From: Eubacterium sp.
Lineage (GTDB): Bacteria > Bacillota > Clostridia > Lachnospirales > Lachnospiraceae
Direction of reading: 5' to 3'
Length of the DNA stretch: 58,614 bases
NCBI GenBank assembly: GCA_017480495.1
Contig: JAFVAQ010000001.1
Location: 1 to 58,614, forward strand
Each line of letters opens with the position of its first letter. Position 1 is the stretch's first letter. Of this stretch, positions 1 through 58,614 are shown piece by piece. Both the position numbers and the translations under genes were made by a program. The notes below the pieces were generated by a model. The model was given only the letters and a program-made list of their open reading frames with translations. It did no database searches and was not told where the DNA came from.

Positions 1-243
1 TCCTTGTCATGTTAAAACGTTAGCTTTACCATTCCAAAATTTACTGTTCTTATTTGGATTCGTTCAATTCCGAATATTCATTATTTAAAAGAATTTTCGG
101 GGTTGTCATCATTATTCTGTTGTTAAAGTTCGTTTTGTTTGTTCACTAGATGAGCAAACAAAAACCATCGCGTTTTCAGTCTCGTAATCATGTCTCTCAA
201 GCGACAGCTTGTTTATAATACTACTTTAAAAACTCAAAGTCAA
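1..243 (-). promoter_or_regulatory. Strong leftward promoter and leader, possibly of an rRNA operon
   Basis: On the minus strand TTGACT (238-243) and TATTAT (215-220) are exactly 17 bases apart, a near-consensus sigma-A promoter. Upstream (241-300) lie several A/T tracts like an UP element. No open reading frame follows to the window edge. At 121-133 the transcript would carry a CTTTAACA segment resembling the boxA antitermination element of rRNA leaders. I infer a stable-RNA leader, with 16S rRNA expected just left of position 1, but no rRNA sequence is visible here. A long mRNA leader is the alternative. Confidence 0.5.
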
Positions 244-303
244 CCACTTTTTTCAATTTTTTTTTAGAAATTTTCATCTTTTTTTCAAAGCCCTTTTTCA
301 TAC

Positions 304-328
304 AAAAAGAGGGTTGTTTCCAACCCTC
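304..328 (-). terminator. Rho-independent terminator
   Basis: A perfect 8-bp stem (GAGGGTTG at 309-316 with CAACCCTC at 321-328, 4-base loop) is followed on the minus strand by TTTTT. It lies about 135 bases past the stop of the cvpA-like gene and before the strong promoter at 215-243, so it probably ends the leuA-DUF5711-cvpA transcript. Bases 329-462 are AT-rich and I see nothing else in them. Confidence 0.75.
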
Positions 329-462
329 AAAATCTTGTGTTAAAATTTTTTTAACCACTATATATTCCAAATAAATATCACATTATAATAAATTTGAATA
401 TTTCATAAAATCTATAATAAATCATTTGTCTAAGTCACAAACATATATATGTTAATTCATTG

Positions 463-1224
463 CTATACATTCATAAGTATTTTCTGAATAATATTTGTCT
501 CATTAAATTTCTCCAGCATGACATTTCCTTCTATCATCTCATCGAAGGCGGAACCGAAGAAGAACCCTGCTATAACCATAAATATCCATATGATAATTAT
601 GCCGGCAGCGATTCCCACCAAGAAGCCGCCGAACTTATTTACGCCCGACAGAACTGGATCTGACTCGATCATCAGTTTAATGATAAGACTTATAAGTAGT
701 AGCACGAGTCTTAGCACAATAAAGACTGCAAGGAAGCAACCTATATTAACTATGAGCCTAGCACCGTACTTCGCCATATATCTATAGAAGTTATCAACTC
801 CAAGTCTGGCGTAGGTATCGTCATTATTATTTTCTATAAATGACATTTTCACCGAAGTTGGAAGATCCAGTGTATCTATCATCTGCATCTGAGTAGCCTT
901 GTCAGGTTGTTCTTCCATCAGCTTCGCAGTTTCTTCCTTAGACATCTTCTCTAGGTCGCCGGGCATTCCTGCGTCCTCGAGGGACTGCTTCATCTTCTTC
1001 TCCATATCCTTCTGGAGCCTGCTATATATCTTCTCCTCTGCAGCCGAACTAAACTCTGTATTCTCAACCACATAGTCGGTCACGTATGGATTCACGTAGT
1101 ACGCAACAAAAATAGACAGTATTAAAGCAATAAAGCCAAAGAGAGTCTTGAACAAGCCTCTCCTCAGCCCTACTAATCCGCATATGCATATGATCGCTAT
1201 TATTCCAAATACCAAGTAGTACAT
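463..1224 (-). CDS. CvpA family integral membrane protein
   Basis: A 253-aa protein. It has two hydrophobic helices near the N-terminus (about residues 3-21 and 28-46), a charged Lys/Glu/Met-rich middle (about 60-140), then two more hydrophobic stretches (about 155-185 and 198-225). The N-terminal pattern with GLxRGLFKTLFGFIALILS matches the colicin V production (CvpA) family, whose cellular role is poorly defined. The ATG directly follows the TAA of the DUF5711 gene, with GAGG about 8 bases upstream inside that gene, so the two are probably translationally coupled. No promoter is seen between them. Family call fairly sure; function unknown. Confidence 0.7.
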   Translation of the reverse strand: MYYLVFGIIAIICICGLVGLRRGLFKTLFGFIALILSIFVAYYVNPYVTDYVVENTEFSSAAEEKIYSRLQKDMEKKMKQSLEDAGMPGDLEKMSKEETAKLMEEQPDKATQMQMIDTLDLPTSVKMSFIENNNDDTYARLGVDNFYRYMAKYGARLIVNIGCFLAVFIVLRLVLLLISLIIKLMIESDPVLSGVNKFGGFLVGIAAGIIIIWIFMVIAGFFFGSAFDEMIEGNVMLEKFNETNIIQKILMNV

Positions 1225-2448
1225 TTAATTGTCCTCAGTTTTTAGTCGGATGGTCTCAGTTTTATTTTCAAATGTGACCATGTATTCGTTTCGTCTTGAT
1301 GACGGCGTAATAGACTTCACGATGCCATCAAATGTATAAGAGAATTTCTTGCGCCCGTTACTCTGAATGATCAGGCACTGATTTCCACCGCTTATGATTA
1401 TCTCATCCTCAGCTGTATATATCTTATCATAATCCATATTAAAGGAATATTCGAAATTCTTCTTTCCCGACAGGTCGTAACTATGCAGGATATATGCTGT
1501 ATCATTTTCTTTCTTCTTGTCTGGCGCTATATAGCCCAGATATTCAGAACAGTAGAATATACTTGTAGCCTCGCCACCGTATTTGATGCTTCCGCGCTCC
1601 GATGGTTTCTCTTTCATATTATATAGAAGAATCTCCGAATCAGAAAATGCAGCCACTATATCATTTGTCACAAATTCTACCTTCGGAACCATTTCCTCAT
1701 CGAAGGAATATCCGCCCACCATTCTATCGGCATTTTCATTCTGACCAACCTCACCGAAGTTATAAGCTGTCAGATTATTTTTGATATTCACGCCATCCAT
1801 CTTGAAGTAACTTGTGAATAGCTTCTTTCCGTCATTTGAAAGAGCTATATCCATAGGGTAGCCGCTCTTATCTATCGAAGTCTGAATCTCGTAAATGATA
1901 TTTCCAGTCTTATCATACATATGTATGTAGTTAGTCTCGTCCGATTCAAGGATAGCTGCAAATGCCCCTTGCTTCGCTACGTCTATGTCACATATGGCGT
2001 ATGGCATTTTAACAGAGCTAACCTGGCCCTCAAGACCGTATACAGCGACAAGGTTTCCACCCTTATCACCAACTACGGCGTAGTCTCCGCAGACCGAAGC
2101 TATTGGAACTCGGAAATCTTCTCCGGCAGTCCACACAACCTCGCCCTTTTTGTTGATATAGGAAACTCCGTCTGGGGTGTATTTCAGAACATTCTCTCCA
2201 AAGGACAGATATTCCGCATTTGAGTCATAGAGAGTCTCGGCAGAATCAACTACCTTGATACCCTTATAGGTTCTCATCTTGAGATAAACATATACTCCAA
2301 CTAGCACAAGCACCATCAGCACGATAACCGCTACCGCGATGCCTGCCCTTGTTCTTCTACGACCGAACCTGCGGCGCTCGTTTTCGCGCCTGGTTTCTTC
2401 AGAGCCTTCTACGTATATTACGTTGTCAGTTCTTCTTCTGTCTGCCAT
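1225..2448 (-). CDS. DUF5711 family membrane-anchored protein
   Basis: About 407 aa. A short Arg-rich cytoplasmic tail precedes one transmembrane helix (around residues 36-58). The remaining ~340 residues are extracytoplasmic and carry repeated hydrophobic/Gly-Asp blade-like strands, as in the WD40-like DUF5711 proteins of Lachnospiraceae. I chose the ATG at 2448 because AAGGA lies 6 bases before it; a further in-frame ATG at 2469 would add seven residues. The leuA stop is only 84 bases upstream, with a double-hairpin repeat between them. The gene abuts the cvpA-like gene downstream. Role unknown; a cell-surface beta-propeller scaffold is an inference. Confidence 0.7.
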   Translation of the reverse strand: MADRRRTDNVIYVEGSEETRRENERRRFGRRRTRAGIAVAVIVLMVLVLVGVYVYLKMRTYKGIKVVDSAETLYDSNAEYLSFGENVLKYTPDGVSYINKKGEVVWTAGEDFRVPIASVCGDYAVVGDKGGNLVAVYGLEGQVSSVKMPYAICDIDVAKQGAFAAILESDETNYIHMYDKTGNIIYEIQTSIDKSGYPMDIALSNDGKKLFTSYFKMDGVNIKNNLTAYNFGEVGQNENADRMVGGYSFDEEMVPKVEFVTNDIVAAFSDSEILLYNMKEKPSERGSIKYGGEATSIFYCSEYLGYIAPDKKKENDTAYILHSYDLSGKKNFEYSFNMDYDKIYTAEDEIIISGGNQCLIIQSNGRKKFSYTFDGIVKSITPSSRRNEYMVTFENKTETIRLKTEDN

Positions 2449-2471
2449 TATGTTTCCTTTTCTCCTCATTA

Positions 2472-2502
2472 GTCTGCCTCGCAGACAGTTTCCCCTAAGG
2501 GG
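2472..2502. repeat. Double-hairpin intergenic repeat, copy 1
   Basis: Two adjacent small palindromes: GTCTGC-CTC-GCAGAC (2472-2486) and CCCC-TAA-GGGG (2492-2502), followed by ATACC. The same architecture recurs at 16209-16244. It lies between leuA and the DUF5711 gene and lacks a T-tract, so it is not an obvious terminator. Confidence 0.5.
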
Positions 2503-2532
2503 ATACCTTAATAATGGAGTAACTCTTTATAA

Positions 2533-4215
2533 TCAACTAAGATGTTTGCTCTGAAGAGCCTTGTTAACTGCACTTATAAGCGCGTAGGCGGATGCCTCGA
2601 TAATATCTGTATGGATGCCCGCTCCATAGAAGACCTCATCCTGTCCCTCGACCTGAATAGCTACATAAGCGCAGGCCTGAGAGTTAGATCCTCTTGTAAG
2701 AGCATGCTCGTCGTAATTAACTATTTCAAATCTAACAGCAAAATGCCTCATAATGGCATTACTGATAGCATCTAGTCTACCATTTCCCTGTCCATGGTAA
2801 ACCTTATGAACTCCATCTCTCTCGATAGTAAGTTCGCACTTGATGCCATCCTCCTGCTGGAAATGACACTCTGTGAATTCGATAGGAGTCTTGACATTTA
2901 CGTACTGCTCCTTGAATACATTATAAACCTCATCTGGCTGAAGCTCTCTATGCTCGTGATCAGACACACTCTTAACTGCGTATCCAACATTTTCCTTCAT
3001 CTTCTTTGGAAGGTTGAAGCCATACTTTGTCTCAAGAATGAATCCAACGCCGCCCTTACCAGACTGTGAATTGATACGGATAACATCGCCGTCGTAGGTT
3101 CTTCCGATATCCTCTGGATTAAGTGGAAGATATGGAGTAGTCCACATCTGATCTGGATCTTCCTCGCGCCACTTCATACCCTTAGCGATAGCATCCTGGT
3201 GGGAACCTGAAAATGCAGCAAATACAAGCTTACCGCAATATGGCTCTCTAGGATAGATTTCCATTCCTGTAAGTCTCTCGTATGTCTCCTGAATCTTTGG
3301 CATATCTGAGAAGTCAAGGCATGGATCAACTCCATGTGTATACATATTCATGGCAAGTGTAATGATATCTACATTACCAGTTCTCTCACCATTTCCGAAA
3401 AGTGTTCCTTCTATACGGTCTGCACCTGCAAGTATACCCAGCTCAGCATCCGCAACACCACAACCTCTGTCGTTATGAGGATGAAGTGATAAAATGACAT
3501 TTTCACGATACTTCATGTTCTTGCTCATGTATTCAATCTGGCTTGCATAAACATGAGGAAGTGACATCTCAACTGTTGCAGGAAGGTTGATGATAGCCTT
3601 TCTATCTGGAGTTGGCTGCCATACATCCAGAACTGCGTTACAAACCTCAAGTGCATACTCAGGCTCTGTACCTGTGAAGCTCTCTGGGCTGTACTCGAAA
3701 CGATACTCAGCTCCGTCCTCATCAGCAAGTCTCTTCAGAAGTGCAGCACCGTCGATTGCAATCTGCTTAACCTCGTCCTTAGACATCTTGAATACCTGCT
3801 CACGCTGAGCCACGCTTGTGGAGTTGTATACGTGAACAACAACGTTCTTTGGATTTGCTCCTCTAACGGCTTCAAAGGTCTTCTTGATAATGTGCTCTCT
3901 AGCCTGTGTAAGCACCTGAATAGTAACATCATCAGGGATCAAATCTTCCTCAATAAGCTTGCGGCAGAACTCATACTCTGTCTCGCTCGCTGCTGGGAAT
4001 CCAATCTCAATCTCCTTGAATCCTACGCGGATAAGTTCCTTATAGAATTCAACCTTTTCATCAAGGCTCATTGGTACGACAAGTGCCTGATTACCATCTC
4101 TCAGGTCAACACTGCACCAAATTGGAGCCTTGTCTATATACTCCTTTTTCACCCAGTCGGTACTTTCGACAGGTGGCATAAAATAACCTCTTCTGTAATG
4201 CTCGAAATTCTTCAT
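2533..4215 (-). CDS. leuA: 2-isopropylmalate synthase
   Basis: This enzyme condenses acetyl-CoA with 2-ketoisovalerate, the first committed step of leucine synthesis. The 560-aa protein fits the longer fungal/actinobacterial type of LeuA (it begins with an MPPVESTDW-type N-terminus) rather than the ~510-aa enterobacterial type. The TIM-barrel carries DLRDGNQ (Arg39, Asp40) and LHPHNDRG (His245, His247), the catalytic Arg and metal ligands of the family, then GNGERTGN. The C-terminal third is the regulatory LeuA dimer domain, where leucine feedback normally acts. GGAGG lies 9 bases before the ATG. A T-box leader precedes it. The other leu genes are not in the window. Confidence 0.95.
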   Translation of the reverse strand: MKNFEHYRRGYFMPPVESTDWVKKEYIDKAPIWCSVDLRDGNQALVVPMSLDEKVEFYKELIRVGFKEIEIGFPAASETEYEFCRKLIEEDLIPDDVTIQVLTQAREHIIKKTFEAVRGANPKNVVVHVYNSTSVAQREQVFKMSKDEVKQIAIDGAALLKRLADEDGAEYRFEYSPESFTGTEPEYALEVCNAVLDVWQPTPDRKAIINLPATVEMSLPHVYASQIEYMSKNMKYRENVILSLHPHNDRGCGVADAELGILAGADRIEGTLFGNGERTGNVDIITLAMNMYTHGVDPCLDFSDMPKIQETYERLTGMEIYPREPYCGKLVFAAFSGSHQDAIAKGMKWREEDPDQMWTTPYLPLNPEDIGRTYDGDVIRINSQSGKGGVGFILETKYGFNLPKKMKENVGYAVKSVSDHEHRELQPDEVYNVFKEQYVNVKTPIEFTECHFQQEDGIKCELTIERDGVHKVYHGQGNGRLDAISNAIMRHFAVRFEIVNYDEHALTRGSNSQACAYVAIQVEGQDEVFYGAGIHTDIIEASAYALISAVNKALQSKHLS

Positions 4216-4311
4216 AACTAGCTACCTCCAAATTCTTATTGTACTATCTTTCCTATGTTATTGCAATTGCCAAAAGAGTCTGCGAAGCCGTCTCTTATGT
4301 GTCTAAAATAT

Positions 4312-4345
4312 AAAAGTCTCCACAGATCTTCCGATCTGTAGAGAC
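4312..4345 (-). terminator. T-box terminator hairpin before leuA
   Basis: GTCTCTACAGATC, loop GGAA, GATCTGTGGAGAC (4345-4316) and then TTTT form a rho-independent terminator directly after the T-box sequence. It is the conditional terminator that uncharged tRNA would prevent from forming. One G-U pair interrupts the otherwise perfect 13-bp stem. Confidence 0.9.
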
Positions 4346-4645
4346 GTAAAATACGCGGTACCACTCTACTTCATAAGCATACGCTTATGCACTCATCAGT
4401 ACGGAGCTTTCTTAGAAGCTCTTATACCTTCCCTCTGTAACGGTAGGGATCCGGATTAGACTACTATCGGAACTATTCTCTTATATTGAGCATTTCCTTT
4501 TTCACCCAATCTGCTCAGGGGCGAGTTCGGTGTGACTATCCTCTGCCTTGCACCATCCGGCAGTTCTCTATGATATCCATGGTTATCAGGAATCATCCTC
4601 ACTTACTATTCCCCATCTACGCATTTAGATGGTTATTTAATTGAA
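4312..4645 (-). promoter_or_regulatory. T-box riboswitch, leucine specifier (CUC)
   Basis: The ~330-base leader contains the diagnostic T-box sequence AGAGTGGTACCGCG (4367-4354), whose UGGU would pair with the ACCA end of an uncharged tRNA. The specifier loop at the 3' side of stem I reads GAA-CUC-GCC, with CUC at 4525-4523, a leucine codon. An AGTA segment near 4605 fits the opposing S-turn strand. The terminator at 4345-4312 completes the switch. Leucine specificity agrees with the downstream leuA. The logic follows the known mechanism; the fold was read by eye. Confidence 0.92.
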
Positions 4646-4650
4646 CCTAA

Positions 4651-4679
4651 AATTAACACACTAGGCTTGAATTTGTCAA
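4651..4679 (-). promoter_or_regulatory. Likely promoter of the T-box-leuA transcript
   Basis: A consensus -35 TTGACA (4679-4674) is followed after 17 bases by TTAATT (4656-4651), a weak -10. It begins just past the transglutaminase gene stop at 4685 and would start transcription near 4644, at the 5' end of T-box stem I. The weak -10 keeps confidence moderate. Confidence 0.55.
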
Positions 4680-4684
4680 GTGTA

Positions 4685-7045
4685 TTATTTCTTCGCAAAT
4701 ATTTTCTCAACCATTTCATTTGCATAACGGAATTCACTCTCGCTTATTCCCTTCTTCGAGAAACCGGCGCGTTCAAGGATGTCTTTCATTTTATCTCTAT
4801 CCGACTCAGAGAATGGCAGCAGGTAGTCCATCTGTTCGTTATAGTTCATCTTCTCTCTAAGCGCCGCATCCTTCTTACGCTTCTTAGCAAGGAGTCTGGA
4901 ATATTTCATAATAAGCTTGTCCGAATGCCCCGCCCTACTATAGTTCACGTTATACTTGATAGTAGGATAAATCTTTAAGAAGACAAAGATCAGAATTGCA
5001 AGAGCTACAAGGCCAATTACAACATAGGCCACATATCTCATAATAGTGTCTGCTCTGGAAATGGTCAGTCCATCTCCGCCTTCGCCTTCTGCTTCTCCAA
5101 CATTTTCATCTCCATCACCGAAGATATTATTGAAGTTATCCCAGAAGCTGTCCTCGTCATCCTCCTCATCCAGAAGACCTCCGGACGGAGTGACTTCGAA
5201 CTTTATCCAGCCTTCTGTCTCATCATATATTTCAACCCACGCATGTGCATCGGCATCCGTAGCATCAACTCTGATAAGTGCCGTTTCGCCCAGTTCGTTG
5301 TAGCCATCATAGTGATCGCTATACTTCTCATTTTCAACCAGCTCACCGTTATCATTTACCTGATTCAGGGAAATGGCATAGCCCTCACAATATCTCGCAG
5401 GAATTCCCATCCTTCTAAGGATCAGCGTCGCAGCGGAAGCAAAATGCGCGCAGTAGCCTTTCTTGTTATCCTGCAGGAAATAGTTTATGAAGTCCTGTCT
5501 CCAAGGAGTCGCACCCGGTCTAATGGTATAAGGTACATTATCCTGATAATAATTCTTTATCTGAGTTGCGACCTCACGCGCTGTACCCTTCTGGATTCCC
5601 GCCTCTTTGATAAACTCATCGACTGCCTTCCTGTTTTCTCTAGGAACATCAAGGTACATTTTCTTTGCTTCGCTGGTCTCGACCGTCGAAGTATTTCCCG
5701 TCAGTCTAGGATAGAAGGTATAAGTCTTCGTCTGATTCAGGAAGATAGGTTTTATATCGCTGTCGGAATAGTAAGGCTGATATGCGAGTGCCGGTGCCTC
5801 GACATTTGTAATAGTCAGGTAGCCTCTTGCGGAATTCTCGCCGCCCGACTCATAATACTCCTTGAGAGTCGAAACCTCTGTAGGATAAGTATTCTTGAAT
5901 TCAGACTTCTGATCTATACTGAGCCATTTATTTTCATAAGGCTCATACTCGCCGCCTGTAAAGTTCTTGATGTATAGCATTTCCGTAGTATACGGTGTGT
6001 ACATGACGGTAAGATCCGTCATATAGTCCAGTGTGATTGAGGACACGCCGCCCAGCTCACCGGTCGACAGACCACCGTTATTTGGATAGTAATTGATGAT
6101 TCCGAAGAAACCGAGCATGATAAAGTTCTGGAACATATCATTGCTGGCTTCCTTATCTTCGCTCTTCTCCTGCGCCGCATCGTAGTAGGTCTTATCATAA
6201 ATGGTACTCATACCGGCGATAACCACCAGCACGTATATTCCAACTATCAGCATGCCTTGCCACAGCGACCTGAAGTCCAGATTGTAGCTCAGTCCTTTCT
6301 TTACTTTTCCAAATATATGATCCCGCCGGCTCAGGTAGAAATGCCTGCCGCATTTCAGGACAAAGGTCATGAAGATTCCGAGCAGCACCATGATACTGTA
6401 AATGGTATCTGGCTCTAGTTCCATATAAAAGGCAGTAACATTTAGAGTTAGCGCAAGTCCGATTGCAACTATGTATCTGGCGCGACGGAGAATGTAGTTG
6501 TTGAGTAGGATATTTTCCGCAACTCCAATGATAGATACGGCGACTGTAACCGCCACGTATCTGTTGGATATTCGCTCGTTATAAGTCTGCAAACCTTCTG
6601 TATCGAAGTAGATAGACGCCCAGTCGAGAGTCTCATTTATTACGGCATAGAATCCGGAGTTGATGTAGTCCTTAAAGAGGAACATCACCGTGGCATAAAT
6701 GATGAAGAAAACCAAGTATCCGAGGTTCTCTGATTTCCAGCTATGATAGAGCATCGCGCATATAATAGCGGTCACCAAAATAACCAGATTGAAAACAATC
6801 TGATTGAAGTCTATATCCAGCGCGGTCAGGTATGCGCCCAGTCCGCCCGCAGTAATGAGATACACGATTATACCCTTGAGGATCAGCGTATAATATCTAT
6901 TCTCACTTATCTCATAGACGGACGTGTCAATCTCGACACCCTTGCACAGTCCAACTGGCGTAGTATCCTCGTAGTTCCATTTGGACATAGTGCGCTTAGG
7001 TTTGTTCGCTGGTATTACATTTTGATTATTCGTATAAATGCTCAT
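4685..7045 (-). CDS. TgpA-like membrane transglutaminase-domain protein
   Basis: A 786-aa membrane protein with six or seven hydrophobic helices in the first ~290 residues. An extracytoplasmic region holds a transglutaminase/cysteine-protease core, followed by one more helix (about 665-690) and a cytoplasmic tail. The core has GYCAHFASAATLILRRMGI with Cys532 as nucleophile and DAHAWVEIYD with His601. The position usually occupied by the third triad residue reads WIKFEVTP, so a Glu (about 617) stands where Asp is usual. An acidic Glu/Asp/Gly-rich linker separates core and last helix. It lies 3 bases after the DUF58 gene in the conserved moxR-DUF58-tgpA module. Substrate unknown. Confidence 0.85.
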   Translation of the reverse strand: MSIYTNNQNVIPANKPKRTMSKWNYEDTTPVGLCKGVEIDTSVYEISENRYYTLILKGIIVYLITAGGLGAYLTALDIDFNQIVFNLVILVTAIICAMLYHSWKSENLGYLVFFIIYATVMFLFKDYINSGFYAVINETLDWASIYFDTEGLQTYNERISNRYVAVTVAVSIIGVAENILLNNYILRRARYIVAIGLALTLNVTAFYMELEPDTIYSIMVLLGIFMTFVLKCGRHFYLSRRDHIFGKVKKGLSYNLDFRSLWQGMLIVGIYVLVVIAGMSTIYDKTYYDAAQEKSEDKEASNDMFQNFIMLGFFGIINYYPNNGGLSTGELGGVSSITLDYMTDLTVMYTPYTTEMLYIKNFTGGEYEPYENKWLSIDQKSEFKNTYPTEVSTLKEYYESGGENSARGYLTITNVEAPALAYQPYYSDSDIKPIFLNQTKTYTFYPRLTGNTSTVETSEAKKMYLDVPRENRKAVDEFIKEAGIQKGTAREVATQIKNYYQDNVPYTIRPGATPWRQDFINYFLQDNKKGYCAHFASAATLILRRMGIPARYCEGYAISLNQVNDNGELVENEKYSDHYDGYNELGETALIRVDATDADAHAWVEIYDETEGWIKFEVTPSGGLLDEEDDEDSFWDNFNNIFGDGDENVGEAEGEGGDGLTISRADTIMRYVAYVVIGLVALAILIFVFLKIYPTIKYNVNYSRAGHSDKLIMKYSRLLAKKRKKDAALREKMNYNEQMDYLLPFSESDRDKMKDILERAGFSKKGISESEFRYANEMVEKIFAKK

Positions 7046-7048
7046 ACT

Positions 7049-8179
7049 TTAATCCTGTTCTACAACTACTACCTCTGGATTTCCATCCTTCATACATACA
7101 TTTACATAGGCCTTCAGCTCAGGGTGAATGCTAATCATGTAGCCTTTCGTCCTCTCGCTGTCGACGTAGATTGTTTCATAATAAAGATCTGTATATGCGT
7201 CCTTCAGATTCTCCTGACTCATGATTTCGCGAGACTCGAACTCGAACCTTCCCTCGCTCCACCACATCAGCTTCACGTAGGTCTGTTCCTCGACCAGCCT
7301 TTTCACAACCGCATAGGCAAGAGTCAGAACGTCGTCCACTTCTTCGTCAGTACCGGACAGTTCCACAAGCAGAACCATCTGCTGATCCGACATCGAAACT
7401 CTATCCTTAACCATGAGAATATCTCGCTTCGCAGAGAGCTTCCAATGGATGCTCATAAGCTTATCGCCTGGGATATATTCCCTGACATCAGACACATCAG
7501 AGAAGTCATGTCCCTTCTTCACCGACTCCTCGCTCTCCGTCATTCCTCTCGACATATCTGTCATATCGAATTTGGCGGCGAGGTCTCTCTCTGGATAAAC
7601 ATTTACCTCGGCTACCGCGTCTGCTGTTTTCTTAACAGACACAAATCCAAGTAGGTCACGAATAGTAAATGTACTAATGCTATATCTCACTATTCCATTC
7701 ATGCTGTATTTGATTGGAATCTGTTTCTCGTAGGTTCCCTTTGCACTGCACGGAAGCGACAGAATCGTTCCGCTCTTATCTCCGTAAAAGGTGCTCTCCG
7801 CGTCGAGTTTTACATTTAGGTCATACGAAACCATCAGCGACCTGTTAAATATTTCAAGTTTAAGATATCCCACACTAAAACGACTCACATCCCGTTCAGG
7901 GGCTGTGAGCTTTATATCTACACCACGATATAGAACGACAAGCGCGATAATATCCAGAATCGGAGCTGATATGAGAAGGCTCAGCACGAGCATAAGAAAA
8001 TGATTTCTCAGGAAATCATATGCATATATCGCAATCGTTAGCTGAACCAGATAGGCTACTATTCTTGTTGGATGCACCACTGTTCGAAGTGGCTTTCTAG
8101 ACCTCTCCTTCGCCTTCGCAGCTTTTCTCTCGGCAGGTGTCATGTTGCTATATTTATTTTTTGTCAAAATATCTGCCAT
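7049..8179 (-). CDS. DUF58 domain protein
   Basis: A 376-aa protein with a basic N-terminus, two closely spaced hydrophobic helices (about residues 40-85), and a C-terminal half with the DUF58 signature YIPGDKLMSIHWKLSAKRD, a vWA-like fold. Family members almost always sit between a MoxR ATPase and a TgpA-like transglutaminase, as here. They are thought to assist maturation or assembly of a complex with the ATPase. The ATG is 26 bases from the moxR stop, and that gap holds a GGGACGGTT repeat. The downstream transglutaminase gene begins after 3 bases. The client complex cannot be told from the sequence. Confidence 0.85.
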   Translation of the reverse strand: MADILTKNKYSNMTPAERKAAKAKERSRKPLRTVVHPTRIVAYLVQLTIAIYAYDFLRNHFLMLVLSLLISAPILDIIALVVLYRGVDIKLTAPERDVSRFSVGYLKLEIFNRSLMVSYDLNVKLDAESTFYGDKSGTILSLPCSAKGTYEKQIPIKYSMNGIVRYSISTFTIRDLLGFVSVKKTADAVAEVNVYPERDLAAKFDMTDMSRGMTESEESVKKGHDFSDVSDVREYIPGDKLMSIHWKLSAKRDILMVKDRVSMSDQQMVLLVELSGTDEEVDDVLTLAYAVVKRLVEEQTYVKLMWWSEGRFEFESREIMSQENLKDAYTDLYYETIYVDSERTKGYMISIHPELKAYVNVCMKDGNPEVVVVEQD

Positions 8180-8180
8180 A

Positions 8181-8195
8181 AACCGTCCCCACTGG
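8181..8195 (-). repeat. GGGACGGTT repeat, copy 1 (after moxR)
   Basis: On the minus strand CCAGTGGGGACGGTT lies 10 bases past the moxR TAG stop, preceded by GTGAGTGGTG. The 15-base core is identical to the copy after glgB (12904-12918) and one base different from the copy at 47431-47459. Confidence 0.6.
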
Positions 8196-8205
8196 CACCA
8201 CTCAC

Positions 8206-9138
8206 CTAATTTCTCGGAACCTTGACTGACTGAACAAGCGCCTTCATGGCTGAGTCCATATTCATTCCCTGTGCTCTGGCTTTCTGTCCAAGCTTAACTC
8301 TATGTCCAAGAGTTTCGCGGATTACATCCTGCACGTCTTCTGCAGTTACGAAGTCTCTAGCGTCGATAATCGCCACTGCCTTCGCCATATTGAGAAGAGC
8401 GATAGTTCCACGAGGGCTGGCACCCATCGAGAAGATATCATTTCTTCTGGTCTCTTCAACCAGGTTAACTATATATTCATATATCTCGTCTCTGACGAAC
8501 ATATCATTCGCTTCTTGTCTAAGAGCGATCATCTCATCGATTCCGATAACCTTTTCAATCTTAGAAAGCGGGTTCTTCGCATTTCCCTTGAGAATCTCAA
8601 CCGCATCGTCATGAGCTGGGTATCCCATAGAAAGACAAACCATGAATCTATCGAGCTGGGACTCAGGAAGCATCTGAGTTCCTGAGGAGCCGTAAGGGTT
8701 CTCCGTCGCAATAACTACGAAAGGATCTGGAAGTTTTCTCGTAACACCATCAACTGTAGCAGTGCCCTCTTCCATTACTTCGAGGAGCGCTGACTGAGTC
8801 TTTGGAGAAGTACGGTTTATCTCGTCTGCGAGGAAAAGATTACAGAATATCGAGCCCGGCTTATACTCGAACTCCTTGGTTCCTGCGTTGTACATAGAAA
8901 ATCCAAGAATATCACTTGGAAGTACATCCGGTGTAAACTGAACACGCTTATAGTCCATGGACATGCTTCTCGCAAATGCTGTCGCCAGCGTGGTCTTTCC
9001 AACACCTGGTATATCCTCCATCAGGATATGTCCACCGGCGATTATCGCTGCAAGTACCTTACGGACTACCGATTCCTTTCCCTTTATTACACTATTAACG
9101 CTGTCCTGGACAGCCTGAATCTTTTTTACGTCGCTCAT
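8206..9138 (-). CDS. MoxR-family AAA+ ATPase
   Basis: A 310-aa AAA_3 ATPase. Walker A is GVGKTTLA (about residues 45-52), Walker B is LADEINR (about 107-113), followed by the sensor region ATENPYGSSGTQMLPESQLDRF with its arginine finger and a C-terminal AAA lid. MoxR ATPases act as chaperone-like assembly factors with DUF58 or vWA partners; the next two genes are DUF58 and a TgpA-like transglutaminase. AGGTG lies upstream of the ATG. The 217-base gap to the divergent ung gene is AT-rich and should hold both promoters. Confident on family; client unknown. Confidence 0.93.
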   Translation of the reverse strand: MSDVKKIQAVQDSVNSVIKGKESVVRKVLAAIIAGGHILMEDIPGVGKTTLATAFARSMSMDYKRVQFTPDVLPSDILGFSMYNAGTKEFEYKPGSIFCNLFLADEINRTSPKTQSALLEVMEEGTATVDGVTRKLPDPFVVIATENPYGSSGTQMLPESQLDRFMVCLSMGYPAHDDAVEILKGNAKNPLSKIEKVIGIDEMIALRQEANDMFVRDEIYEYIVNLVEETRRNDIFSMGASPRGTIALLNMAKAVAIIDARDFVTAEDVQDVIRETLGHRVKLGQKARAQGMNMDSAMKALVQSVKVPRN

Positions 9139-9355
9139 TTTTGCACCTTTCTATTTCTTTTTAATCTATCTATCAGTCTTAGCATTTAAAATTAATCAGT
9201 CCATTTAGTATTGTAACATCAAAATGTGAATAAATCTTTAACAAATGTTTAAAGAGACAAAATATAGAATATAGTTCACGATTAATATATAATATAAAAT
9301 GATTTTGCTAGCATTAACATTTATCAATTTCAAAAGGATTATTTAGGAGATTACC

Positions 9356-10030
9356 ATGCCACCTATTACAAATGACTGGGCAGATGCCCTGAAGGAAGAA
9401 TATAAAAAGGACTATTACAGAAAGCTATTTGAATTTGTGGGACAGGAATATGCCACAAAGACTGTCTATCCGCCTGGAGATGACATTTTCAATGCCTTTC
9501 ATCTGACTCCACTTTCGAAGGTAAAGGTCGTTATCATCGGGCAGGATCCATATCACGAGCCTAATCAGGCGCATGGTCTATCCTTCTCCGTTAAGCCTGG
9601 CGTGGACATTCCGCCCTCACTCCAGAATATTTACAAGGAGCTTCAGGAGGACTGCGGTTGCTACATACCTAACAACGGTTATCTCACGAAGTGGGCCGAG
9701 CAAGGAGTACTTCTGTTAAATGCCGTACTCACGGTTCGCGCTCATCAGGCCGCTTCCCACCAGAACAAGGGCTGGGAAGAATTCACAGACGCCGCGATCA
9801 GAATAATAAATGCCGAGAATCGTCCAATAGTTTACATGCTTTGGGGCAGCTTTGCCCGCAGCAAGAAAACTATGCTGGATAATCCTCAGCATCTCATCTT
9901 AGAAGCACCGCACCCTTCACCCCTCTCTGCTTATAGAGGTTTCTTCGGATGCAAACATTTCAGTAAAGCAAATAGGTTCCTGACCGAGCACGGCCAGGAA
10001 CCTATTGATTGGCAAATTGAAAATATGTGA
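9356..10030 (+). CDS. ung: Uracil-DNA glycosylase (family 1)
   Basis: Removes uracil from DNA to start base excision repair. The 224-aa length is normal. The catalytic water-activating loop GQDPYH is at residues 62-67 (Asp64), and the HPSPLSA minor-groove loop has His186. GGAG lies 6 bases before the ATG. A TATAAT at 9288-9293 fits a -10, but I see no good -35. One of only two plus-strand genes in the window, divergent from moxR. Its TGA stop is embedded in the palindromic repeat 10027-10059, which also abuts the convergent putP. Confidence 0.97.
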   Translation: MPPITNDWADALKEEYKKDYYRKLFEFVGQEYATKTVYPPGDDIFNAFHLTPLSKVKVVIIGQDPYHEPNQAHGLSFSVKPGVDIPPSLQNIYKELQEDCGCYIPNNGYLTKWAEQGVLLLNAVLTVRAHQAASHQNKGWEEFTDAAIRIINAENRPIVYMLWGSFARSKKTMLDNPQHLILEAPHPSPLSAYRGFFGCKHFSKANRFLTEHGQEPIDWQIENM

Positions 10031-10059
10031 GTAAATAAGAACCGTCCCTATATACTCAT
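10027..10059. repeat. 33-bp palindromic repeat at the ung stop codon
   Basis: The element begins GTGAGTAAATAAGAACCGTC and ends CCTATATACTCAT, with TGAGTA/TACTCA ends in inverted orientation. Its TGA is the ung stop codon and its other end touches the last base of the putP stop. It is 32/33 identical to the inverted copy at 29739-29771. Confidence 0.75.
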
Positions 10060-11633
10060 TACTTTGCGTTGACTTTCTCGAATTCTTTTACTATCTCTTC
10101 GTCTGGAGCTGGTGTTACAAGGCTCACAACTACAATGAAGATGATAGCCACGAGGAAGGCAGGAGCGAGCTCGTACAGATCCCAAGCTCCACCCATTGGG
10201 CGAACTGCATATTTCCATACGAATACCATTATTGCACCTGAAAGCATTCCGGCGATTGTTCCGAACTTGTTTGTTCTCTTCCAGAAGAGAGACATGATCA
10301 TCGCAGGACCAAATACAGCACCGAAGCCTGCCCACGCGAAGGATACGATGTTGAATACTGAACTGGATGGGTCCCAAGCGATTATAACGCCGAGAACTGC
10401 AACTACTACAAGTGTTATTCTAGCAGTAAGCATAGCTGCTGTGTCACTAAGCTTGATCTTAAATACATCCTGAACGATATTTTCAGAAACAGCTGAAGAT
10501 GCAGCGATGAGCTGTGAATCAGCAGTTGACATTGTTGAAGCAAGAATACCTGCGATAATAAGTCCAGCTATAAGCGCATAGCCAAATCCATTTCTGGAAA
10601 TGTGATCTGCAAGCACTACGATGAGCTTCTCTGCTTCAGATGCTGTTGTGTAATCTGATGTATCCATAAGAAGCTTGAGTGAACCACTCTCTGTCATAGC
10701 ACGTCCTACAACTCCGAGGAATGTAGCAACTCCAAGAGAAATAACAACCCAAACAGAAGCAACTCTTCTTGAAAGCTTTAACTTATTTGGATCTTCTATA
10801 GCCATGAATCTAAGAAGGATGTGTGGCATACCGAAGTAACCAAGTCCCCAGCAGAACATTGTAATCTTATTGAAAAGTCCGTAAGGAGCACTCTCATTTA
10901 CATACTGAGTCACATCGCCTGCAGCTGCATTTACGTGTGTTGTGCTCATTCCGAGATAACCCTTAAGGGCATTTGCATTTTCTATAACAGCTCCCATTCC
11001 GCCGGCATTGTGTACACCGTAAACAAGAACTATAACGAGTGCAATACTCATTACGATAGACTGAATAAAGTCTGTATTTGATGCAGCGAGGAATCCACCT
11101 GTTGTTGTATATCCAACGATGATAATTGCTGAAACTATCATAGCGAGCTGATAATTAACTCCGAACAGCTGTGAGAACAGCTTACCACAAGCCGAGAAGC
11201 CTGAAGCTGTATAAGGCACGAAGAATACGATGATTGCAATCGCACCGATGAGAAGTGTTACATTGTACTTATCCTTGAATCGCTTCTTGAAATATTCAGG
11301 AAGTGTGATAGCACCCAGCTCCTCTGTATATTTTCTAAGTCTCTTAGCTGTAAAGAGCCAGTTGAGATAGGTTCCAACAGCAAGTCCGATGGCAGTCCAG
11401 CCTGCATCTGCGATTCCTGAGAAATACGCCAGTCCCGGAACACCCATCAAAAGATAAGAACTCATATCTGACGCCTCGGCACTCATGGCTGTTACGAAAG
11501 GTCCCAGCTTGCGACAGCCTAGATAGAAGTCTCCGACATCCTTTGTCTTTCTTGATGCAAGGAAACCAACTATCAGCATACCTGCCAGATAGACTACTAT
11601 TGAGACAATGATACCAATCTGTGAAATAGTCAT
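10059..11633 (-). CDS. putP: Sodium/proline symporter
   Basis: A 524-aa sodium:solute symporter with about 13 hydrophobic helices. The N-terminal FYLGCRKLGPFVTAMSAEASDMSSYLLMG region and later STADSQLIAASS segment are characteristic of the PutP branch of the SSF family, which co-imports proline with Na+. I chose the ATG at 11633 because GGAGG ends 8 bases before it; an in-frame GTG at 11648 would place this ribosome site inside the coding region. A hairpin (11661-11715) lies upstream. No proline catabolism genes are nearby, so the substrate rests on family resemblance. Confidence 0.9.
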   Translation of the reverse strand: MTISQIGIIVSIVVYLAGMLIVGFLASRKTKDVGDFYLGCRKLGPFVTAMSAEASDMSSYLLMGVPGLAYFSGIADAGWTAIGLAVGTYLNWLFTAKRLRKYTEELGAITLPEYFKKRFKDKYNVTLLIGAIAIIVFFVPYTASGFSACGKLFSQLFGVNYQLAMIVSAIIIVGYTTTGGFLAASNTDFIQSIVMSIALVIVLVYGVHNAGGMGAVIENANALKGYLGMSTTHVNAAAGDVTQYVNESAPYGLFNKITMFCWGLGYFGMPHILLRFMAIEDPNKLKLSRRVASVWVVISLGVATFLGVVGRAMTESGSLKLLMDTSDYTTASEAEKLIVVLADHISRNGFGYALIAGLIIAGILASTMSTADSQLIAASSAVSENIVQDVFKIKLSDTAAMLTARITLVVVAVLGVIIAWDPSSSVFNIVSFAWAGFGAVFGPAMIMSLFWKRTNKFGTIAGMLSGAIMVFVWKYAVRPMGGAWDLYELAPAFLVAIIFIVVVSLVTPAPDEEIVKEFEKVNAK

Positions 11634-11660
11634 TTGATCAACCTCCACTTAATACTTAAA

Positions 11661-11715
11661 ATATAAAATTCTGCCCAGTTTCAGCGCTTTACAGCACTGA
11701 ATCAAAGCAGAATTT
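11661..11715 (-). terminator. Probable terminator after the LPG-synthase-like gene
   Basis: AAATTCTGC (11666-11674) pairs with GCAGAATTT (11707-11715), enclosing a second partial hairpin (CAGT/ACTG). On the minus strand the stem runs into TTTTATATTTT. It would end the transcript of the gene stopping at 11768. It also lies about 28 bases upstream of the putP start, so a role as a putP leader element cannot be excluded. Confidence 0.55.
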
Positions 11716-11767
11716 AGTTTATCATAAGTTTAATTATATTACAAGATTGTAGTAATCCTGTCCCTTT

Positions 11768-12814
11768 TTAGTCATTAGTCTCTTGTGCAATTCCCTCATT
11801 TGTTTTAGAAGTATTTTTCATTTTACCAGTCGTCGCGAAAACTATCGAGCCGAGCAGGAATGGAACAACCATTGTATAGAAGCGGTAAAGTATCGCCACC
11901 GCCGCCGAGGTATTTCCGAATAGCGGAGTGAAGATAAGTGCTATTACGAACTCCAAGGTTCCGGCGCCCGCAGGGGCTGCCATAACTGTTCCTATCATAT
12001 TCACAGTTGCCATAAGCGCAATACATGTTAGCGGTGAAGCATCATTTGTCGCGCATACCACGATTGCCGCAATCGAATACCATAGGCTCATCTTAAACAT
12101 TTTAAGAAGGGTCACTCTTAGGCATAGTGTTTTGTGCCTCCAGAAATAAAGCCCCGCTTCATTAAATGTAGTAATCTGTTCTATCAGTTCTTCTAGCTTT
12201 TCCTTGTACTTTGCAAGGAACCTTTTTTCAAAGAATCTTACTATTTTAATAAGTAGTCCGGCAAATCTTGTTGATGCTGAGAGTGTCAGTAAAAGCGCAA
12301 CAATGGTAAAGGAAATAACAGAACCTAACACTCCGAACTTCGCATACTTTATAACCGTTGGCACGCCCGCAATGTAGAGATAAATAAAGCTGAGGATTCC
12401 TAGTATTGTTATTCCAAGCTTCTGATATGCGTATTGAACCAGTGTGATTCCGGAGGAACGACCTGGCTCGATGTCGTGTCTTGCTATATAGTAAACCTCA
12501 GCAATTCCGCTAAGTGAGCCCAGCGAGATAAGCTTATAGAAGGCGCAGTATAGACCGCATTTAAAGGCCTCAAACCAAGTCATCTGTCTCTTCTCATACA
12601 TAGTCATATCATGTATGATTCTACCTTCAACCACGAAATGCAGAAGAGTCGCCGCAAGGCATAGAAGTGAAACCCAGAACGGATGATGCTTCATCTCATT
12701 TATCGCGTCGTGGATTTCCTCCTGCTTCCAGAAGTACACAAGAACAAGGACCACCAGAATGATGACCCACTTGATAATATTTCCTATTATATTTTTTCTG
12801 TCTTTCTTTTCCAT
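11768..12814 (-). CDS. LPG synthase TM-region / UPF0104-type flippase-like membrane protein
   Basis: About 348 aa with roughly eight hydrophobic helices and the family's PAGAGTLEFVIALIF and GSLSGIAEVYYIARHD segments. It corresponds to the transmembrane half of lysylphosphatidylglycerol synthase (MprF) and to AglD/YbhN proteins; no aminoacyl-transferase domain follows, so MprF activity is not implied. Such proteins are proposed to move or handle lipid-linked substrates. The ATG at 12814 gives a typical basic start, but its ribosome site is poor; an in-frame GTG at 12841 is the alternative. It follows glgB by about 106 bases. Confidence 0.75.
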   Translation of the reverse strand: MEKKDRKNIIGNIIKWVIILVVLVLVYFWKQEEIHDAINEMKHHPFWVSLLCLAATLLHFVVEGRIIHDMTMYEKRQMTWFEAFKCGLYCAFYKLISLGSLSGIAEVYYIARHDIEPGRSSGITLVQYAYQKLGITILGILSFIYLYIAGVPTVIKYAKFGVLGSVISFTIVALLLTLSASTRFAGLLIKIVRFFEKRFLAKYKEKLEELIEQITTFNEAGLYFWRHKTLCLRVTLLKMFKMSLWYSIAAIVVCATNDASPLTCIALMATVNMIGTVMAAPAGAGTLEFVIALIFTPLFGNTSAAVAILYRFYTMVVPFLLGSIVFATTGKMKNTSKTNEGIAQETND

Positions 12815-12903
12815 AGTCAATTCACATCGAAAGCGCCCCACCCATCAGCGATAACACTAACAGACGAGGCGCCACATCAATAGTTCACAAAAGTTGTCAC
12901 AGT

Positions 12904-12918
12904 AACCGTCCCCACTGG
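12904..12918 (-). repeat. GGGACGGTT repeat, copy 3 (after glgB)
   Basis: On the minus strand CCAGTGGGGACGGTT starts 2 bases past the glgB TAG stop. Its 15 bases are identical to the copy after moxR at 8181-8195. Confidence 0.6.
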
Positions 12919-12920
12919 TC

Positions 12921-15152
12921 CTATTTATAGTCGTACTTGAGAACTGTTACTGAAAGTGGTGGAATGTCGAGCACGATAGAGTTCTTCATTCTGTCCGCTG
13001 GCTCGGCTTCTGCCTTGATAGCCTTCTTAGGTCCAACATTTCTTCCAAGTCCACCATACTTCTTATCATCGGAAGAAAGGATTTCTTTATAAGTTGTGAG
13101 GCAAGGAACTCCGATTCGGTAGTCCTTTCTCTCAACAGGTACGAAGTTGCAGATGAACATGATCTGATCCTTAGCTGTCTTACCTCGTCTTACAAATGCA
13201 ACTATTCCGCTATCTGCATCATCGACCTTGGTCCACTCAAATCCCATAACTTCATTATCATTATAGTACAGAGCATCATAACCTGTATATAGATGATTCA
13301 GATCCTTAACAAAGTCCTGAACTCCCTTATGAAGTGGATTATCCAGCAGATACCAGTCAAGCGATCTAGCCTCGCTCCACTCTCTCAGCTGAGCAAATTC
13401 CTGTCCCATGAAGAGAAGCTTCTTACCAGGGTGACCCATCATGAAACCGTACGCTGTACGAAGATTTGCATATTTATCGAATTCAAGTCCTGGCATCTTG
13501 TTGATCATAGAGCATTTCAGATGAACTACCTCGTCATGAGATATAACAAGTATGTAGTTCTCAGCATATGCATATGAAAGTGAAAATGTCAGTCTATTGT
13601 GATTGAACTTACGGAAATATGGATCCAGCTTCATATACTCAAGGAAGTCGTTCATCCAACCCATGTTCCACTTAAAGAGGAAGCCAAGTCCATTCATATC
13701 TGAAGGAGCTGTAACTCCCGGCCATGCAGTAGACTCCTCTGCTATAAGGTAAGCACCTGGATTTCTCTCCTCCATAACCTTATTAATATTCTGAAGAAGA
13801 GCTATAGCCTCAAGGTTCTCCTTGCCACCATCCTTGTTAGCTACCCACTCACCGTCTCTCTTTCCATAGTCGAGATACAGCATAGAGGCAACAGCATCAA
13901 CTCGAAGTCCATCTATATGATACTTCTCAACCCAGAAGAGAGCATTTGAAGTAAGGAAGTTAGCAACTTCATTTCTACCATAATCGAAGATATATGTACC
14001 CCAGTCAGGATGCTCGCCCTTACGTGGATCAGCATTTTCATAAAGCGGCATACCATCGAAACGTCCTAGTCCATGAGCATCTCTAGGGAAATGCGCTGGC
14101 ACCCAATCAAGGATAACTCCAATTCCAAGACTATGCATGTAATCTACGAAGTAAGCAAAGTCTTCAGGAGTTCCATATCTTGAAGTTGGTGCATAGTAGT
14201 TAGTTACCTGATAGCCCCATGATCCATCAAAAGGATACTCCGCGATACCCATCAGCTCGATATGTGTATATCCCATATCTACGAGATAAGCACCTATCTC
14301 CTTTGCATACTCTCTATAATTAAAGAATCCAAAATCTGAATCTTCAATCTTCTTCTTCCAAGAACCTATGTGGCACTCGTAGATAGACATAGGCTTCTTC
14401 ATGCGAGCAACTCTATCCTGCTTCTTGCGCTCCTCCATCCACTTATCATCTGTCCACTTAAGGTTCGAGATATCAACTACTATATTCGCATTATCTGGAC
14501 GAACCTGATCCTGATTTCCATATGGATCCGCCTTATATAGGATATCCCCATATCTAGTAAGTATCTGATATTTATAAACAGCTCCAGGAAGAACATCTGG
14601 AATGAAGAGCTCGTATACTCCTGATACGCTATGAATCTGCATAGGATTCAGAGCACCATCCCACATATTGAAGTCACCAACAACGGATACTCGACGAGCA
14701 TCTGGCGCCCATACAGCGAAGTATGTACCCTTTACTCCATCTATAGTCATTGGATGCGCACCCATCTTGTTATACACATCGTAGTTCTTGCCTTCAGCAA
14801 AAAGATACGCATCAAAATCAGTAAACTGACCTTCAAATGCATATGGATCCGCAGACTCAACAGTAGTTCCATCATAGTACTCTGTTACAAATCTATAAGC
14901 TGTTCCTTTGAATTTTTTCTTTGGGAAATATGCTCCGTAGAAGCCTTCTTCGCTTATCTTCTCCATTGGCACTAGAGTTTTGCCCTTTGGAGTTTTAATA
15001 GATACGCTCTGGCTATGAGGCTTATAGCAGGTAATAACCTGACCATCGCCATAATCATGATTACCTAAGAGATGCTTAGGTGCATTTATCTTACCATCGA
15101 TAAGTTCATCATAGAGGATCCAGTTGATCCAGTTCTGCAATTTATCCTTCAT
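12921..15152 (-). CDS. glgB: 1,4-alpha-glucan branching enzyme
   Basis: A GH13 enzyme that makes alpha-1,6 branches in glycogen. The 743-aa length is normal for GlgB. An N-terminal domain (about residues 1-110) precedes CBM48 (about 120-215) and the (beta/alpha)8 barrel. Catalytic positions are visible: nucleophile Asp419 in DGLRVDAV, acid/base Glu at 472/473 in AEESTAWPG, and the VISHDEVVH transition-state Asp. A C-terminal all-beta domain completes it. GGAGG lies upstream of the ATG. It is preceded by its own promoter (15215-15243). No other glycogen genes are in the window, so it appears as a separate unit followed by a membrane protein gene. Confidence 0.96.
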   Translation of the reverse strand: MKDKLQNWINWILYDELIDGKINAPKHLLGNHDYGDGQVITCYKPHSQSVSIKTPKGKTLVPMEKISEEGFYGAYFPKKKFKGTAYRFVTEYYDGTTVESADPYAFEGQFTDFDAYLFAEGKNYDVYNKMGAHPMTIDGVKGTYFAVWAPDARRVSVVGDFNMWDGALNPMQIHSVSGVYELFIPDVLPGAVYKYQILTRYGDILYKADPYGNQDQVRPDNANIVVDISNLKWTDDKWMEERKKQDRVARMKKPMSIYECHIGSWKKKIEDSDFGFFNYREYAKEIGAYLVDMGYTHIELMGIAEYPFDGSWGYQVTNYYAPTSRYGTPEDFAYFVDYMHSLGIGVILDWVPAHFPRDAHGLGRFDGMPLYENADPRKGEHPDWGTYIFDYGRNEVANFLTSNALFWVEKYHIDGLRVDAVASMLYLDYGKRDGEWVANKDGGKENLEAIALLQNINKVMEERNPGAYLIAEESTAWPGVTAPSDMNGLGFLFKWNMGWMNDFLEYMKLDPYFRKFNHNRLTFSLSYAYAENYILVISHDEVVHLKCSMINKMPGLEFDKYANLRTAYGFMMGHPGKKLLFMGQEFAQLREWSEARSLDWYLLDNPLHKGVQDFVKDLNHLYTGYDALYYNDNEVMGFEWTKVDDADSGIVAFVRRGKTAKDQIMFICNFVPVERKDYRIGVPCLTTYKEILSSDDKKYGGLGRNVGPKKAIKAEAEPADRMKNSIVLDIPPLSVTVLKYDYK

Positions 15153-15214
15153 GTAATACCCTCCAAATAGTCCGACAAAATGCCGGTATTTTGTACCCCT
15201 TTAAGCTAATCTTT

Positions 15215-15243
15215 ATTGTATCAAAAATAGTCTCTTATCTCAA
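15215..15243 (-). promoter_or_regulatory. glgB promoter
   Basis: TTGAGA (15243-15238), a 17-base spacer and TACAAT (15220-15215) match the sigma-A consensus at 10 of 12 positions. Transcription would start near 15208, about 55 bases before the glgB ATG. A small ACAAAAT/ATTTTGT hairpin lies in that leader. Confidence 0.75.
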
Positions 15244-15302
15244 GGAATAAATGGCACAGCCGAGAGCCACACAAATGGAACAACCAAAAGCCGTCACATA
15301 TG

Positions 15303-15333
15303 AAAAAGGAATCTGTGCATTACACAGATTCCT
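15303..15333 (-). terminator. rpsT terminator
   Basis: A perfect 11-bp stem (AGGAATCTGTG with CACAGATTCCT, 5-base loop, 15307-15333) is followed on the minus strand by a run of T. It lies 37 bases past the rpsT stop. Confidence 0.92.
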
Positions 15334-15369
15334 CTAAATTCATTTTAGTTCTAACAAACTAGTTATATA

Positions 15370-15636
15370 TTATTCAGCCATCTTGTTAACAGCAACTGTG
15401 AGACGAGAAATCTTACGAGCAGCTGTATTCTTGTGGTAGATACCCTTGTTTGCAGCCTTGCTGATCTTTGAAGTTGCAAGTGTAAGTGCTTCCTTAGCTG
15501 CAGCCTGATCTCCAGCTTCAATAGCAGCCTCAACCTTCTTTACTACAGTCTTAACTTCACTCTTAACTGACTTGTTTCTCATTTCTCTTCTCTTGCTTAC
15601 AAGAATTCTCTTCTTAGCAGACTTAATATTTGCCAT
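15370..15636 (-). CDS. rpsT: 30S ribosomal protein S20
   Basis: A primary-binding small-subunit ribosomal protein that contacts the 5' domain of 16S rRNA. 88 aa, the normal length, very rich in Lys and Ala, beginning MANIKSAKKRI and predicted to be a helical bundle. GGAGG lies about 9 bases before the ATG. It has a strong promoter (15814-15842) with a leader of about 170 bases and a clean terminator, so it is monocistronic here. In many Firmicutes it sits beside holA; here about 2.7 kb of accessory genes separates them. Confidence 0.98.
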   Translation of the reverse strand: MANIKSAKKRILVSKRREMRNKSVKSEVKTVVKKVEAAIEAGDQAAAKEALTLATSKISKAANKGIYHKNTAARKISRLTVAVNKMAE

Positions 15637-15842
15637 GTCTTTATTTACCTCCGGATTTTCATCTTACCAATAGTCACGCCGTATATCTTGCTCAGTCTCT
15701 GAGTCAGCCGTTCTCTGAAACTACGCAAGCCATTTTCACTTAGCCAAGACACGGGTCAATGCAGCGGTAACTGCACCGGGCATATGAAAATGTTATATTT
15801 CACAGCAAAAGTCATAATACCAAAGCTAGCCTTCTGCGTCAA
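15637..15842 (-). promoter_or_regulatory. rpsT promoter and long structured leader
   Basis: TTGACG (15842-15837), 17 bases, TATTAT (15819-15814) form a near-consensus promoter. The transcript would start near 15807, leaving a leader of roughly 170 bases before the S20 start codon. The leader has small hairpins such as TGCAG-TTACCG-CTGCA (about 15774-15759) and CTCAG-AGA-CTGAG. No terminator-like T-tract is present, so any control would more likely act on translation. S20 represses its own translation in E. coli; whether this leader does the same is inference. Confidence 0.6.
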
Positions 15843-15869
15843 GTAGAATTTTATTAGAGTATATTAGTT

Positions 15870-16040
15870 TTACTTTTCCTTTTTCATATCGTCTAATGCA
15901 TATTCTATGCATTGTATAACAACCTTATTGAAAGAAGTGTTATTATCGGTCGCGAGTTTCTGCACCTTTTCTATAAGTTCTTTAGGTAAGCGCAATGATT
16001 TATTCTCGTATTCACTAGCTTCTTTCTTTATTTCAAACAT
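15870..16040 (-). CDS. Small ribbon-helix-helix-like protein
   Basis: A 56-aa protein from the ATG at 16040, which follows a GAGGGGTGG purine-rich site; an in-frame ATG at 16061 would add seven residues. Its NKSLRLPKELIEKVQKLA segment followed by a second helix (NTSFNKVVIQCIEYALDDM) has the strand-helix-helix layout of CopG/Arc-type DNA-binding proteins, often antitoxins or plasmid-type repressors. No toxin gene is next to it: the neighbour upstream is divergent and Ser-rich, and downstream is the rpsT leader. Function inferred from fold only. Confidence 0.6.
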   Translation of the reverse strand: MFEIKKEASEYENKSLRLPKELIEKVQKLATDNNTSFNKVVIQCIEYALDDMKKEK

Positions 16041-16208
16041 TATTCCACCCCTCTGCATCATATAGTGGTTACATTGTAAAGTATCTGGGGATGTGATAAT
16101 ATATTATATAATCATTATAATTATAGTATAAATATAATATAATTTTAAAATCATTTTATTCGGTGACAAATAGTAATGTAACTGAGTAAAATTCCTCACC
16201 CCCTCTGA

Positions 16209-16244
16209 CATCTGCACAGCAGATGCCTCCTCCCCCTCAAGGGG
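16209..16244. repeat. Double-hairpin intergenic repeat, copy 2
   Basis: CATCTGC-ACA-GCAGATG (16209-16225) is followed by CCCCT-CA-AGGGG (16233-16244) and then AAGGATAC. The layout matches the element at 2472-2502. It lies in the 240-base gap between the RHH gene and the divergent Ser-rich gene. The rest of that gap is AT-rich and should hold both promoters. Confidence 0.55.
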
Positions 16245-16302
16245 AAGGATACATTTTGTAGCTTAATTAACACTTTCAATAAAACAAAAGGATGCGTTTT
16301 TT

Positions 16303-17139
16303 ATGTCAAGGATAAAGGAATTTATAGCAAATCATACGAAAGGAATTGTGATTACACTCGCTGCGATCATATGTGTAGCTCTAGCGGTGATAGGCGGAAC
16401 GGTTTATCTGCACAACAAAAACAAGGTTGATAACTCAACCGTTGCCACCACTTCCACTTCCAGTTCAGCTCAGAAAGCTGATGAGAAAAAGGATGAGGAA
16501 GCAACTTCCGAGGATAAGAAAGAGGCTAAGGTTGAGGATAAGAATAAGGACAAGAAGGAAACAAAAAAAGACTCTTCCGATTCTGAAAAGTCTAGTTCAA
16601 AGGTTAATGATAAGTCTGAGGCAAAGGCTGATACAAGTTCTGGATCTAAGAGTGAGGCTAGTAATTCAAGTTCTAGCTCATCATCTAGCTCAAGTTCAAG
16701 CTCAAACTCTAGTTCGGGCTCGGGTAAGTCTGGTGGTTCAAGCTCTAGTTCAAGCAAGGAGCAAAAAACAACTGAGGCTCAGAAGCCTTCTAGTGGTGGC
16801 TCGGAGACAGCTTGTGTGCATAATTGGGTATGGGCTACAAAAACTGTTCACCATGATGCTGTAACAAAACAGGAACCTTACTATGGTGAGGAGTGGGATG
16901 AGCCGATATATAGAGATGCTGTTCAATGCTTGGAATGTGGTGGTATATATAACTCTGTTCAAGATTATTATAATTCTGATACCTGTGGAAGCAGAAACAC
17001 AACTTCAACTCAAGTCATTGACCACTACGAACACCACGACCCAGACATTCTCGGATATGATACAGTTGTGGTTAAAGAAGCCTATGACGAAGAGGTAAAT
17101 GATTACCAGTATTGTTCTAAGTGCGGTGCTAGAAAATAA
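16303..17139 (+). CDS. Membrane-anchored Ser/Lys-rich protein with C-terminal Cys/His domain
   Basis: 278 aa, unrecognised. A short basic N-terminus precedes one hydrophobic helix (about residues 14-32). Residues 45-165 are low complexity: first Lys/Glu/Asp-rich, then almost pure Ser with Gly, a flexible linker likely to cross the wall. The last ~110 residues are folded-looking, with a CVHNW motif, a CLECGG knuckle, a CGS and a terminal CSKCGARK, plus several His, suggesting a zinc-binding module. AAGGA lies upstream of the ATG. It is a plus-strand gene in an otherwise minus-strand region, amid accessory genes. The poly-Ser stretch is encoded largely by AGC/AGT/TCT/TCA runs. Confidence 0.7.
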   Translation: MSRIKEFIANHTKGIVITLAAIICVALAVIGGTVYLHNKNKVDNSTVATTSTSSSAQKADEKKDEEATSEDKKEAKVEDKNKDKKETKKDSSDSEKSSSKVNDKSEAKADTSSGSKSEASNSSSSSSSSSSSSSNSSSGSGKSGGSSSSSSKEQKTTEAQKPSSGGSETACVHNWVWATKTVHHDAVTKQEPYYGEEWDEPIYRDAVQCLECGGIYNSVQDYYNSDTCGSRNTTSTQVIDHYEHHDPDILGYDTVVVKEAYDEEVNDYQYCSKCGARK

Positions 17140-17263
17140 ATATTTTTAGACAATAATAAGCAATCATTCATATTCGCAGATTTCAAATGTATTCATAGTT
17201 CTTTTTATATCATTTCTAAACATAATTCTTCATTCATTTGGGATCAAGTGGTTTGGAAGTTAT

Positions 17264-17818
17264 TTACCAATTTCCTTGCTTTAATAAAAATTCATAGCTT
17301 CTTGGATACTTCTCTTTCATATCTCTTGTTACGCTAGATTTACTTAGTTCATCTATACTATGAATATCAAGCGAGCCAAGTAAATCCAAGAAATCCAACT
17401 GGTCTGTAACTCTAGGAACTAACCCACCAAAATGAACTGCTCTTATCTTTAGCTTAAGCATAGATTCTTCTGTAGCAATAAATAATTTGATATTTGAATA
17501 GCTTTTATCTCTGATCCATTCAAGTTCATCAAAGATTCCCATTACTTCCTCTAAACTATATGCATCGTTATTCAACCAATCATCTTCAATTCCTTCTTCT
17601 TCAGAAACTTCAACAACAAGTCTCTTAATATCATCTGAATAGTCTTCAGTAACGGTATCCACATCTACAGTATATCCACCAGAACGTAGTCCATTATAAA
17701 GCATTGCATATCCACCAATCGCTCTAACTTCTATATATTTTCCTATTGCAACCAGCTTATCATTAAGATTTTTCAATGCTTCATTATATTCAGTTAATCC
17801 TGCATTTAATATTTTCAT
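17264..17818 (-). CDS. DUF6036-like nucleotidyltransferase
   Basis: 184 aa. The N-terminal third has IGGYAMLYNGLRSGGYTVD followed by VD, giving the GG (residues 35-36) and Asp52-x-Asp54 signature of minimal nucleotidyltransferases of the AbiEii/DUF6036 kind, many of which are toxins that modify tRNA or protein. The remainder (LKLKIRAVHFGG, then a helical C-terminus) fits the family. It starts 11 bases after a 107-aa gene of unknown family, the spacing of a toxin-antitoxin pair. It lies in the accessory stretch between rpsT and holA. NTase fold fairly sure; toxicity is inference. Confidence 0.65.
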   Translation of the reverse strand: MKILNAGLTEYNEALKNLNDKLVAIGKYIEVRAIGGYAMLYNGLRSGGYTVDVDTVTEDYSDDIKRLVVEVSEEEGIEDDWLNNDAYSLEEVMGIFDELEWIRDKSYSNIKLFIATEESMLKLKIRAVHFGGLVPRVTDQLDFLDLLGSLDIHSIDELSKSSVTRDMKEKYPRSYEFLLKQGNW

Positions 17819-17829
17819 GTGTGCTCACC

Positions 17830-18153
17830 TCATAACATCACATTCATATCATTATATACTGTTACACTTTTTATACTATGATTCCCAAGAACTAAAGGTT
17901 TTTTTAACGGAGTACAATTAGCTAACGATTTTAAGTTATCTAACTGCATAAGATCATTCATACTATAGTAATTCAAAATACAATAAATCAAAACTTTAGT
18001 TTCATCAGTCATCTGACTGATATCCATACTTTGTATCTCTTCTTTCTTCTTGTCATAACGCAAAAACAATCTATGCAAATATCTATGAAGCCCATAATAA
18101 TCATCTGAAGTCCATCCATTTTGATTAAGATAGTATGGCTTTATTACACTCAT
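17830..18153 (-). CDS. Unrecognised 107-aa protein, partner of the nucleotidyltransferase
   Basis: I do not recognise a family. It is soluble and mixed in composition, with an aromatic N-terminus (NQNGWTSDDYYGLHRYLHRLF), a helical middle, and a LeuxxLANCTPLKKPLVLGNH segment near the C-terminus. AAGGA lies upstream of the ATG. It is first in a two-gene unit with the nucleotidyltransferase 11 bases downstream, so a function as antitoxin, adaptor or co-regulator is plausible but unproven. No HEPN Rx4-6H motif is apparent, so it is not an obvious HEPN partner. Confidence 0.55.
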   Translation of the reverse strand: MSVIKPYYLNQNGWTSDDYYGLHRYLHRLFLRYDKKKEEIQSMDISQMTDETKVLIYCILNYYSMNDLMQLDNLKSLANCTPLKKPLVLGNHSIKSVTVYNDMNVML

Positions 18154-18301
18154 GTTTTCACATCCTTTCTTGACATTATTCTTATTGACATATTTTACTA
18201 CATCACATACACCGATTCAAATGTGACTGTTCAGACTTGGTTATTGTTAGTTTCTTATTCATTTAGGCTACGCGTTCGTACTAATGTCAAGATTTGTATA
18301 G

Positions 18302-19339
18302 CTATCTAAGTAAATTAATTATCAGATTCTCAGCCACGTCTCTTGATGTCAGTTCACTCGACATAAGCGACATTGTTGCCTGCTGGCATAGTTCCACCGA
18401 TCTAATAAGGTCCTTATGAGTATAGGAATAGCAGATTTTGATCAGTCTGGAAGCTGCCCAGTCTGCCACCTTGAGCTTCGAGGATATCTCCTTAGCTGTA
18501 GCTTTATCCTTCAGCATCTGACTAACTATAAGGAGCTGATTAAACTGATAGCTTATACTTCCTATTATGTTGTATGGAGTCCTTCCAAGTTTCAGGAGAT
18601 CCATGTACATGCTGATGGCCGCATCCCTATTCTTCTGGGAAATGGCCCTGCACATATCAAATATCTTATCCTCCACAGAGCTGGCGCAAACCGCCTCAAC
18701 ATCTGCTTCCGTTATTGCTCCACGGTCTAAGCAGTAGTCGTGAAGCTTACGAGCTTCATTTCTGAGAAGATACATATTCTTGTCAGGACCCGCTGCAGTA
18801 ATTAGCATTTCTGGAACAGCAAGTTTAACTTTAAGACCATCCTCTCCAAGAATCATACCAAGCCAGGAAATGAGATCGTCCGTGGTTGGTGTATCAAACT
18901 CCGCGCGGGTCACCCTTTCATCCTTATCCGCATGAAGGTAAGCCTTCTTCGACTTGTTGACCTTAGTCTCACAGAATATGAGGACGTTCGTGTCTGGCAT
19001 CTGATCTAGCACTTCAAGGAACGCATCCTCAGATAAATCGAAAAGTCCACTATCCTCAACAATAATAACTCTATGCTCCGCAAAAAATGGTATAGTAATA
19101 GCGTCTGATATCACCGTATTCAAATCGAAGGTATCAGAGTTATAAGAAACCATATTCATAGTGTCATCCGGACTAGACAGCGCCGCTTTCAGTTCATCGC
19201 GGTATTGATTTACCAGATATTTTTCCTCACCAAACAGAAGATACATTCTCGAAAAACTGTTCGTTTTAATGTGTCCCCTGATGGTTGCGATAGACGCCTT
19301 AGTCGGATTTACTTTTTTCTTTTTCTTAAAATCAGCCAT
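18302..19339 (-). CDS. holA: DNA polymerase III subunit delta
   Basis: The delta subunit of the clamp loader, which opens the beta sliding clamp. 345 aa, as expected. It shows the N-terminal RMYLLFGEEKYLVNQY, the VIIVEDSGLF strand and the DKNMYLLRNEARKLHDYC segment typical of HolA, plus a C-terminal helical collar domain. Its neighbours are normally comEC upstream and rpsT downstream. Here an Uma2 gene separates it from comEC and about 2.7 kb of accessory genes from rpsT. Bases 18154-18301 hold the presumed promoter of the nucleotidyltransferase pair. Confidence 0.93.
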   Translation of the reverse strand: MADFKKKKKVNPTKASIATIRGHIKTNSFSRMYLLFGEEKYLVNQYRDELKAALSSPDDTMNMVSYNSDTFDLNTVISDAITIPFFAEHRVIIVEDSGLFDLSEDAFLEVLDQMPDTNVLIFCETKVNKSKKAYLHADKDERVTRAEFDTPTTDDLISWLGMILGEDGLKVKLAVPEMLITAAGPDKNMYLLRNEARKLHDYCLDRGAITEADVEAVCASSVEDKIFDMCRAISQKNRDAAISMYMDLLKLGRTPYNIIGSISYQFNQLLIVSQMLKDKATAKEISSKLKVADWAASRLIKICYSYTHKDLIRSVELCQQATMSLMSSELTSRDVAENLIINLLR

Positions 19340-19414
19340 GGACTCAGTATATTCTAATTCCCTTCTATCATCAACCTAAATTTCCTTCTCATCAGCAGCT
19401 ACAAATCTCGTCCT

Positions 19415-20194
19415 TTAATCATATAAAAAACTTATTTTTTCATATATAGATTTGAAATCCACCTTACATTTATTCTTCCAAATTGCTACAGGAATCTTGT
19501 CATCAAATGTGTATTCCTTATAATCAGCTTCTTTTTCAAAAACATACACCAAAACCCTTTTCTGTTCAGGAAGAACTATCCAATATTCACGAACCCCAGC
19601 TCTCTGATATTTGTCCTTCTTCCTAACAATATCCATATACCAGTTACTAGGAGAAAGAACCTCAACTATTAAATCCGGCGCACCAACAACCCTTGCCTTT
19701 ATTATTTTATCCCTGTTACAAACCACCAAAACATCAGGTTGAACCATAGTTTTATCATCGCTATCTAGTTGAACGTCTGTAGGAGCAACTGACGTAATAC
19801 AGTTTCCTTTGTTTTTAGATATATAATCATCAAAAGCAATGGCTATCATCAATCCTATTTTCTGATGGATAAATGTTGGCGCGGCCATATCATAGAATAC
19901 TCCATCAATCATTTCAATTCTTGTACCCTCAGGAAGAGCAAGGTAGTCTTCCATAGTTTTACCTGTCATATCATGTGCTGTCATACCAATGTTATAAGCA
20001 CTCGACTCTCCAACCAGATTAGAATCTTCTGAAAACATTTGTTTCAAAGCTTGCAACGTCTTGTATCTAGGTGAAGTTGTTTCACCACTAAATATCTTCT
20101 GAACAGTACCTAACGGAACACCCGTCATATCTGATATATACTGATTTGAATAGCCAAGTGCCTTCTTCTTTTCAATCATTTCCTTAATTGTCAT
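19415..20194 (-). CDS. XRE-type HTH fused to Uma2-family nuclease domain
   Basis: 259 aa. Residues 1-55 form a helix-turn-helix like XRE/Cro repressors (GYSNQYISDMTGVPLGTVQKI). Residues ~75-255 are an Uma2 (DUF820) PD-(D/E)xK nuclease-fold domain with FIHQKIG, VQPDVLVVC, LIVEVLSPS and KKDKYQRAGVREYWIV, which carry the family's acidic and Lys positions. Uma2 proteins are common in cyanobacteria and mobile-rich genomes, and their function is unsettled. The fusion suggests DNA targeting or self-repression. It sits between comEC and holA, a pair normally adjacent, so it is probably an insertion. Confidence 0.8.
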   Translation of the reverse strand: MTIKEMIEKKKALGYSNQYISDMTGVPLGTVQKIFSGETTSPRYKTLQALKQMFSEDSNLVGESSAYNIGMTAHDMTGKTMEDYLALPEGTRIEMIDGVFYDMAAPTFIHQKIGLMIAIAFDDYISKNKGNCITSVAPTDVQLDSDDKTMVQPDVLVVCNRDKIIKARVVGAPDLIVEVLSPSNWYMDIVRKKDKYQRAGVREYWIVLPEQKRVLVYVFEKEADYKEYTFDDKIPVAIWKNKCKVDFKSIYEKISFLYD

Positions 20195-20329
20195 GCTATC
20201 ACTCCTATTCTAAAAATCCCAACTTTACTTGATTCCTATATAATCTCTTTTCCCGCTTTCATCTCCTATCATTATAAATAATAATACCCCATTTCTCAAC
20301 CGTAATTATCCGTTTTGCAACCGTTTATT

Positions 20330-22984
20330 TTACTTTAAATCAATAATCACCGCTCCCATATGGTCAGTTCGGTAGATAGTAGCACCTGTTTCATCAAGAC
20401 GATCTAGAGCTTCTGGTGACGGATGCCCATACATATTATGCTCTCCACAAGATATAACGACTACATCAGGGGAATACCATCTGAGAAAATCTTCACTACT
20501 TGAATATTTTGAGCCGTGGTGTGGGCACTTGAGGATTCGAGTGCCTGACATTTTTCTATTTTCATCTTGCGTTTTCCCTTTATCTAATACGCATTCTTTT
20601 TCTTCCGCGCAACTTGTTCCGTTCTCTTGCTCTTCCACTATTTTTGATTCAACCTCCATCCCTATATCACCTGTATAAAGAATTTCTGTCGATTTATCCA
20701 AGTCATATCTAAATCTTAGAACCAACGAATAATCATTTCCGGAATGTTCTTCATTAAAGTCTTCCGCTTCGGGATACAGAACCTCAAAGCAGTCATCGAC
20801 CGTATCACCTTCGCCTAGTAGAGCAAGCGATATTTCATTTGGATATTTATCGCACACCGCCTCAATCCTACGTATCACCTCGTCCTCTTCAGTGCCAGCC
20901 GCGATGACAACATTACTAACACTTATTCCATAACTATCCATATTCTCGAGAAGATATAGTATACCGCTGACATGATCCATATCCGTATGAGAGATAAATA
21001 TGCAGTCGATTTCTTCCATCCCATAGTATTTAAGCGCCGGGATAAGAACATTCTCACCGACCTTATCATTACTCGAGGAACCACTGTCCATGATATAGTT
21101 TCTTCCACCCTTAGCCCCAGCTAAATGTATAAATGCCCCATCGCCTTGCCCAACATCTAGGAACACTGCCTCTGACTGCAGGTTGTTATATAGTTTCACA
21201 AATTCAATAGCAGCAATAGAGACTAAGAAGTACATGAAGACTACAGAAAGAATCTCCTTATATCTTCTTCTCATTTTTACCATGTCAAAGTCTTCTCTAC
21301 TCGTTTTCTCAATTAATTCATTATTTGCTTTCCCAACGCCTATATTACTTTCAATATATCTCTCGTGCTCACGCGACTTCTTAATCCACATATATAGGAA
21401 AACAATCGCACCAATTATAAGTACATATATCAAACCCAGCTGCCACAGCTCTGCATGGCCTGTAACAATAACAGAATGCGGCATCTTAAGAAACATATGA
21501 CAGGACCATTTATAGAAACTACATAGTTCCTCACACATCCACTTTGAAGCTGAACTGCAAAATTTCAAAATCGAGCCCAGCGCTCCTAAACTTCCAACCG
21601 ATGTACTAGCCAACGCCCCTAATAGTGTTGCAAGTAGTCCAGATAGAACGACCACCGTCAGCAGTGGAACAAGAAATAGATTCAGCAGTATCGCAAGAAT
21701 CGGCACCTCAAAATAACTGAGCATAACTAGCGGCATCATCCAAAGGCTCACACTAAACGAAGTTATGAGTCCTTTCGAATACTTTCTAAGCCACCCTCTC
21801 TTCGACTTATGATATTTACTGAAGCTATCTCTATCCACTATCTTCTTCCCTAGAATCTCTCCAGTTATGATTCCAACCACAGCACTGAAGCTCATGAGCA
21901 TACCACTCGAGAAAAGAGAATCTGGATTAAGTATCACCATGATAAGTAGCGCCTCCACCAGACTGGTTGGCATATCTGCAGTACGTTTCAATAGAAAGGA
22001 TAGTTTCGATATTGTTATCATTATCACAGCTCTCTCAGTTGCCTCTGACATTCCTGTCATCACTCCATATAAAAATACAAGAATAATCACAACAAGCACC
22101 GCATCCTTTTTCTTTACACGAAGGAAAGCCAGAAGCCCCTCGAGCATTCCTGCGATAAGCGCGACGTGAAGGCCTGATATCGCAAGGATATGTGCTATAC
22201 CGCTTCTCTGAAATAGTAGCTTCGTATCTGAAGAAAGTTCTGACTTATCCCCAAGCATCATAGTTTTAAGTAGTGCCGCTGTTTCCTCATTAAATGTCCC
22301 ATCGATTCTTTCACTGAGCCTACATCTCGTTTTGTATAGCACATTTACGATTTCTTTTTTCTCCCCTTCCTGCAGCTTTATACTCGTATATTTGATTTGA
22401 TACTTTATTCCCTTCCCCAGGTAATACCGCTCCATATCAAAGCTTCCAGGATTCGAGCTTACCTGAACAGGATTTAGTTTTCCCTTCACCTCGATATATA
22501 GTCCTGGTTCAACCAAATCCACATACTTATCATCTTCATATGGAACATATATAGATAGTCTATTTTTACCGACCTTAAGATACGCCCTCTTTCCGCTCGT
22601 CGACTCATCCATCTTCTCGACATATCCTACAAAATCCAAATCGCCTTTCAAATTCGCACTTATACCATTTACCTCATCTGTAGCCTCCTCAAAGCTTCCA
22701 CCCTCTTCAGTCTTCTCATATATCTCATCCAGTATCCTCCCCGCATCAGAATAGAACCCATACCCCCATATCATTCCTCCAACAAAACTTATCCCCATAA
22801 AAAGATAAAAATAAAAATGCAACAAATCCGAGCATTTAGTTCGCACGAATCTGTTGCATATGATTGTTGTTATGATTCCTATTCCCACTGTTATAGCACT
22901 ATACCGGAGATTATCCAGCGCCAGTCGGTATGTTAGTTCCCCTAGAACAAACATGACCCCCATATTCATAAGTGGTCTTTTCAA
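20330..22984 (-). CDS. comEC: ComEC/Rec2 DNA-uptake channel protein
   Basis: 884 aa, full length. The N-terminal part has two or three helices and a DUF4131 extracytoplasmic domain (about residues 60-215). The central Competence domain is polytopic and begins with HILAISGLHVALIAGM. The C-terminal metallo-beta-lactamase domain begins VFLDVGQGDGAFI and has the metal motif SHTDMDH (His666) and the CPHHGSKYSSS segment. ComEC carries single-stranded DNA across the membrane during natural transformation. It starts 2 bases after the GerMN gene stop, so it is the end of the long VanW-ppk operon. No comEA is seen in the window. Confidence 0.95.
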   Translation of the reverse strand: MKRPLMNMGVMFVLGELTYRLALDNLRYSAITVGIGIITTIICNRFVRTKCSDLLHFYFYLFMGISFVGGMIWGYGFYSDAGRILDEIYEKTEEGGSFEEATDEVNGISANLKGDLDFVGYVEKMDESTSGKRAYLKVGKNRLSIYVPYEDDKYVDLVEPGLYIEVKGKLNPVQVSSNPGSFDMERYYLGKGIKYQIKYTSIKLQEGEKKEIVNVLYKTRCRLSERIDGTFNEETAALLKTMMLGDKSELSSDTKLLFQRSGIAHILAISGLHVALIAGMLEGLLAFLRVKKKDAVLVVIILVFLYGVMTGMSEATERAVIMITISKLSFLLKRTADMPTSLVEALLIMVILNPDSLFSSGMLMSFSAVVGIITGEILGKKIVDRDSFSKYHKSKRGWLRKYSKGLITSFSVSLWMMPLVMLSYFEVPILAILLNLFLVPLLTVVVLSGLLATLLGALASTSVGSLGALGSILKFCSSASKWMCEELCSFYKWSCHMFLKMPHSVIVTGHAELWQLGLIYVLIIGAIVFLYMWIKKSREHERYIESNIGVGKANNELIEKTSREDFDMVKMRRRYKEILSVVFMYFLVSIAAIEFVKLYNNLQSEAVFLDVGQGDGAFIHLAGAKGGRNYIMDSGSSSNDKVGENVLIPALKYYGMEEIDCIFISHTDMDHVSGILYLLENMDSYGISVSNVVIAAGTEEDEVIRRIEAVCDKYPNEISLALLGEGDTVDDCFEVLYPEAEDFNEEHSGNDYSLVLRFRYDLDKSTEILYTGDIGMEVESKIVEEQENGTSCAEEKECVLDKGKTQDENRKMSGTRILKCPHHGSKYSSSEDFLRWYSPDVVVISCGEHNMYGHPSPEALDRLDETGATIYRTDHMGAVIIDLK

Positions 22985-22986
22985 AT

Positions 22987-23496
22987 CTAGTCCTCCTTGT
23001 AATAATAAAACGAAGCGTCTGTATATGTACCTTGCTGAACTATCTCTCCATCCTCATCTTGAAGAGTGATAGCAACCTTGCCACCATTCAGTCCTTCGAG
23101 ACTCTTAACTATAGCCGCCTGATTCAGCAGGATAGTCTCTTCAGTAACACTTCCATGTATGTTAATTATAAGCGATATATTCTTCTCTTCATCCAGTGAG
23201 AATCTCTCTATCTCAAGTCCAGGATCGATAGTCATATTCTCGATAACCTCTTCAACTGCAGCAGGAAGATTATCCGGCTGAACTAACTGGTAACGATCGT
23301 CATCTGGTTCAACCTCTGTCTCAGTCGCATGATACAGCTGAACAGTTCCCGCCTTCTGTATAACAGACTCCGTTGAAACCTCTTGGCTAGAGGCAGTTTC
23401 ACATGAAGCCAAAGTAAAAACAAGTACTACAGAAGCCAGAGCGAGCTGGACACACGCCATAACATTATGATATTTTCTATTATCCTTTTTCTTCAT
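22987..23496 (-). CDS. GerMN-domain lipoprotein
   Basis: 169 aa from the ATG at 23496 (GAGG 6 bases upstream; an in-frame TTG at 23508 is less likely). A basic N-terminus and hydrophobic stretch end in a lipobox with Cys32 (TLASC), so it should be a lipoprotein outside the membrane. The mature part carries a GerMN-like pattern: VQLYHATETE, then AAVEEVIENMTIDPG and LEGLNGGKVAITLQDEDG. In sporulators the GerM domain helps the peptidoglycan-linked channel complex, but many non-sporulating Clostridia have GerMN lipoproteins next to sensor kinases, as here. Domain call moderate. Confidence 0.65.
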   Translation of the reverse strand: MKKKDNRKYHNVMACVQLALASVVLVFTLASCETASSQEVSTESVIQKAGTVQLYHATETEVEPDDDRYQLVQPDNLPAAVEEVIENMTIDPGLEIERFSLDEEKNISLIINIHGSVTEETILLNQAAIVKSLEGLNGGKVAITLQDEDGEIVQQGTYTDASFYYYKED

Positions 23497-23528
23497 ATCA
23501 GACCTCAATCAGTATCCTAAGCAACTAG

Positions 23529-24932
23529 CTATTTTGTATCCAGCGGAATTTTGACAGTAAATGTAGTACCCTTACCAGATTCACTATATAGCTTGATTGT
23601 TCCTTTGTGAGCATTTACTATTCCTCGAGTTATCGCTAGTCCAAGTCCTGTTCCACCAGTATCTCTACTTCTTGCTTTATCTACACGGTAGAATCTCTCA
23701 AATACTCTTTCCTTAGCATCCTCCGGTATACCAACTCCAGAATCAGCAACCTTTATATAGAAATATCTATTGTCCGCATTTAGACTGCACTTAATCCATC
23801 CATTATCGATATTGTATTTAACAGCATTTTCTATCAGATTGGATATAGCCAGCGACAGCTTAACCACATCTACTCGCGCCATTACTTCCTTATAGCTCTC
23901 GTAAGATAGATCAATACTACGCTGCTTTGCAAGTGGTGTGACCGTCTTGATGATAGTATCCATCATTTCATTGATATCAACTTCTTCAAGATTCATGTCA
24001 TTATTATTTGAATCAGTTTTTACAAGCGTCAGCAGATCATTTATTATCTTGGTCTCTCTATCTATCTCGTCCACGATATCTGTCATGAATTCTTTATACT
24101 CTTCAGCTGTTGCCGCCTCGTTCTGAGTAAGCGACTCCGCCAGAACCTTCATGGAGGTGATAGGTGTTTTCAGCTCGTGCGACACGTTTGATACGAATTC
24201 AGATCTTGTCTGATCAATAGTTGCGAGCTTCTCAAGAACCTCATTATAGTTCTCTGACAGCACCTGTATCTCGACAAAGCCCTTATCTTCAGGAAGTCTT
24301 TCCTGCAGATTACCAAGAGCTGCATGCATGATCTTCTCATTTATATCATTAATATCCGATACAGAATTCTTGGAAATGACCCTGATTATAAGAAAATCAA
24401 TCACAAGAATTGCCAGTAGCGCGATCACTCCGATATCCAGTATCTTGTCACTTCTTGTCATCACGTCAGACATAGACGCCTTGTAGAAGAGAACGCCTAT
24501 TATCTCATTTTCGCGAACAACAGGATAAATGATCTTGGTATCAGATTCGCCGTCCATACTAATAGATTCAGACTCGCCCTTCATAACCTTCATAATGTTC
24601 TGATCAATGATGAAGGAGCCTTCCTCTTCTGTAGCTGTATCTTCAACTATCTTATAGCTTCTATCTACTATGATAACTCTGCCCTTCTGAGCTTTTACAG
24701 AATCCGATATCTTGAAGTTCAGAATAGAATTATCTTCTATCTGTTCCACACCATAAGAAGAAAGAATGTCTGCAATATCTACAGCTCTACTATTTGCATC
24801 CTTCTTCACGCTGTCATACATATCTTTTCTAAAGGAATATATGAAGACACTAGTAACTATAGCTAGAGAAAACGTCAGAACTAGCATTACTGTAATCAAT
24901 ATGTAATTTTTAATTCTAATATGTTTCCTCAT
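23529..24932 (-). CDS. Membrane sensor histidine kinase (no adjacent response regulator)
   Basis: 467 aa. One helix (about residues 10-32), an extracytoplasmic sensor region of ~125 residues, a second helix (about 162-185), a HAMP linker, a HisKA domain with the phospho-acceptor His252 in FVSNVSHELKTPITSM, and a HATPase domain with N-box LIENAVKYN and G-boxes DSGVGIP and GGTGLGLAI. It resembles PhoR/YycG-class kinases. It lies 7 bases after ppk and 20 bases before the GerMN gene. The usual response regulator is missing here, so its partner must be encoded elsewhere. Association with polyphosphate metabolism is suggested only by the operon. Confidence 0.9.
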   Translation of the reverse strand: MRKHIRIKNYILITVMLVLTFSLAIVTSVFIYSFRKDMYDSVKKDANSRAVDIADILSSYGVEQIEDNSILNFKISDSVKAQKGRVIIVDRSYKIVEDTATEEEGSFIIDQNIMKVMKGESESISMDGESDTKIIYPVVRENEIIGVLFYKASMSDVMTRSDKILDIGVIALLAILVIDFLIIRVISKNSVSDINDINEKIMHAALGNLQERLPEDKGFVEIQVLSENYNEVLEKLATIDQTRSEFVSNVSHELKTPITSMKVLAESLTQNEAATAEEYKEFMTDIVDEIDRETKIINDLLTLVKTDSNNNDMNLEEVDINEMMDTIIKTVTPLAKQRSIDLSYESYKEVMARVDVVKLSLAISNLIENAVKYNIDNGWIKCSLNADNRYFYIKVADSGVGIPEDAKERVFERFYRVDKARSRDTGGTGLGLAITRGIVNAHKGTIKLYSESGKGTTFTVKIPLDTK

Positions 24933-24939
24933 AACGTGT

Positions 24940-26985
24940 CTATTCCTCTACTGCTTTGTAAGCCTCATCATAAAAGATTTCCTGCGCATTGATTGCCGGC
25001 TTGGTATGACGAACATACTTATATGTACCGTCCTCTCTCAGAACTCTCGCCTTTACATTATCTGACATCTGGATGTCGAACATTTCTCTAACTCTATCTC
25101 TTATGTCAGGATCATATATAGGAGTCGCAACCTCCACACGACGAACTGTATTTCTAGTCATGAAATCGGCGGAACCGATGTACATTTCCTCACGCTCGCC
25201 CTTACCAAAAATGTATATTCTGGAATGTTCCAGGAACCTTCCAACTATGCTGACAATCTTTATATTATCTGTCCTTCCAGCAACACCTGGGTGCAGACAG
25301 CATATTCCACGTATTACCATTTCTATCTTAACACCAGCTGCGGAAGCTTCTATCAACTTGTCGATAATCTTCTTATCTGTAAGAGAGTTAATCTTAACAC
25401 CGATATATCCCTCGCCACCATCCTTGGCTATCTGTATCTCTCTATCTATCTTGTCTATAACCTTGTTCTGCAGACACTTAGGTGCAACCAAGAGATGCTC
25501 TGTTCTCTTCATAACCTCGCCTAAAGAAAGCGCCTTAAATACTCTCGCAGCCTCGGCTCCGATCTTCTGATCTGCTGTTATGAGACATAGATCTGTGTAT
25601 AGTCTAGCGGTCTTCTCATTATAATTTCCAGTACCTATCTGAGTAACGTACTGTACGTCTCTGCCCTTCTTCATAGTGATGAGGCAAAGCTTTGAATGCA
25701 CCTTCAGTCCATCGAGACCATATATTACATTACAGCCAGCTTCCTCGAGCGTTCTGGACCATCCGATATTGTTTTCCTCATCGAATCTCGCCTTAAGCTC
25801 TACAAGTACATCGACTTCCTTACCATTTTCTGCCGCTTCAACCAGAGCCTCAACGACCTTACTCTGCTTAGCAAGTCTATATAATGTCATCTTGATAGAT
25901 ACAACGTCCGGATCATTAGCCGCCTCTCTCAGCATTGAAAGGAATGGTCTGATATTCTCATATGGATAGGACAGAAGCTTATCCTTCTCAATTATCTGAG
26001 GAATAAGAGGCTTTGATTCGTCTAAGCCAGGTGACTTCTGAGGGATTCTCTTATCGTAGAAGAGATCCTTATCATGTCGCAGCGCGTCCTCTATATCAAA
26101 CAGAAAGGACATATCCAGAGGCGCCGTTGTATTAAAGATCATTTCCTTATCAATCTTGAAAAAGGCTGCTATAGTCTTGATGATTTTCTTATCTATATCT
26201 CTCGTATATTCAAGTCTTACTGGTTCAAGCTTTCTACGCTGCTTTATAACCTCTGCCATATGGTCACGGTAGTTAAGCTCTTCATCATAAACCTTATCCG
26301 CATCTATATCTGCATTTCTAGTTACTCTTACAAGAGATTTGCAAGTAATGTTATAACCTGCGAAAACCATTGGAAGGAAATGCAGTATAAGCTCTTCCGC
26401 GAGCATATATCTTCCCTTATTTCCCGGAATTTCTACAAGTCTTGAAAACATTCCATTATTACATGGAACGATACCGAATCTACTCTTTCCACCCTTTGTT
26501 TCAAGAACAGCGGTAGCACATATCTCCTTATTCTTTATAAATGGAAATGGCCTCTTCTTACTGATCGTAAAAGGTGAAAGAAGTGGAAGTATATCTCTCT
26601 CGAAGAAGTCCTGAAGGTATGCCCCTTCTTCGGCATCCAGATCAGCAAAGCTGACTATCTTAATTCCTTTTTTCTCTATCTCACGCATCAGCTTAGCATA
26701 GGATTCATCCTTCCTAATACCTAGCTCACGAACTCTTTCTCTAATAGCCTCTAGCTGCTGCGACGCTGTCATATGAGTTTTATTTTCTTTTGGATCATCC
26801 TCTAGAAGCATCTGATCATGGAGAGACCCCACTCTAACCATGAAAAACTCATCCAGATTCGTCTGATAAATAGACATAAAGGTAAGCCTCTCACATAAAG
26901 GATTACGCTTATCCTCTGCCTCTTCAAGTACCCTCTCATTAAATCTCAGCCATGATAATTCTCGATTCTCATATAGCTCGCTCAA
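24940..26985 (-). CDS. ppk1: Polyphosphate kinase 1
   Basis: Reversibly makes long-chain polyphosphate from ATP. 681 aa, normal for PPK1. It begins with the N-domain NRELSWLRFNERVLEEA, then the head domain, then two phospholipase-D-like C domains. The autophosphorylated His is His430 in KVHSKLCLI, with RFDEENNIGWSRTLEEAG before it and GSADFMTRN in the last domain. It begins 4 bases after the AIR-synthase-like gene and ends 7 bases before the sensor kinase, so it is mid-operon. No exopolyphosphatase is in the window. Confidence 0.96.
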   Translation of the reverse strand: MSELYENRELSWLRFNERVLEEAEDKRNPLCERLTFMSIYQTNLDEFFMVRVGSLHDQMLLEDDPKENKTHMTASQQLEAIRERVRELGIRKDESYAKLMREIEKKGIKIVSFADLDAEEGAYLQDFFERDILPLLSPFTISKKRPFPFIKNKEICATAVLETKGGKSRFGIVPCNNGMFSRLVEIPGNKGRYMLAEELILHFLPMVFAGYNITCKSLVRVTRNADIDADKVYDEELNYRDHMAEVIKQRRKLEPVRLEYTRDIDKKIIKTIAAFFKIDKEMIFNTTAPLDMSFLFDIEDALRHDKDLFYDKRIPQKSPGLDESKPLIPQIIEKDKLLSYPYENIRPFLSMLREAANDPDVVSIKMTLYRLAKQSKVVEALVEAAENGKEVDVLVELKARFDEENNIGWSRTLEEAGCNVIYGLDGLKVHSKLCLITMKKGRDVQYVTQIGTGNYNEKTARLYTDLCLITADQKIGAEAARVFKALSLGEVMKRTEHLLVAPKCLQNKVIDKIDREIQIAKDGGEGYIGVKINSLTDKKIIDKLIEASAAGVKIEMVIRGICCLHPGVAGRTDNIKIVSIVGRFLEHSRIYIFGKGEREEMYIGSADFMTRNTVRRVEVATPIYDPDIRDRVREMFDIQMSDNVKARVLREDGTYKYVRHTKPAINAQEIFYDEAYKAVEE

Positions 26986-26989
26986 ATCT

Positions 26990-27973
26990 TTACCCCCTTA
27001 GACTAAAAATCTCGTCTCCCTCATAATAATTAAGGGATCTGCTTATCTTGTCATCTCTAGAATGGACCACTCTGGCTCCATCCCTTGTAAGTTTTCCTGC
27101 CACACTGAACTCTATACCCCTCTTATCCAGCGCAGCCTTTACATCATTTAGTTTTGCTTCGTGACATACTGAAACAATTCCACCAGTTCCAAGAAGCTGA
27201 TATGGATTAATGTTCCAGAATTCACAGGCTTCTATAGTATTCTGCTGGATAGGAATATTCTCATGAAGAATATCTATTCCCAGTCCCGTTCGTTCGGACA
27301 CTTCTACTAGAGCTCTATATATTCCTCCAAAAGAAACATCGTGGATCATACTGACTCCGCCCTCTATAAGCGCCTCACAGGCAGTCTCTATATCTAGTTC
27401 ATTTTCGGAAATGTGCATTGAAGCGATATAGCTTTCAGAGAATCTAGATAGCATTTCTTTGCCTCTATTCTCCGCTATCAGTGAAGCTCCGTAAGCTCCT
27501 GCATTTCCTATAATGATAGCGGCCATATCTGCCGTACACTTCTCATTTAACTGCTCTATAACCTTTTCATCAGATCTTCCATATGCAGTAATTGTAATCG
27601 TTAGTTCATCGCCCGCTCCAGTAATCGCTGTATTTCCACCAATTATCTGAAGTCCTTTAGCTTTTGCGAGCTTGCATATACTATTCATCTTATCTCTGAT
27701 GACTTGTTCTGTGCAGTCCGCTCCGACCAGCAGATTAATCATTATCTTCTCTGCCTTAGCTCCCGCTGTCGCAAGATTATTAAGCGCTCTTTGAAGAGCC
27801 ATAGCCTCCGAAATAGCAGAAAATCCATCGGCCACAATAAGAACAGAAGGCGAGGACGTCTTATCCAGCATGGCGTAGTCCATTCCTACGCCGACGCCGG
27901 TAATATCATTCCTCGCTATATGCTTCAATATACTTCTTTTCAGAATTCTTGTATTTATTGTGCCTTTTATCAT
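26990..27973 (-). CDS. AIR synthase-related (PurM/HypE-fold) protein
   Basis: 327 aa from the ATG at 27973; an open frame continues upstream to 28162, but that part is merely the reverse frame of the VanW gene's Pro-rich repeat. The ADGFSAISEAMALQRALNN, IIGGNTAITGAGDEL, MIHDVSFGGIYRAL and LLGTGGIVSVCHEAK segments match the ATP-binding PurM-like superfamily (AIR synthase, HypE, ThiL, SelD). It lacks the HypE C-terminal cysteine and no hyp genes are near, so the reaction is unknown. It begins 19 bases after VanW and ends 4 bases before ppk1. Confidence 0.75.
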   Translation of the reverse strand: MIKGTINTRILKRSILKHIARNDITGVGVGMDYAMLDKTSSPSVLIVADGFSAISEAMALQRALNNLATAGAKAEKIMINLLVGADCTEQVIRDKMNSICKLAKAKGLQIIGGNTAITGAGDELTITITAYGRSDEKVIEQLNEKCTADMAAIIIGNAGAYGASLIAENRGKEMLSRFSESYIASMHISENELDIETACEALIEGGVSMIHDVSFGGIYRALVEVSERTGLGIDILHENIPIQQNTIEACEFWNINPYQLLGTGGIVSVCHEAKLNDVKAALDKRGIEFSVAGKLTRDGARVVHSRDDKISRSLNYYEGDEIFSLRG

Positions 27974-27992
27974 CTGATCACTCTTATGGAGT

Positions 27993-29552
27993 TTACTCTG
28001 GCTGTGGCTCCGGTGTTGGCTCTGGTGTTGGAGTTGGTTCCGGTGTTGGCTCTGGTGTTGGAGTTGGTTCCGGTGTTGGTTCTGGAGCCGGATCTGCTGG
28101 AGGGGTTTCCTCTGGAGGTGTCTCCTCTGGTGTCTCCTCTTCTTCTTCCGTAGGTTCATCACTATTTCTAGAAACCTTCGCAGGAGAGCACTGATACTTA
28201 CTAGAGTTAATCTTAATCGACTCTACCTTAACGCCGTCTTCGTAAACATATTTCCAAAGTTCACCAGTATAACCTGTTACAGCTGCAGCAGTAACTTCCT
28301 CAGTTCCTGGCTCGAGGCTCTTGTCCTCTGTATATATAGGTTCTTCAGGAGGACTAATAGTTCCTGTCTGAATTGATTCAAATTCAATAGTTCTATTTGA
28401 TGGTCTATATTCCTCACCATAGATATTAAAGCTAAGGTTTGCTCCGTCTGCAAGACCTTCAATATAAATAGGTGCATCGAGATTATTTCTAATCTTGAGA
28501 TCAAGTACACCACCGGCAAGAGCTGCATCTGCCGCAATAGGAACATATGAAACTCTCAAACTGTGACAATCTCTCTGAACAATCTCAAGCTCTGCACGAA
28601 GAGCCGCATTATAAACAGTTGTAGCAACCTGGCAGATACCACCACCGACACTATCTACAACCTCAGTTCCTTGATACGCATGACCTATCTCATAACCGTT
28701 GCTTGTCTCAACGGGAGCGATACAGCTATAAACGGAGATAGTCTCACCTGGGAATACAAGATGACCATTTACAAGAGAAGTTGCTCTCTGAACATTTGTC
28801 TTACGTCCAGCACTACTACTTGCATAGCTGGTTGTATAAGAACCAAGAAGATTCTTAACTCTTGCTATCTGCTGCATTCTATCACTATCAGAATCATCCT
28901 TAAGAGCAATCTCTGTTGATACCTGACCACCTGAGTAGCTAGTATCATTTATAATGTCATCTATATCCTGCTTAGTTGAAGCAGCATCTATACTAAGGGA
29001 TGCACCCTCAACTATAACCTTAACTGTTCCATCTTCATTCTTAGTTAGGCTATACTGATTTCCAGCGGCCATTGCACTAGCTATGTTATTCTCTATCATC
29101 TGATGAAGGGTATCCTCATCAACACCCTTCTTAGTTTCGAATTCCACTGGAACTGTTTTCAGACTCTCTATATCACGGAATCTCTTCAGGACATTTCCTG
29201 CATTTCCATAATTGAGAGCTTCTCTAACGATATCATCTGTATTGTCTGACAGACCAAGATCGCCAAGGGTTGTAACAACATCCCCATACTGGCTGGTAAG
29301 TGAAACCTCTGCCTGGCTATAATCTTCGCCACCGCCAAGAGACTCAACAGCCTGGCCAAATGTCATACCGCCAACATCAAGTCCATTTATAATTATATTG
29401 TTCTTGATAGTAGCTATTTCCTTTGTTGAGATTAGTGCATCTCCGTCTGTTGCCTCATCTGCTCTTACAACTGTAGCTGGGGTGTATGCTAACACAAGAG
29501 CTATAGATAAAACAGCAGCCAGAACTCTGACTATAATCCTTTTCTCTTTCAT
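27993..29552 (-). CDS. VanW family cell-surface protein
   Basis: 519 aa from the ATG at 29552, which has AGAGG 5 bases upstream (a TTG at 29576 is less likely). A signal peptide (about residues 5-30) leads to a region like the peptidoglycan-binding PG_binding_4 domain (about 90-215), then the VanW domain with HLVFPGETISVYSCI and DSVGGGICQVATTVYNAALRA, then a G5-like short region and a Pro/Thr/Glu linker ending the protein. VanW occurs with vancomycin-resistance genes but is widespread; no van genes are here, so resistance is not implied. It is the first large gene of the ppk1 operon. Confidence 0.85.
   Translation of the reverse strand: MKEKRIIVRVLAAVLSIALVLAYTPATVVRADEATDGDALISTKEIATIKNNIIINGLDVGGMTFGQAVESLGGGEDYSQAEVSLTSQYGDVVTTLGDLGLSDNTDDIVREALNYGNAGNVLKRFRDIESLKTVPVEFETKKGVDEDTLHQMIENNIASAMAAGNQYSLTKNEDGTVKVIVEGASLSIDAASTKQDIDDIINDTSYSGGQVSTEIALKDDSDSDRMQQIARVKNLLGSYTTSYASSSAGRKTNVQRATSLVNGHLVFPGETISVYSCIAPVETSNGYEIGHAYQGTEVVDSVGGGICQVATTVYNAALRAELEIVQRDCHSLRVSYVPIAADAALAGGVLDLKIRNNLDAPIYIEGLADGANLSFNIYGEEYRPSNRTIEFESIQTGTISPPEEPIYTEDKSLEPGTEEVTAAAVTGYTGELWKYVYEDGVKVESIKINSSKYQCSPAKVSRNSDEPTEEEEETPEETPPEETPPADPAPEPTPEPTPTPEPTPEPTPTPEPTPEPQPE
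28009..28085. repeat. 30-bp tandem repeat in the VanW C-terminus
   Basis: Two perfect-or-nearly-perfect 30-base units (28021-28050 and 28051-28080, one base different), flanked by partial copies, encode Pro-Thr-Pro-Glu-Pro repeats at the VanW C-terminus. It is the type of repeat that changes copy number by slippage, giving a wall-spanning stalk of variable length. Confidence 0.75.
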
Positions 29553-29606
29553 CTTTTCCTCTTTTCTCCTGACCAAACGCGGTCGGATTCTTATATCAGA
29601 CGTTTA

Positions 29607-29717
29607 TTAGAAGTTTACTGCTAACAGCCCTACAATCATTCCAAAAACCATAAGTGCGCAAATAATAATAAGCATTATTCTTACGCCTTTTCTTCTCTTC
29701 TTACTAAAATCAATCAT
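29607..29717 (-). CDS. 36-aa single-pass membrane protein
   Basis: A small gene with an excellent ribosome site (GGAGG, 7 bases before the ATG at 29717). The product starts MIDFSKKRRKGVRIM and continues as one hydrophobic helix to a TAA at 29607-29609. A basic cytoplasmic N-terminus with a single helix resembles DUF4044- or Prli42-type mini-proteins of Firmicutes, but I cannot assign it to either. It sits between nth and VanW, 54 bases before the VanW ATG, and probably shares its transcript. Confidence 0.7.
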   Translation of the reverse strand: MIDFSKKRRKGVRIMLIIICALMVFGMIVGLLAVNF

Positions 29718-29738
29718 TTCCAAACCTCCGTATTCCTA

Positions 29739-29771
29739 GTGAGTATATAGGGACGGTTCTTATTTACTCAC
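29739..29771. repeat. 33-bp palindromic repeat at the nth stop codon
   Basis: GTGAGTATATAGGGACGGTT plus the following 13 bases, ending TTTACTCAC. It is the inverted copy of 10027-10059 (32/33 identical). On the minus strand its TGA is the nth stop codon, the same relation to the gene as at ung. Confidence 0.75.
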
Positions 29772-30412
29772 TTTCCTCTATTGTAATGTTTGCAAGCTTC
29801 TTTTAGAACGCAATTTTCGCACTGTGGTCGTCTTGCTATGCAGACCTTTCTACCATGTGCTATAACTTGAAAATTATACAATATCCACTGGTCTTCTGGC
29901 AAGAGTTTCATCAGCTCAAACTCGATTTTCACAGGATCTTCATCCTTTGTGAGACCTAGAAGAGTGGATACCCTCTTTACATGTGTATCGACCACTATGG
30001 AATTAATACCGAAAATGTTACCTCTTATAACATTTGCTGTCTTACGTCCAACTCCCGGAAGGCTTGTCAGTTCGTCTATAGCAGAAGGAACCTGTCCGTC
30101 AAAATCTTCGATCAGAGCATTTGCGCAGGAAATGATATTCTTAGCTTTATTTCTATAGAAACCTATGGAATAGATATCCTTCTCAAACTCAGCTATATCC
30201 GCCGCCGCAACCGCCTCCAAAGTAGGATACTTCTTAAAGAGTTCTCTTGTAACTATATTCACTCTCTCGTCCGTACACTGCGCAGACAGTATAGTCGCAA
30301 AAAGCAGCTGCCAAGGCTTCTCTGGATCATACTCCAGATAGCATCTAAGGTCAGTTCCATATTCTTTATTTAATAGTCTGCAGACCTCTGCCGCACGCTG
30401 CTTTTTAGTCAT
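29768..30412 (-). CDS. nth: Endonuclease III (DNA glycosylase/AP lyase)
   Basis: Excises oxidised pyrimidines and cleaves abasic sites. 214 aa from the ATG at 30412: GGCGGAG lies 6 bases before it, whereas the in-frame ATG at 30418 directly abuts this site. The helix-hairpin-helix LPGVGRKTANVI contains the catalytic Lys, and VDTHV has the catalytic Asp. The C-terminal [4Fe-4S] motif is complete: C-x6-C-x2-C-x5-C in CIARRPQCENCVLKEAC. It follows the DUF815 gene by 47 bases. Its last codon and stop lie within the palindromic repeat 29739-29771. Confidence 0.97.
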   Translation of the reverse strand: MTKKQRAAEVCRLLNKEYGTDLRCYLEYDPEKPWQLLFATILSAQCTDERVNIVTRELFKKYPTLEAVAAADIAEFEKDIYSIGFYRNKAKNIISCANALIEDFDGQVPSAIDELTSLPGVGRKTANVIRGNIFGINSIVVDTHVKRVSTLLGLTKDEDPVKIEFELMKLLPEDQWILYNFQVIAHGRKVCIARRPQCENCVLKEACKHYNRGK

Positions 30413-30459
30413 ATGCATCTCCGCCCAAAAGATTCTTCCTTCATTCAGAATGATAAATT

Positions 30460-31854
30460 CTATCTTATGCTGTCCATCAGCTGCTGGGCAGCTCTACCGG
30501 ACATTCCGCCGTGACTTACACTCCACTTATTTGCAAGCTCGAGAAGTTCTTCTTCACTAAGCTCTAAACCTTCATTTCTACTTGCAAGACTCTTAACTAT
30601 TTCCTCATATTCCTTCTTGTTAGGTCTCATATAAGGAATAGTAACACCGAATCTGCTAACAAGTGACAGCTTCTCCTGAAGTGTATCTGAACGGTGCTTA
30701 TCTAGTTCAACATCATTTGTATCATTCCAGGTTTCTCTTATGAGATTACGTCTATTCGAGGTAGCATAGATAAGTACGTTATCAGGTCTTGTCTCAAGAC
30801 CACCCTCGATAACCGCCTTCAGATATTTATATTCCGTCTCATTTTCCTCAAAGGAAAGGTCATCCATGTAAATGATGAATCTATAATTACGATTCTTGAT
30901 ACTGGAAATAACAGGAGCAAGCAGCTTCATCTGATGCTTATAAAGCTCTATCATTCTCAGTCCATCTTCGTAGTATTCATTTATCAGTGCCTTGATACTA
31001 GTAGACTTACCAGTTCCAGCGTCTCCGAAGAGCAGTACGTTGTTCGCAGGATTACCCGCAAGAAAGCTCTCTGTATTTTCTCTAAGCCTCTGCTTCTGAA
31101 CCTCATAACCCACGAGATCATTTAGAGAAACCTTATCTGTATTCTTTATAGGAGTGCACTTTATTCCATTTCCAAGGCAGAAGTCTACACTCTTTTTATC
31201 CTCTGCTGTGCCTGGAACTATCTCAGCTATTCTAAATGCTGTATTAAGGCCTAGCATTCCAACACCGTAATTCTTATAGAAGTCCGTAACAAGGTGGAGT
31301 GTATCCTCCGCCGCTTTTGCATCTGCCTCTTCTAAGCTCAGCTCGCCAGCATTTACCTTATCATTCATCTCACTCAAATTGGCATCAATCGCATCACTAA
31401 GAGCTCTAACCTTATCAGACACATTTTTGTTATACACCTGACGTCTCTTATGAATAGAACTATAGTTTGTAATAGTTGAAAAGCAGTTAATCTCCAGCTT
31501 AGTTTCCATCTTCTGGAAATTATAATTAAACAGATGATTGAAGATCATCATATCCTGCTTAGCAAATTCATTAACGCTTCCATCCTTCATCCCTGCTCTT
31601 TCCGCAGTAAGGGAAAAGGGATTCTCGCTGGTAACCAGCACATAGGCTATATAGTCATGCCACAGATTTTTATCAAAGCCGTAGTCAGTAGAAATCTCAA
31701 GTATACGGTGAACCTCAGCAAATATCCTACTGATCAGCTGATCCTTGTCATATTCGCCACCATCAAATTCACGAATAATCTCACTGAGTTTTACTAGAAT
31801 ACTATCCGGTTCAAACTCGCGGTACATAAGTAGTTTTGGAAGTTCTTTATACAT
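30460..31854 (-). CDS. DUF815 family AAA+ ATPase
   Basis: 464 aa. A helical N-terminal half of ~240 residues precedes a AAA ATPase with Walker A FGDAGTGKSTSIKAL and Walker B IYMDDLSFE, an arginine-rich segment (TSNRRNLIRETW), and a C-terminal lid ending SHGGMSGRAAQQLMDSIR. That order is characteristic of DUF815, a conserved ATPase of Clostridia and Proteobacteria with no settled function. Start is 8 bases after the murJ stop, so it is co-transcribed with murJ. Confidence 0.85.
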   Translation of the reverse strand: MYKELPKLLMYREFEPDSILVKLSEIIREFDGGEYDKDQLISRIFAEVHRILEISTDYGFDKNLWHDYIAYVLVTSENPFSLTAERAGMKDGSVNEFAKQDMMIFNHLFNYNFQKMETKLEINCFSTITNYSSIHKRRQVYNKNVSDKVRALSDAIDANLSEMNDKVNAGELSLEEADAKAAEDTLHLVTDFYKNYGVGMLGLNTAFRIAEIVPGTAEDKKSVDFCLGNGIKCTPIKNTDKVSLNDLVGYEVQKQRLRENTESFLAGNPANNVLLFGDAGTGKSTSIKALINEYYEDGLRMIELYKHQMKLLAPVISSIKNRNYRFIIYMDDLSFEENETEYKYLKAVIEGGLETRPDNVLIYATSNRRNLIRETWNDTNDVELDKHRSDTLQEKLSLVSRFGVTIPYMRPNKKEYEEIVKSLASRNEGLELSEEELLELANKWSVSHGGMSGRAAQQLMDSIR

Positions 31855-31862
31855 AAGCCCTC

Positions 31863-33452
31863 CTATCTATGCAAAAACTTTCTCTTAAACACTGCCAGGA
31901 TAGAGGTCAGCTCCTGCATCTTAAGCACAAGCGCCATCATTACATAGGTGAGTCCACCTAATGCAACCAGCGATAGCACCTCCAGCAACTGATTTGTCTT
32001 GGTTTCAACAGAAATGTTATGTTCAAATATAATTATTCCGGCGGTAGTAACTATAAACATTACCGCACAGCATATAGCGCATTTCAGAACCGAATCACGG
32101 ATCTCAGTTCCATTTATTCTTCCGACCTTTCTATGCAGGAAGAAAGTCTGAGTTGTCACACTGGCAAGACCTGCCATTGAGTATGCGAGAGCTATTCCAT
32201 TAGCCCCCCACAGCCTTACGAAAATGACAGTCAGCAAAATATTGAGACATAATATAAATACATTTATAGCTACAGGCGTCCTTGTCTCCTTAACTGCATA
32301 AAAGCCCTGAAGCGCCACCTGTCTAGCAGAGTAGCCAATCATTCCTATACAGTAAAAGGCCAGAAGTGTCGCAAGGATTGGAACATTTTCTGGTGAGAAA
32401 TTACCCTGTAAATATATAGCTCTTATAAGCGGAACTCTAATCGCGATTATTCCAACTGCACAAGGCAAGATAACGAAGGTTACGTTTCTAAAGCCCAGGG
32501 AAAGGTCGCGTTTATATTCTTCCATATTGTCTGTCGCAAAATGCTCCACCATTGTAGGGAATATAGACATCGCAATTGCATACGCGAAGATATTAATAGG
32601 CAGCTGCATGATGCGCTGAGCCTGCACCATATTCGACAGGATTCCCTTGTCCAGTCCCGAGGCGAAACGTCTATTAACTATAAGGTTCAGCTGAGTTACA
32701 GCAACACCAATAAGTGCCGGGCCAAACAGCTTAAAGAACTGCTTTACTCCGTCATGGTCCAGATCAATCACTTTCTGGTATTTGAAGTTATGCTTATATA
32801 TAGGGAGTATCTGTACACAGAGATTTACGATAGAACCTGTTACAACGCCGACACAGAAGCCTGCAATCCCAGTTCCTAGAGTCAGGAGGAATACACCCAC
32901 ACCAATGATTGTGATATTGTAGAGCACAGAACCAATCGAAGGCGGCGTGAAATCCTTATAAGACTGCAGTATTCCCATGCATATTCCTGTCAGACACATG
33001 AAGAAGCATTGGAAGAACATGATACGTGTGAGCGTAACCGTCAGCTCTATCATTTCAGGAGTCCAATGGTCTCCACTAAAGTCAACGAAAACTGGCAGAA
33101 GCTGAGGAGCAAATATCTCTCCTATAACACAAAAAACAGCCGCAACTATGGCAACTATATTGAGTATAGTACTTGCCATCCTGTAGCCGTCTTCGTATTT
33201 CTTTTCTGCTATGTATCCACTAAAAACAGGAATAAATGCAGCTGAGAGTCCACCTCCAACAAGGATAGTATAAATAGTATCCGGGATGGTAAAAGCTGCA
33301 TTATAAGCGTCCGTAGCCGAACTCATGTCGAATACGGACGATATAATAATGTCTCTAACATAGCCCAGTATGCTGGATAGGAAGTTCGCTATCACTAGGA
33401 TTCCAGCGGCCTTCATAACTCCAGCTTGGGCATTTTTCGTCTTCTCACTCAT
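31863..33452 (-). CDS. murJ: Lipid II flippase MurJ (MviN)
   Basis: Flips the peptidoglycan precursor lipid II across the membrane. 529 aa with about 14 hydrophobic helices. The N-terminus (AAGILVIANFLSSILGYVRD) and the AYNAAFTIPDTIYTILVGGG and RRFASGLDKGILSNMVQAQR segments are those of the MurJ/MviN branch of the MOP exporter family. Its start is 1 base after the nfnB stop and the DUF815 gene follows after 8 bases. A polysaccharide exporter is the alternative, but the sequence favours MurJ. Confidence 0.9.
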   Translation of the reverse strand: MSEKTKNAQAGVMKAAGILVIANFLSSILGYVRDIIISSVFDMSSATDAYNAAFTIPDTIYTILVGGGLSAAFIPVFSGYIAEKKYEDGYRMASTILNIVAIVAAVFCVIGEIFAPQLLPVFVDFSGDHWTPEMIELTVTLTRIMFFQCFFMCLTGICMGILQSYKDFTPPSIGSVLYNITIIGVGVFLLTLGTGIAGFCVGVVTGSIVNLCVQILPIYKHNFKYQKVIDLDHDGVKQFFKLFGPALIGVAVTQLNLIVNRRFASGLDKGILSNMVQAQRIMQLPINIFAYAIAMSIFPTMVEHFATDNMEEYKRDLSLGFRNVTFVILPCAVGIIAIRVPLIRAIYLQGNFSPENVPILATLLAFYCIGMIGYSARQVALQGFYAVKETRTPVAINVFILCLNILLTVIFVRLWGANGIALAYSMAGLASVTTQTFFLHRKVGRINGTEIRDSVLKCAICCAVMFIVTTAGIIIFEHNISVETKTNQLLEVLSLVALGGLTYVMMALVLKMQELTSILAVFKRKFLHR

Positions 33453-33453
33453 A

Positions 33454-34836
33454 TTATTTAGATTGAATATACTCGTCCATTGCTGCGGCTGCCTTCTTAC
33501 CAGCTCCCATAGCCAGAATTACGGTTGCAGCACCAGTAACAGCATCACCACCTGCAAAAACGCCAGGTCTTGTAGTTGCACCAGCTTCATCAGCTACGAT
33601 ACAGCCTCTCTTGTTTGTATCAAGTCCATCTGTAGTACTCTTGATGAGTGGGTTAGGTGATGTTCCAATAGAAACGATGAAGCAGTCAGCTTCGATTTCA
33701 TTTATCTTTCCTTCAACAGGAACAGGGCTTCTACGACCTGACTCATCAGGCTCTGACAGCTCCATTTCCTGACAACGAACACTGGTTACATGTCCGTCTT
33801 CGCCAACAACCTCAATTGGGTTGTTGAGGAGCTTAAATACTATACCCTCTTCCATAGCATGCTCTACTTCTTCCTTACGGGCAGGAAGCTCTTCCATAGA
33901 ACGTCTATATACTATAGTAACATCTGCGCCGAGACGCTTAGCTGAACGAGCAGCATCCATAGCAACATTACCACCACCTACGATTACAGCCTTCTTAGGA
34001 TGTGCGATAGGTGTATTTGAATCATCCTTAAATGCCTTCATCAGATTTATTCTGGTGAGGAACTCATTTGCAGAATAAACACCGTTCAGGTTTTCTCCAG
34101 GGATATTCATGAATCTAGGAAGACCAGCACCTGAACCGATAAATACAGCCTCGTATCCGAACTCATCGAAGAGCTCATCTACTGTTATAGACTTACCAAT
34201 AACTACATTTGTCTCGATATCAACGCCGAGAGCCTTAAGCCCATCAACTTCCTTCTGAACGATAGCCTTAGGAAGACGGAACTCAGGAATACCATAAGCA
34301 AGAACTCCACCCGGTGTATGAAGTGCTTCGTATATAGTTACAGCATAGCCCTTCTTAGCAAGATCAGATGCACAAGCAAGTCCTGAAGGACCACATCCGA
34401 TAACTGCACATTTATGACCATTTGGTTCCGGCTTAGCAGGAGCCTCAGTAACATTTTGATTGTGCCAGTCAGCTACGAATCTCTCGAGACGACCGATAGC
34501 TACAGGCTCACCTTTGATACCTCTTACACACTTGGACTCGCACTGTCTCTCCTGTGGGCATACACGACCACAAACAGCTGGAAGTGAGCTGGAACGGTTG
34601 ATAACCTGATAAGCTCCCTCGAAGTCCTTCTCTACTATTTTCTGAATAAACTCAGGAATAGATATCTGAACCGGGCAACCCTCCATACATGGATGATGCT
34701 TACAGTTTAGACATCTCTCCGCCTCGTCTATAGCCTGCTCTTCTGTATATCCAAGAGCAACCTCCTGGAAATTCTTATTACGTACATTTGGATCCTGTGA
34801 TGGCATAGGATTCTTATCTAATCTCATATTAGGCAT
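33454..34836 (-). CDS. nfnB: NfnB / GltA-like subunit of NADH-dependent ferredoxin:NADP+ oxidoreductase
   Basis: 460 aa. The N-terminal Cys-rich domain binds two [4Fe-4S] clusters (CLNCKHHPCMEGCP and CGRVCPQERQCESKC), followed by two FAD/NADPH Rossmann domains (CAVIGCGPSGLACASDL and AVIVGGGNVAMDAARSA). The protein resembles the glutamate synthase small subunit, but no large glutamate synthase subunit is present, and the gene before it is an NfnA homologue with a 4-base gap. That pairing fits the electron-bifurcating transhydrogenase NfnAB of Clostridia. Symbol assigned by context. Confidence 0.88.
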   Translation of the reverse strand: MPNMRLDKNPMPSQDPNVRNKNFQEVALGYTEEQAIDEAERCLNCKHHPCMEGCPVQISIPEFIQKIVEKDFEGAYQVINRSSSLPAVCGRVCPQERQCESKCVRGIKGEPVAIGRLERFVADWHNQNVTEAPAKPEPNGHKCAVIGCGPSGLACASDLAKKGYAVTIYEALHTPGGVLAYGIPEFRLPKAIVQKEVDGLKALGVDIETNVVIGKSITVDELFDEFGYEAVFIGSGAGLPRFMNIPGENLNGVYSANEFLTRINLMKAFKDDSNTPIAHPKKAVIVGGGNVAMDAARSAKRLGADVTIVYRRSMEELPARKEEVEHAMEEGIVFKLLNNPIEVVGEDGHVTSVRCQEMELSEPDESGRRSPVPVEGKINEIEADCFIVSIGTSPNPLIKSTTDGLDTNKRGCIVADEAGATTRPGVFAGGDAVTGAATVILAMGAGKKAAAAMDEYIQSK

Positions 34837-34840
34837 AATG

Positions 34841-35686
34841 TTACACCTCCTTAGCAGCCTGTATCATATTACAAGCTTCTTCTCTGGCCTTGAGCTCGAA
34901 AGGCTTATAGATACCACCTCTAGCCATAGCCTCATCAAAGTCTACCTCGAAACCATCAAAGTCAGGTCCATCTACGCAGGCAAACTTAGTCTCGCCACCA
35001 ACTGTAAGTCGGCAGCAACCGCACATTCCTGTACCATCTACCATGATAGGATTCATGCTTACTACAGTCTTGACGTTGTACTTCTTAGTTGTCATTACAA
35101 CAAACTTCATCATGATCAGTGGTCCGATAGCTATTACCTCATCGAACTCCTCACCATTTTTGATGAGCTCTTCAAGTGGTGCAGTAACAACACCCTTCTC
35201 ACCTGCAGAACCATCATCTGTCATAAGAATATAATTGCTTGATGCAGCACGGAATTCATCTTCTAAAATAATAAGGTCCTTGTTTCTGAAACCAACTATG
35301 GATGTAACCTCACATCCGATATCGTGAAGCTTCTTTGCAACAGGATAAGCTATTGCACAACCAACTCCACCACCTACTACTGCGACCTTCTTTAAGCCTT
35401 CAGTTTCTGTTGCATTTCCCAGTGGACCAACAAAATCCTGAACATAGTCACCTACATTCAGAGAATTAAGAATCTCTGTTCCTGCTCCAACAATCTGGAA
35501 AATGATAGTTACTGTTCCCTTTTCTCTGTCATAACCTGCGATTGTCAGCGGGATTCTCTCTCCGTCCTCGGTAGCTCTGAAGATAATGAACTGTCCAGGC
35601 TCGGCCTTGCGGGCAACGAGTGGAGCTTCAATCTCCATAAGAGTCACAGTAGGATTTAAAGACTCTTTTTTTACAATCTTGTACAT
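34841..35686 (-). CDS. nfnA: NfnA / SudB-like FAD, [2Fe-2S] subunit
   Basis: 281 aa. A ferredoxin-reductase FAD domain (RIPLTIAGYD near residue 55) is followed by an NAD-binding domain (VAVVGGGVGCAIAYPVAKKL) and a C-terminal [2Fe-2S] Cys cluster, MCGCCRLTVGGETKFACVDG. That matches NfnA (also annotated sulfide dehydrogenase or DHOD electron-transfer-like). With NfnB it would couple NADH, NADPH and ferredoxin pools in fermentation. AAAGGAG precedes the ATG. The tRNA-Ser gene is only 38 bases upstream and no terminator separates them, so read-through is likely. Confidence 0.9.
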   Translation of the reverse strand: MYKIVKKESLNPTVTLMEIEAPLVARKAEPGQFIIFRATEDGERIPLTIAGYDREKGTVTIIFQIVGAGTEILNSLNVGDYVQDFVGPLGNATETEGLKKVAVVGGGVGCAIAYPVAKKLHDIGCEVTSIVGFRNKDLIILEDEFRAASSNYILMTDDGSAGEKGVVTAPLEELIKNGEEFDEVIAIGPLIMMKFVVMTTKKYNVKTVVSMNPIMVDGTGMCGCCRLTVGGETKFACVDGPDFDGFEVDFDEAMARGGIYKPFELKAREEACNMIQAAKEV

Positions 35687-35724
35687 CTTACCACTCCTTT
35701 GTTAAATGATGTATTTCAATAAGC

Positions 35725-35811
35725 GGAGTCGGCGGGATTCGAACCCGCGTGCCGGTTGCCCGGCAAACTGATTTCGAGTCAGCCCCGTTATGACCACTTC
35801 GATACGACTCC
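35725..35811 (-). tRNA. tRNA-Ser(CGA)
   Basis: An 87-base cloverleaf with matching acceptor ends GGAGTCG/CGACTCC, a TTCGAAT T-loop, an anticodon loop CTCGAAA with anticodon CGA (35776-35774), and the long variable arm expected for serine. CCA is not encoded. A promoter is seen at 35837-35865. Confidence 0.95.
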
Positions 35812-35836
35812 CTTCGTAAAAGAACGAAACTAATTA

Positions 35837-35865
35837 AGTATAAAATAAACTAAAAACATGTTCAA
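35837..35865 (-). promoter_or_regulatory. Promoter of tRNA-Ser (and probably nfnAB-murJ)
   Basis: TTGAAC (35865-35860), 17 bases, TATACT (35842-35837). It would start transcription about 20 bases before the tRNA. No terminator is seen between tRNA-Ser and nfnA, so this promoter may also serve the nfnA-nfnB-murJ-DUF815 genes. Confidence 0.65.
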
Positions 35866-35916
35866 GCTATTTTTATTATACGTTTTGCCTTAAGTTTAGC
35901 CTATTAGGAACCTGAT

Positions 35917-36702
35917 CTAAATAAAAAAATTAGCAACAACTATTCCAAGTCCCATCAGAAGCCCTAGTCCGATTATCAACCATTTAATGCCAACTTCTTT
36001 TCTAGTTAGTCCCACCGTCGCCTTATATTCCTTAAGAACAGATAGGCTTCTCATCTTATCCAGAACCTTTCTCTGATCCTCTGTCAAAACATCTGAATCT
36101 GATCCAGCAAGATTTCCGTCCTTTCTATCAAGCCCTTCTACCGCTACTAATTCGTAAAATGTATCGTACTCCATTATAGTCTTCTTAAGGAATCTCTTTT
36201 CATCCTGGAAGGATATAATGTTATTATTCTTTCTATAATCCTTTAGGAACTCATCACTAGTAAGGATTCTGTACTGCCCTATATGATTTGCCAGATTCTT
36301 TGCAAAGATCGGCATAAGTATTACTTCGCAAACAAGAATCACCGGAATATTAAAGATATTTAGAATCGAATAGATGAGAGCCGGCAGACCATAGTCCATT
36401 CCAAAAATAACCAGGATTTGAAGAAGCAAATTATAAGCAATAGGAAAGAGCCCAACTATAAGCACCAGCTTAAGAGCATGATCCCTGTCACTCTTCACAT
36501 CCTCAAGTCTTTTCACAAGGGACTTCAGCTGTTCCTTGTACTGAACATAGTTGAAATCGATCTGATTTTTTAGAGCATTGAAGGTATCCAGGTATCCTCC
36601 ATCACCTTCAGTAGTTTCGTAGGAATACATTCCCACAAAATTTTTTTCATCAACATATTCTGACGGTTGAGTCAGAACCTCTGTTTCTGTAAGCTTGTAC
36701 AT
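35917..36702 (-). CDS. Unrecognised membrane protein
   Basis: 261 aa. The start at 36702 has GAGGAG 6 bases upstream; an in-frame TTG at 36795 lacks such support. Residues ~45-75 are charged and coiled-coil-like, followed by two close hydrophobic helices (about 78-130), a charged cytoplasmic-looking loop of ~100 residues, and a last helix at the C-terminus. No enzymatic motif stands out. It lies alone between the tRNA-Ser promoter and a strong terminator, and its own promoter is probably in 36703-36795. Confidence 0.65.
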   Translation of the reverse strand: MYKLTETEVLTQPSEYVDEKNFVGMYSYETTEGDGGYLDTFNALKNQIDFNYVQYKEQLKSLVKRLEDVKSDRDHALKLVLIVGLFPIAYNLLLQILVIFGMDYGLPALIYSILNIFNIPVILVCEVILMPIFAKNLANHIGQYRILTSDEFLKDYRKNNNIISFQDEKRFLKKTIMEYDTFYELVAVEGLDRKDGNLAGSDSDVLTEDQRKVLDKMRSLSVLKEYKATVGLTRKEVGIKWLIIGLGLLMGLGIVVANFFI

Positions 36703-36798
36703 TCCCCACTCCTCATTTATATTCGTTCCAAAACAAGCGTATGCCAACAAATAAAACGCCTTTACTATTTTATCACTTATATTTTGCAGAAACAACTA

Positions 36799-36831
36799 AA
36801 GAGCACTGACAGGCTATCTGTCAGTGCTCTT
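36799..36831 (-). terminator. Strong terminator after the epimerase gene
   Basis: A perfect 14-bp stem (AAGAGCACTGACAG with CTGTCAGTGCTCTT, 5-base loop), followed on the minus strand by TTTAGTTGTTT. It lies about 100 bases past the epimerase stop. Being symmetric, it could act on either strand. Confidence 0.85.
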
Positions 36832-36932
36832 CACGTTATTAACATAGAATCTATTCCTAGATCGAACTAATCCAGAATCTCTGCCGCTTCCTTCAGAAGA
36901 TCAATTATATGTAAATGCTGTGGACAAACTCC

Positions 36933-37955
36933 TTAAAAATTCTTCTTTGTTTCCTCTAAAACGTCTATCACCTTATCACACCAAGCATCAAACTCAGGGT
37001 CTTCAACCTGACATTCAGGATGTGACAGAACATAATCAAGAGCTATACGTACGCCCTGATCAAACCTAACTGTAGTTCTCATATCCGGAACAACTCTCTT
37101 CAGCTTGCTGTTATCAAATACAACCGATACAGACTTGTCACCAGTAAGACTTCCCTCAAAGTCATATCCGAACTTATCGCCAACTGCACTTAAGTATTCA
37201 GAAGCAACATGATACGCTTTAAGCTCAACTCCCAGCGCATCTGCAATAGTCTGATATATCTGATTCCAGGTAAGAGTCTCGTCTCCTGTTATCTGAAAGG
37301 CCTCGCCTATTGCATGTCTATTGCCCATAAGCCCTGTGTAACCAATAGCAAAATCCTTGTTAAAGGTAGCTGTCCAAAGTGAAGTTCCATCGCCCTGAAT
37401 GATGACTGGCTTACCCTCCATCATACGTTTAATAACCTGATAGAAGCCCTTCTTGCCATGAACTCCGAGAGGTACATTTCTCTCATCATAGGTATGACTT
37501 GGTCGAACTATTGTTACAGGGAAGCCCTCTTCACGGTACTTCTTCATCAGGAATTCTTCACAAGCTATCTTGTTACGGGAATACTCCCAATGAGGATTAG
37601 CAAGAGTAGTTCCTTCTGTAATTATATAGTTTGCCGCTGGCTTATTGTAAGCTGAGGCAGAGCTGATATAGATATACTGCTTTGTCTTTCCCTTGAAGAG
37701 TCTATAGTCGCGCTCCACCTGATCTACAGTAAATCCGATGAACTCACCAACTACATCGAACTCCATTCCTTCCAGCTCTTTATTTACTTTCTCTTCATCA
37801 TTTATGTCACAGATTATCTGATTTACACCCTCTGGAAGCTCAGAATTTCTGTTTCCACGATTGATGAGCCATACTTCCCAACCCAGCTCATTAATTAATC
37901 TTTTCACTATCGCCATACTGATAGTACCTGTACCACCAACAAATAACGCTTTCAC
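36933..37955 (-). CDS. NAD-dependent epimerase/dehydratase (extended SDR)
   Basis: 340 aa. An N-terminal Rossmann motif GGTGTIS (residues 7-13), VGEFIGFTVDQ, the YSRNKIACE active-site Tyr-xxx-Lys, and a VRPSHTYDER substrate segment place it in the extended short-chain dehydrogenases acting on nucleotide sugars or related compounds. The start is GTG with AGGAGG upstream. After its TAA the same frame continues open for 20 codons to a TAG, an oddity noted in the findings. Monocistronic, bounded by terminators on both sides. Substrate not determinable. Confidence 0.85.
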   Translation of the reverse strand: MKALFVGGTGTISMAIVKRLINELGWEVWLINRGNRNSELPEGVNQIICDINDEEKVNKELEGMEFDVVGEFIGFTVDQVERDYRLFKGKTKQYIYISSASAYNKPAANYIITEGTTLANPHWEYSRNKIACEEFLMKKYREEGFPVTIVRPSHTYDERNVPLGVHGKKGFYQVIKRMMEGKPVIIQGDGTSLWTATFNKDFAIGYTGLMGNRHAIGEAFQITGDETLTWNQIYQTIADALGVELKAYHVASEYLSAVGDKFGYDFEGSLTGDKSVSVVFDNSKLKRVVPDMRTTVRFDQGVRIALDYVLSHPECQVEDPEFDAWCDKVIDVLEETKKNF

Positions 37956-38074
37956 TTTTGCCCCTCCTTTTCTACTTCTAATCTAAACGAGTAAATTGCC
38001 ACTGTGATTTTAGAATAAAATAGCGCCCTATAAAAGTAAAGCATATATTTAGGTTGTTTTAAGCTTGCAATAAT

Positions 38075-38099
38075 AAAAGGGGCTAAGTTAGCCCCTTTT
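38075..38099 (-). terminator. Terminator ending the opine/Met-transport operon
   Basis: A perfect 12-bp stem AAAAGGGGCTAA/TTAGCCCCTTTT with a single loop base (effectively a 3-5 base loop), followed on the minus strand by TTTTATTATT. It lies 20 bases past the racemase stop. Confidence 0.88.
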
Positions 38100-38118
38100 A
38101 CTTCTATAAATGCCCTAT

Positions 38119-38880
38119 TTATAAATATCCTAAATAAGTTCTCTGAACTACTGAATGATACACAAGATCAATCATGGTATTGAAGTCGAAAACAGGAAGA
38201 CCTGTTACCGACTGAATAGCCTTTGCATAAGGTGGCAGGTCACTACACTCCAGCAGGATGGCACCTATATCAGGATTTTCATCAACTATCTTTTTCGCAA
38301 GATTAGTGAGATCCTCCGTCAGCTTCTTATTATCAAAACTGTTGCTTCCGTACCTTATTCCTGCAAAACTATCCATATGTCCAACATCCTGAACTAGAAT
38401 TCTACTCTTATCAGTTCCAACCTTATTTAAGATGACCTCATCCAGATTGTCTCCACTAGCCGCGAAAACCAAAATCTTTTTCTTATATGATATTCCCGTC
38501 TTGATTAGTGGAAGCTGGCATAAGCTGGACATAAATACCGGCACATCAACAGCCTCTCTTACATCCTCTTGAAAATGTGCGAAATATCCACAAGCACCGA
38601 TGATAGCTCTTACGCCTTGCTCCTCCAGATACTTAGCAGCTTCTATTATCTGATTTTTTATAGCATCACTACCATTAAATAGTTCCTCTATTTCAAAGAA
38701 CACATCCTTATATAAAACAGGAAATGGGTATGTAGTTGCATTTGCTACATTTCCCGGAAGCTTAGGATATACAAGATGTACCGCTATGATACCGATAGCA
38801 AAGCCCGCTGTCGCATGCGGAGTCACAGTATGAATACCCAGAAGCTCCTCCCTGGTTTCTATCGTACTTTTCCAATTCAT
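38119..38880 (-). CDS. Aspartate/glutamate racemase superfamily protein
   Basis: 253 aa from the ATG at 38880, with GAGG 11 bases upstream (a TTG at 38910 is in frame but weaker). Both family cysteines are present: GACGYF in the first half and LLECSDLPPY in the second, the two acid/base residues of cofactor-independent amino-acid racemases of the Asp/Glu/hydantoin type. Last gene of the unit, 38 bases after metI. It probably interconverts stereoisomers of the amino acid handled by this operon, or acts on a decarboxylation/hydantoin substrate; exact substrate unknown. Confidence 0.8.
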   Translation of the reverse strand: MNWKSTIETREELLGIHTVTPHATAGFAIGIIAVHLVYPKLPGNVANATTYPFPVLYKDVFFEIEELFNGSDAIKNQIIEAAKYLEEQGVRAIIGACGYFAHFQEDVREAVDVPVFMSSLCQLPLIKTGISYKKKILVFAASGDNLDEVILNKVGTDKSRILVQDVGHMDSFAGIRYGSNSFDNKKLTEDLTNLAKKIVDENPDIGAILLECSDLPPYAKAIQSVTGLPVFDFNTMIDLVYHSVVQRTYLGYL

Positions 38881-38918
38881 TTTTTCTGAAACCTCATAAT
38901 TTAAGTTCAACCGGAAAA

Positions 38919-39578
38919 CTAATTTATCCTTTTATCCAATCTATTTACTATATGGATTCCAACCTCCTGAAATACCTGAACAATAACTACGAGAACAGCA
39001 ACCGTAATAAGCATAACGTCTGTTTTATAACGATAGTATCCATAGTTAACTGCAATGGCTCCCAGTCCACCACCACCAACGAATCCAGCCATGGCTGAGT
39101 ATCCCAGGATGGTCGCAAATGCAATCACCCCACCCATCAGTAGAGATGGTCTCGCCTCAGCAAGAAGTACCTTCCAGATAATCTGCCATGAGGAAGAACC
39201 CATTGCTTTTGCGGCTTCTATAACACCTGAGTCAACCTCCTTCAGAGATGACTCTACGAGTCTTGCTACGAATGGGGCAGCTGCAACAACTAAAGGAACG
39301 ACTGTAGCAGTCGATCCTATGGTTGTTCCAACTATAAATCTCGTAAATGGGAGGATAGCCACTAGGAGAATCAGAAATGGTACTGATCTGATAACATTTG
39401 TAATAAATCCCACCACAAGATTGATAACTCTGTTTGGTTTGATTCCGGTAGGGCTGGTAATATTTAGTATTACTCCCATTGGAACACCTATAAGATATGC
39501 GAAGGCAGTCGATAGAATAACCATGTAGAAGGTCTCGCCCACTCCGCCTTTTATCAGATCAAGTATCTGAGTATTCAT
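38919..39578 (-). CDS. metI: Methionine-type ABC transporter permease
   Basis: 219 aa with five hydrophobic helices and the EAA-loop SGVIEAAKAMGSSSWQIIWKV that contacts the ATPase. The sequence is of the MetI family (D/L-methionine importers). It begins at the base immediately after the metN stop. With MetN and MetQ upstream it forms a full MetNIQ importer, whose genes are interleaved with an aminotransferase and an opine dehydrogenase homologue. True substrate may be methionine or a modified amino acid. Confidence 0.92.
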   Translation of the reverse strand: MNTQILDLIKGGVGETFYMVILSTAFAYLIGVPMGVILNITSPTGIKPNRVINLVVGFITNVIRSVPFLILLVAILPFTRFIVGTTIGSTATVVPLVVAAAPFVARLVESSLKEVDSGVIEAAKAMGSSSWQIIWKVLLAEARPSLLMGGVIAFATILGYSAMAGFVGGGGLGAIAVNYGYYRYKTDVMLITVAVLVVIVQVFQEVGIHIVNRLDKRIN

Positions 39579-40595
39579 TTACGCTACCTCCTTATTCTTT
39601 CCATCTTCGCCTGAGATTTCCTCATACTTGATGTTATTTTTTTCGAGATACTTCTTTATTATCTCAACATATTTTTCTTCTGGGCGTTCAATAAGAATCT
39701 GGCCATAGGCGATACCACCGATGTCCTCTGTATTTGCGCCAAGTATATTCAGCTTCACCTGCGTCTCAAGAATCAGATTCGCAAGAACTGGTTCAAAGGA
39801 AGATAGTCCATCGTAAACTATTCTTATAGACTTTCTTTCATTTTTTATATCATTTTTATTTCCGCCAGATAGAACCAGCTTCCTGCTAGTTTCAGACTGT
39901 GGATTGAGAAATATATCTCTTACTGCACCAAGCTCTTCTACCACACCATGATTCATGATTGCTACTCTGTCGCAGATCTGCTCCACAACCTTCATCTCAT
40001 GAGTGATTACAACTATAGTTACTCCAAGTTCCTTATTTATCTTTTTTATGAGTGAAAGGACACCACTTGTTGTAAGGGGATCAAGAGCACTAGTCGCCTC
40101 GTCGCAGAGAAGAACCTCCGGGTTTGTTGCAAGCGCTCTTGCTATAGCAACTCTCTGCTTCTGTCCGCCTGATAGCTGTGATGGATAGGATTTTTCCTTA
40201 TCTGCAAGATCTACTATTTTAAGGAGTTCACGGGCTCTTTCCTTCGCCTCCTTTTTATTTACGCCTTCAAGCTCCAGAGGATAGCATACATTTGCAAGGA
40301 CTGTTCTTTGTTCAAGAAGATTGAACTGCTGGAAGATCATACCTATTTTCCTACGATAGCCTCTAAGCTCCTTACTTGAAGCCTTTACCAGATCATTTCC
40401 GTCAAAATATACTGAGCCTTCAGTTGGTACCTCAAGAAGATTCATACAACGAACAAGGGTTGATTTACCTGCACCTGAGAAACCGATTATTCCAAATATC
40501 TCACCTTTCTCGATTTCAAAGCTGACATTATCAACCGCTGTAACTGTATTTCCTTTTACTTTGAATGTCTTTGTAACATTTTCCAGTTTTATCAT
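39579..40595 (-). CDS. metN: Methionine-type ABC transporter ATPase
   Basis: 338 aa from the ATG at 40595 (an in-frame TTG at 40622 would overlap the aminotransferase stop). Walker A is GFSGAGKSTL, signature LSGGQKQRVAIARAL, Walker B LLCDEATSALDP, and H-loop VVITHEMK. The C-terminal ~90 residues form the NIL/ACT-like regulatory domain that binds methionine and inhibits uptake in MetN proteins. Start is 23 bases after the aminotransferase stop and the next gene is metI. Confidence 0.94.
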   Translation of the reverse strand: MIKLENVTKTFKVKGNTVTAVDNVSFEIEKGEIFGIIGFSGAGKSTLVRCMNLLEVPTEGSVYFDGNDLVKASSKELRGYRRKIGMIFQQFNLLEQRTVLANVCYPLELEGVNKKEAKERARELLKIVDLADKEKSYPSQLSGGQKQRVAIARALATNPEVLLCDEATSALDPLTTSGVLSLIKKINKELGVTIVVITHEMKVVEQICDRVAIMNHGVVEELGAVRDIFLNPQSETSRKLVLSGGNKNDIKNERKSIRIVYDGLSSFEPVLANLILETQVKLNILGANTEDIGGIAYGQILIERPEEKYVEIIKKYLEKNNIKYEEISGEDGKNKEVA

Positions 40596-40618
40596 TTTTC
40601 TATTCCTTTTATGTGAGG

Positions 40619-41803
40619 TCAACTCTTGCCCCAGTTTATACGATTCTCTCTCATATCCCTAAGCCGAGATAATCTGTCTATAGCCTCATTAAGAGTAGCA
40701 TCACTTTTAGCAAAATGAAATCTCACATAGTTCTGTATATTTTCTTTAAAAAAGCTGGAGCCAGGAACAGGAGCGACGCCGATATGCTCTGCCATCCACT
40801 CAGAGAACCTAACATCATCAGTCACTCCAAATTCACTGACATCCACCATTACATAGTAGGCCCCCTGCGGCTCTACAAATTTAAGACCTATATCTCGGAG
40901 ACCCCCAAGAAATAGGTCTTTCATGTGAGTATAATGATTACGAAGGTCACTATAATACTCGTCGCCAAACTCAAGTCCAACCACTGCCGCTTCCATAAGA
41001 GGCGCTGCCGCTCCCACAGTGAGAAAATCATGCACCTTTTTCACTCGGTCAATGACCTCCTCATTTGCGATAACATATCCCAGACGCCATCCAGTAATCG
41101 AATATGTCTTCGACAGTGAATTACAGATAATTGTTCTATCCTTCATTCCAGGAAGAGTTGACATATATGTATGTTTATATGGCTCATAAATAATATGTTC
41201 ATAAACCTCATCTGTGATAACGAACGTATCATAGTGCTTCGCAAGGTCAGCTATCTTAGACAGTTCATCATAGGAGAATACTTTTCCAGATGGATTCGAT
41301 GGATTACATACTATTATTGCCTTAACATCCTGTTTAAATGCATTTTCCAGCTCAACCGGATCAAATGTGAATTCAGGTGGATTTAGCGGAACATATATCG
41401 GTTCCGCTCCAGACAGTATTGCATCTGCTCCATAGTTCTCATAAAAAGGAGAGAAAACTATTACCTTATCACCAGGATTAGTCACAGCCATCATTGAAGC
41501 CATCATTGCTTCTGTGCTTCCGCACGTAACAACTATTTCCTTATCAGGCTCTATTACCTGTCCGGAAAATCTCTCGTGCTTTCTAGCAAGGGCCTCTCTG
41601 AAGTTCTGTGCTCCCCAGGTAAGGGCATATTGATGCGGCCCTTCCGAAGCAACCTTAGCGAGTCTATCTGTTATCTCTCGGGGCGGATCAAAGTCCGGAA
41701 ACCCTTGAGATAAATTGATAGCACCATACTGATTTGAAATCCTAGTCATTCGCCTTATCACTGAATCCGTGAAGGTCGAGCTGCGTAAACTTAGTTTAGG
41801 CAT
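40619..41803 (-). CDS. PLP-dependent aminotransferase, class I/II
   Basis: 394 aa, fold type I. It has GAINLSQGFPDFDPP at the N-terminus, CNPSNPSGKVF, TDEVYEH, and the PLP-lysine motif NSLSKTYSITGWRLGY (about residues 232-247). It belongs to the aspartate/methionine/kynurenine aminotransferase group that includes YbdL-like enzymes acting on methionine. It overlaps the opine dehydrogenase gene by 8 bases, so the two are co-translated. In this operon it may supply or consume the 2-oxo acid partner of the opine-forming reaction. Substrate inferred only from context. Confidence 0.85.
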   Translation of the reverse strand: MPKLSLRSSTFTDSVIRRMTRISNQYGAINLSQGFPDFDPPREITDRLAKVASEGPHQYALTWGAQNFREALARKHERFSGQVIEPDKEIVVTCGSTEAMMASMMAVTNPGDKVIVFSPFYENYGADAILSGAEPIYVPLNPPEFTFDPVELENAFKQDVKAIIVCNPSNPSGKVFSYDELSKIADLAKHYDTFVITDEVYEHIIYEPYKHTYMSTLPGMKDRTIICNSLSKTYSITGWRLGYVIANEEVIDRVKKVHDFLTVGAAAPLMEAAVVGLEFGDEYYSDLRNHYTHMKDLFLGGLRDIGLKFVEPQGAYYVMVDVSEFGVTDDVRFSEWMAEHIGVAPVPGSSFFKENIQNYVRFHFAKSDATLNEAIDRLSRLRDMRENRINWGKS

Positions 41804-43028
41804 TTTCTTTATAAATTCCCTTATTTAAATATTCCAGGAGGGACTCTTTATCGAGGTGTCCGATTCCGAGATCATCCAGTGTGATTCCTGTTTTGTAGAA
41901 ATCCTTACCGGTCATTACTGATCCGAGGGTTATCATAGAATCAATAACTGGCGTCTCGACTCCGAACTTTTTGCCTAGCTCGTGATACAAGTGACATCCT
42001 ACCGGTACATCCTCTGTCACGTAGCGGTCTTGTATACTAAATGGTCCTGTTCTATATCCTGTTTCCCACTGCTCGTCGAAAGGAACGATACAGTCATCAC
42101 CCATATATTCCGGACCAAGAATACTTGTTCTAGACAGGAAGTTTTTCTTAGGATACTTTGCGATACCTACACCGATTGCCTCAGCCAGCGCAACCTCCTC
42201 AAGGAAGAATGCGTACTGAACTTCTGCTATAGATTCGCAATATGCATGGCTATAAATTGAATAGGTGTACTTATCATTTCCACCATATATTCTGCCCCAG
42301 TTCTCCATAACTCCAACACCGAGAATAGTACCCGGACAATGAAGCACAGGATTTACATTACTAAAACCAATATCAAGAACGGTATTTCCACCGACTGGGC
42401 CATCGCCCTCTGTAATGGAATCGAAGCATCCAAGGTACTTAGTACTGTTCAGGAATACATCCTGATCAGTACTTGGAAGAGCAGCACCACGGAGAGTTTT
42501 AGCTCTATATACAAGCCACATATCAGATGTCTGCACTCCACCTTCCTTCTCAACTCGTGTTCCATATGGAGCACTGGACCAACCACCTATAATAACCTTC
42601 TTTGTATTTCCGGTCTCACGAAGCTTTTTTCTAAGCTTCAGAGAACCATAATTATCAGGTATTATATGAATTATCTGGCCATCCTCGAGAACAGGGACCA
42701 ACTTGTCGAAAAATATGTCATGTGCTACAGATGGAATAGCAACAATAATAAGTTTCGCATCCTTCACAGCTTCAGAAATGTTTGAAGTGATTAGATTAAT
42801 AAATGCTTTCCCTGTCCTCTTGAAGCCATATTGGTTTTTCTGGATACCTCCAAGAGTAATGCCTGTTTTTGCAACGTTTTTAAGGTTCTGATCAAAAAAC
42901 TCTGGTAATTCAAATAACCTTACATCTTTATTTCCGCCAAGTACACAGTCAGCTGCACATGTTTTTCCAACAGCACCGCCTCCAAGTACAGCGATTGGTG
43001 AATCCTTTAAAACCTCATCCTCGAACAA
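41796..43028 (-). CDS. NAD/NADP octopine/nopaline (opine) dehydrogenase family protein
   Basis: 410 aa. The N-terminal Rossmann domain has PIAVLGGGAVGKTCAADC; the C-terminal helical domain has the family's NVNPVLHCPGTILG motif with the catalytic-type His. Opine dehydrogenases join an amino acid's amine to a 2-oxo acid by reductive condensation, or reverse it; octopine, nopaline and staphylopine (CntM) dehydrogenases are members. The start is TTG at 43028, supported by AGGAGG 8 bases upstream. It lies 36 bases after metQ and overlaps the aminotransferase. Family call firm; product unknown. Confidence 0.85.
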   Translation of the reverse strand: MFEDEVLKDSPIAVLGGGAVGKTCAADCVLGGNKDVRLFELPEFFDQNLKNVAKTGITLGGIQKNQYGFKRTGKAFINLITSNISEAVKDAKLIIVAIPSVAHDIFFDKLVPVLEDGQIIHIIPDNYGSLKLRKKLRETGNTKKVIIGGWSSAPYGTRVEKEGGVQTSDMWLVYRAKTLRGAALPSTDQDVFLNSTKYLGCFDSITEGDGPVGGNTVLDIGFSNVNPVLHCPGTILGVGVMENWGRIYGGNDKYTYSIYSHAYCESIAEVQYAFFLEEVALAEAIGVGIAKYPKKNFLSRTSILGPEYMGDDCIVPFDEQWETGYRTGPFSIQDRYVTEDVPVGCHLYHELGKKFGVETPVIDSMITLGSVMTGKDFYKTGITLDDLGIGHLDKESLLEYLNKGIYKENA

Positions 43029-43064
43029 CTTTTTGTCCTCCTAAATCTTAAAGTCTTATACTTC

Positions 43065-43964
43065 TTAGAATACTGGTACTACTGCACCTGAATATGTATC
43101 GTTAATATAGTTCTTAACTTCTTCTGTAAGGATAGCATTCTTAAGTGCCTGTGACTTAGCTGAATCCTCTTCACCTTCTCTAACGCATACATAGTTCGTA
43201 TATGTCTCAGCGGCAAGTGAATCAGCAGCCTCAACTGCAATTGCATCACCAAGTCCAGCTTCGATTGCATAGTTACCATTTACAACCGCGAAGTCAACAT
43301 CCTGAATTGACTTTGGAACCTGAGCTGCCTCGAGTTCCTGGATCTCAACGTTGTGCTCATTCTCTTCGATATCAAGAACTGTTGCCTGAATTCCAACACC
43401 TTCCTTAAGCTTGATAACGCCCTGTGCTTCAAGAAGAAGAAGTGCTCTTGCTTCATTTGTTGAATCATTTGGTACTGCTATCTTAGCTCCATCAGCTATA
43501 TTAGAAAGGTCTGAGGACTTACCTGCATATACACCCATAGGCTCGAAGTGAACACCAGCAAGTGTTACGATGTGAGTTCCATTTTCCTTGTTGAAATCAT
43601 CAAGGTAAGGCTTATGCTGGAAGTAGTTTGCATCCAGATCACCATCTTCAAGTGCTGTGTTTGGAAGTACATAATCGTTGTACTCTACAACCTCAAGTGT
43701 CCAACCATCCTCTGCCAGATTATCCTTGATCTGCTCAAGTATCTCAGCGTGTGGAGTAACACATGCTCCAACCTTGATAACCTTGTCTTCTGAATCCTCA
43801 GCATCAGTGCTTGTCTCTTCAGTTTTCTCTTCTGTCTGTGCGGCTGCCTGAGTTGTTGCCTCAGTTTGTGCTGCCTCTGCATCACCATTTGATGAACCAC
43901 ATCCTGTGATAAGTGATGCTGTAAGTGATAATGCTAATACTAAACCTATAAATTTCTTTCTCAT
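43065..43964 (-). CDS. metQ: MetQ/NlpA substrate-binding lipoprotein
   Basis: 299 aa. The signal peptide ends in a lipobox with Cys22 (LITGCGSS), followed by a Glu/Thr/Ala-rich linker and the NlpA fold with VKVGACVTPHAEILEQIK, DLDANYFQHKPYLD and AVPNDSTNEARALLLLE. It binds the substrate for MetN-MetI. GGAGG precedes the ATG. The 123 bases upstream, to the methyltransferase stop, hold no terminator; an extended -10 (TGCTAATAT, about 44015-44007) could give an internal promoter. Confidence 0.93.
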   Translation of the reverse strand: MRKKFIGLVLALSLTASLITGCGSSNGDAEAAQTEATTQAAAQTEEKTEETSTDAEDSEDKVIKVGACVTPHAEILEQIKDNLAEDGWTLEVVEYNDYVLPNTALEDGDLDANYFQHKPYLDDFNKENGTHIVTLAGVHFEPMGVYAGKSSDLSNIADGAKIAVPNDSTNEARALLLLEAQGVIKLKEGVGIQATVLDIEENEHNVEIQELEAAQVPKSIQDVDFAVVNGNYAIEAGLGDAIAVEAADSLAAETYTNYVCVREGEEDSAKSQALKNAILTEEVKNYINDTYSGAVVPVF

Positions 43965-44087
43965 ATTTTTTTCCTCCTAGTGTTTGTTTGTTTCTTACAA
44001 GCATGTATATTAGCACCAGTTTTTCGCTTTGTATAATTCCTTAATTTTATGGTTCGTTATAAGTTCTTCCTATAACACAAGCTTCCA

Positions 44088-44999
44088 CTACACCGCTATT
44101 CTCTCAGCCTCAAACCTTTTATTTACGTACGTTGCAGACACTAGACTTACATTTTCAAAGGCCTTCAGCCCATCACTTCTACCCTCAAAATATGTCTCCT
44201 GAATTTGCTTCGGATCCATCTGGACATCCAGTTTAAATCCTAGCGAGCAGAGCACACATCTCATCTCATTTGAATCAAAACCACCGCACATAACTTCGCC
44301 CAAGGACTCAGTTATTTCCTCAAGTCTTTTAACCCTATCAGGAAAATCCCCTGAGCTTAGTGGATAGTCGAATACCACCTTACTTCCCACCTGAGAAAGC
44401 TCTGCTATCTGCCTAAGTGTCTCCGCAAAAACCTCTAGAGTGAGATAATAGGAAACGCCCATAATACTGAAATAAGTCTTCTTCTCCGGATCAAAGCCCG
44501 CCTCAAGTAGCTTATCCACTAATCTATCCTTACTGAAATCTACAGGAACATAATGAACATTAGGCCTACGTATCCATTCCAGTTCACTTATACGTTCTAG
44601 CTTATAACGTTGGGTATCCGGATGATCCACCTCGAACACTTCTATATCATCATTATCATTTCTAAAAGAAAATGTATCTGCCCCTGCACCACAGATAACA
44701 TATTGAATCTTTCCATTCTCCTTTGCAAAGTCAGCCAAGCCATTTTCATTAAAATGCATTCTAGAAAGAGGAATAGGAAGAAAATAATCTGCTATCAGTT
44801 TCTCTGCATTTTCTTTTCCTAGACTATCCGAATCGATTATCCCTTCCCTTATCATTTCAAGCATTTCTTCATATTCTTCCTTGCCCATAAAATCAAAGGC
44901 TAGGTAATCATCATATATTTTTTCCCTGGAATAATACGAGTGCCATGCCCTTGCAAATGCACATAACTTAGCTGTTATACTTTCTCTTTCGTCAACCAT
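44088..44999 (-). CDS. SAM-dependent methyltransferase, LCM/TIGR00027 family
   Basis: 303 aa. The class I motif I is VICGAGADTFSFR (about residues 99-111), then EVFEVDHPDTQRYK and VPVDFSKD, as in the leucine carboxyl methyltransferase-like family (TIGR00027) that methylates small molecules. Several members modify metabolites or leucine carboxyl groups. GGAGG lies 5 bases before the ATG. It is the first structural gene behind the Cys-codon leader and its terminator, so its expression should respond to cysteinyl-tRNA supply. Substrate not determinable. Confidence 0.83.
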   Translation of the reverse strand: MVDERESITAKLCAFARAWHSYYSREKIYDDYLAFDFMGKEEYEEMLEMIREGIIDSDSLGKENAEKLIADYFLPIPLSRMHFNENGLADFAKENGKIQYVICGAGADTFSFRNDNDDIEVFEVDHPDTQRYKLERISELEWIRRPNVHYVPVDFSKDRLVDKLLEAGFDPEKKTYFSIMGVSYYLTLEVFAETLRQIAELSQVGSKVVFDYPLSSGDFPDRVKRLEEITESLGEVMCGGFDSNEMRCVLCSLGFKLDVQMDPKQIQETYFEGRSDGLKAFENVSLVSATYVNKRFEAERIAV

Positions 45000-45067
45000 G
45001 ATAACCTCCGTCTTGTTAGTTGATTTATCTTTTCTTATTAGTTAGTTTTTGTCTTCTGTCATTAGGT

Positions 45068-45102
45068 AAAAAAAGCCCGAGTGCTTTGATTAGCACTCGG
45101 GC
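45068..45102 (-). terminator. Attenuator terminator after the Cys leader peptide
   Basis: GCCCGAGTGCT (45102-45092), a 6-base loop, AGCACTCGGGC (45085-45075) and seven T form a strong rho-independent terminator between the leader peptide and the methyltransferase gene. Its 5' arm TGCCCGAGT can alternatively pair with ACTCGGGCA (45198-45190) inside the leader peptide, a perfect 9-bp antiterminator. Confidence 0.92.
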
Positions 45103-45141
45103 AAATGACTTCTTAATATACTTTAATTCGTAATTCAGTGT

Positions 45142-45255
45142 TTATAGAGGCGCGTTAAAATCGCACGTTAAAACACCAGCCATAGAATATGCCCGAGTTT
45201 TTAACATGCAACAGCAACAAAGAATATTATTAAGATTTGCAGATAACTTAGTCAT
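45142..45255 (-). CDS. 37-aa leader peptide with a Cys4 run
   Basis: A short gene starting at ATG 45255 after GAAGGAAAAGAAG and ending at TAA 45142-45144. Residues 13-16 are four consecutive cysteines, codons TGT TGC TGT TGC (45219-45208), and there is a fifth Cys near the end. Its coding sequence carries the antiterminator segment (45198-45190) 9 bases after the Cys run. The position downstream of a promoter and upstream of a terminator is that of a classical attenuation leader. Stalling at Cys codons, when cysteinyl-tRNA is scarce, should free the antiterminator and let transcription continue. Confidence 0.8.
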   Translation of the reverse strand: MTKLSANLNNILCCCCMLKTRAYSMAGVLTCDFNAPL

Positions 45256-45292
45256 TCTTCTTTTCCTTCTATAAATCTTTTAGACGAGGGTT

Positions 45293-45321
45293 ATATTATC
45301 ATTATTTACCTACCAAGTCAA
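45293..45321 (-). promoter_or_regulatory. Promoter of the Cys-attenuated operon, with operator-like palindrome
   Basis: TTGACT (45321-45316), 17 bases, TAATAT (45298-45293) preceded by TGA, an extended -10. Transcription would begin near 45286, about 30 bases before the leader ATG. The palindrome AATAGG-N5-CCTATT (45336-45320) overlaps the -35 and could bind a repressor or activator. Confidence 0.7.
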
Positions 45322-45361
45322 TAGGTTTTTCCTATTATCAGTTCAAGGATATTAGAATATA

Positions 45362-45868
45362 CTAGTTAAATATCTTAAAGGAACCAAGTAGTGGAAGTGG
45401 TTTACATTCGCCATTAATAGCATTTATGAGTCCCATTATCAGACAAACTGTCAGGAATATAGAGCCCGCCAATATAGCCAGCCAACCAAGTATAGGAATA
45501 AATACAAGTATAACTGACACTACTCCAAATATACATCCGGATATTATAAGAACAAATACATTATTCAAATGAAATCTAAAAAATGGATCTGATCTATCCG
45601 CCGAAAGAAGCGCAATTACAAGTCCTATCCAGGTCAGGTAACAAACAATCGCCGCGGTCTTAGGATCCATAGAAAAACTGCCAGACTGATTACCCTGATT
45701 TTGCTGAAAGCCCTGAGGTTGTTGATAATTCTGATTATACTGAGTTCCTTGAGCCTGCTGATAACCCTGTCCCTGAGGCTGCTGATAACCTGCATAGAGG
45801 GGGAATCCACAGAATGGACAATTAGTTCCCTCAGTTGTTACTTCGTTTCCACAATTATTACATCTCAT
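45362..45868 (-). CDS. Zinc-ribbon DUF4870-like membrane protein
   Basis: 168 aa. The N-terminus is a zinc ribbon (CNNCGNEV...CPFCGFPL), followed by a Gln/Gly/Tyr-rich linker of about 45 residues (YQQPQGQGYQQ-like repeats), then three hydrophobic helices with DRSDPFFRFHLNN as in DUF4870/Tic20-like small membrane proteins. AAAGGAG lies about 9 bases before the ATG. It follows the larger membrane protein gene by 14 bases, so they share a transcript. Function unknown. Confidence 0.75.
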   Translation of the reverse strand: MRCNNCGNEVTTEGTNCPFCGFPLYAGYQQPQGQGYQQAQGTQYNQNYQQPQGFQQNQGNQSGSFSMDPKTAAIVCYLTWIGLVIALLSADRSDPFFRFHLNNVFVLIISGCIFGVVSVILVFIPILGWLAILAGSIFLTVCLIMGLINAINGECKPLPLLGSFKIFN

Positions 45869-45882
45869 AACTATTATCTCCT

Positions 45883-46848
45883 TTAATTTGAGAGTTTATC
45901 CCAATATATCTTTCTATCATTATCGCCGAGTTTATTTCCAGCTAAACTTACCTCTTCCAGAATAAACTCTTTAGAATCCTGTTCCTTCACAAACTGAAGC
46001 TCAGTAGCTATAGTTTTATCATCGCCTACTTCCATATTTTCCATGATGATTCTTCCGCCACCATTCATGATAAGGACCTTGTTTCCACTTTCCTCAGTCA
46101 AGGTAGCATTTTCTATATCGAACTTACTATTGATATGGATTCCAATCTCTCCACCCTTTTCATTCTTTTGCTTATAGAGATCGACTATCGCATGACGGCA
46201 GGATTCATCCTCTAGTTCAAGTGCCTTCTCATATGTTCTATCCGCTCTTCCAACATTTACGATCATCATAGAAGATACAAAGATAAGTATAAGGGACACA
46301 ATAAGTCCCGACATGCTTCCAAAAGCAACACGGTGTCTATAAAACGGATATAGAACCCCTAGGAAAAGAGCAAATACAAATAGGGCTATTTTCCTAGAAC
46401 CCAGGAAATAAACTATAGCAGCATCTATGAGGGACAGCACCGTGATCAAAATAACAGGCGTTATAAGTGTCTTAACATTGAAGAGAATATCAACGGGTTC
46501 TGAGGTCGTAACCATAACGCAAAGAATGATAAGTATCAGATAACCTATACCTAATGCTATCTCTGACGCAAGCATTATCTTGCTATTTTTAATTCTCTTA
46601 TCCAGTTCTGTGGGAGCAAGTGCCGCTTCCATCGCTTCTTCTGTTATCTGAAAGGAATTCCTCTCAAGACCTGTATCCCATTCCCTTATGACGTCGCCTT
46701 CATATCCGGTATTCGTGCCACTTCGGGAATAGTCGTTACTGTATTTCTTTTTTAACGCCTCCGGCTCCTCCTCTTTATCAAAGAAGCCCATGTCATTCAT
46801 TTTTAATTCTTCGGTACCTGGTGTATCGCCGCTACTCTTAAGCTGCAT
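45883..46848 (-). CDS. Unrecognised four-helix membrane protein
   Basis: 321 aa. A hydrophilic acidic N-terminus of ~85 residues precedes four closely spaced hydrophobic helices (about 92-200) and a ~120-residue soluble C-terminus of beta character (IGIHINSKFDIENATLTEESG). No catalytic motif is visible and I cannot name a family. Its partner 14 bases downstream has a zinc ribbon and also membrane helices. Bases 46849-46973 show nothing beyond AT-rich sequence where its promoter should lie. Confidence 0.6.
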   Translation of the reverse strand: MQLKSSGDTPGTEELKMNDMGFFDKEEEPEALKKKYSNDYSRSGTNTGYEGDVIREWDTGLERNSFQITEEAMEAALAPTELDKRIKNSKIMLASEIALGIGYLILIILCVMVTTSEPVDILFNVKTLITPVILITVLSLIDAAIVYFLGSRKIALFVFALFLGVLYPFYRHRVAFGSMSGLIVSLILIFVSSMMIVNVGRADRTYEKALELEDESCRHAIVDLYKQKNEKGGEIGIHINSKFDIENATLTEESGNKVLIMNGGGRIIMENMEVGDDKTIATELQFVKEQDSKEFILEEVSLAGNKLGDNDRKIYWDKLSN

Positions 46849-46973
46849 TTATTATCCTCCACTTAAGCCTTCTACTGCTGTTTCTCATAAACATATAGCA
46901 GAATATAAAACCATTAGTTATTGTATCAAATATTAACTATTTCTACAACGAATTCAATAATTATAGGAATAAC

Positions 46974-47024
46974 AAAAAAGGAAAGTCTTTTTGAGCAAAA
47001 CTCTCAAAATTAGACTTTCCTTTT
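46974..47024 (-). terminator. Terminator of the tRNA-Asp/tRNA-Leu transcript
   Basis: A 13-bp outer stem AAAAGGAAAGTCT/AGACTTTCCTTTT with an inner TTTTGAG/CTCAAAA-like pairing, followed on the minus strand by TTTTTTG. It lies 6 bases after the tRNA-Leu end. Confidence 0.85.
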
Positions 47025-47029
47025 ATAGT

Positions 47030-47114
47030 GCCGGCGACCGGGGTCGAACCGGTACGGGTATTACTACCCACGGGATTTTAAGTCCCGGGCGTCTGCCAAT
47101 TCCGCCACGCCGGC
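47030..47114 (-). tRNA. tRNA-Leu(TAA)
   Basis: 85-base cloverleaf with GCCGGCG/CGCCGGC acceptor stem, a long variable arm (GTGGGTAGTAATACCCGT), T-loop TTCGACC, and anticodon loop CTTAAAA with anticodon TAA (47080-47078). CCA not encoded. It is transcribed after tRNA-Asp. Confidence 0.95.
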
Positions 47115-47130
47115 ATAATTAATATCAATA

Positions 47131-47282
47131 GGGCAATCCCGTGGCCTTAAGGTGTTTATCATGCTACGCATGATATAAGGCCTTGCTGCGCAAGTCCTTG
47201 CGCTGCTTCGCAGTCGCACATCACTCGCTTCGCTCGTGACAACGGGGCCCTCCCTTGCTTCGCGCGGGCAATCCCGTGGCCT
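47131..47282. repeat. tRNA spacer with 17-bp direct repeat and many small hairpins
   Basis: GGGCAATCCCGTGGCCT occurs at 47131-47147 and 47266-47282, bounding a 118-base GC-rich segment. This contains small palindromes such as ATCATGC-TAC-GCATGAT, CTGCTTCGCAG and ACTCGCTTCGCTCGTG. It is more GC-rich than its surroundings and non-coding in appearance. It lies between the two tRNA genes and would be part of their precursor. Confidence 0.65.
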
Positions 47283-47286
47283 AAAT

Positions 47287-47360
47287 CGACCCAGACGAGA
47301 CTCGAACTCGTGACCTCCGCCGTGACAGGGCGGCGCTCTAACCAACTGAGCCACTGGGCC
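47287..47360 (-). tRNA. tRNA-Asp(GTC)
   Basis: 74-base cloverleaf with acceptor GGCCCAG/CTGGGTC, discriminator G, T-loop TTCGAGT, and anticodon loop CTGTCAC with GTC (47326-47324). CCA not encoded. First gene of the tRNA transcript from the promoter at 47385-47413. Confidence 0.96.
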
Positions 47361-47384
47361 ATACATTTCAACGCTAGCTTGTCT

Positions 47385-47413
47385 ATTATATATAATTTAC
47401 CCAAAATCTGCAA
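47385..47413 (-). promoter_or_regulatory. tRNA-Asp promoter
   Basis: TTGCAG (47413-47408), 17 bases, and a perfect TATAAT (47390-47385). The transcript would start close to 47378, about 18 bases before tRNA-Asp. Confidence 0.7.
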
Positions 47414-47430
47414 CTCTTTTTTGATAGCGA

Positions 47431-47459
47431 CAGAGGGGACGGTCGAACCGTCCCCTCTG
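47431..47459. repeat. Perfect GGGACGGT palindrome after the MmsB-downstream gene
   Basis: CAGAGGGGACGGT-CGA-ACCGTCCCCTCTG, a 13-bp perfect inverted repeat, lies 3 bases past the stop of the small membrane gene. It lacks a T-tract on the minus strand (TCGCTATC follows) but has TTTTTT before it on the plus strand. Possibly a terminator or an mRNA 3'-end stabiliser. Confidence 0.7.
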
Positions 47460-47462
47460 GTA

Positions 47463-47678
47463 TCATTTCAGACTCTTTCTGCTTACTAAATAGGTTTTAA
47501 GGGAGTACGCAATGAATGCGACACTAGCTACAAGGAAGATAATACCTATTATAGTAAGCAGCAAGCCTTCACTACTCTTATCTGCATAGCCAAATAATTT
47601 CACAGATAAATAAACAAAGTATAATCCGACGAGGATTCTGGTGATAAATTTCGTCAAAGTATTATTCATTTCTCTCAT
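47463..47678 (-). CDS. Small two-helix membrane protein
   Basis: 71 aa from the ATG at 47678, which has AAGGA about 7 bases upstream; the frame extends further upstream to 47735 but would overlap mmsB. Two hydrophobic helices (about residues 10-26 and 34-58) and a basic C-terminus. I do not recognise a family. It is the last gene of the ChvE-MmsA-MmsB operon, 53 bases after mmsB, and might modulate the transporter or be unrelated. Confidence 0.55.
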   Translation of the reverse strand: MREMNNTLTKFITRILVGLYFVYLSVKLFGYADKSSEGLLLTIIGIIFLVASVAFIAYSLKTYLVSRKSLK

Positions 47679-47731
47679 CCTATCTTCCTTTTTTGGAGGG
47701 TTTTTATTGGAAATATCATGATTTGGGAGGA

Positions 47732-48889
47732 TCAAGATTTTCCTGTCTTATGATTAGAAACTACATCAAATACAACCGCTACAAGAAGTACGGCGCCTTT
47801 TACAACATACTGCCACTGATCTGGCCAACCGCAGATTGACATTCCCTGGTTGATAACACCCAGGAGAATAGCTCCGATCATGATTCCAGGAACTGTACCT
47901 GAACCACCGTAAGCAGATGCTCCACCGATGAAGCAAGAGGCGATAGCATCCATTTCGTAGGAGTTACCCATGTTACCATCAACTGAACCGATACGTGATG
48001 CAACAAGGAGTCCGGAGAAACCTGCGAGTACACTCATAAGGAAGTATGCCCAGAAATATACATTTCTTGGATCAATACCTGAAAGCTTAGTAGCCTTCTC
48101 ATTTCCACCTACTGCATAGAAGTAACGACCAAATACAGTAGAGGATGTTATAAATGCAAAGATTAGAACTACTATCAGTATCCAGATAAGCATTACTGGA
48201 ATTCCCTTATACTGCGAAAGCTTAATTGCATAAAGTACGATAAGTACATCTATTACAGCTATCTTAGCGATAGAAGAAAATACTGAAACTCCTTCATAAC
48301 CCTGCTTCTTCTTTTTAGCTATACTAATTAATGTCCATACCATAAGGCCAACTGCAACTACAACACCAACAATGATTGCTGATTTACAGTTACCCTTTTC
48401 ATCAAGTCCATTAATCTGAATATATGAGGTGAACAGATTGTTGAACTTTGGATTCATAACAGAGATTGTTCTTGAATCAAGAACTACTCTTGCAAAACCT
48501 CTGAACAGGAACATACCCGCCAGAGTACAGATAAATGGAGGAATATGTACATATCCTACCAACCATCCTTGCCAGATACCGATTACGATTGAAACTGACA
48601 TAGAAACAAATATCGCAACAAGTGGACTGTATCCACTATCCATCAGCTTTGCAGCAAGCGCGGCTGAAAGACAAAGAGTAGAACCAATTGAAAGGTCTAC
48701 GTTACCACCTGTCAGAATACATAGAAGCATACCACATGCCATAACCAGAACATACGCGTTCTGAAGCAGAAGGTTAGATATATTCTGAGGTAGAATAAGT
48801 TTTCCACCGGTAAGTACGGTGAAGATAATAAATACAACAACCAGGGCAATGACCATGGTGTATTTTTTTATAAATGTACTAGTACTCAT
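47732..48889 (-). CDS. mmsB: Multiple-monosaccharide ABC transporter permease
   Basis: 385 aa, roughly ten hydrophobic helices, with the BPD_transp_2 signature LTGGNVDLSIGSTLCLSAALA and the C-terminal SYEMDAIASCFIGGASAYGGSG coupling region of the RbsC/XylH/GguB sugar permeases. It starts 3 bases after the mmsA stop. The MmsAB/ChvE branch imports pentoses and hexoses such as arabinose, xylose, galactose and glucose. It should work with ChvE and MmsA encoded next to it. Substrate range is inferred from the family. Confidence 0.92.
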   Translation of the reverse strand: MSTSTFIKKYTMVIALVVVFIIFTVLTGGKLILPQNISNLLLQNAYVLVMACGMLLCILTGGNVDLSIGSTLCLSAALAAKLMDSGYSPLVAIFVSMSVSIVIGIWQGWLVGYVHIPPFICTLAGMFLFRGFARVVLDSRTISVMNPKFNNLFTSYIQINGLDEKGNCKSAIIVGVVVAVGLMVWTLISIAKKKKQGYEGVSVFSSIAKIAVIDVLIVLYAIKLSQYKGIPVMLIWILIVVLIFAFITSSTVFGRYFYAVGGNEKATKLSGIDPRNVYFWAYFLMSVLAGFSGLLVASRIGSVDGNMGNSYEMDAIASCFIGGASAYGGSGTVPGIMIGAILLGVINQGMSICGWPDQWQYVVKGAVLLVAVVFDVVSNHKTGKS

Positions 48890-48892
48890 TAC

Positions 48893-50446
48893 TTACTCCT
48901 CCTTAAGATCGTCTGATTTATGTGACAGGATCGCACTCATGATTTTCTCCTGAGTAGCTTCCTCTGAAGTAAATTCACCGACTACTTCGCCTTCGTTCAT
49001 AACATAGATTCGGTCACACATACCAAGCAGTTCTGGAAGCTCAGATGAGATCATAACTACTGCTTTTCCTTGGGCGACCATATCATTCATTATTGAATAG
49101 ATTTCATACTTGGCACCTACGTCAATACCTCTTGTAGGTTCATCTAATATCAACACATCAGGCTCAGCAAACATCCACTTTGACAGAAGTACCTTCTGCT
49201 GATTTCCACCAGAAAGATTTCCAACCGCTTGTTCAACACTAGGAGTTTTTGTCTTCATAGCATCTACAAATTCCTGTGCGACCTTTGACTCCATAACGAA
49301 ATCGATGATACCTCTTGTCGAAATCTTTTCCAGTTTAGCCATTGTGGTGTTCTTAGCTATAGAATCAGGAAGTACTAAACCATTAGTCTTTCTATCCTCA
49401 GTAACATAGGCCAGACCATGAGCAATTGCATCACGCTCATTCTTTAATTTAACCTCTTCACCCTTAATAAACTCATGGCCAGAAATGTTCCTGCCATAAC
49501 TCTTTCCAAAGAGTGACATTGCTAGTTCAGTTCTACCTGCTCCTTGAAGTCCGGAGAATCCGACGATCTCTCCTTTATGAACCTTGAAGTTAACCTTCTT
49601 ATCAATACATTTTTCTGTATATACCGGATGGTAAACCGTCCAGTCCTTTGCTTCGAAAACAACCTCATCACTTACTCTATGTTCTCTTGCAGGATAACGG
49701 TCCGTCAGTTCACGGCCAACCATACCCTTGATAATTCTGTCTTCATCAATGTTGTGATCAGCATTATCAATAGTCTCTATGGTAGAACCATCTCTAAGAA
49801 CTGTAATCCTATCAGCAACATACGAAACCTCATTAAGCTTATGAGTGATAATGATTGAAGTTAGTCCTTCTTCTTTAAATCCGAGCAGCATATCTAGAAG
49901 CATCTTTGAATCTTCCTCATTAAGAGAAGATGTTGGCTCATCAAGAATAAGAAGCTTAACATTCTTTGAAAGGGCCTTAGCTATTTCTACAAGCTGCTGT
50001 TTACCAGTTCCTATATCTTTGATCAAAACTGAAGGGCTTTCCTTAAGACCAACTCTTTCCATCTGTTCGCTAGCCTGCATAAAGGTCTGACCCCAGTTAA
50101 TTTTTCCAAAATTATTAGCCCGCTCATTACCTAGGAACATATTTTCTGCTATTGTAAGTTCCGGAATCAGCGCAAGTTCTTGATGTATAATTACTATTCC
50201 GAGTTCTTCACTATCATGAATATTATGAAATTCGCATTCTTTACCATTGTATATGATATTTCCCGTGTACTCTCCATGTGGAATCGTTCCCGAAAGAACG
50301 TTCATAAGTGTTGATTTTCCAGCACCATTTTCTCCGACTAACGCATGTATCTCGCCACGTTCAACCTGAAGGTTAACGTTGTCCAGAGCTTTTACACCAG
50401 GATAAAGTTTGGTAATTTCTTTCATTTCTAATATGTAATCAGACAA
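48893..50446 (-). CDS. mmsA: Multiple-monosaccharide ABC transporter ATPase (two ABC domains)
   Basis: 517 aa with two ABC cassettes, as in RbsA/XylG/GguA. The first has Walker [11 protein letters not shown], Walker [12 protein letters not shown] and H-loop THK; the second has the degenerate [10 protein letters not shown], signature [14 protein letters not shown] and [11 protein letters not shown]. It energises sugar import with MmsB. A stable hairpin (50481-50510) lies between chvE and this gene, which begins 86 bases after chvE. The GGGKQQLVE-type signature of domain 1 is degenerate too, as usual in this family. Confidence 0.94.
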
Positions 50447-50480
50447 GTCATTACCTCCTTTGGGGTTTTAATTTTTAGCA

Positions 50481-50510
50481 GATACAACCCTGCCATGTGA
50501 GGGTTGTATC
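50481..50510 (-). other. Intercistronic stem-loop between chvE and mmsA
   Basis: GATACAACCCT (50481-50491) pairs perfectly with AGGGTTGTATC (50500-50510) around an 8-base loop. No T-run follows on the minus strand, so full termination is unlikely. Such hairpins after binding-protein genes often protect the upstream mRNA and keep binding protein in excess over ATPase and permease. Confidence 0.65.
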
Positions 50511-50532
50511 CGCCAAATAGTCAGCTTGTTAC

Positions 50533-51756
50533 TTAGTTAGTTGGATGTGGATATCCATCTTCATCCATTGTGTAATATCCTGTATCTACTAATTCCTTCT
50601 GAATGTTATCCTTTGTTACAACTGTAGGAACAAGGAGGTATGAAGGAATGATTCCTGTACCATTGTCATATGAAGCTGTATCATATGCACATTCGAAGTC
50701 CCATCCTGAGTTATCGATAAGAGAAGCATCTGGTGTTTCTCCGTTAAGAATTGCAACACCAAGATCAAGTGTAGCAACTGCCTCATTTGCAACTGCCTTG
50801 TAAACTGTCATTGTCTGCTTTCCATCAACAATGTTAGCAAGGTTAGCCTCGTCACCATCCTGACCTGTGATGATAACTGAGTTTGTTCCAGCATAGTCAG
50901 TTTCGATTGCCTGTGTAACACCAAGTGCTGTAGAATCGTTTGAGCAAAGAGCAACATCAAGCTGTGTACCATCTGAATAGTTAGATCCAAGAATGTTCTG
51001 GAATCTTGTCATAGCTGTTGCTGTATCCCAAGCCTTTGTAGCAACCTGATCAAAAGATGTCTGGCCTGATACAACTACGAGCTTTCCGTCATCGATATAG
51101 CTCTTAAGTGCATCGTAAGCACCATCGAAGAAGAATCCAGCATTGTTATCTGCAGGATCACCTGCTGTGAACTCAATATTGTAAGGACCTTCTGCATTAT
51201 CAAGGTCGAGCTGATCTCTAACAAATTCTCCCTGAAGCTTACCAACTGTATAGTTATCAAAGGATACATAGTAGCTAACAGCATCTGTGTTCATGATAAG
51301 TCTGTCGTAAGAGATAACTGGAATGTTCTCTTCCTTAGCTTCCGCAAGAACCTGTGTTAATGACTCACCATCGATTGCTGCGATAACGAGAAGATCAACG
51401 TCATCAGCTATAAGACCTTCGATATCCTTAACCTGCTGGTCAATCTTGTTGTCTGAGTAAGTAACTGACACTTCAAATCCCTTACTCTTGAACTGCTCCT
51501 CTAGATAAGAACCATCACGATTCCATCTCTCAAGGGACTTAGTTGGCATCGCAATACCAACCTTCTTTCCGCTGCCCTCTGTAGTAGCTGCCTCATCTGA
51601 TGAAGCTTCCTCTGAAGCCTCTGTCTCTACCTGAGCCTCTGTTACTGTTTCCTTACTCTCTGATGTAGCTGTATCAGATGATGCACCACATCCTGTAAGT
51701 AAGCTTGCTACCATTGCTGTTCCTAAAACAGCTGCTAAAAACTTTTTCTTAAACAT
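50533..51756 (-). CDS. chvE: ChvE-like multiple-sugar-binding lipoprotein
   Basis: 407 aa. Lipobox Cys23 (SLLTGCGAS), then a Ser/Glu/Thr linker of ~45 residues, then a periplasmic-binding type 1 fold beginning KVGIAMPTKSLERWNRDG with VISYDRLIMNTDAV and ITGQDGDEANLANI, the hallmarks of ChvE-type sugar receptors. It binds the sugar for MmsAB. It is preceded by a 245-base gap (51757-52001) holding the terminator of the upstream operon and presumably its own promoter, and GGAGG precedes the start. It is related to the XylF-like lipoprotein encoded next to it. Confidence 0.92.
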   Translation of the reverse strand: MFKKKFLAAVLGTAMVASLLTGCGASSDTATSESKETVTEAQVETEASEEASSDEAATTEGSGKKVGIAMPTKSLERWNRDGSYLEEQFKSKGFEVSVTYSDNKIDQQVKDIEGLIADDVDLLVIAAIDGESLTQVLAEAKEENIPVISYDRLIMNTDAVSYYVSFDNYTVGKLQGEFVRDQLDLDNAEGPYNIEFTAGDPADNNAGFFFDGAYDALKSYIDDGKLVVVSGQTSFDQVATKAWDTATAMTRFQNILGSNYSDGTQLDVALCSNDSTALGVTQAIETDYAGTNSVIITGQDGDEANLANIVDGKQTMTVYKAVANEAVATLDLGVAILNGETPDASLIDNSGWDFECAYDTASYDNGTGIIPSYLLVPTVVTKDNIQKELVDTGYYTMDEDGYPHPTN

Positions 51757-51900
51757 AATTTAAAAACCTCCTCTTCGTTTTACATGTGGGTTGAAAGTTA
51801 AAATGTTTTTTAGCTGAGGCAATAGTAACATGAGGTAAATAGCAATGAGTTGCTCTCATTCTTTCAATTTTTATCTTCAATAGAAAATGTAAAATAAAAA

Positions 51901-51950
51901 AATAGCACAAATTTGTCAGAGCACATTTTCTGTGACAAATTTGTACTATT
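51901..51950 (-). terminator. Terminator of the sensor operon
   Basis: AATAGCACAAATTTGTCAG and, 11 bases on, TGTGACAAATTTGTACTATT form a long stem of about 19 bp with one or two mismatches, followed on the minus strand by TTTTTTTATTTT. It lies 51 bases past the XylF-like stop. Each arm also contains the palindrome ACAAATTTGT. Confidence 0.82.
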
Positions 51951-52001
51951 CATATTTTGTAACTTATCTTATCGAACTTTCTATAAATACTCTGGAACGC
52001 C

Positions 52002-53063
52002 CTAATCTAATACATTCATGTAAACTTCATCTCTTACATGGAAGCCAGACTCTATGATGGTCTCATCTATGTTATCCTTAGTAACCGCAATAGGCTCTAT
52101 ATAATAATAAGGAACATCGAAGGATCCATCATTAATAGTAACATTTACATCCTTAAGCTCTTTTCCTTCTGCCAGCTGTATAGCATAATCTGCAGCCACC
52201 TGCGCTAGCTTCTCCACGGGCTTATAAACCGTCATTACCTGCGTTCCTTCAACTACTCTCTGGCATGCCTCGAGGTCCGCATCCTGTCCTGTGATTTTAA
52301 TCTTTCCAGCCAGTCTAGCCTCCGACAAGGTTCTAATAATCGTCGTTGCGATATTGTCATTTCCACACATGATTGCATCTACATCATCCAACTCCGTTAG
52401 ATGATCATTCAAGTAATTTGCCGCCTCCTCGGCCTTCCAGTTAGGAGTATAGTACTTACTTTTGATGTTCACATTATTGTCCTTCATCACCTTCTCAAAG
52501 CCTGAATTTACGAGAGATACGTTATTATCTTCTTCCGGGCCTGCGAGCATCATTACATTCCCTTTTTCAAGGCCTGAACGTACAAGCTCTTCGCCCATCA
52601 GCTCACCAACCCTTTCATTATCAAAGGAAATGTATAGATCAACATCTGAATTTCTGATCAATCTATCATAGGCAATAACAGGAATCCCAGCATTGTGGGC
52701 TTCCTCGACGAGATCACTTAACCCCTCGGAATCTATACACACAATAACAAGGACATCCACTCTCTTATCTATCAGATATCTAATCTGCTCTCTCTGTGTC
52801 TCGGCATCACCATTAGCATTCTGAATATTGACGCTTGCATCCTTGTCATACTCCTGAACTGTAGCAGCAAAGACATCGCAGTCTCTCTGCCATCTCTCGA
52901 CAACAAGGGAGTCTATGCTCAGCCCTATAACTATTCCTTTTTTATCTTCCTCTTTGACCTTTTCTGTTGACTTATCTGCACTGCCACAGCCTGTCATAAC
53001 AAGAATAAGAAGTGTCATCAACAGGGATAATAACTTTCTATTATTTTTGCAAATATATATCAT
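52002..53063 (-). CDS. XylF-like sugar-binding lipoprotein, probably sensory
   Basis: 353 aa. Lipobox Cys26 (LVMTGCGSA), then a periplasmic-binding fold: IVIGLSIDSLVVERWQRDCD, VIAYDRLIRNSDVDLYISFD and KITGQDADLEACQRVV, close to xylose/ChvE receptors. It is encoded last in the kinase-regulator operon, 26 bases after the response regulator, and is followed by a terminator rather than a permease. That suggests a sugar co-sensor for the kinase, or a second receptor for MmsAB. AAGGA lies upstream of the ATG. Confidence 0.85.
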   Translation of the reverse strand: MIYICKNNRKLLSLLMTLLILVMTGCGSADKSTEKVKEEDKKGIVIGLSIDSLVVERWQRDCDVFAATVQEYDKDASVNIQNANGDAETQREQIRYLIDKRVDVLVIVCIDSEGLSDLVEEAHNAGIPVIAYDRLIRNSDVDLYISFDNERVGELMGEELVRSGLEKGNVMMLAGPEEDNNVSLVNSGFEKVMKDNNVNIKSKYYTPNWKAEEAANYLNDHLTELDDVDAIMCGNDNIATTIIRTLSEARLAGKIKITGQDADLEACQRVVEGTQVMTVYKPVEKLAQVAADYAIQLAEGKELKDVNVTINDGSFDVPYYYIEPIAVTKDNIDETIIESGFHVRDEVYMNVLD

Positions 53064-53089
53064 TTGTTTTTCCTTTTTTCTAATTGTTT

Positions 53090-54682
53090 TCAGTTTTTAT
53101 ATTCTGTAGGTGACACACCCATTGTCTTCTTAAATATTCTACTGAAGTAGTTTGGATTCGAATATCCAACCTCTGCACAGATTTCCTTCATAGACATATC
53201 AGTAGTATCAAGGAGTTCCTTTGCCTTACTTATTCTTAGATTAGTGAGGTAATCTATGAAATTCTCGCCCTCGACATCCTTGAACAGTTTACTAAAGTAA
53301 TACGGACTTATATCCACACTTCTCGAAACATCATCTAGCGAAATGTCATTTTTATAATGTGTCTGTATATATTCCTTCGCCTTATCAATAACTCCAGAAG
53401 AACGATTCTCCTTACGGCATTTCACATCCTGACTTGCCTCGGTTATCTTGTCTATAAACCATTTGCGAAGCTTATCATAGCTCTCGGTTTTATTGACATA
53501 TTGCAGATAGTTTTCTCCCGACCTAAAGGAGTATGTTTTTCCACCCTTTTCAAGAGCCAGTCTCTCTGCCTGAAGAACAAACTCAAGCGTCTTCTGCTTG
53601 ATATCTGTTTCGTAGCTTGCATACTTATCCTGCATCCAGTCAAAGAACTGATTTGCAGCAGTAATCGCCTGCTCTGTCTCACCCCTGCCAACATGTTCGT
53701 AGATGGCATTTTCCTTATCTACAGGATAGTCGTCTTCATACTCTCCGTAGTTAGCAACATCGTCAGAATGAACTACCGAACTACAGGAAACAGCGAGTCC
53801 ATCCAGTGCCTCATTAAAGGATATCATCTGCTTATCGAGAGGCTTGATAGTTCCGATACCTGCCCTAAATACAACCTCCATCTGAGTATTCAGTCTTCGA
53901 ATCATATTTCTGGTATTATCTATTATTTCAATTCTCTCGTTGTAATCATACTGACTCTTTGCATAAGGAACAAATAGCACTATCTTGTTCGCCATAACAG
54001 AACTAACAATTGCAAGGAAATAGCTCTTAACTATTTCTCTCAGATCCCTTATATGATTCTGAACCCTTACAGATGCACCAACCGCATTGGTAAGCACGCC
54101 CTCTTGAAGGTCCTCTCCGAAGACAAGGACTATCATATAACCATAGTCCTCTTCTATCTCAAGAAGTTTTTTGAAGTTCATTATATCTTCCTGGAAATAG
54201 TCCTGGAAAAGAAGATTATAAACGAGACCATTTTCTATAATAGGAGTTACTGTTTCCATCTTCTCGAGAATCTCCAGCTCCTTGGCTCTCTTTTCCCTAT
54301 CCTGGTCAACCTGATCCATAGCACGTCTTATAGTTTTGATAAATTTCTCTCTATCAACAGGTTTATGAAGATATTCTATTACTCCAAGGCCCATTGCCTC
54401 CTGGGCGTACCCGAACTTGTCATAAGCAGAGCTTATGATAAATACTATTCCTGGATTTCTTTTTCTGATTTCCTTAATAGCATCTATTCCATTTATTCCA
54501 GGCATTCTAATATCCATAATGCATATGTCAGGCCTATATCTCTCCGCAAGCTCTATTACGCTTCGTCCAGTCTTAGCCGTTTCTATGCTTATGGAATCTC
54601 CAAATTCTTCATTTAGCAAATAAGTATATGAATCCAGAACTATACCTTCATCATCTGCTATCATTATGCTATACATCTTCAT
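53090..54682 (-). CDS. YesN-type response regulator with AraC DNA-binding domain
   Basis: 530 aa. A receiver domain with Asp10/Asp11 and phospho-acceptor Asp57 (CIMDIRMPG), a ~270-residue central region of unknown fold, and two HTH motifs of the AraC family at the C-terminus (DISLDDVSRSVDISPYYFSKLF and MKEICAEVGYSNPNYFSRIFKK). Such regulators activate sugar transport operons; the nearby chvE-mmsAB is the obvious target. Its gene overlaps the kinase gene by 14 bases, so they are translated together. Confidence 0.93.
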   Translation of the reverse strand: MKMYSIMIADDEGIVLDSYTYLLNEEFGDSISIETAKTGRSVIELAERYRPDICIMDIRMPGINGIDAIKEIRKRNPGIVFIISSAYDKFGYAQEAMGLGVIEYLHKPVDREKFIKTIRRAMDQVDQDREKRAKELEILEKMETVTPIIENGLVYNLLFQDYFQEDIMNFKKLLEIEEDYGYMIVLVFGEDLQEGVLTNAVGASVRVQNHIRDLREIVKSYFLAIVSSVMANKIVLFVPYAKSQYDYNERIEIIDNTRNMIRRLNTQMEVVFRAGIGTIKPLDKQMISFNEALDGLAVSCSSVVHSDDVANYGEYEDDYPVDKENAIYEHVGRGETEQAITAANQFFDWMQDKYASYETDIKQKTLEFVLQAERLALEKGGKTYSFRSGENYLQYVNKTESYDKLRKWFIDKITEASQDVKCRKENRSSGVIDKAKEYIQTHYKNDISLDDVSRSVDISPYYFSKLFKDVEGENFIDYLTNLRISKAKELLDTTDMSMKEICAEVGYSNPNYFSRIFKKTMGVSPTEYKN

Positions 54683-56180
54683 TCTCCTTATAAGGAATGG
54701 TTATCACAACTTCTGTTCCCTGATTTCTTCCTTCACTAATTATCTCAACATTATTCTTTCCATCGAAATAAATCTTGAGGCGCTCTATTACATTTTTAAG
54801 CCCTACACCGGTTCCCTTTTTCTCTCCAGTATCCGTCGTATCCTCGCCCAGACTCACACCCTTCATTACGTAGTCTATAGTTTCCTGCTTCATTCCTACC
54901 CCATTATCTGCGATACTTATACACAGGTTATCCTCAACTTTGTAAATTGAAAGTGTTATCTTGCCTTCCCACTCTATGTCTCGGATACCATAATTAACAC
55001 TATTTTCAACGATTGGCTGGAGTATCATTCCAGGTATATGCGCATTTAGATATTTCTCATCCTCTATTTCCTTAGTGAAATGTATATCTCCGGAAAAACG
55101 CACATTTAAAATGTATATATAGGTATCAACGAGTTTCACCTCTTCCTCTAGCGTCACCTCATCTCTTTCCGAAACATTATAACGGAAAAATGCCGCAACC
55201 TGTTGGATGTATTCATAGGTTTTATCCGCATGCTCCATCATTGCCAGCTGAGTTCCAGCATTAAGGGTATTGAATAGGAAATGTGGATTGATCTGAGCCT
55301 GTAAATACTTAAGGTGGGCATCCTTAAGGGTCGCTTCCATCATCAGCTCCTTCTCCTTGAGGAACTGTTCCTTCTCCATACCTTCCTTCAGCCTTGTCAG
55401 ATAGTCCGGAATACTACTAACCATCTGGTTAAAGGCCACCGTTACGACACCTATCTCATCTTCTCCGTGAACCTTAACCTGCTCTACCTCATCAAGCTTT
55501 CCTTCGGAAACCTTATCGGCCGCTATCGCAAGTTCCTGAAGAGGGCTCGTGATACTCCTGGTAACAAGCATTACAAGCATAGCATCAAAGGCCACCATAA
55601 CAACAAACATAAGGATACTCAGAATTTCCAGATATCCCACGGTTGAAGACAGTTTCTTATAGCTCTCTGTATTCGCACGGAATTTATATTCATTTAGGCT
55701 CGAAATATAAGTATTGATATAGCTATAAATGCTATTTGCCTCTTCATAGGATTCCTTATATTTCTCTACATTTCTACCACGCTTATAGTCTATAGTCTCC
55801 TCCGTAAGGGACATATAACGCTGAGACATATAATATATACAACGCTCCATGAGAAGCAGCTGGTTGTCTGTTATCTCGCCGCCCATTCCATCAAGAAGAT
55901 TCTGATAGCCCTGTGCAGCCCTATAGTATTCATCTAGAGAATCCGTACTCTTTGTATTCAGATAGTCCACCATGCTAGTCTGAACAGTATCTAGAGAGTC
56001 CTCCAGTTCATTCAGTTGGACATTTCCGATATATATCTGATCCATCTGCTTAGTTATTCTATTTAGTGTAAAATACATAAATAGATTAACTACGAGTAGT
56101 AGCAGCATAGACCCAATAATCAGGAGGGACAGCTTACCGCGGAGATTCATATTTACTAGTTTTTTCTTAAGCTTCATCAA
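54669..56180 (-). CDS. YesM-type sensor histidine kinase
   Basis: 503 aa. Helix 1 (about residues 15-35), an extracytoplasmic helical sensor region of ~140 residues, helix 2 (about 183-210), HAMP, a coiled coil, the His_kinase domain with the phospho-acceptor in QINPHFLFNTLN, and a HATPase with ILQPIVENSVNYG and DNGVGMKQ. It belongs to the YesM/LytS class that pairs with YesN-type regulators. It overlaps the upstream binding-protein gene by 4 bases and the downstream regulator gene by 14. The sugar-binding proteins encoded either side probably inform it. Confidence 0.92.
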   Translation of the reverse strand: MMKLKKKLVNMNLRGKLSLLIIGSMLLLLVVNLFMYFTLNRITKQMDQIYIGNVQLNELEDSLDTVQTSMVDYLNTKSTDSLDEYYRAAQGYQNLLDGMGGEITDNQLLLMERCIYYMSQRYMSLTEETIDYKRGRNVEKYKESYEEANSIYSYINTYISSLNEYKFRANTESYKKLSSTVGYLEILSILMFVVMVAFDAMLVMLVTRSITSPLQELAIAADKVSEGKLDEVEQVKVHGEDEIGVVTVAFNQMVSSIPDYLTRLKEGMEKEQFLKEKELMMEATLKDAHLKYLQAQINPHFLFNTLNAGTQLAMMEHADKTYEYIQQVAAFFRYNVSERDEVTLEEEVKLVDTYIYILNVRFSGDIHFTKEIEDEKYLNAHIPGMILQPIVENSVNYGIRDIEWEGKITLSIYKVEDNLCISIADNGVGMKQETIDYVMKGVSLGEDTTDTGEKKGTGVGLKNVIERLKIYFDGKNNVEIISEGRNQGTEVVITIPYKENEDV

Positions 56181-57325
56181 TCCGTATCCCCTCCTTCCAT
56201 ATCGGAAGAGTCGAGATTGGTGCTGTCTATCAGCTGAGTATCTATCATATAAATCTCGCTGGCATATCCGCTTTCCTTATATTCATTTATTGCTTCTACC
56301 GCATATTCCCCCATCTGCTTTGTATTTACAACGATGGACGACCTAATAATATTCTTCTCTATAGAATTCTTAATAGCAGGAGAAATGTAATAACCGAGTA
56401 TCTCAACCTCTCCAACCATATTGTAATCTACGACTGTCTGCGATGCACAAACTGTATTCTTCTCACTGAGAGATATGATAACGTCAGGTATTTCTTCTTC
56501 TCCCACAAATATATCTCTTATTTCTTCTTCCGCTGCATACTCTTTATCAGTAGAAACTATTTTGCTGCTGATAGTTACATTTTCTCCCATATCATTTTTA
56601 TCGAGAGATTCACTTATCGCAGTTATTATAACAGATTGAAAACTGCTAGCCTGAGTGTCGTCGAATAGAATAAGTACTTTACAGGATTTGAGGGATTTTT
56701 CCTGGATACATTTAACTAGCTGTTCGCCGTATTCTTTACCTACGTTATATCCACTCGCACCTACATAGCTGATACGGCTGCTATTGCCAGAATCATCTGC
56801 TACTGTAACAACAGGAATATCTTTATCTGTAGCTTCACCAATTAGCTTATCTACATCGGGATTTCCATCGCCCTCTAAAATGATACCGTCAACATTAGAG
56901 TCTATCGCAATCCTGAGCATATCCTCCTTTGTCATTTCGCCCCCGATTGCGTCTCCCATTTTCTCTATATATGCATTGGTATCTTCGCCTTCTTCCAAGG
57001 CACCTTCATATACATTCTTCCAGAAATCACTATCTCCCTTATCGGAGATCATCACATAGTAGTTATCATATGTCCCATAATCCGACGAATCTAGGAGATT
57101 CTTTGTATTTCTAACGCTGACATAAAAAAAGACAATTGTAAAAATAATGATACCAACCAGGACTATACCCATAATAATCGTTGCTATCAAAAGTTTTCTA
57201 TTGCCCTCATTTACTATTTCTGAAGTTTCTTCTATTTCTACAGTCTCTTCTAATTCTTCGTTTTTTTCAACTTCTGTAGTTTCTTCCGCTGCTTTTATTT
57301 TGTTTTCTATATTATCTAATCCCAT
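56177..57325 (-). CDS. Membrane-anchored periplasmic-binding-type sugar sensor
   Basis: 382 aa. The cytoplasmic N-terminus (about 45 residues) is a run of Glu-rich charged sequence, then one helix (about 47-72), then a type 1 periplasmic-binding fold: MISDKGDSDFWKNVYEGALEEGE, DGIILEGDGNPDVDKLIG and VILGYYISPA-like segments. It is not a lipoprotein and lacks a permease partner, so an uncleaved anchored sensor for the adjacent kinase fits best. Start overlaps nothing upstream; the diguanylate cyclase gene ends 31 bases earlier. Binding specificity unknown. Confidence 0.78.
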   Translation of the reverse strand: MGLDNIENKIKAAEETTEVEKNEELEETVEIEETSEIVNEGNRKLLIATIIMGIVLVGIIIFTIVFFYVSVRNTKNLLDSSDYGTYDNYYVMISDKGDSDFWKNVYEGALEEGEDTNAYIEKMGDAIGGEMTKEDMLRIAIDSNVDGIILEGDGNPDVDKLIGEATDKDIPVVTVADDSGNSSRISYVGASGYNVGKEYGEQLVKCIQEKSLKSCKVLILFDDTQASSFQSVIITAISESLDKNDMGENVTISSKIVSTDKEYAAEEEIRDIFVGEEEIPDVIISLSEKNTVCASQTVVDYNMVGEVEILGYYISPAIKNSIEKNIIRSSIVVNTKQMGEYAVEAINEYKESGYASEIYMIDTQLIDSTNLDSSDMEGGDTD

Positions 57326-57356
57326 ATTGCCTCATATTAATAATCATTAGTAAGTT

Positions 57357-58427
57357 TTAGTATACCACCTGATTTCTACCATTTTCCTTACCATGATACA
57401 ATTTATCGTCAGCTTCTTTTATAACATCATCCAGGTCAGATTTGAAACCCCATTCTGCAAGACCAAAGGTCATTGTAACATTTATCTTATTCTCTTTCAC
57501 TTTTATTTCACTCTTCTGAACAGCCATTCGAACCTGTTCCAATAGCATATATGCATCGTCGCCATTTATGTCTGGGAATACAAGAAGAAATTCCTCTCCT
57601 CCCCATCTAGAGGCTATCGAGCCATTATTACATTTCAATCTAAGTATTTCAGCTATAGACTTCAAAACCTCGTCACCTGCATCGTGGCCATAAGTATCAT
57701 TTACTTTTTTGAAGAAATCAATATCACCCATAGCAACGCTGACACAGTGATAATCTGATAGATCTTTAAGTCCATTCAGATACTGCATAACGCCTCTTCG
57801 GTTAGGTAGACCTGTCAGTTGATCTGAATTAGCTGCCTTCAGCAGTCTATCATTATACTTCATAAGCTTCGATTCTGCTTCATTCTCGGTCTTACTAAAT
57901 ATATATGAAATAATGATTATCGAGAGAAATACCGCTGTGATATTGGTTATCTGGAGCAGCTTGTCACACGTACTACTGATATCCAGTGCAGGCTTAATTC
58001 CTCCAAATATTCCAATTGTAATTATTCTAAAAATCAGAACAAATCCAGCATATAAAAACTTAATCGAGGTCCTTAAATGCAGGGCAAAAAAGCACAGCAT
58101 AAGAATAAGAATGAAGTAATTCTGCATTCCTGCACTCCATCCAAAACATGGAATCATAGAAAGCGTCCACACAAAGGTAAATAGCATAAATAAAATTAAT
58201 GATGGGGTTGTTCTGGAAAAATAAGTATAGATAAATAGGATTAATAATGCCGCGAATAGAAGAGAAATTCTATAAGGATATACGGTCATTATATCCACGC
58301 CAACATATAAAATATCCAGTAAAAATGCGCAGAAAATGACAATATAAAGGATTCTGAGAGTAACAATTACGCGTTTACTCTCATTCTCATACTTGATATC
58401 TCGATTAATGAAATCTCTAATGAACAT
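57357..58427 (-). CDS. Membrane diguanylate cyclase
   Basis: 356 aa. About six hydrophobic helices in residues 25-185, then a GGDEF domain with signature GGEEF at residues 276-280 (SRWGGEEFLLVFP), so it should make cyclic di-GMP. The preceding segment does not show an RxxD inhibitory site at the usual spacing, which would mean no product feedback. No EAL or PilZ partner is in the window. It is the first gene of the sensor operon; GGGGAAAG lies upstream of the ATG. A promoter is visible at 58468-58496. Confidence 0.9.
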   Translation of the reverse strand: MFIRDFINRDIKYENESKRVIVTLRILYIVIFCAFLLDILYVGVDIMTVYPYRISLLFAALLILFIYTYFSRTTPSLILFMLFTFVWTLSMIPCFGWSAGMQNYFILILMLCFFALHLRTSIKFLYAGFVLIFRIITIGIFGGIKPALDISSTCDKLLQITNITAVFLSIIIISYIFSKTENEAESKLMKYNDRLLKAANSDQLTGLPNRRGVMQYLNGLKDLSDYHCVSVAMGDIDFFKKVNDTYGHDAGDEVLKSIAEILRLKCNNGSIASRWGGEEFLLVFPDINGDDAYMLLEQVRMAVQKSEIKVKENKINVTMTFGLAEWGFKSDLDDVIKEADDKLYHGKENGRNQVVY

Positions 58428-58467
58428 TTCTTTCCCCTGCGCTCACATTAGACTTACCACCTAACAC

Positions 58468-58496
58468 ATTATAACCGAAATATAAAAGAAGATAAA
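58468..58496 (-). promoter_or_regulatory. Promoter of the diguanylate cyclase / sugar-sensor operon
   Basis: A perfect TATAAT (58473-58468) is preceded after 17 bases by TTTATC (58496-58491), a weak -35. Transcription would start about 33 bases before the cyclase ATG. It is immediately followed upstream by the palindromic repeat 58497-58529. Confidence 0.45.
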
Positions 58497-58529
58497 GTGA
58501 GTATATAGGTACGGTTCTCTTTTACTCAC
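58497..58529. repeat. 33-bp palindromic repeat, copy near the right edge
   Basis: GTGAGTATATAGGTACGGTT and then 13 bases ending TTTACTCAC; 30 of 33 bases match the copy at 29739-29771, with the core altered to GGTACGGTT. Unlike the others it does not follow a CDS stop; it lies between a tRNA terminator and a promoter. Confidence 0.7.
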
Positions 58530-58537
58530 TCTAGAAA

Positions 58538-58565
58538 TAAAAAAACCCTCGAATAATTTCGAGGG
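58538..58565 (-). terminator. Terminator of the CAT-anticodon tRNA transcript
   Basis: CCCTCGAA (58546-58553) pairs with TTCGAGGG (58558-58565), 4-base loop, followed on the minus strand by a run of seven T. It lies 3 bases past the tRNA end. Confidence 0.88.
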
Positions 58566-58568
58566 TAG

Positions 58569-58614
58569 TGGACGCTCGGGGACTCGAACCCAGGACCGAT
58601 CGGTTATGAGCCGA
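58569..58614 (-). tRNA. Partial tRNA with CAT anticodon (Ile2 or Met)
   Basis: The 3' part of a tRNA runs off the right edge: anticodon arm TCGG-CTCATAA-CCGA with CAT (58608-58606), variable loop, T arm with TTCGAGT, and the acceptor end AGCGTCC-A. The GGCTCATAACC anticodon arm resembles tRNA-Ile with a lysidine-modified CAT more than initiator or elongator tRNA-Met, but the missing 5' half would be needed to decide. One T-stem pair appears mismatched. Confidence 0.85.

Follow-up and report, generated by a model that had tools for sequence, protein, structure and literature searches.

A leader region on the minus strand of the window (the whole 58,614-nucleotide stretch of Eubacterium sp. contig JAFVAQ010000001.1 that was analysed) is very likely a transcription attenuator of the trp/his type, mediated by the ribosome and responsive to cysteine, which would sense Cys-tRNA and stand as a second layer under a repressor. 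The reading is built on a leader ORF and its Cys codons, a terminator, a covarying antiterminator, an operator-like site and a sulfur gene context, as these appear from sequence and comparison. The original prediction had proposed attenuation at this site and is supported, with both the Cys codons and the leader/terminator pairing conserved. Promoter, leader gene and terminator occupy the space from the end of a DUF4870 gene (45362) to the start of a seven-gene operon (44999), in the following arrangement:

45308..45326, minus strand: operator-like palindrome ACCTATTGACTTGGTAGGT over the -35 box, exact here
45293..45321, minus strand: predicted promoter TTGACT-17-TAATAT, matching the consensus at 9 of 12 positions, with TG before the -10 box
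45264..45268, minus strand: AAGGA, Shine-Dalgarno-like, 8 nt 5' of the leader ATG (read from the sequence)
45142..45255, minus strand: leader peptide gene, 37 codons, ATG at 45255, stop codon ending at 45142, peptide MTKLSANLNNILCCCCMLKTRAYSMAGVLTCDFNAPL
45208..45219, minus strand: sensor, the four tandem Cys codons TGT TGC TGT TGC (read from the sequence)
45199..45209, minus strand: segment 1, GCATGTTAAAA, 5' arm of the protector hairpin, beginning in the last Cys codon (from folds)
45190..45198, minus strand: segment 2, ACTCGGGCA, 5' strand of the antiterminator within the coding sequence (from pairing analyses)
45179..45183, minus strand: ATGGC, second block of the antiterminator, which can pair with GTCAT at 45109-45105 (one G-U); helix 2, with 91.4% of cells paired
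45163..45173, minus strand: 3' arm of the protector hairpin, TTTTAACGTGC (from folds)
45095..45103, minus strand: segment 3, TGCCCGAGT, common to the antiterminator and the terminator 5' arm (from pairing analyses)
45068..45102, minus strand: intrinsic terminator with an 11-bp stem, a 6-nt loop and T7

The 37-codon leader with TGT TGC TGT TGC had been called correctly to the base (45219-45208), as had ACTCGGGCA at 45198-45190, nine bases past the Cys run, and this short Cys-rich ORF is preceded by a putative ribosome-binding site. Four consecutive TGY codons occur 16 times in the 1.89-Mb assembly versus three times in the control, and two of the 16 look leader-like on inspection. The host had been taken for a Clostridium, which is wrong: the opine dehydrogenase of the operon is 95-100% identical to Lachnospiraceae records, several of which are rumen-labelled. 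Searches of this leader against Rfam at E values up to 10 return 11 weak matches (best E 0.012), all under the gathering score, with no T-box (RF00230) match at the leader site; at the gathering score no family is found on this leader or, a tRNA excepted, in 16 leader-bearing sources. Ten leader peptides searched against NCBIfam at E 10 give zero matches.

The terminator stem GCCCGAGTGCT/AGCACTCGGGC occupies 45102-45075 and its T7 runs to 45068. It is the one terminator-like site in 44990-45400, where 0.1 is expected, and an intrinsic terminator likewise lies between leader and first gene in relatives. The exact 9-nt complement between leader and terminator 5' arm on which the original prediction turned is confirmed as the longest perfect complement of the two, and one as long arises in 22 of 20,000 mononucleotide shuffles of the ORF. 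Segment 3 belongs to both helices, and formation of the antiterminator is predicted to exclude the terminator.

Conservation of this pairing in relatives, which the original prediction had named as a check, is found, with compensatory changes, by alignment, terminator swap and RNAalifold. Alignment A4 (MAFFT) holds 38 leaders. Excluded from it are the near-copies L017 and L018, L020 and L023b as members of other families, G002 for its unclear terminator, and G357b, which was recognised as a leader later; the row for G225 is without the terminator 3' arm and has both antiterminator strands. In A4 the antiterminator comprises ten pairs between CTCCCGGGCA in the leader and TGCCCGGGAG in the terminator arm, and ATGGC with GCCAT contributes five more. 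Of its cells (15 pairs, 38 leaders), 93.6% hold standard pairs, both sides have changed at 10 of the 15 pairs (20 cells), and pairing falls to 25-45% when the partner is slid by 1-3 columns. None of 500 shuffles, which do not remove relatedness, reaches any of five covariation measures, and RNAalifold, with the alignment as its only input, predicts the ten-pair antiterminator helix and nothing besides. When terminators are swapped among 30 distinct leaders, Watson-Crick pairs number 9.27 of 12 with the own terminator versus 8.70 with a swapped one (P 5e-5), or 9.77 versus 9.42 with G-U counted (P 0.003). Duplex energies for 40 leaders are -22.1 kcal/mol (own) versus -19.5 kcal/mol (swapped; 0 of 20,000 permutations), and the window leader ranks its own terminator 10th of 40 as a partner. 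The comparison as a whole points to selection on the antiterminator pairing.

Two search models, both of which score the Cys codons, were used to chart the distribution of the leader: R1 covers 60 nt without the terminator arm, and R2 is longer, derives from 38 leaders and contains that arm. At E 0.1, R1 has matches in 37 of the 397 genomes sampled from the family; in the class it has them in 19 of 391, where three loci beyond the family look real on inspection (11 loci were inspected, 8 of them not leaders, and seven further places lie outside the inspection). The R1 family list has 42 places besides the genome's own two; G285:C191, G263, G220, the first of G283, G111, G187:C52, G218 and G296 (as L088) were judged non-leaders, and G132 and the second of G283 fall outside the inspection. 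At E 0.01, R2 has matches in 51 of the 397 family genomes (among those of good quality, 39 of 319), a count that is not independent of the model because R2 was trained partly on the same 397 genomes; one of the matched genomes, G126, looks false, and one genome has four matches. Of 398 genomes across the phylum, six match R2. Three of these lie outside the class and one looks false; the remaining two are the window's own genome and a class member that R1 had already matched. A second set of 38 places is reduced to 36 plausible leaders by the removal of G957 and G126, judged false on inspection.

The Cys codons had also been proposed for comparison, and they are conserved: 39 of the 40 leaders in the first set, found with a model that itself scores these codons, have two to four in tandem, and G219 has a single one. 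TGT and TGC interchange at these positions. Among the 36 plausible members of the second set, 21 carry tandem Cys codons; the other 15 have at least one Cys codon at the site on inspection, often as Met-Cys-Met-Cys, and therefore weaken a strict poly-Cys reading. The TGGC block is recognisable in 38 leaders and must be conserved at the level of RNA, since five of the 38 hold it in a different frame with its nucleotides kept. Leader stop codons lie 9 to 90 nt past the Cys run, and in G520 the stop comes three codons after it. As judged from these sequences, the leader codons matter and the remaining peptide does not.

Alternating Met/Cys leaders (MCMCRM and alike) are seen at L185, L186, L191, L198 and L210, where on inspection they precede an ABC binding protein, GST-like and other genes; they possibly sense both sulfur amino acids. 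A single-Cys variant, MLNLFESLLRQNFRCGRM, is present in G066 (L200) and G004 (L213) and nearly identical in G372 (L209), near base 300 after orienting. Its N-terminus varies less than that of other leaders. By inspection, the genes behind it are those of an O-acetylhomoserine sulfhydrylase and a cysteine synthase in G066 and G372, and in G004 a nitrogenase-like gene.

How might such a leader act? The first layer of control would lie at the -35 box, where the palindrome probably serves as an operator for an Rrf2/CymR-type repressor. Transcripts that are started would then be governed by translation of the leader. With Cys-tRNA plentiful, the ribosome would pass the Cys codons and run on to the stop codon. 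Segment 1 and 45173-45163 would then form the protector hairpin and occupy segment 2, and the terminator would form ahead of the first structural gene. With Cys-tRNA scarce, the ribosome would stall at the Cys codons and cover segment 1, leaving segment 2 and ATGGC to pair with the terminator 5' arm, and polymerase would read into the operon.

Folding lends this scheme uneven support. The RNA of 45030-45270 folds 4.6 SD under its shuffles (z -4.62), and its minimum-energy fold contains the further hairpin GCATGTTAAAA x TTTTAACGTGC that the original prediction had put forward, which in the window leader would fit the role of a protector (1:2) stem. A tandem altered copy, TTTTAACGCGC, had been pointed out as well; it exists in the window and, on inspection of the alignment, is not kept in distant relatives, and it was set aside as a relevant element. 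Across the family 64.1% of protector cells are paired, which is equalled in 171 of 500 shuffles; the pair-type measures are reached by 15-16 of 500, and slid versions score lower.

Folds with the ribosome masked, also proposed at the outset, were run for the window with the transcript halted before the terminator 3' arm, in nine ribosome footprint settings. A ribosome placed on any of Cys codons 1-3 gives an expected 12-15 antiterminator pairs in eight of the nine; in the ninth (12 upstream, 16 downstream) a ribosome on Cys 3 leaves 7.6. A ribosome on Cys 4 gives anything from 0 to 14 pairs, depending on the footprint, and one at the stop codon gives 0-1. The unfinished transcript folded without a ribosome has 12.5 antiterminator pairs, so that termination on an untranslated leader does not follow from the fold alone. 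The L022 leader shows the window leader's behaviour in six of nine settings, in one of them weakly; the switch is not seen in masked folds of the mccB leader from the window's own genome, and over 40 leaders (G225 omitted) the first Cys codon and the stop differ clearly in 20. In these folds the window leader switches as predicted, and with results this mixed across leaders, mask folding was discarded as a general proof of the switch and kept as support for the window alone. At equilibrium, every state of the full-length window leader favours the terminator (0.99), so the switch must be kinetic, and equilibrium folding is a poor proxy for folding during transcription. For this reason, and because of the family-wide result for the protector hairpin, the attenuator reading is held as very likely and its choreography less so.

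Promoter-like sites of the quality of the one at 45293..45321 number six in the stretch, versus 1.5 expected. The consensus of the palindrome that overlaps it, CCTATTGACATAGTAGG, occurs with at most three mismatches before 34 of 42 leaders, and its reversed pattern before 0 of 42. The second set played no part in defining the consensus and gives 23 of 38 versus 0. G167, G234, G755, G520 and G534 are without the palindrome and keep the leader/terminator pairing. The window's assembly has four sites at up to three mismatches: that of the window, that of mccB and two others, at neither of which is a Cys leader seen in the inspected sequence. The third precedes an O-acetylhomoserine sulfhydrylase-like gene, named by inspection, and the fourth a gene that we take to be gamma-glutamylcysteine synthetase-like. 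One Rrf2-family gene was found in the assembly, which is 65.6% complete; it is oriented divergently to the O-acetylhomoserine sulfhydrylase-like gene, at a distance of ~240 bp from the third site. The palindrome, a conserved operator-like site before sulfur genes with a putative kinship to the CymR motif, is probably an Rrf2/CymR-type operator, and we infer that an Rrf2 protein binds it. For Clostridium, the available text of PMC3828012 discusses cysteine genes under CymR-type control.

The genes controlled by the window leader would be these:

44088..44999, minus strand: SAM-dependent methyltransferase, LCM/TIGR00027 (Pfam/NCBIfam)
43065..43964, minus strand: MetQ/NlpA substrate-binding lipoprotein (Pfam/NCBIfam)
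41796..43028, minus strand: opine dehydrogenase, Octopine_DH (Pfam/NCBIfam)
40619..41803, minus strand: class I/II aminotransferase (Pfam/NCBIfam)
39579..40622, minus strand: MetN-like ABC ATPase with NIL domain (under the MetN cut-off)
38919..39578, minus strand: MetI-like ABC permease (204.5 bits, cut-off 212)
38119..38910, minus strand: Asp/Glu racemase family protein (Pfam/NCBIfam)

The first of them has its own GGAGG, 3' of the terminator. In L020 and L022 a Cys leader stands before mccB, and mccB- and mccA-like genes lie directly 5' of the methyltransferase gene; the window's genome has mccB-mccA on another contig with a Cys4 leader of its own, MTKSFATKMNNCCCCILSSRTCNMAGVLVCRCYRPL. This synteny and the second leader tie the window operon to the methionine-to-cysteine and sulfur amino-acid uptake set. 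The operon's link to sulfur is made up of MetNIQ and the synteny with mccBA alone, and the operon probably serves the supply or salvage of sulfur amino acids. Its span, 38119-44999, brings MetNIQ and a methyltransferase together with an aminotransferase, a racemase-like protein and opine dehydrogenase; the last two, without the rest of the operon, are seen side by side out to Streptococcus and Enterococcus.

The leader is not fixed to the opine dehydrogenase operon. Among 36 fetched loci with a related opine dehydrogenase, R1 matches five, namely the near-copies L017 and L018 and the homologues L022, L023 and L039; a scan for Cys-rich ORFs adds two mccB leaders that differ in sequence, a Cys5 leader in L020 (Lachnospiraceae bacterium LC2019, apparently an isolate) and a Cys6 leader in L023, and no such Cys leader is seen at the other loci, several of which are short. 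For the methyltransferase gene a Cys leader lies upstream in five of six loci, and the sixth, L019, starts 1.9 kb before the gene and so includes too little upstream sequence for the comparison. The Cys5 and Cys6 leaders (L020:2479-2580 and L023:15200-15391) each have their own antiterminator pairing and each pair best with their own terminator among 40; by sequence they appear to be independent or far diverged attenuators for the same gene, mccB.

Elsewhere, the first downstream ORF of at least 150 aa was scanned for 28 of 34 first-set leaders, leaving out L111, L116, L118, L121 and L124 (426-428-aa genes) and L090. Genes that would make or import the sensed amino acid are found in 26 of the 28, these looking like sulfur amino-acid enzymes or parts of amino-acid ABC transporters whose substrates are putative. 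The 28 comprise O-acetylhomoserine/O-acetylserine sulfhydrylase-like genes (11, with L103 under the TIGR01326 cut-off), cystathionine gamma-lyase/synthase-like genes (four), a cysteine synthase, MetQ/NlpA domain proteins (five), family-3 amino-acid binding proteins (three), ABC permeases (two, with L138 weak and under the Pfam cut-off), a sulfopropanediol dehydratase and a glutathione S-transferase-like gene. The sulfopropanediol dehydratase (HpsG) follows a leader of the family at L129, which suggests that sulfonate breakdown is there under cysteine control.

Could the leader work in some other way? Translational coupling or Rho, as proposed for actinobacterial cys leaders, would make the hairpin incidental, and Cys leaders of Mycobacterium are indeed described without intrinsic terminators in the available part of PMC1262725. 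Here, however, a strong intrinsic terminator with a U-run is present, its 5' arm covaries with the leader, and the GGAGG of the first gene lies downstream of it, so we consider this reading very unlikely. The short ORF might instead encode a functional Cys-rich peptide, metal-binding or a RiPP precursor, followed by an ordinary terminator. The core C-C-R-M-x-x-S-R-A-Y-x-M-A-G does look conserved in many relatives, but it tracks the RNA pairing, the frame shifts in five of 38 leaders with the nucleotides kept, the distance from Cys run to stop ranges from 9 to 90 nt and the ten peptides have no NCBIfam match at E 10; a peptide with a function of its own is most unlikely.

Direct binding of tRNA or a metabolite (T-box, S-box or a new riboswitch), with no sensing by the ribosome, deserves mention because Clostridium perfringens senses cysteine by Cys T-boxes, according to the part of PMC2940859 available, and because the window antiterminator forms in the ribosome-free fold. 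It is improbable in the extreme, given Cys codons in frame behind a start codon, an RNAalifold consensus that consists of the switch pairing alone, and the lack of any Rfam family at gathering score here or, bar a tRNA, in the 16 leader sources. Nor is there much probability that the Rrf2-type operator does all the control and the leader is a relic. The palindrome accompanies the leaders (34 of 42) and two of its four assembly sites have no Cys leader in the inspected sequence, yet the antiterminator covariation points to selection and five leaders without a palindrome, G167, G234, G755, G520 and G534, have kept the pairing; we rate such a relic extremely unlikely. Ribosome-mediated attenuation remains the preferred reading.

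In trp/his-type attenuators a leader ORF contains codons of the relevant amino acid and is followed by protector, antiterminator and terminator pairings. The present leader resembles them in its leader ORF codons and in its antiterminator, terminator and putative protector pairings, and differs in having Cys codons, an antiterminator strand split into two blocks within the coding region and a -35 box overlapped by an operator-like site. Polycysteine leaders of actinobacterial cys operons, reportedly the subject of work by Canestrari in 2020, share the runs of Cys codons in short ORFs. Those leaders precede cysteine genes and, in the available text, differ in having no conserved intrinsic terminator and in placing the Cys codons near the stop codon (PMC1262725). 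Closer in design is the uORFC-8-2 motif before cysS in Rhodobacterales, where tandem Cys codons in a leader ORF are followed by an intrinsic terminator and stalling is thought to give read-through (PMC8632094). It belongs to another phylum and, in the description available, is found only before cysS, with no covariation reported for its rare third stem (PMC8632094); it is by this description that it is set apart here. The Cys T-boxes of Clostridium have the same physiological task, act by transcription termination and also stand before mccBA (the ubiG operon), but they bind tRNA directly and a leader peptide is absent, as far as the available text of PMC2940859 goes.

A literature search, with subscription journals thinly covered, found no Cys leader or attenuator in Clostridia, and cysteine or Lachnospiraceae go unmentioned in the available main text of two structured-RNA surveys (PMC11109978, PMC6429828). 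We call the leaders a new family, as defined by their sequences, but one of a known type of regulation, ribosome-mediated attenuation. The sulfur controls listed for firmicutes in the accessible part of PMC2940859 are S-boxes, T-boxes, LysR-type regulators and CymR, with the remark that other mechanisms may exist in clostridia that have no T-box before cysK. The Cys-leader family, matched in 51 of 397 sampled family genomes, is a concrete candidate for such a mechanism; it predicts a cysteine regulon, points to a probable operator and lends itself to tests at the level of single codons. The family further hints that transporters and enzymes of unclear substrate, such as those of the window's opine dehydrogenase operon, have a role in cysteine starvation.

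A broader reading is offered tentatively, as one that may well prove too bold. In it the leaders would form a large undescribed attenuator family of Clostridia and neighbouring classes, duplicated and moved between sulfur operons and serving as a second tier under an Rrf2/CymR-type repressor, with the repressor reading the cysteine precursor pool and the leader reading tRNA charging. In some members the Cys-Cys sensor would have given way to alternating Met and Cys codons, by which a single leader would integrate the two sulfur amino acids, a part of the reading that derives from the 15 second-set leaders without tandem Cys codons, often with Met-Cys-Met-Cys.

T-boxes occur in the same genome. 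The T-box model has four matches in the assembly, one over the cut-off; a T-box at 4337-4628 of the window precedes a 2-isopropylmalate synthase-like (leuA-like) gene, and the other three matches precede thrS-, trpE- and pheS-like genes, as judged from their translations.
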